DNA from: Corynebacterium sp.
Lineage (GTDB): Bacteria > Actinomycetota > Actinomycetes > Mycobacteriales > Mycobacteriaceae
Length of the DNA: 20,544 nucleotides
Direction: 5' to 3'
NCBI GenBank assembly: GCA_030450335.1
Contig: JAKDIS010000039.1
Span: 1 to 20,544 of the forward strand
Shown: in pieces, positions 1 to 20,544 of the stretch
How positions within the stretch are numbered: position 1 is the stretch's first letter
Layout of the letters: the number at the start of each line of letters is the position of its first letter
The notes under the pieces: model-generated
Seen by the model: only the letters and a program-made list of their open reading frames with translations
What the model was told of the DNA's origin: nothing
Database searches by the model: none
Position numbers and translations under genes: made by a program

Positions 1-80
1 GTGGAGGTTGGAGGGCGGAGAGGGGAGAAGGGAGAGGCCGGGGAGAGGGCCGGGAGAGGTCGGAGAGTGGTGTCTGTCGC
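1..80. repeat. purine-rich degenerate 11-bp repeat
   Basis: Almost purely G/A on the plus strand. GAGAGG recurs at 32, 43 and 54 (period 11) and as GAGAGT at 63. No coding signal is seen. It lies directly upstream of the MFS gene and may be an intergenic tract or the edge of something outside the window. Confidence 0.6.
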
Positions 81-179
81 TTGTGGGTCATGCTAACCAC
101 TAATGCCGCGCCTGGCTACCGGAGTGGATTGGGGGCGGATATGCAGGGGTGGCCATTTCACCTCCGATACAGTTGGAGC

Positions 180-1850
180 ATGACTTCGAACTCGCCGGCT
201 CCCCCGCGGGCCAACCCCCGCCAGGCGGGTGCGGGTGGTCGGCACCGGTTGCCGTCGCCGCGCCCCGTGGGGTGGAGCCTCACCGTCGCCGCCCTGTCGA
301 CGGTGATGATGACCATCGACATCACGATCGTGCTCGTCGCGTTGCCCTCGATCAGCGCGGACCTGGGGCTCTCGCTCTCCGGGGCGCAGTGGGTCATCAA
401 CGCCTACAGCCTCACCTTCGCCTCCCTGCTGCTGGCGGCGGCGAGCCTGTCGGACATCGTCGGACGCCGACGTATCTTCCTCATCGGCCACGTCCTGTTC
501 CTCGCCGCCTCGATCGGCTGCGTGACGACCGGCTCGGAGGCCGGCATCATCGCCTTCCGCGCCCTGCAGGGTGCCGGCGGTGCCCTGGTGTTCGGCACCT
601 GCACCCCGCTGCTGGCGGACGCCTTCGACCCGGCGGACCCGGACTCCTCGGCGAAACGCACGCGTTCGGTGGCGGCGATGATGGGCATCGGCGGTGCGGC
701 GAGCGCCTTCGGCCCGCTGGTCGGTGGCGCCCTGGTGGAGACCGGGACCTGGGAGTGGATCTTCGCGATCAACATCCCCATCGGCATCTTCGTGATGCTC
801 GCGACCCTGCTGTTCATCCCCGACCTGCACCGCGAGGAGCGCGACGCACGCCGCGCCGCCGGTGCGGCGGCTGCGTCGTCCGGTGCGTCCGGTGCGCCCG
901 GTGCGTCCGGCGTCCCGCGGATCTCGGTGTGGGCGGTGATCCTGATCGTCGTGTCGCTGGTGCTGGTGAACTACGGCATCATCGACGGCCAGGAGCAGGG
1001 CTGGACCAGCGAGATCATCATCGCCTCCCTGGCCGCCGGCGTGCTGCTCTTCGCCGCGCTGGTCCTGTTCGAACTGTCCAAGGGTGACCGGGCGATGGTC
1101 GACTTCCGCCTCTTCCGCATCCCCTCCTTCGCCACCGTCACCTTCAACGCCTTCGCCTCACGCATGTTCAGCTTCGGCATGATGCCCTTCATCATCCTGT
1201 GGCTCGCCGGGCAGCTCGAACTCTCCGCCCTGGAGATCGGCTACGTCTCCAGCGCGCTGGCCGTGCCGATGGTCGTGTTCTCCGCGGTGGGCATCGCCCT
1301 GGTGCGGTGGGTTCCCGTCCGCGTGGTCCAGGCGGCGGGCATGCTGATCGTCGCCGGCGGACTGATGCTGGGACTGGTGATGGACGTCGACTCCGGGTGG
1401 GCCGACCTGCTGCCGATGTACCTGGTGCTCGGCGCGGGCACCGGACTGATGCTGCCGCACGTGATGTCCCTGGCGGTGGCGGTCGTGCCGTCCGGACGCA
1501 CGGGCATGGCCACCGGCCTGGCGAACACCGCCCTGCCGCTGGGCACCGCCTTCGGTGTGGCGGTGTACGGGGCGTACCTGTCCAACAAGGTCAACACCGG
1601 CATCGACGGCATGCAGTTCCCGCCCGGCATGCCCCCGGCCATGGAGGACCGGCTGCGCGACGCCGCGGAGGGTGGCCTCTTCCAGGAGATCGGCCGGCAG
1701 TCGCAGGCCTTCGCCCACGAGACCCTCGGCTTCTTCATCGACGGGCTGCACGGCATCTTCATCATCGCCGCGATCCTGGCGGTCGTCGGCGCCCTCGCCA
1801 GCCTGATCTTCATCCGCGGCAAGGACGGCACGGGGCGCGCCGGCTCCTAG
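180..1850 (+). CDS. MFS drug exporter, DHA2 (EmrB/QacA-like) family
   Basis: Predicted inner-membrane proton-driven exporter of about 556 residues, the usual length for the 14-helix DHA2 family. A hydrophilic Pro/Arg-rich N-terminus of about 40 residues precedes TM1 (VAALSTVMMTIDITIVLVAL). The loop 2-3 motif A appears as SDIVGRRRIFLIG. The TM5 antiporter motif C is clear as GIGGAASAFGPLVGGALVETG, followed by WEWIFAINIPIG, typical of DHA2 proteins. A Gly/Ala/Ser-rich linker around 865-915, made of repeated GTGCGTCCG-like units, lies between helices 6 and 7. The start is uncertain: ATG 180 gives a typical N-terminus but has poor Shine-Dalgarno spacing, while in-frame ATG 141 is preceded by GGGGGCGGAT. 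The substrate cannot be read from sequence. The stop shares CTAG with the convergent gene. Confidence 0.88.
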   Translation: MTSNSPAPPRANPRQAGAGGRHRLPSPRPVGWSLTVAALSTVMMTIDITIVLVALPSISADLGLSLSGAQWVINAYSLTFASLLLAAASLSDIVGRRRIFLIGHVLFLAASIGCVTTGSEAGIIAFRALQGAGGALVFGTCTPLLADAFDPADPDSSAKRTRSVAAMMGIGGAASAFGPLVGGALVETGTWEWIFAINIPIGIFVMLATLLFIPDLHREERDARRAAGAAAASSGASGAPGASGVPRISVWAVILIVVSLVLVNYGIIDGQEQGWTSEIIIASLAAGVLLFAALVLFELSKGDRAMVDFRLFRIPSFATVTFNAFASRMFSFGMMPFIILWLAGQLELSALEIGYVSSALAVPMVVFSAVGIALVRWVPVRVVQAAGMLIVAGGLMLGLVMDVDSGWADLLPMYLVLGAGTGLMLPHVMSLAVAVVPSGRTGMATGLANTALPLGTAFGVAVYGAYLSNKVNTGIDGMQFPPGMPPAMEDRLRDAAEGGLFQEIGRQSQAFAHETLGFFIDGLHGIFIIAAILAVVGALASLIFIRGKDGTGRAGS

Positions 1851-2572
1851 AGCTGGCAGCCGTCCGGCCCGCAGGACGCCTCGTCCTGCACCCCCGGGAC
1901 GGTCGCGATCGTCGGGGCGGGGTGGGACGCCGCCCACTGCTGCTCGAGCGCCCGGGTGAAGACCTCCACCGGCTGCGCGCCGGGTACCGCGAGCTTCATG
2001 TCGAGCACGAACGTGGGCACCGAGTTCAGGCCGAGGGACGCCGCATGCCGGACGTCCTCCTGCACCGCGGGGATCCGCGTGCCGTCCTGCAGCTCGGCGG
2101 TGACCACGTCGGCGTCCAGACCCGCGGCGACACCGATACGCACCAGGACGTCCGACGCCCCGATGTCCTCACCGTCGACGAAGTGGGCGCGGAACAGGGC
2201 CTCCTCCACGGTGTCCACTGTGTCCGTGGTTTCCCCGCCGTGCTCCTTCGCCAGCTGGATCAGCTGGTGGGCGCGCAGGGAGTTGGCGACCACCAGCGAG
2301 TCGAAGTCGTAGTCCAGCCCCTCTGCGGCGGCCTGTTCGGCGACGTGGCCGAACATCTGGCGGACCTGATCGATCGGCATCCCCTTGGACGCCGCGAGGT
2401 ACTCGGCCTCCGAGCGGTCGTCGTGCTCCGGCAGCGTCGGGTCGAGCTGGTAGGAGTGCCAGGCCACGGTGATCTCGTCGCGGTGGGGGAAGGCGGCGAG
2501 GGCCGTCTCGAAACGGCGTTTGCCGATGTAGCACCAGGGGCAGGCCACGTCGGACCAGATGTCGATGTCCAC
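1847..2572 (-). CDS. DsbA-family (FrnE-like) thiol oxidoreductase
   Basis: Thioredoxin-fold protein of 241 residues resembling FrnE and 2-hydroxychromene-2-carboxylate isomerase-like DsbA proteins. The redox motif CPWC is at residues 11-14, right after the first beta strand (MDIDIWSDVACPWCYIG). The cis-proline loop is SVPTFV near residue 188. The C-terminus carries a second cysteine pair, CGPDGC, common in this subfamily. There is no signal peptide, so it is probably cytosolic. The start is a GTG at 2572; the upstream SD is weak. It lies 71 bp downstream of putA on the same strand and could be cotranscribed. A role in thiol-disulfide exchange or oxidative stress is inferred from the family; the substrate is unknown. 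Confidence 0.88.
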   Translation of the reverse strand: MDIDIWSDVACPWCYIGKRRFETALAAFPHRDEITVAWHSYQLDPTLPEHDDRSEAEYLAASKGMPIDQVRQMFGHVAEQAAAEGLDYDFDSLVVANSLRAHQLIQLAKEHGGETTDTVDTVEEALFRAHFVDGEDIGASDVLVRIGVAAGLDADVVTAELQDGTRIPAVQEDVRHAASLGLNSVPTFVLDMKLAVPGAQPVEVFTRALEQQWAASHPAPTIATVPGVQDEASCGPDGCQL

Positions 2573-2643
2573 ATCCGGTGCAACGTGGGCCTGCCCCTGG
2601 CTATTCCGTGTACGGCAGTGCCGTGCAGCGCGCTCCAGCGCTC
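2573..2643. other. putA-frnE-like intergenic gap with a small palindrome
   Basis: The 71 bp contain the palindrome ACGGCAGTGCCGT (arms of 6, single central base). It has no T-run, so it is not a convincing terminator. Read-through from putA into the oxidoreductase gene is plausible. Confidence 0.4.
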
Positions 2644-5600
2644 CTACCCGCGGCGGACCTCGTCGGCCAGGGCGTGGAACTCGGTGCTCGGGTTACCGAA
2701 GCGGTGCAGCGTCATGGACACGGCCTGCTCCTTGAGCCACAGGCGCAGCTCGACGCGGCCCGAGGCGGTGACCTCGTCGTTGAGCAGGCACACCTCGGGA
2801 CGGTCGGCCAGCGTGGAGAGGGTCTCCGGGTTGCGGGTGCCGATGACACGCACGCGGGCACCGACACCGTCGTCCAGGGCACGCGACGACAGCTGCGCGG
2901 CGAAGTCGTCGTCGTCCGCGGTCGTCATGGTGTGTCCGACGCCCAGGCGGGTGGACGCGGCCAGGACGTCCTGCACCTTGCCGTCCACGGTCGGGTCGAC
3001 GACGACGCGCAGAGGCGAACCGGTGCGGTGGGCGGCGATGACGGCGCGGGCGACCTCGACGGGGCGGGCGTCCGCACTGATCCGCAGCACCACGTGCGCG
3101 GGCCGGTAGCGGAAGATGTTCGCCTCGGCGGTCAGGCCGGTGACGTCGCGCGGGGTGCCGAACTCGGCCTCCCAGGCGTCGTTGTCGGAACGTCCGGCGG
3201 CGGCGAGCCAGGCGGCGTCGGCGACGGACAGGGTGTTCCGACGCTGCAGCTCGGCGATGTAGCCGTCCACCGGGGCGGAGCCGGTGGGCGAGACGGAGGA
3301 ACCGGCGGCGGTGTCGTCGGCCCAGCTGCCCATCAGCATCACGTAGTTCGGGCCGCCGGCCTTGGAACCCAGGCCCACGGAGGACTGCTTCCAGCCGCCG
3401 AAGGACTGACGCTGCACGATCGCGCCGGTGATGCCACGGTTCACGTAGGCGTTGCCGACCTCGATGCGCTCCACCCAGGTGCGCACCTCGGACGGGTCGA
3501 GGCTCTGGATACCGCCGGTCAGGCCGAAGTCCGTGGCGTTCTGCAGGGTGATCGCCTCGTCCAGGTCCTTGGCCTTCATCAGGCCCAGGACCGGGCCGAA
3601 GACCTCGGTGAGGTGGAAGAAGGAGCCCGGCTTCACGCCGTCCTTGATGCCGGGGGACCACAGGCGGCCGGTGTCGTCGAGCTGGCGCGGCTTGAGCAGC
3701 CAGGACTCGCCGTCCTCCAGGGTGGTCATCGCGCGCTGCAGCTTGTCGCTGGGCAGCTCGGTGAGCGGGCCCATGTCGGCGCGCATGTTGGTCGGCCAGT
3801 CGATGATCATCGAGGCGGCGGCGTCGACCAGCTGGCGGCGGAAACGCTCGGAGTCGTACACGCTGCCGACGAGGATGCCGAGGGAGGCCGCGGAGCACTT
3901 CTGGCCGGCGTGGCCGAAGGCGGAGTACACCATGTCGGCGACGGCCAGGTCGCGGTCGGCGGCGGGGGTGACGATCATGCCGTTCTTGCCGGACGTCTCG
4001 GCGTTGATCTTCAGCTCCGGGCGCCAGGACTCGAACATCGCGGCGGTCTCGGAGGCGCCGGTGAGGATCACGCGGTCGACCGAGGGGTGGCTGACGAGGC
4101 TGCGTCCTGCCGTGCGGTCGGCGGGGTACACGCCGCGCAGGACCTCGCGCGGCACGCCGGCGTCCCACAGGGCGTCGAGGATGGCCATGGAGCAGTGCGG
4201 GGTCGGCTTCGACGGCTTGTGGATCACCGCGGCACCGGCGGCCAGCGCGGCGAAGGTGGAGCCGGCGGGGATGGCCAGCGGGAAGTTCCACGGCGGGGTG
4301 ACCAGCACGACCTTGTCGGGCGTGAAGGCGGCGTTGTCGACCTTCTCGAGCTCCAGGGCGTAGTGCGCGTAGTAGCGGGCGAAGTCGATGGCCTCGGAGA
4401 TCTCGGTGTCGGCCTGGGAGACGGCCTTGCCGACCTCGGCGGCGGCGATGGAGACCAGGTGGCCGCGGCGGGCGGCGAGCAGGTCGGCGGTGCGGTACAG
4501 GATCGCGGCGCGCTCGGTGGCCGGGGTCGCGGCCCAGTCGGCGGCGGCGTCGCGGGTGGAGGTGACCAGGGCGTCGACCTCAGCGTCGGCGACGATGGTC
4601 GGCGCGGTCTGGGCGTCCAGCCAGCCGTCCTGCGCGGAGACCGCGATGGCCTCGGCGGCCCACGCCTGGTTGGCGGGCAGTGACGGGTCGGTGTCGGCCT
4701 CGTTGTCGAAGGCGGGCAGGACGCCGTCGGCGTAGGACGCGGCGAGCTCGTCGGACGACGGCTCGACCTCGGCGGAACGGTCCTGCAGGTGGTTGGGCAG
4801 CGGGGCCGTGTAACCGTTGGTGGACAGCAGCTCGGAGAGGTCGCCGAGGGAGGCGCGGAAGCGGGCCTCCTCGCGGCGGAAGATCTCGTTGCCGGGCTCC
4901 AGGTCGAAGATGCCGGACATGAAGTTCGCGCTGGCGGCGTTCTCCTCGAGGCGACGCACCAGGTAGGAGATGGCGACGTCGAACTCCTGGGGACGCACGG
5001 CGGGCACGTAGAGCAGCAGCTGGCCCACGTCCGAGCTCACGGCCTCGGCCTGCTCGGTGGCCATGCCCTGAAGCATCTCGAACTCGACGCGGTCGGTGAC
5101 GCCGCGCTTGACGGACAGCATGTGGGCGAAGGCGATGTCGAAGAGGTTGTGGCCGGCCACGCCCAGGCGCAGGCCGCGCATGTTCTCCGGGTGCATCGTC
5201 CAGTCGAGGACGAGCTTGTAGTTGGCGTCCGTGTCCTGCTTGGAGGCGCAGGTGGTGACGGGCCAGTCGGCGACCTCGGCGTGCACGGTCTCCATGGCCA
5301 GGTTCGCCCCCTTGACCAGGCGGACCTTGATGCCGGCGCCACCGTCGGCGACGCGCTCGTCGGCGAAGGCGGAGAGCTCCTGGATCGCGCCGAGGGCGTC
5401 CGGCAGGTAGGCCTGCAGCACGATGCCGGCCTCCAGGTGTTTGGTCTCCGGCAGGCTGAGCAGGCGGCGGAAGACGGCGATGGTCAGCGTGAGGTCGCGG
5501 TACTCCTCCATGTCCAGGTTGATGAACTTGGAGCCCTTCGGCGCGCGGGCGGCCTCGACGTAGAGCGGGGTGAGGCGCTCGACGATGTAGTCGACGGTGC

Positions 5601-6282
5601 CCTCGAAGCCCCAGAGGCTGATGCGCGAGGCGATGGAGGACGCCTTGATCGAGACGTAGTCCACGTCCGGGCGGGCCAGCAGGCGGCGGGTCTCCTCGAG
5701 GTGGTTGTCGGCCTCGGCCTCGCCGAGGACGGCCTCACCGAGGAGGTTGATGTTCAGGCGGTGGCCACCGGAGGTGAGCTCGGCGACGGCCTTGCCGAAC
5801 TTCTTGTCCCGGGCGTCGACGATCATGTGGCCGACCATGGAGCGGATGCGCTGACGTGCGGCGGGGACCACGATCTGCGGGATGACCGGGGCGAGAGCGG
5901 AACCCATCTTGATCTGCGCCTTGTCGAGGGTGCTGAGGGTGTCCGGCATGATCGAGCCGAGCTCGGCGAGGGCGCGGCCGGCGGCGTGCTGGTCCTCGGT
6001 ACGCACGACCCGGTCGACGAAGCCGACGGTGAAGTCGAGGCCGTTGGGGTCGGAGAGGACGGCGGACAGCCGCTCGGCCGAGGGGTTCGGCTTCACGTCG
6101 GACTTCCGGCTGGCGTTGAGCCAGGCGGTGACCTTGGCGACCGCGGCGTCGGCGAGGGGGGCGAGGTGCTCGGTGGAGACGGCGGAGGTGGTGCCGGCGT
6201 CCTGTGCCGAGGGCTTGACCTCGACCGGGGCCGTGGTTGTGTTCTTCTTCTCCTTGCCGGACGCGGGGTTCGCGGTCGTCAT
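2644..6282 (-). CDS. putA: Bifunctional proline dehydrogenase / P5C dehydrogenase PutA
   Basis: Oxidises proline to P5C (FAD) and then glutamate semialdehyde to glutamate (NAD+). About 1212 residues. The PRODH barrel spans roughly residues 170-470 with RLVKGANLAMETVHAEV (K324) and the substrate-binding RRLEEN at 443-448. The ALDH module spans about 560-1010: PPWNFPLAIP (663-672), a GASETA nucleotide loop (742-747), general-base region ETSGKN (E762; often ETGGKN) and catalytic GQKCSA (C796). A further C-terminal domain of about 190 residues follows, as in type B PutAs. No N-terminal ribbon-helix-helix DNA-binding domain is visible, so it is probably not self-repressing. ATG 6282 was chosen because AGGAGG lies 7 nt upstream; an in-frame extension to 6345 lacks this support. 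It is divergent from the GntR/FadR-like regulator, an obvious candidate controller. Confidence 0.97.
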   Translation of the reverse strand: MTTANPASGKEKKNTTTAPVEVKPSAQDAGTTSAVSTEHLAPLADAAVAKVTAWLNASRKSDVKPNPSAERLSAVLSDPNGLDFTVGFVDRVVRTEDQHAAGRALAELGSIMPDTLSTLDKAQIKMGSALAPVIPQIVVPAARQRIRSMVGHMIVDARDKKFGKAVAELTSGGHRLNINLLGEAVLGEAEADNHLEETRRLLARPDVDYVSIKASSIASRISLWGFEGTVDYIVERLTPLYVEAARAPKGSKFINLDMEEYRDLTLTIAVFRRLLSLPETKHLEAGIVLQAYLPDALGAIQELSAFADERVADGGAGIKVRLVKGANLAMETVHAEVADWPVTTCASKQDTDANYKLVLDWTMHPENMRGLRLGVAGHNLFDIAFAHMLSVKRGVTDRVEFEMLQGMATEQAEAVSSDVGQLLLYVPAVRPQEFDVAISYLVRRLEENAASANFMSGIFDLEPGNEIFRREEARFRASLGDLSELLSTNGYTAPLPNHLQDRSAEVEPSSDELAASYADGVLPAFDNEADTDPSLPANQAWAAEAIAVSAQDGWLDAQTAPTIVADAEVDALVTSTRDAAADWAATPATERAAILYRTADLLAARRGHLVSIAAAEVGKAVSQADTEISEAIDFARYYAHYALELEKVDNAAFTPDKVVLVTPPWNFPLAIPAGSTFAALAAGAAVIHKPSKPTPHCSMAILDALWDAGVPREVLRGVYPADRTAGRSLVSHPSVDRVILTGASETAAMFESWRPELKINAETSGKNGMIVTPAADRDLAVADMVYSAFGHAGQKCSAASLGILVGSVYDSERFRRQLVDAAASMIIDWPTNMRADMGPLTELPSDKLQRAMTTLEDGESWLLKPRQLDDTGRLWSPGIKDGVKPGSFFHLTEVFGPVLGLMKAKDLDEAITLQNATDFGLTGGIQSLDPSEVRTWVERIEVGNAYVNRGITGAIVQRQSFGGWKQSSVGLGSKAGGPNYVMLMGSWADDTAAGSSVSPTGSAPVDGYIAELQRRNTLSVADAAWLAAAGRSDNDAWEAEFGTPRDVTGLTAEANIFRYRPAHVVLRISADARPVEVARAVIAAHRTGSPLRVVVDPTVDGKVQDVLAASTRLGVGHTMTTADDDDFAAQLSSRALDDGVGARVRVIGTRNPETLSTLADRPEVCLLNDEVTASGRVELRLWLKEQAVSMTLHRFGNPSTEFHALADEVRRG

Positions 6283-6346
6283 GGGGTGTCCTCCTCGGAA
6301 GCGTTCTTGATCGATGCGGTTAGGGGTGCCTGCCGCCAATGTCACT

Positions 6347-6363
6347 GATACTGGCCGAGTATC
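6347..6363. promoter_or_regulatory. 17-bp palindrome, candidate operator in putA promoter region
   Basis: GATACT-N5-AGTATC has perfect 6-bp arms and lies 65 bp upstream of the putA start. A further GTATC follows at 6367-6371. On the putA strand GATACT resembles a -10 hexamer, so a bound repressor could block putA. The binding protein is unknown; the divergent regulator is the natural candidate. Confidence 0.5.
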
Positions 6364-6412
6364 CGCGTATCGCCCGCATCACAGACAGGGGCAGTTCCGG
6401 ACACGGCCACAC

Positions 6413-6423
6413 TTTGAGTCAAA
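6413..6423. promoter_or_regulatory. 11-bp palindrome near the regulator promoter
   Basis: TTTGAGTCAAA is a perfect palindrome around a central G, 39 bp before the regulator ATG. TTGAGT within it could be a weak plus-strand -35. The tract is AT-rich compared with its surroundings. Confidence 0.4.
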
Positions 6424-6462
6424 AATCGGTAAACGGGTACGGGAATGTGGCACCCTGTGCTT

Positions 6463-7929
6463 ATGGCCGTAGAAATCCCCCCCGAGGCGTACCCACCGTC
6501 CCCACCACGGGGGCGCCCCCGGGTGCAGGAGGTCGCCGACGAGATCGTCGCCGGAGTTCTGGCGACGGCCGGGCCGCGTGTGGGTGGGCGTGACTACTCC
6601 ACGCGACGGATCGCGTTGATGACGGGTCTGAGCCAGCCGGTGGTGAGTCGGGCGATGCGTCGGATCCGGGCGGGGGCGGACGACCCGGACGCTCTCACGT
6701 TGCCCACCCAGGGGGAGCTGTGGATGACGGGTTTCCGCGTGGAGTACCCGCGGGTCGTCCTGCACTTCGAGGCGCGGGACAGTGCACAGGACGGCGAACA
6801 CCCAGATGAGGTGACTGTTCGCAGCGGTGAGAGACAGACTGCCGACCGGCGGGCCACGGCGGTGATGGCGGCGTTGCGGGTGGCCGGCGTGTCCGGTTGG
6901 CCGCAGAGTCAGGCGTCCTTCGACGGCGGGGACGACGGGCCGCCGCCGGGGGTCGTCCGGGTGATGTGGGAGCCCGGCGGGCAGAGCTGGGACGGCTTCC
7001 TGGGGCAGCTGTCGGCGGTGCTCGACGCCTGCGTGCCGACCGTCGACGCCGTCCCCGGCGACCTGCTCGCACAGGTGTCCGTCGCGGTGGGCCACGGGTT
7101 GCACGGGTTGCAGTGGGAACGCCCTGAGGTGGGTGGGGCGGAGAGCCGTAGAACCAGAAATGATGGGGGTTTTGACTCGGACCACCTATCCCTGGCGGAG
7201 TATCCACCCCCGTCCAACGCCCAGTCAGGGGCGACGCCGAGGCGCCTGCAGAACGAGATCTCGGTGACCGAGCAGATCGCCATCGCGTTGCGCAAGGAGA
7301 TCATGAACGCCGGCTTCCGCCCGGGCGACCGTGTGACCAGCACCAGGCTGGCGAACCACATGGAGATCCCGGTGTCGGCGGTGCGCTCGGCGATGCGCCG
7401 TCTGGTCGACGACGGTCTGCTCACGGCCACGGGTGGCACGTTCGCCCTGCCGTTGGTGACGGGCAGCGACATCATCGACCTTTACGCGGCGCGGCTGCAG
7501 GTGGGGGCGGTGATCCTGCGGGGGTGCTCGGGACGCTCGCGCAAGCAGATGCTGGCACCGCAGTTGGCGTTGCGGGCGGTGGAGGCTGCGGTGGAGCACG
7601 GGACGGCCGCGGACGTGGACCAGGCTGACCTGCACTTCCAGCAGACGTTGGCGGACGCCAGCGGCCTGCCGCAGTCGTCGCGGGTGTTTCACGCGTTGAC
7701 GTTGCGGCTGCGCATGTTCATCTCCGTGCTGCAGCTGGACTACGCCCCCGCGGTGCAGCGCATCGTGGGCGACGACCGTTACATCCTCAACGCCCTGTTG
7801 GCGGGCAAGGCGGACGGCGCGGTGCGGGTGTGGCGCGCGAAGCTCGACGACGCCGTCCGCCACATGGTGCGTGTCTCCCCGACGACCTTCGACCCGGCCC
7901 TGTGGGAGCGGCTGGTCGGGGAGGCGTAG
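6463..7929 (+). CDS. GntR/FadR-family (FCD) regulator with extra N-terminal HTH
   Basis: Predicted 488-residue transcription factor, about twice the usual size of FadR-type regulators. Residues about 45-70 (YSTRRIALMTGLSQPVVSRAMRRI) form a helix-turn-helix. A region of about 150 residues without recognised family and a Ser/Gly/Pro-rich stretch follow. Residues about 262-335 are a GntR winged HTH (EQIAIALRKEIMNAGFRPGD, then STRLANHMEIPVSAVRSAMRRL). Residues about 340-475 resemble an FCD ligand domain (ADLHFQQTLADASGL). Two positions where FCD proteins often have metal-binding His appear as DDRYIL and RAKLDDA, so metal binding may be lost. ATG 6463 is preferred; ATG 6445 in the same frame is possible. 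Divergent from putA, so proline-responsive control is plausible but unproven. Confidence 0.8.
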   Translation: MAVEIPPEAYPPSPPRGRPRVQEVADEIVAGVLATAGPRVGGRDYSTRRIALMTGLSQPVVSRAMRRIRAGADDPDALTLPTQGELWMTGFRVEYPRVVLHFEARDSAQDGEHPDEVTVRSGERQTADRRATAVMAALRVAGVSGWPQSQASFDGGDDGPPPGVVRVMWEPGGQSWDGFLGQLSAVLDACVPTVDAVPGDLLAQVSVAVGHGLHGLQWERPEVGGAESRRTRNDGGFDSDHLSLAEYPPPSNAQSGATPRRLQNEISVTEQIAIALRKEIMNAGFRPGDRVTSTRLANHMEIPVSAVRSAMRRLVDDGLLTATGGTFALPLVTGSDIIDLYAARLQVGAVILRGCSGRSRKQMLAPQLALRAVEAAVEHGTAADVDQADLHFQQTLADASGLPQSSRVFHALTLRLRMFISVLQLDYAPAVQRIVGDDRYILNALLAGKADGAVRVWRAKLDDAVRHMVRVSPTTFDPALWERLVGEA

Positions 7930-7994
7930 GTGCACTGGGCCCGACTGCAGGACCGCGAGGTAACCGGCCGGCGTCCCGGGAAAGGGGACTATGC
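7930..7994. other. convergent gap between regulator and HIT gene
   Basis: 65 bp with only a weak GTCCC...GGGAC inverted repeat and no T-run. No gene is seen. Confidence 0.4.
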
Positions 7995-8468
7995 TTACTC
8001 GGCTGCCTGAAGGTCAGTAATCTCGTCGGTGATGCATTGTCGCAGGGCATCGTGGGCGGAGGACAGTGCAGTGGTGGGGTCGCTCCAGTTGGCGGGGTCA
8101 TAGTGCCACACGGGGCGGTAGGGCAGGTCGTCCGGTTCCCATTGATACCTCGGGAAGATGTGGGCGTGGACATAGTCGTCCATGTTCCCGAGTACCTCAA
8201 TGTTGACCCGACGGAAGCCCGGATCAACGCTACGGCACGCACGCTCGACTGCAGTGGCGAGCAGGTCCACGTCAGCAAGGAAGTCAAGACGTTCCCTCCT
8301 GGGGAGCTCAGAGAGGGCCGTAACCTCGGAGTTCTTGCTGAGCAAGAGACTGTAGCCCGGGAGGAACTGGGGGTCTCCGATGACAGCGAAGCCCGAATTG
8401 AGTTCGCCGAGGACAGTGGGGTTTTCGCCGCGGCGTGCGGACCCTATTCGGTCATTTCTCCAGTCCAT
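7995..8468 (-). CDS. HIT-family nucleotide-binding protein
   Basis: Small cytosolic protein of 157 residues. The segment VNIEVLGNMDDYVHAHIFPRYQWEP (residues 88-112) carries a histidine-triad-like HAHIFP core (H101, H103). The third His of the canonical HxHxH is replaced by Phe, as in HIT relatives resembling Ap4A hydrolases and GalT-like proteins. Nucleotide hydrolysis or transfer is inferred from the fold only. ATG 8468 is preferred; GTG 8477 in frame is an alternative and neither has a strong SD. It lies 38 bp after the P-loop gene on the same strand, suggesting cotranscription and perhaps a joint nucleotide reaction. Confidence 0.78.
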   Translation of the reverse strand: MDWRNDRIGSARRGENPTVLGELNSGFAVIGDPQFLPGYSLLLSKNSEVTALSELPRRERLDFLADVDLLATAVERACRSVDPGFRRVNIEVLGNMDDYVHAHIFPRYQWEPDDLPYRPVWHYDPANWSDPTTALSSAHDALRQCITDEITDLQAAE

Positions 8469-8506
8469 GTTGAGCACAGTAGCCGGTCGATGCTGGGGAG
8501 TCTTTG

Positions 8507-9025
8507 TTATGAGGCCTCCCAGCCGGCCAAGTCGGCGAGCACCAGAGCGATTTCCTCAGGCGTCCGTCCGCCGGTCGGGATGCGGTGTACTGACGGCGCC
8601 GCCTTCTTCTCGAGGAACGACGCGGCCTTTGTGCTTCGCTCGATGTGCTCCCGGAGACTGTCCCCGTGTTCACGGCGTTCCAGGCGATACTTGGCGGTCG
8701 CGTCGGTCGCCTGCAGCAGCACCGAGGTTACGTCCGGATCGCCACCCACGGCTGCGGCAAGTTCGTCCACTTCCAGGACCGAGACGGTGTTGGTGTAGAT
8801 CAGCCGGTGGTAGCCGTCGTCGCGGTAGTTCGACCACACGGCAGCGAGATTTCGCTCCGCCATCCGCTGCCTCCACGGGGAGGGGTGGGCCAGATCGAGA
8901 GCATCACCTTCGATGACGGCATGTGTGACGTCCTTCGAAGCCAGCAGGTCATGGAGCGCGAAGGCCACGGTGGACTTCCCCACGCCCGAGCGTCCGCCGA
9001 TGAAGAGGATCTCTGGTCGGTTCAT
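8507..9025 (-). CDS. P-loop NTPase, small kinase-like protein
   Basis: 172 residues. The Walker A motif is GRSGVGKS at residues 11-18 after a hydrophobic strand (EILFIGG). The remainder looks like a small-molecule kinase fold: IEGDALDLAHPSP after strand 2, as in adenylylsulfate kinase/gluconate kinase-like proteins, and an Arg-rich lid (YRLERREHGDSLREHIERS) near residues 115-135. The substrate is not evident. It is 80 bp downstream of higA and 38 bp upstream of the HIT gene, all on the same strand. The start ATG 9025 has weak SD support. It could belong to a toxin-antitoxin-associated accessory block or simply be a metabolic kinase. Confidence 0.72.
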   Translation of the reverse strand: MNRPEILFIGGRSGVGKSTVAFALHDLLASKDVTHAVIEGDALDLAHPSPWRQRMAERNLAAVWSNYRDDGYHRLIYTNTVSVLEVDELAAAVGGDPDVTSVLLQATDATAKYRLERREHGDSLREHIERSTKAASFLEKKAAPSVHRIPTGGRTPEEIALVLADLAGWEAS

Positions 9026-9067
9026 GTCTACATCGTTTCACGGTGGGGGACGGCAGCCGGCCGTGCA

Positions 9068-9089
9068 GGCATCCACTGGTGTGGATGCC
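9068..9089 (-). terminator. strong hairpin between higA and the P-loop gene
   Basis: GGCATCCAC and GTGGATGCC form a perfect 9-bp stem with a TGGT loop in the 80-bp gap. No U-run follows on the minus strand. It may be a factor-dependent terminator, attenuator or RNA-processing site. Confidence 0.45.
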
Positions 9090-9105
9090 GAGGCGTCGGC
9101 GGGGG

Positions 9106-9444
9106 TCAGGCGGGTCGGGCGGAGGTGTCCAGGGCGGAGATGCTGCTGGTGTCGGTGCATTGGCTGGCCTGCCACAGGTCGTATTCCACCTGCAGTCCAA
9201 GCCAGAATTCGGCGGAGTTGCCGAAGTAGGCGGACAGGCGGAGGGCCATGTCGGCACTGACCCCGATGGTTCCGCGCACCAGCTTGGAAATCTGCGAACC
9301 GGTGGTGTGGATGTCCTTGGCCAGGCGGTACTGGGTGACGCCCAACGGTTCCAGGAATTCGATCCGCAGGATCTCGCCGGGGTGGGGAACGGGCACGACT
9401 GCCGCGTCATCGGCGCGGTCAGCGGTGGTAGTCGGTGAAGTCAA
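9106..9444 (-). CDS. higA: HigA-type XRE antitoxin
   Basis: 112 residues. The typical HigA opening HPGEILRIEFLEPLGVTQYRLAKDI leads into an XRE helix-turn-helix (about residues 34-60, recognition helix GSQISKLVRG), then the family signature MALRLSAYFGNSAEFWLGLQVEYDLW. The protein should neutralise the HigB toxin and repress the operon. The start is probably TTG 9444, because AAAGGAG ends 9 nt upstream; TTG 9450 would have only 3 nt. The gene overlaps the end of higB by 26 bp, a toxin-first order usual for higBA. Confidence 0.9.
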   Translation of the reverse strand: MTSPTTTADRADDAAVVPVPHPGEILRIEFLEPLGVTQYRLAKDIHTTGSQISKLVRGTIGVSADMALRLSAYFGNSAEFWLGLQVEYDLWQASQCTDTSSISALDTSARPA

Positions 9445-9736
9445 CGTCAACAGCTCCTTTGTCTGTCCAGATGAATATGATGCGCCACTGTGCATTGACG
9501 CGGATGGAGTGGTAGCCGGTCAGGCTGCCACTGAGGCGTTCGAGATGATTGGCTGGCGGGACACGCAAATCGTTGATGTTGGTGGCACGCGCGATCATCA
9601 CCAGTTTTCGGCGGACGGCTGCTCGGAGCTCCGGGGGGATGTACTTGGGCGCGGCACCGGTGGTGTGGAAGCGCTGCAGGCTGTTTCTCCGGAAGTCCAC
9701 GCAACGTATGGTATCACAGTGTGAAACTAGGATCAC
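9419..9736 (-). CDS. higB: HigB/RelE-family toxin (putative mRNA interferase)
   Basis: About 105 residues from GTG 9736. The sequence follows the HigB plan: TIRCVDFRRNSLQRFHTTG, AAVRRKLVMIARATNINDL, LERLSGSLTGYHSIRVNAQWRIIFIW and C-terminal VDVDFTDYH. HigB toxins cleave mRNA on the ribosome; this is family knowledge. The start is uncertain because HigB proteins usually begin near the TIRC position, where the codon is ATA, so GTG 9736 adds about nine residues. No SD precedes GTG 9736, but TACAGT lies 6 nt upstream, which suggests a leaderless mRNA. Base composition here is clearly more AT-rich than in flanking metabolic genes. Confidence 0.88.
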   Translation of the reverse strand: MILVSHCDTIRCVDFRRNSLQRFHTTGAAPKYIPPELRAAVRRKLVMIARATNINDLRVPPANHLERLSGSLTGYHSIRVNAQWRIIFIWTDKGAVDVDFTDYHR

Positions 9737-9762
9737 ATATTGACTGTATGATCATGATGTGA
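9714..9762 (-). promoter_or_regulatory. higBA promoter and putative operator cluster
   Basis: A -10-like TACAGT (plus strand 9743-9748) ends 6 nt before the GTG start. Around it are TCACA/TGTGA half-sites: the palindrome TCACAGTGTGA at 9714-9724, TCACAT at 9733-9738 and inverted ATGTGA at 9757-9762. Overlapping ATGATCAT/ATCATGAT lies at 9748-9758. HigA-type antitoxins autorepress by binding such palindromes; which one is used is inferred. Confidence 0.5.
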
Positions 9763-9773
9763 CTCTATTGTCT

Positions 9774-10060
9774 TGACGGCCGTGCTCAGGGGTGCGAGTC
9801 GGATTCCGGGAAGATTCTTCACCGGGGGTGAGGGCGCTGATCGTGAAGAGGATACGCGGGCCCTGGAGTTTCGCCAGTGCTGCGGCCAACAGCGTCCCTT
9901 ACTCGTTCAGAGTCGCCCTACCGTTGCGGACGGCCACGGGTCGAGTACGGGTCGGGCACGGTTGTTGCCCTCCGTCTCGATGGCGCGCCGCCTGCTGTGG
10001 CAACAAAGCGCGCGAATGGGTAGGGGCCATCACGTGTGGTCCCTGCATGTGTGGACGGTA
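9774..10060. other. gene-poor stretch, possible untranslated RNA
   Basis: No reading frame on either strand shows a recognisable domain or convincing start. Short frames here look like translated noise around the tRNA-like sequence. The stretch ends at a strong plus-strand intrinsic terminator, so a plus-strand transcript is expected, but no RNA family was recognised. Confidence 0.4.
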
Positions 10061-10140
10061 GAACCCCTCCGTCGTTGCTCGGAGGGGTATTTTTTTAGTG
10101 AATCCGACCGCGGGGATCGAACCCGCGTATTCAGCTCGGG
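10061..10140 (-). repeat. direct repeat copy 1 (tRNA-Gly 3' part plus terminator)
   Basis: It matches 11931-12010 in the same orientation: hairpin, spacer ending in AGTG, T arm and anticodon-arm 3' side. The two copies bracket the permease gene. Confidence 0.7.
10063..10097 (+). terminator. intrinsic terminator on plus strand
   Basis: CCCCTCCG and CGGAGGGG form an 8-bp GC stem with a loop of about 8 nt, followed by TATTTTTTT. No plus-strand protein gene lies directly upstream. The hairpin is homologous to the one next to the intact tRNA-Gly at 11934-11962. Confidence 0.75.
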
Positions 10141-10146
10141 TATCCG
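10099..10146 (-). pseudogene. tRNA-Gly 3'-half remnant
   Basis: The minus strand carries the 3' part of an anticodon arm (CGAGCTGAATAC), a complete T arm (GCGGG TTCGATC CCCGC) and a diverged acceptor end, without the matching 5' half. It aligns with the intact tRNA-Gly at a fixed offset of 1870 bp; 10111-10140 matches 28 of 30 positions. No folded full tRNA can be made, so it is a fragment or attachment-site-like duplicate. Confidence 0.7.
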
Positions 10147-10323
10147 ACACGTGGGGGCTCGGCTTCCAGCTGGGCTGTCACTGTTTCCCGGTTCCGGGTT
10201 CTCCAGCGCCAACGCTGCGGTCGCGCGCGATCGTCACAGCACGCCCAACGTACCCGCAGATGCCTCACAGGCGTTCACTTTTTCCATTTGCTGACCTGGG
10301 GCATGGTTCGGATGACAGGTAGG

Positions 10324-11763
10324 TCAGCTACCGCGCTTCGCGGCGAGAGCCTCGAGCAGCTTCTCCTCGGAGTCCTCGCCGCCGGCGATGCCCGAGGGTA
10401 GGCGCAGGGCGAAGAAGATGCCGAACACCCACCACAGCCCGAAGAGGATCCACGGGCCGAGGCTCAGGAACGCGGGGAGTCCGGGAAGGTAGAGGGCCAG
10501 CATCGCCGCCGTGGCGAGGACGGCGAGGACTCCGACGACCTTCCCGGTGACGGGACGTCGTCCGACCATGAAGGGGCGCTCCATCGAAGGCTCGCGCTTG
10601 CGCAGGATCAGGAAGACGACGGCGACCATCAGGTACGTGATGACGATGCTGGGGCCACCGGCGTCGACGGCCCAGTCGAGCATCGCCAGGCCGAAGAAGG
10701 CCGCCAGTCCGGTGACGGTGCCCAGGAAGAGCAGGGCGTTGACCGGGGTGCCGGTGTTCTCGTTCATCCGGCCGAACCAGGCGGGGATCATCCCTGACCT
10801 GGACATCGCCCAGAGCAGTCGGGACGCGCCCACCATGAAGGCGTTCCACGTGGTGATCACTCCGGCGAGTCCGCCGGCGATGACGAGCTTGCCCCACAGG
10901 TCATTGCCCAGCATGTAGGTCAGGGCGTCTCCCGTTGCCAGGTCGAAGGACTCGATGGCAGAGGTCGGGGCGGCGAGGGAAGTGGTCGAGACGATGATGA
11001 TGTAGAACAGGGTCGCCGCCACCACGGAAATGACGATCAGTTTTCCCAGCTGACGTGGCGGGACGTTGGACTCCTCGGCCGACTGCGGGATGACGTCGAA
11101 GCCGACGAAGAGGAACGGGACGACGACGAGCACCGCGACCATTCCTGACGTCCCGTTGTTGAAGAAGGGTTCCACGTTCTCGACCTTGCCGTTGAAGATC
11201 GAGGAGACCAGCAGGACCAGGCCGACGATGACGAGGAAGAGGATGATGGACGTCTGGAAGAGGCTCGACCCCTTCATCCCGCGGATGTTCATCCAGGTGA
11301 GGACGACGGCGGTCGCAGTGCCGATCAGTGCCCAGGTGAGGTACACGGGTTCGCCGCCGATGGAGTACATCGGAACCTGGGCGAGGTCGGGGAAGAGGTA
11401 CGTCGCCGCGCGGGGGACGGCCACGGACTGGAACATCGAGACGGTGACGTACCCGCCGATGATCCCCCACGAGCCCAGCAGTGCAAGCCGGGGACCCATA
11501 CCGCGCATCAGGTAGTTGTGCTCCCCACCTGCGAAGGGCATGGCGGACGCGAGCTCTGCGTACACGAGTCCGACGAGGACCATGATCCCGCCGCCGATGA
11601 GGAAGGCGATGATGGCGCCGCCTGCGCCGGCGTCCTCGATCCACCCGCCGGTGAGCACGATCCAACCGAATCCGATCATGGATCCGAAGCCGAGGCAGAA
11701 GATCCCCAGGTTGCCCAGCGACCTCTTGAAATGTCGGTCAGTGGAGGTCGTCGTCGGTTCCAT
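10324..11763 (-). CDS. APC-family amino acid permease
   Basis: Integral membrane protein of 479 residues with about 12 hydrophobic segments, the usual size for amino acid-polyamine-organocation transporters. TM1 has the unwound-helix Gly pattern (FCLGFGSMIGFGWIVLTGGW). TM6 region VVVPFLFVGFDVIPQSAEESN fits the conserved permease motif, with MSRSGMIPAWFGRMNENTGTPVNAL in the loop after TM8. The substrate cannot be assigned. ATG 11763 was chosen because AAAAGG lies 5 nt upstream; GTG 11769 is in frame but too close to the SD. No classical terminator follows: the 8-bp inverted repeat 10290-10297/10321-10328 overlaps the stop and lacks a T-run. The gene lies between an intact tRNA-Gly and a tRNA-Gly fragment, suggesting possible insertion as a cassette. 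Confidence 0.9.
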   Translation of the reverse strand: MEPTTTSTDRHFKRSLGNLGIFCLGFGSMIGFGWIVLTGGWIEDAGAGGAIIAFLIGGGIMVLVGLVYAELASAMPFAGGEHNYLMRGMGPRLALLGSWGIIGGYVTVSMFQSVAVPRAATYLFPDLAQVPMYSIGGEPVYLTWALIGTATAVVLTWMNIRGMKGSSLFQTSIILFLVIVGLVLLVSSIFNGKVENVEPFFNNGTSGMVAVLVVVPFLFVGFDVIPQSAEESNVPPRQLGKLIVISVVAATLFYIIIVSTTSLAAPTSAIESFDLATGDALTYMLGNDLWGKLVIAGGLAGVITTWNAFMVGASRLLWAMSRSGMIPAWFGRMNENTGTPVNALLFLGTVTGLAAFFGLAMLDWAVDAGGPSIVITYLMVAVVFLILRKREPSMERPFMVGRRPVTGKVVGVLAVLATAAMLALYLPGLPAFLSLGPWILFGLWWVFGIFFALRLPSGIAGGEDSEEKLLEALAAKRGS

Positions 11764-11785
11764 GTACACCTTTTCTTGATTGTGA

Positions 11786-11798
11786 CCATTATTAATGG
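11786..11798 (-). promoter_or_regulatory. permease promoter with palindromic operator
   Basis: CCATTATTAATGG is a perfect palindrome with 6-bp arms, 23 bp upstream of the permease ATG. On the minus strand it contains TAATAAT, a good -10, so a repressor at the palindrome would cover the promoter. No clear -35 is seen. Confidence 0.5.
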
Positions 11799-11933
11799 AG
11801 GGAACTGTAGTCCTGCCTAACCTTTGGTGGCGAATTCCGCGGGGCCAACGGCAGGAGGCGAGTGCGGGGTAGGCATTCAGCAGCAGCTGATGCTGCAGCG
11901 CATGCCGCGTCCTGGCCTACTACTACGACGAAA
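11799..11933. other. intergenic between permease and tRNA terminator
   Basis: About 135 bp without a supported gene. It includes CAGCAGCTGATGCTGCAG-type short repeats near 11879-11898. Confidence 0.35.
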
Positions 11934-12010
11934 CCCCCTCCGGTGCTGCTCGGAGGGGGTTTGTTCAGTGGAGCCGATGACGGGAATCGAACCCGCGTAT
12001 TCAGCTTGGG
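11931..12010 (-). repeat. direct repeat copy 2 (within and downstream of tRNA-Gly)
   Basis: Same-orientation partner of 10061-10140, comprising the hairpin terminator and the 3' part of the intact tRNA-Gly gene. Confidence 0.7.
11934..11962 (-). terminator. tRNA-Gly terminator, apparently bidirectional
   Basis: CCCCCTCCG and CGGAGGGGG pair around GTGCTGCT. T-rich tails occur on both sides: GTTTCG when read downstream of the tRNA on the minus strand, GTTTGTT on the plus strand. Confidence 0.7.
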
Positions 12011-12042
12011 AAGCTGATGTTCTACCATTGAACTACATCGGC
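11969..12042 (-). tRNA. tRNA-Gly (anticodon CCC)
   Basis: A complete 74-nt cloverleaf with encoded CCA. Acceptor GCCGATG pairs with CATCGGC; the D arm contains AGTTCAATGGTAGA; the anticodon arm is CAGC-TTCCCAA-GCTG, giving anticodon CCC; the T arm is CGGG with TTCGATT and CCCG. Discriminator base T precedes CCA. It is transcribed away from dcd and followed by a hairpin terminator. Confidence 0.95.
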
Positions 12043-12143
12043 GATCGCGCCTGAGGTCAGCACGGTGGGCTGTCTCATGCACTGCGGACGACTTTAACAC
12101 AGCCCAGCGGCGGGGTGGCACAACGGGGTGCCTGCTGGTCGGC

Positions 12144-12149
12144 TAGGGT
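12144..12149 (+). promoter_or_regulatory. dcd -10 element, leaderless start
   Basis: TAGGGT fits the corynebacterial TANNNT -10 and ends 7 nt before GTG 12157, so transcription would begin at or next to the start codon. No SD is present. Confidence 0.5.
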
Positions 12150-12156
12150 AAGTGAC

Positions 12157-12768
12157 GTGCTTCTTTCCGACCGAGACATCCGCGCAGCCCTCGGTTCAGG
12201 TGACCTCGCCCTGGACCCGTTCGACCCGTCCCTGATCCAGCCGTCGAGCATCGACGTACGTCTCGACCGCTACTTCCGGGTGTTCAACAACTCCCGGTAC
12301 ACCCACATCGACCCGCGCCTCCCGCAGGAGGACCTCACCACCCTCGTCGAGGTCGGTGACGGCACGGGGGAGGACGGTGTGCCCGTCAACGACGGCGGAG
12401 TGGAGTCTGAGGCGTTCATCCTGCACCCCGGCGAGTTCGTCCTCGGCTCCACGCTGGAGTTCGTCACCGTGCCGGACAACCTGGCGGCCCGGCTCGAGGG
12501 GAAGTCGTCCCTGGGGCGCCTCGGCCTGCTCACCCACTCGACGGCCGGGTTCGTCGACCCGGGCTTCAACGGCCACATCACCCTGGAGTTGTCGAACACG
12601 GCGAACCTGCCGATCGCCCTGTATCCCGGCATGAAGATCGGGCAGCTGGCGCTGTTCAACCTCTCGAGCCCCGCGGAGGCTCCCTACGGCTCCGGCCCCC
12701 TGGGCTCGAAGTACCAGGGGCAGCGCGGCCCCACCCCGTCGAAGGCGTACCTGAACTTCCGGAAGTAG
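12157..12768 (+). CDS. dcd: dCTP deaminase (probably bifunctional, dUMP-forming)
   Basis: 203 residues. It converts dCTP to dUTP, and in actinobacterial homologues on to dUMP, supplying thymidylate synthesis. The N-terminus [17 protein letters not shown] is the standard Dcd start, which fixes GTG 12157 over the longer in-frame opening at 12115. [11 protein letters not shown] (27-37), [14 protein letters not shown] (112-125) and the catalytic region [17 protein letters not shown] (131-147, E144) are intact. An acidic insertion, around residues 65-84 ([20 protein letters not shown]), makes it longer than the roughly 190-residue forms known from relatives. It is followed by a strong hairpin terminator. 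Confidence 0.96.
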
Positions 12769-12788
12769 CCCCAGAGCTTCTCCGCACA

Positions 12789-12830
12789 CACCTCGCCCCC
12801 GGGAGCATTGCTGCTGCCGGGGGCGAGGTG
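12789..12830 (+). terminator. dcd terminator hairpin
   Basis: CACCTCGCCCCCGG and CCGGGGGCGAGGTG form a perfect 14-bp stem with a 14-nt loop, 20 bp after the dcd stop. The tail CTGACGTTTC is only weakly T-rich. It may also serve the convergent response regulator transcript. Confidence 0.75.
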
Positions 12831-13033
12831 CTGACGTTTCAAGAGGAGAATGCTCAGCTACCGTATACGGGTCCTTTCGCCGGGACGTGTCTATGCGATG
12901 ATGACGTTTCACTGCGTAGGTTCCGGTGACCACCGTGACTGTGGTGTCTCAGCGACCTCCGGAGGCGCTGATATTCAATCTACGAACCCAGCATTAAAGG
13001 ATCATGGCAACGCGGTGCGGTGTCGCTGGGGGC
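12831..13033. other. intergenic between convergent dcd and response regulator
   Basis: No convincing gene. It contains the palindrome CCGTATACGG (12861-12870), a 10-bp direct repeat TGACGTTTCA (12832-12841 and 12902-12911) and palindrome CCTCCGGAGG near 12957-12966. A plus frame from ATG 12850 runs antisense into the response regulator and is rejected as a gene. Confidence 0.4.
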
Positions 13034-13786
13034 TCACTGCCGTGTCTGTAGGACGTCGTCCGGACGGAATCCGGCCTCGGTCGCCAGCACGGCGAGCTGC
13101 ACGCGGGACGACGCCCCGAACCGGCCCAGCAGCTGCGAGACCTGCTTCTTCACCATGCTGGACGACCGGCCGGTCTTCCTGCTGATCTCCGCGTTGGACA
13201 TGCCGACGCACAGCAGGGCCAGCACGCGCTCCTCCGAGGCGGGCAGGTGCGGGAGCGTCGGGGCACCCGGATACCGGGGCGGCTCGGCTGCAGGTGGCGC
13301 GTGGTTGGCGCCCTGCAGAGCCGAGTTGTCCGGGGAGTCCTGGGACAGGTGCCGAACCAGGTTCGACGCCGGCTGTGGACTGACCACAGTTCCGCCGCCG
13401 ACGGTGGCGAGCACCGTATCGATGATGAACTCGGGACGTGAACTCTTCAGAATGTAACCCCGCCCGCCCTGGGCGAGGACGGAGAGCATCGTCTCCTCCT
13501 CGTCCAGAGCGGTCATCGCCACGAAGACCGGGGGGTCCGGTAGCTCCTGGATTCTTCCCAGGAGTTCCACGCCGTCCATACCGGGCATGTGGATGTCGGC
13601 GAGGACGACGTCGACAGGGGTCTCCGGGGTGCAGGCGTCGAGGATCTCGAGTGCGCCTTGGCTTGTGGACGCCTCGCCGACGACCTCGATCTGCTCGCCC
13701 GCAGGCGAGCCGAAGTAGAGGCGCAGCGACGAGAGGACGAGTGGGTCGTCGTCCACGATCAGTAGGCGGACAGGGCTTGAGTGCAT
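13034..13786 (-). CDS. NarL/FixJ-type LuxR response regulator
   Basis: 250 residues. The receiver domain has acidic pocket D12-D13 (LLIVDDDP), phospho-acceptor D64 in VLADIHMPGMDG, T92 (MTAL) and K114 (ILKSS), so it looks phosphorylatable. A Pro/Ala-rich linker of about 30 residues leads to a LuxR-type HTH at about 182-237 (LPASEERVLALLCVGMSNAEISRKTG). ATG 13786 is chosen because it begins MHSSPVRLLIVDDDP; a longer GTG start at 13831 would overlap the peptide gene and lacks an SD. It lies 26 bp downstream of the peptide gene and its obvious partner is the histidine kinase at 14089-15375. Targets are unknown; autoregulation of the operon is possible. Confidence 0.93.
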   Translation of the reverse strand: MHSSPVRLLIVDDDPLVLSSLRLYFGSPAGEQIEVVGEASTSQGALEILDACTPETPVDVVLADIHMPGMDGVELLGRIQELPDPPVFVAMTALDEEETMLSVLAQGGRGYILKSSRPEFIIDTVLATVGGGTVVSPQPASNLVRHLSQDSPDNSALQGANHAPPAAEPPRYPGAPTLPHLPASEERVLALLCVGMSNAEISRKTGRSSSMVKKQVSQLLGRFGASSRVQLAVLATEAGFRPDDVLQTRQ

Positions 13787-13812
13787 GTCAGACAGATTGC
13801 TGGTGATATGTC

Positions 13813-14055
13813 TCAGCGTCCGCGGCACCACGGGTGGTACGGGTGGTACTTGCAGTTGAAGATGTCGAAGGCGGCGCGCTTGGCGTCAACGGTCCACGAC
13901 CCGGAAAGGCCCGAGGATACGGCTGACGACGAGGTGGTGGAAGCTTCGGGGAGTGCGGTGTCTGCGGATGCCACGCCGGAAAGCAACCCGCCTGTGAGGA
14001 TCGCGCTGGTGGCTGCCAGGACGAGCTTGCGGCCCAGTGGTGTCGAGTGGGACAT
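13813..14055 (-). CDS. small secreted two-cysteine peptide precursor
   Basis: 80 residues, no family recognised. The N-terminus is a clear Sec signal peptide: GRK at 8-10, a hydrophobic core LVLAATSAILTGGLLSGV, and ASA at 29-31 before D32. The predicted mature peptide is about 49 residues: a Ser/Thr/Ala-rich half, SGSWTVDAKRAAFDIF, then NCKYHPYHPWCRGR. C68 and C77 could form a ten-residue disulfide ring rich in Tyr, His, Pro and Trp. Translation is well supported: AAGGAG lies 5 nt before ATG 14055. It is 33 bp after the histidine kinase and 26 bp before the response regulator, all on the same strand. A signal, antimicrobial peptide or target of the two-component system are all possible. Confidence 0.82.
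   Translation of the reverse strand: MSHSTPLGRKLVLAATSAILTGGLLSGVASADTALPEASTTSSSAVSSGLSGSWTVDAKRAAFDIFNCKYHPYHPWCRGR
13831..13848. repeat. 9-bp tandem repeat inside the peptide gene
   Basis: CGGGTGGTA occurs twice in tandem on the plus strand. It encodes the duplicated Tyr-His-Pro of the candidate ring in the secreted peptide. Confidence 0.8.
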
Positions 14056-14088
14056 AGGTGCTCCTTGGATCGAGGTGAGGGGTGTTTA

Positions 14089-15375
14089 TCAAGATTTGGT
14101 AACAACTATAGGCAGTCTGAGGGTTGTACGCCAGAAGTACGTTTCCCCTCCCCCCGCTCCGGGTAGCTCGGGGGCTTCAACAGTGCTATCACCGGTGCGC
14201 CCGCCGTGAAGTCGGGCGGTCAACGTACCCCCGGCCTTTGTCGCTCGGGCTCGCATGGAACCCAGCCCCATACCCCCGGACGTCAATTCGTCCGGCGGGG
14301 TGGGGCGTCGCGTCGGGTTCGTCATACTGACTTCGAACACGTCGCCATCGACCCGGCACTCCAGGTGGATGGTCGCGCGAGGAGAGGAGTGCTTCGCCGC
14401 GTTGGACGTCATCTCCGTGAGGACCTTGATGACGGTGTCGCGGTCTGTCCACGCGGCGGCATCGGCCTTGGTTGACTCCGCCGGTGCAGGGTCGTTCAGT
14501 ACCGCAGCTATGCCTGGTGGCAGTTGAAGTCTCGCGCGGAGTTGCAGCGAGTGAGCCTCGAGTTCCTGCTCGATCCTTCCGACGGCGACATCCAGGGGAG
14601 GACTGGCGGTGCGGGTGCGGAAGGACACTCTGTTCGGCTTCTCGTTGAGCAACTGCAGCATGGTGCGGAGATTCGACAACGCTTCGCGTGAAGACTCGGA
14701 GATATTCTCCAGACTCTGCCGATGGTTGTGCTCCTCGCCGGGGGGCAGCAGGGTGAGCGCCTGGGCCTGCATCACCACGCTGGTCAGCGAGGTGGCCACC
14801 GAATCGTGCAGCTCGCGGGCCAGCTCGAGGCGCTGTTCACGCTCCTGTTCGGCGAGCGAAGCCCGCATGTTCTTCTGCTGACGTTGGTGCCGGTCGCGGG
14901 TGTATCCGAGCAGGAGAGCGGCGGTGAGCATGATGCCACCGACCGTGAGCGAGACTATGTCAGTCATGAGTGCCTGGGCCACCGGATCGATCGCGGCGAG
15001 GACCCAATGGGCGAAAGTGAGGCAGACCGCAAGCAAAATCTGGCCACTGGCGGCGACGATCTCCACGATCAGCATCGTGAAGAAGACCGAGTACAGCGGA
15101 AGGAGATCAGCTACCAGAAAGGACGACAGGACCATCAGCAGGGACAACGTCGAGACTGCCACCGGGAACTTTGCGGCGCAGGCGATGAGCGCCAAGGTGA
15201 CTACCGCGTAGCCCGTCGTTCCTGCCGAGGCGGGGCTGGGGGCCTCCATCAGCTCGAAACCCATGAGCGATGCGGCGAGCACGGTCTCGACCACACCGAG
15301 CCGGGTGATCCGGCTGGCCCGCAGCATGCGGAGCAGCCGGTTGGGGCGGTGAGGCGCCCGGGTTGGAGAGTTCAC
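14089..15375 (-). CDS. membrane histidine kinase, HisKA_3 (NarX/DesK-like) type
   Basis: 428 residues. The first 160 hold about five to six hydrophobic helices (about 28-43, 53-70, 72-90, 93-121, 138-157) with short loops and no large extracellular sensor domain. A coiled-coil-like basic/acidic stretch (160-188) leads to the H-box ARELHDSVATSL with H190. The ATPase domain has N-box TEMTSNAAKHSS (N325) and G-box GGMGLGSMRARA (367-378). Near the C-terminus is a Gly/Glu-rich insertion (about 391-411). The start is GTG 15375, 12 bp after the aminotransferase stop, with AGGA upstream. It presumably phosphorylates the response regulator encoded two genes downstream. The many-helix, loop-poor sensor is compatible with a membrane-associated or small peptide ligand. 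Confidence 0.93.
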   Translation of the reverse strand: MNSPTRAPHRPNRLLRMLRASRITRLGVVETVLAASLMGFELMEAPSPASAGTTGYAVVTLALIACAAKFPVAVSTLSLLMVLSSFLVADLLPLYSVFFTMLIVEIVAASGQILLAVCLTFAHWVLAAIDPVAQALMTDIVSLTVGGIMLTAALLLGYTRDRHQRQQKNMRASLAEQEREQRLELARELHDSVATSLTSVVMQAQALTLLPPGEEHNHRQSLENISESSREALSNLRTMLQLLNEKPNRVSFRTRTASPPLDVAVGRIEQELEAHSLQLRARLQLPPGIAAVLNDPAPAESTKADAAAWTDRDTVIKVLTEMTSNAAKHSSPRATIHLECRVDGDVFEVSMTNPTRRPTPPDELTSGGMGLGSMRARATKAGGTLTARLHGGRTGDSTVEAPELPGAGGGETYFWRTTLRLPIVVTKS

Positions 15376-15387
15376 GTTCGGTGCGTC

Positions 15388-16653
15388 CTACTGCCGGTAC
15401 GAGGACAGGAAGTTGCCCAGGCGCTCGATCGCCTCGGCGAGGTCCTGCTTCCACGGCAGGGTGACCACCCGGAAGTGGTCCGGAGATGGCCAGTTCATGC
15501 CCGTGCCCTGCACCATCTGGATCTTCTCCGAGCGCAGCAGGTCGAACATGAACTGCTCGTCGTCGTGGATCTCGTGGACCTCGGGGTCGATCTTCGGGAA
15601 CGCGTACAGCGCACCCATCGGCTTGACCACGCTGATGCCCGGGATCTCGTTGAGCTTCGTGTAGGCGGTGTTGCGCTGCTCCAGCAGGCGGCCGCCGGGG
15701 AGCACCAGGTCGTCGATGGACTGGCGTCCGGACAGGGCGACCTGGATGCCGTACTGGGCGGGCACGTTGGCGCACAGACGGGTCGACGCCAGCAGCGTGA
15801 GCCCCTCGATGAAGCCCTTCGCGTGTTCCTTCGGTCCGGTGATCACCGCCCAGCCGGCACGGTAGCCGGCGACACGGTAGGCCTTCGACAGGCCGTTGAA
15901 GGTGATGCACAGCAGGTCGGGGGCCAGCGACGCGGTGTTCACGTGCACGGCGTCGTCGTAGAGGATCTTGTCGTAGATCTCGTCGGAGAGCAGCAGCAGG
16001 GAGTGCTCGCGGGCGATGTTCACGATCTTCTGCACCACCTCGCGGCTGTACACCGCGCCGGTGGGGTTGTTCGGGTTGATGATCACGATCGCCTTCGTGC
16101 GCTCGGTGATCTTCGACTCGATGTCCTCGATCGAGGGGGCCCAGTCGTCCTCCTCGTCGCAGAGGTAGTGCACGGGCTTGCCGCCGGACAGGGTCGTCGC
16201 CGCAGTCCACAGGGGGTAGTCCGGTGCGGGGATGAGCACCTCGTCGCCGTCGTTGAGCAGCGCCTGGGTGGTCATCGTGATCAGCTCGGAGACACCGTTG
16301 CCGATGAAGACGTCGTCGATGTCGAAGCTGGGGAACCCGGGCACGACCTCGTAGCGCGAGACCACGGCGCGACGTGCCGAGGGGATGCCCTTGGACTGGG
16401 AGTAGCCCTGGGCGAACGGCAGGGCGGCGATCATGTCCTGGACGATCGTGTCCGGGGCGTCGAAGCCGAAGGCTGCCGGGTTACCGGTGTTGAGCTTGAG
16501 GATCCGGTGCCCGTCGGCCTCCATCCGCTCGGCCTCGGAGTTCACCGGGCCACGGATCTCGTACAGGACGTTCTGGAGCTTCGTCGACTGGTCGAGCGGA
16601 CGGAGTTGACCGGATCCGCCGAGCCCCTGCGCGTTGTTCTCTTCAGTGCTCAT
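15388..16653 (-). CDS. alaT: alanine aminotransferase-type PLP enzyme (AlaT-like)
   Basis: 421 residues, class I/II fold. Expected role: pyruvate plus glutamate to alanine plus 2-oxoglutarate in the cytosol. PLP-binding features are intact: NPNNPTG (193-199), LLSDEIYDKI with D224 and Y227, Schiff-base Lys in FNGLSKAYRVAGYRAGW (K257), and a C-terminal FRVVTLP Arg for the substrate carboxylate. The N-terminus TKLQNVLYEIRGPV is characteristic of AlaT proteins. The start ATG 16653 has no SD but CACAAT lies 7 nt upstream, suggesting a leaderless message. It heads the probable operon with histidine kinase, secreted peptide and response regulator. A related aminotransferase specificity cannot be excluded. 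Confidence 0.92.
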   Translation of the reverse strand: MSTEENNAQGLGGSGQLRPLDQSTKLQNVLYEIRGPVNSEAERMEADGHRILKLNTGNPAAFGFDAPDTIVQDMIAALPFAQGYSQSKGIPSARRAVVSRYEVVPGFPSFDIDDVFIGNGVSELITMTTQALLNDGDEVLIPAPDYPLWTAATTLSGGKPVHYLCDEEDDWAPSIEDIESKITERTKAIVIINPNNPTGAVYSREVVQKIVNIAREHSLLLLSDEIYDKILYDDAVHVNTASLAPDLLCITFNGLSKAYRVAGYRAGWAVITGPKEHAKGFIEGLTLLASTRLCANVPAQYGIQVALSGRQSIDDLVLPGGRLLEQRNTAYTKLNEIPGISVVKPMGALYAFPKIDPEVHEIHDDEQFMFDLLRSEKIQMVQGTGMNWPSPDHFRVVTLPWKQDLAEAIERLGNFLSSYRQ

Positions 16654-16660
16654 TCCAGTA

Positions 16661-16666
16661 ATTGTG
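16661..16666 (-). promoter_or_regulatory. -10 element for alaT operon
   Basis: CACAAT on the minus strand matches four of six TATAAT positions and ends 7 nt before ATG 16653. No good -35 is seen. Consistent with a leaderless transcript. Confidence 0.4.
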
Positions 16667-16719
16667 CCAGTCCACCTGTCGCCGTGACAGCCGACTACCG
16701 GAACTGGGGCACCGATCCG

Positions 16720-16734
16720 GCCGAAAAGGTCGGC
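16720..16734 (-). terminator. small hairpin upstream of alaT
   Basis: GCCGA-AAAGG-TCGGC in the 96-bp gap after the membrane-protein stop. It is a short stem without a T-run, so only a weak terminator candidate. Confidence 0.3.
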
Positions 16735-16749
16735 GGAACCGGTGGCTCG

Positions 16750-18000
16750 CTACTGGGGGCTGTCCTCCCCTGACTCCCCGCCGCCGGTTCCGGCACCGCC
16801 GGACTCGCCGTTGTCGGTGCCGTCACCGGTGTCGGTGCCGCCACCGGTGCCATTGCCGGTACCGCCGCCGTTGTTCCCGGTACCGGTCCCGTTTCCGGAG
16901 TTGTTTCCGGAGTTGTTGCCGTTCCCCGAGTTGTTCCCGTTCCCGTTCCCGTTGTTGCCGCTGTTGCCGCTGTTGCCGCCACCGGAGTTTTCAGAGGGGG
17001 AGGACGGTGCCTGCGACGACGGTGACGCCGGCGCGGAATCCTCGGACTCCTCCGGGGAGGGGGAGTAGTACTCGTCGGGCTCGTCGTACTCGGGTTCGTA
17101 GTAGGTGGAACCGGAGTCGGAGCCACTGTTCGGCTGCGCGGTGGGGATCGGGCTGCTGGGGTCCCAGGCCTCGCGGGTGGGGTAGTTCGGTTCCACGCTG
17201 CTGTAGGGCGACTGGCGCTCCTGGTCGCTGCCGGAGTTCATCATGGCGACGGCGGTCGCCGCCCCGCCGACGGACAGCACCCCGCCGATCACGAGGATCC
17301 ACCCCCAGGTGGGGAAGCGCCCGTACCAGGGGCGCGAGGAGTTCTTCGTGGACGTCCCGTCGCCACTACCACTGCCGCCACTGCTGCTGCCGGTCCCCGT
17401 GCCGGACGCCGCGGCGGCGCTGCCGGACGCGGCCGACTCTCCGGTCCCGGTGGACGCTGCGCTGGACGTGGTCGGGGCGTCGGCTGACGCTTCGCCCGAC
17501 GTTCCGGTCGACGCGCTGGCCGCGCCTGCCGACCCTGCGGCGCCAGCCGCTCCCGCCGCACCGGCGACACCGGCCAGGGGGAGGACGCTGGTCGCGGAAT
17601 CCTCGTCGGAGCCCGCGTCCGTGCTTGGGCCGGCATTCGGGCCGGCGTCCCCGCCCGGGGCGTGCTTGAGTTCGTGGCCGGAGATCTGCTCGTCGTCCAC
17701 GACGGGGATGATGCCGGTGACCTCGGGGTCGTTGGTGGACCCCAGGGGCGCCTCGGCCTCCCCGGCGTCCCCGGTGTCGTCGGTCACCTCGGCGGATTCG
17801 GCGTCGATGACCTCGGTGTTCTCGTCGGAGTCGTCGCGCGCGCCGGAGTCGTCGATCTCGGCGGCGAAACCGTCGGTGCCGTCGGAACTCCCGGAACCGG
17901 CGGCATCGCCGCCCATGGTGAACTCGGTGTCCTCGAACGCGTCAGTGTCGCGCGGGAGGTCGTCACCATGGTGGCGGTGGGGGTCTGAGGGGTTGCTCAT
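16750..18000 (-). CDS. single-pass membrane protein with Gly/Asn/Ser-rich tail
   Basis: 416 residues, no family recognised. Residues 1-230 are acidic and Ala/Gly/Ser/Thr-rich, with an AGAAGAAGAAGSAGAA stretch near 146-161, ending in basic SSRPWYGRFP. One hydrophobic helix follows (232-254). Residues 255-416 start with Pro/Tyr/Glu-rich sequence (YYEPEYDEPDEYYSPSPEE) and end in long GN/GT-rich low complexity. The basic flank before the helix predicts N-in, C-out topology, with the tail reaching the cell envelope. ATG 18000 is preferred to GTG 18048 for its typical start; a partial SD (GAAGAG) precedes it. It lies 96 bp upstream of the alaT start. Function is unknown. Confidence 0.75.
   Translation of the reverse strand: MSNPSDPHRHHGDDLPRDTDAFEDTEFTMGGDAAGSGSSDGTDGFAAEIDDSGARDDSDENTEVIDAESAEVTDDTGDAGEAEAPLGSTNDPEVTGIIPVVDDEQISGHELKHAPGGDAGPNAGPSTDAGSDEDSATSVLPLAGVAGAAGAAGAAGSAGAASASTGTSGEASADAPTTSSAASTGTGESAASGSAAAASGTGTGSSSGGSGSGDGTSTKNSSRPWYGRFPTWGWILVIGGVLSVGGAATAVAMMNSGSDQERQSPYSSVEPNYPTREAWDPSSPIPTAQPNSGSDSGSTYYEPEYDEPDEYYSPSPEESEDSAPASPSSQAPSSPSENSGGGNSGNSGNNGNGNGNNSGNGNNSGNNSGNGTGTGNNGGGTGNGTGGGTDTGDGTDNGESGGAGTGGGESGEDSPQ
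16840..16985. repeat. in-frame short repeats coding Gly/Asn/Ser tail
   Basis: Runs of short units such as TTGCCGCTG (three near 16956-16980), GTTTCCGGA and TTCCCG. Length variation between strains by slippage is expected. Confidence 0.7.
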
Positions 18001-18134
18001 CTGGTCTCTTCGTCTCGTCACACGGTTCTGCGACGTGCCGAGTGGCACCGGCGCGGGGAACGGTCGCGTCCATTCTAGCCCCCGTCGACCGTCTCACTAA
18101 CCCACGGCGGCGTCGGACGTGTCGCCGGCACCGC
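18001..18134. other. gap between hydrolase stop and membrane-protein start
   Basis: Both neighbours are on the minus strand. The gap has a small GTGCC-GAGT-GGCAC hairpin near 18035-18048. No gene or clear promoter box was identified. Confidence 0.35.
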
Positions 18135-19061
18135 TCACGGGGCCAGCCAGGACAGGATCTCGGCGCGTCCCGCCCGGCCTTCGGGGACGGGCAGCAGCGG
18201 GTAGTTGTGCAGTGCACCGTCCACGACGGTGGCCTCGCAGCCGGTGCGCTGCGCCAGCAGCACCGCGTCCGCGTGCAGGACGTCACGGGTGCCGCTCCAC
18301 ACGCGGACCGGGGGTAGCGTCCCCAGCTGGGCGTCGGACGCCGCGAGCGGGCTGACCAGCGGGTCGTCGACGCCCACGTGGCGTCCCCACGCCTCCCCGG
18401 CGACGCGTAGCGCGTCCGGGTGCAGCAACGGGTCGGTGTCGACGAGGTCGTCGGTGCCGGGGCTGTGGCAGGTGGCGTCCAGCCAGGGGCTGATCAGTGC
18501 GATCCGGTCGATCCTGCCGGCGGTCCCGGACCGGTCCTGCCGGTCGATCAGCCAGCCCAGGGCGAGTCCGGCGCCGGCGGAGTCCGCAGCGAGGGTGACG
18601 CGCAGGCACGAGGTCCCGGCCTCGGCGAGGGCCCGGTCCACGACCACGTCGAGCAGACGTGCGGCGGCGGTGGCGTCGAACTCCGGGGCGAGCCCGTAGT
18701 CCGGGACGACGACCTTCATCCCGGCGCCGGCGATCTCGCTGACCAGTGACCAGTGCCGGGCGCTCAGGCCGTTCACGTAGCCGCCGCCGTGCACGTACAC
18801 GCAGATGTCCAGCGGGGTGTCTCGCGGGGCGTCGGTCGCGGGCACCAGGGAGTAGGTGTCGAAGTCCCCGTCGTCGGTGGTCAGCGTGTCCAGGACGACA
18901 TGGTTGACCTGGTAGAGCTCGTGGGGGACCGGGGTGGAGGTCCGCGGGGTGGACATGAGTTCGCGGACCTTCGCCGGCGAGCGCCAGGACGTGCCCCCGG
19001 CCAGACCGGAGAGGCCGGGCAGTCCGGGGGCGGCGGCGAGGAGGCGCATCTGCAGGCTCAT
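18135..19061 (-). CDS. alpha/beta hydrolase, hormone-sensitive lipase-like
   Basis: 308 residues. The oxyanion-hole motif HGGGYVNG is at 91-98. The nucleophile elbow is AADSAGAG with S161; family IV esterases usually have GDSAGG, so the Gly before Asp is Ala here. D260 (VWSGTRDVLHADA) and H285 (DGALHNYPLLP) complete the triad. An ester or lipid hydrolase role is a family inference and the substrate is unknown. ATG 19061 is preferred because AGGA lies 9 nt upstream; ATG 19049 is an alternative. No convincing signal peptide is seen, although the first 20 residues are moderately hydrophobic. The gene is divergent from dnaK and shares its control region. Confidence 0.88.
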   Translation of the reverse strand: MSLQMRLLAAAPGLPGLSGLAGGTSWRSPAKVRELMSTPRTSTPVPHELYQVNHVVLDTLTTDDGDFDTYSLVPATDAPRDTPLDICVYVHGGGYVNGLSARHWSLVSEIAGAGMKVVVPDYGLAPEFDATAAARLLDVVVDRALAEAGTSCLRVTLAADSAGAGLALGWLIDRQDRSGTAGRIDRIALISPWLDATCHSPGTDDLVDTDPLLHPDALRVAGEAWGRHVGVDDPLVSPLAASDAQLGTLPPVRVWSGTRDVLHADAVLLAQRTGCEATVVDGALHNYPLLPVPEGRAGRAEILSWLAP

Positions 19062-19128
19062 GGGGGTCGATCCTAGGGCAGCGGGGGTGGGCCCCAAAAC
19101 AGGCCCGTGGAAAAAAGTTGAGCGGATC

Positions 19129-19158
19129 GGGAACAACTTTGCGGTGCGGCGAGTTGTA
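19129..19158 (+). promoter_or_regulatory. SigH-type heat/oxidative stress promoter of dnaK
   Basis: GGGAACA (19129-19135) and GTTGTA (19153-19158) are separated by 17 bp, fitting the GGAAY / GTT pattern of actinobacterial SigH promoters. Confidence 0.6.
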
Positions 19159-19172
19159 CAGGATGTCAGACA

Positions 19173-19191
19173 TTGAGTCGCAAGCACTCAA
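19173..19191 (+). promoter_or_regulatory. HAIR element 1 (HspR operator)
   Basis: TTGAGT-N7-ACTCAA matches the HspR-associated inverted repeat CTTGAGT-N7-ACTCAAG apart from its outermost bases. It lies between the SigH-type promoter and the SigA-like promoter. Confidence 0.8.
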
Positions 19192-19197
19192 CTCAGG

Positions 19198-19226
19198 TTG
19201 ACACCTCGGAATGTCAGGTGCAGACT
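19198..19226 (+). promoter_or_regulatory. SigA-like promoter of dnaK
   Basis: A consensus -35 TTGACA (19198-19203) is followed after 17 bp by CAGACT (19221-19226), a weak -10. Confidence 0.55.
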
Positions 19227-19245
19227 TGAGCGCGGCTCACTTAAC
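19225..19245 (+). promoter_or_regulatory. HAIR element 2 (imperfect HspR operator)
   Basis: CTTGAGC-N7-ACTTAAC overlaps the -10 and start region of the SigA-like promoter, in the right place for repression by HspR. A CTCAAG half-site follows at 19249-19254. Confidence 0.6.
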
Positions 19246-19274
19246 AAGCTCAAGAACAGCAGGAGGAAGTCACC

Positions 19275-20544
<1,270 letters not shown>

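Follow-up and report, generated by a model that had tools for sequence, protein, structure and literature searches.

The window analysed here, a stretch of 20,544 nucleotides of Corynebacterium DNA, carries on its reverse strand a two-component system of the HisKA_3/NarL type, with a HisKA_3 domain in the kinase and a receiver/GerE regulator alongside, and a short gene for a putative secreted peptide between the two. The genes and features of this module are the following:

14089..15375, reverse strand: sensor histidine kinase of 428 amino acids, HisKA_3 with a DesK-like core (Pfam, E 1.6e-13)
14881..15324, reverse strand: approximately residues 18-165 of the kinase, its membrane sensor region (limits set by hand from the model)
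14061..14066, reverse strand: Shine-Dalgarno sequence AAGGAG, 5 nt ahead of the peptide ATG (read from the sequence)
13813..14055, reverse strand: putative secreted peptide precursor of 80 amino acids (open reading frame and relatives)
13963..14055, reverse strand: probable Sec signal peptide, with cleavage after ASA at residue 31 (by inspection)
13825..13854, reverse strand: ring segment C68-C77 (CKYHPYHPWC), where the family is conserved (alignments)
13034..13831, reverse strand: NarL/LuxR-type response regulator (Response_reg, E 4e-20; GerE, E 6e-6)

An earlier note on this DNA had described the kinase, the 80-residue Sec-type precursor and the NarL-type regulator as collinear, with gaps of 33 and 26 bp, and this arrangement was confirmed: 33 bp lie between the kinase stop and the peptide start, and 26 bp between the peptide stop and the regulator ATG at 13786. 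A GTG at 13831 is the other candidate start of the regulator and would overlap the peptide gene. The AAGGAG sequence reported at a spacing of 5 nt from the peptide ATG was likewise recovered. The precursor begins with a positively charged N-terminus, followed by a hydrophobic stretch, the ASA site and the C-terminus NCKYHPYHPWCRGR, in which C68 and C77 occupy the positions given in that note and would, if oxidised, close a ring of ten residues. No Pfam or NCBIfam family matched the window precursor at E 0.1, and a scan for promoters and terminators around the operon found no pattern. In an AlphaFold2 model of the kinase (mean pLDDT 74.9, pTM 0.42), six helices joined by short loops make up the sensor region, in agreement with the five to six helices proposed before, and the best structural match of the kinase model identified by Foldseek is the DesK core (E 2e-7). 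On this model the kinase is polytopic, and its membrane sensor has hardly any extracytoplasmic domain.

The module is neighboured by an aminotransferase gene and dcd. The Pfam scan of the window covered 15 of its proteins, a part of all open reading frames. Also encoded on the reverse strand are a DSBA-like protein with a thioredoxin domain and no obvious signal peptide (1847-2572), a bifunctional proline dehydrogenase/aldehyde dehydrogenase (2644-6345) and a HigB-like toxin with an adjoining HTH protein (9106-9736; HigB-like_toxin E 1.5e-24, HTH_3 E 7.2e-7), which are likely a toxin-antitoxin pair. Beside the aminotransferase lies the gene for a long protein of low complexity, rich in Ser, Gly and Asn and with a single hydrophobic stretch (16750-18048, reverse strand), for which no Pfam match was found; similar proteins are encoded at two of the other loci collected in this work (L076 and L078).

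A protein search with the window precursor returned only two close relatives besides itself, and similar precursors were found by synteny at the same place in the kinase loci of related species. The kinase, the peptide and a regulator profile served as queries against 242 Corynebacterium genomes, 134 loci were fetched, and the stretch ahead of the regulator was read for small open reading frames; of the 72 genomes with a kinase match, six are left out of the fetched loci, as are several weaker regulator matches. The regulators of the other loci were recognised as related by profile. With the window included, and with three loci dropped that have no regulator in the stretch (L074, L079 and L138), 132 loci with a regulator were obtained, 14 of which have no related kinase and were set aside, three of them with a peptide (L133, L140 and L186). 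A related kinase and a regulator occur together at 118 loci, counting that of the window; the precursor is present in 108 of these and absent from ten (L120, L128, L141, L164, L167, L193, L196, L197, L202 and L203). Of 32 loci without a small-ORF match, 22 were read in three frames, which added L129 and L161, the latter with Leu in place of Trp. The count of 108 includes two members that look damaged, L115 (G163), where Ser replaces the second Cys, and L129 (G097), which has an in-frame stop in the signal sequence; either sequencing error or decay could account for these changes. At least 107 of the 242 Corynebacterium genomes carry the peptide, a lower bound because the genome searches score a limited number of candidates per genome. 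By genome count, two loci occur in five genomes, and a sixth, G145, has two full-length profile matches; carriers named in protein or contig records include C. glyciniphilum, C. kalidii and C. bouchesdurhonense. The family is genus-wide in Corynebacterium, a distribution that was not seen in the earlier note.

The precursors are 38-88 amino acids long, with starts chosen by us, and they are highly divergent, their likeness being restricted to about the last 15-25 residues, where the segment often reads D-x-F-x-C-x(4-8)-W-C. Among the 108 distinct precursors, which are the distinct sequences from 111 loci and a different count from the 108 of 118 loci given above, F stands two residues before the first C in 76 and D four before it in 63; the spacing from the first to the second C is 4, 5, 7, 8 or 10 residues, and W precedes the second C in 101. 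With regard to variable cysteines, which the earlier note had named as an observation that would speak against its proposal, two damaged members were seen (L115, with Ser for the second Cys, and L129, with the in-frame stop), and the constancy of C and W in the others is partly by construction, because the selection of peptides required a C-x(3-9)-[WYF][C or S] end. An [AVS]xA site occurs at the expected place in 90 of the 108 and is missing in 18. In L092 and L110, the shortest forms, the part beyond the signal peptide comprises about 17 residues and is hardly longer than the ring. Searches of Pfam, NCBIfam and PDB sequences with the peptide alignment yielded only weak matches, mostly to N-terminal signal-like parts.

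Reading frames of this kind are far more frequent at the regulator start than in the rest of the loci. Within a 320-bp stretch at the regulator start, a qualifying frame (small, with a hydrophobic start, a C-x(3-9)-[WYF]C end and its stop within the stretch) was found in 100 of 132 loci on the coding strand and in 0 of 132 on the opposite strand. The rest of the loci, 1.79 Mb when counted by strand, contains 23 such frames or 0.004 per 320 bp, and nine of the 23 are family members outside the counted stretch; seven loci with the gene further from the regulator were found by the same small-ORF scan. All 99 full-length profile matches listed (those that reach profile position 56 or more; 93 genomes) sit within 2.7 kb of the regulator, 90 of them at a distance of 120 bp or less, three at 121-211 bp and six at about 2.6 kb; orphans far from any regulator may have escaped, because the profile was derived from linked members and at most 25 candidates were scored per genome. 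Homologues without a two-component neighbour, the other observation that the earlier note had set against its proposal, did not occur among these 99 full-length matches listed, the profile being built from linked members. At the six loci with the match at about 2.6 kb (L085-L088, L094 and L104), the peptide gene is found beyond a cluster of secreted-protein genes; in these loci and in L091 and L198 the gene does not lie between kinase and regulator and is still near the regulator. A search of 401 genomes drawn from the family, Corynebacterium included, gave three matches outside Corynebacterium at E 1e-4, which cover only the N-terminal part of the profile.

Besides the kinase and the regulator, clustering found no gene family in more than 17 loci, and by profile one secreted family recurs in 29; on these recurrence counts, no exporter, immunity or modification gene accompanies the peptide within the 2-4 kb flanks read, and apart from the secreted family the recurrent neighbours are lineage-specific only. 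The secreted family is represented in 29 of 135 loci (L085-L088, L090, L094, L099, L104, L116, L119, L124, L129, L134, L135, L144, L146, L147, L161, L166, L169, L170, L172, L174, L177-L181 and L198) by a single gene or up to four in tandem, whose secreted-looking products have about 200 amino acids or are of a longer form, and which mostly lie just after the regulator; none was seen in the window's own locus. Searches of Pfam, NCBIfam and PDB sequences gave no informative match for these proteins, which may be an output of the kinase/peptide system. They may resemble pore-forming proteins, a likeness on which no claim is based.

In 17 independent pairs of relatives' peptide genes, the differences at the first, second and third codon positions number 50, 19 and 141. 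For the whole gene pN/pS is 0.25; the C-terminal part has 0.12 and the part ahead of it 0.34. Both the codon pattern and these ratios fit a gene that is translated and subject to purifying selection, and by this measure the ring segment is the constrained part of the peptide. Its co-divergence with the kinase was assessed in 40 disjoint close pairs drawn from 98 non-redundant loci (L115 was left out, and L129 enters one pair of the 40). Given the catalytic domain and the regulator, the divergence of the ring segment follows that of the sensor with a partial r of 0.59 (permutation p 0.0002), whereas the corresponding value for the catalytic domain, given the others, is -0.05, and the signal peptide, taken as a control, gives 0.14 with the sensor (p 0.19). 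Over other cut-offs, other segment lengths and five random pairings, the ring segment yields 0.46-0.60 and the signal-peptide control 0.02-0.47, the control being significant in two of these reruns (0.47, p 0.012; 0.36, p 0.0115). The second half of the sensor tracks the ring segment more strongly (0.65) than the first (0.26). In a pseudo-sensor control that omitted the true sensor, the rest of the catalytic domain correlated with the ring segment at r 0.57 and with the signal peptide at 0.42; part of the signal is therefore common to the whole kinase. A distance correlation over all pairs of the 98 loci was set aside for the disjoint close pairs, the sensor being saturated (median 83% different); its result is weak and rather in favour of the catalytic part (sensor 0.06, p 0.044; catalytic part 0.22, p 0.001).

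A hypervariable block was observed in a clade of seven close genomes (L095, L103, L109, L111, L114, L118 and L143; 15-21 genome pairs per step). From the kinase start to the peptide end, the DNA of this clade diverges by 0.13-0.38 per site, with 0.33-0.38 in the sensor and 0.19-0.30 from there to the end of the peptide gene; the upstream DNA mostly differs by 0.02-0.06, with one spot at 0.15, and the regulator and the DNA beyond by 0.04-0.13; taken together, the DNA around the block differs for the most part by 2-10%. Synonymous differences are high in the kinase (0.68) and the peptide (0.57) and lower in the regulator (0.28) and a downstream gene (0.22), and the kinase-peptide alleles are therefore older than, or foreign to, their surroundings. 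The peptide groups match the sensors, not the catalytic domains, L111, L118 and L143 forming one group and L103 and L109 another; between L111 and L095, which have different peptides, the catalytic part differs by 5%, the regulator by 1% and the sensor by 38%. Four sibling kinases of the same genomes served as a control: three reach at most 0.15 and one 0.21 (one family in six genomes only), and non-kinase DNA beyond one sibling system reaches 0.25. Among four clades compared, the block is clear in one, moderate in one and absent in two. The synonymous difference of the sensor exceeds that of the regulator more than 1.5-fold in 12 of 30 disjoint pairs, with the catalytic part raised as much. 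Kinases about 50% different stand over regulators about 5% different in L136 and L137, which have the peptide, and L128 and L141, which have none.

Gene order, conservation, a frame under purifying selection, linkage, co-divergence with the sensor and a hypervariable block in one clade are the observations to be explained, and the evolution of the peptide suggests a signal recognised by the kinase. On balance we favour a three-gene signalling module in which an exported ring peptide is read by the neighbouring kinase. The peptide itself is best read as acting on its kinase, either as ligand or as modulator, and probably as a pheromone that is secreted by Sec and has a disulfide ring. After Sec export of the precursor and cleavage by signal peptidase, oxidation would close the disulfide ring; through its C-terminal segment, which in many members reads D-x-F-x-C-x4-8-W-C, the peptide would bind the membrane-embedded sensor of the neighbouring kinase, the kinase would pass phosphate to the NarL-type regulator, and specificity groups would arise as peptide and sensor change together. 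Export, cleavage, ring closure, free diffusion, binding, the sign of the effect and the regulon are the components of this scheme that we infer. Density sensing or the sensing of self and kin would be its natural use, because the ligand would be self-made and leave the cell. The earlier note had offered three guesses, a ligand, an antimicrobial sensed by the system and a periplasmic accessory, and the first has come out as the best supported, by the genus-wide linkage, the co-divergence with the sensor and the agr-like block in one clade. Counted against this reading are the weak all-pairs correlation, the two reruns in which the signal-peptide control also followed the sensor, the 18 of 108 precursors without [AVS]xA, the ten of 118 loci without a peptide gene, a block that is clear in one of four clades, the empty scan for promoters and terminators, and a ring more conserved than expected of most pheromones. 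A wider proposal, to which we give not quite an even chance, is a genus-wide quorum-sensing system of Sec-secreted disulfide-ring pheromones and DesK-like kinases, with exchangeable cassettes of kinase and peptide and with pherotypes, in which the secreted cluster of some lineages may be the output.

The main rival, which we regard as rather unlikely, is a membrane-tethered or cell-bound modulator of the kinase, acting as MgrB does on PhoQ and involving no cell-cell communication. Its hydrophobic N-terminus would be an anchor, its cysteines redox-responsive and its ring in touch with the sensor, often in negative feedback. Such a modulator would explain most of the facts: the family often keeps D, F, two C and W as MgrB does, 18 of 108 precursors have no cleavage motif, and the co-divergence with the sensor fits equally. 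It would fit less well with the [AVS]xA motif that follows the hydrophobic stretch in 90 of 108, with the weaker constraint before the ring than within it (pN/pS 0.34 vs 0.12), this N-terminal part showing no tracking of the sensor in the main test, unlike the membrane part of MgrB, on which PhoQ binding depends (PMC8404706), and with the old alleles of the hypervariable block, for which a private feedback protein gives no reason. A peptide secreted in an accessory or structural role, placed in the operon for expression only and making no contact with the kinase, would produce an identical operon-like order; we consider it improbable, given that the gene stays near the regulator in the eight loci where it is not between kinase and regulator, that the peptide co-diverges with the sensor, and that strongly different kinases over similar regulators differ also in having it (present in L136 and L137, absent in L128 and L141). 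Slightly less credible still is a bacteriocin-like antimicrobial, with the adjacent system either controlling its production or sensing its presence. The small size, apparent secretion and possible disulfide ring of the peptide and its differences among close genomes of one clade might suggest this; against it stand the lack of any recurrent exporter, immunity or modification gene within the 2-4 kb flanks read and the strong purifying selection on the ring (pN/pS 0.12).

If the peptide is indeed the ligand of its kinase, at least 107 of 242 Corynebacterium genomes encode both a ligand and its receptor, in naturally varying forms, and the length of the ring peptides is within easy reach of synthesis. 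The module would show a ligand and its receptor co-evolving where the receptor is a membrane sensor of the DesK type, for which few ligands are known, and it would be a peptide communication system not known before in these bacteria. No Corynebacterium peptide pheromone system turned up in searches of open-licence PMC papers, and a review of actinobacterial quorum sensing from 2016, in the portion available, mentions Corynebacterium in connection with LuxR-type domains only (PMC4748050). In another study, medium in which several Corynebacterium species had been cultured is reported to lower the agr activity of S. aureus, that of C. striatum also after a 3-kDa filter (PMC4988121). The putative ring peptides might underlie such small factors, secreted by Corynebacterium and active on other bacteria; in this respect the effect on S. 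aureus is a lead only.

Among known systems, DesK-DesR shares with the module the kinase core, which gives the best structural matches, and a NarL-type partner; DesK is not known to have a peptide partner. For MgrB, one study reports two essential periplasmic cysteines, the importance of D31, F34 and W47, and a membrane part required for PhoQ binding (PMC8404706). The Corynebacterium peptide is likewise a small protein with two putatively extracytoplasmic cysteines, D, F and W and a kinase as its proposed target; it differs in the cleavage motifs present in most members (90 of 108). No Pfam or NCBIfam match to the MgrB family was found among the 58 peptide members scanned, and PhoQ belongs to another kinase family than the HisKA_3/DesK-like kinase.

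The agr system of Firmicutes consists of a secreted cyclic peptide (a thiolactone), a polytopic HPK10 kinase, a LytTR regulator and AgrB, and it has a hypervariable block over peptide and sensor between conserved flanks. The Corynebacterium module resembles it in a putatively secreted ring peptide encoded beside a polytopic kinase; a hypervariable block of peptide and sensor is clear in one of four clades, moderate in one and absent in two. The module has two cysteines in place of a thiolactone, a HisKA_3/DesK-like kinase in place of HPK10, a GerE regulator in place of LytTR and a precursor with an ordinary Sec-type signal. Neither AgrB nor the ComQ prenyltransferase was found among the 15 window proteins scanned with Pfam, and no such family recurs by clustering of the loci. 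ComQXPA of Bacillus combines a polytopic HisKA_3 kinase and a NarL-type regulator with an in-operon peptide that contains a tryptophan, and it forms pherotypes. All of these traits, namely the kinase, the regulator, a small in-operon peptide, its tryptophan and, as proposed, pherotypes, have their likeness in the Corynebacterium module, in which, unlike ComQXPA, the peptide has a Sec-type signal and two cysteines and its gene is placed between kinase and regulator. By analogy, the peptide module would work like agr or ComQXPA while being, on the features tested, a member of neither.
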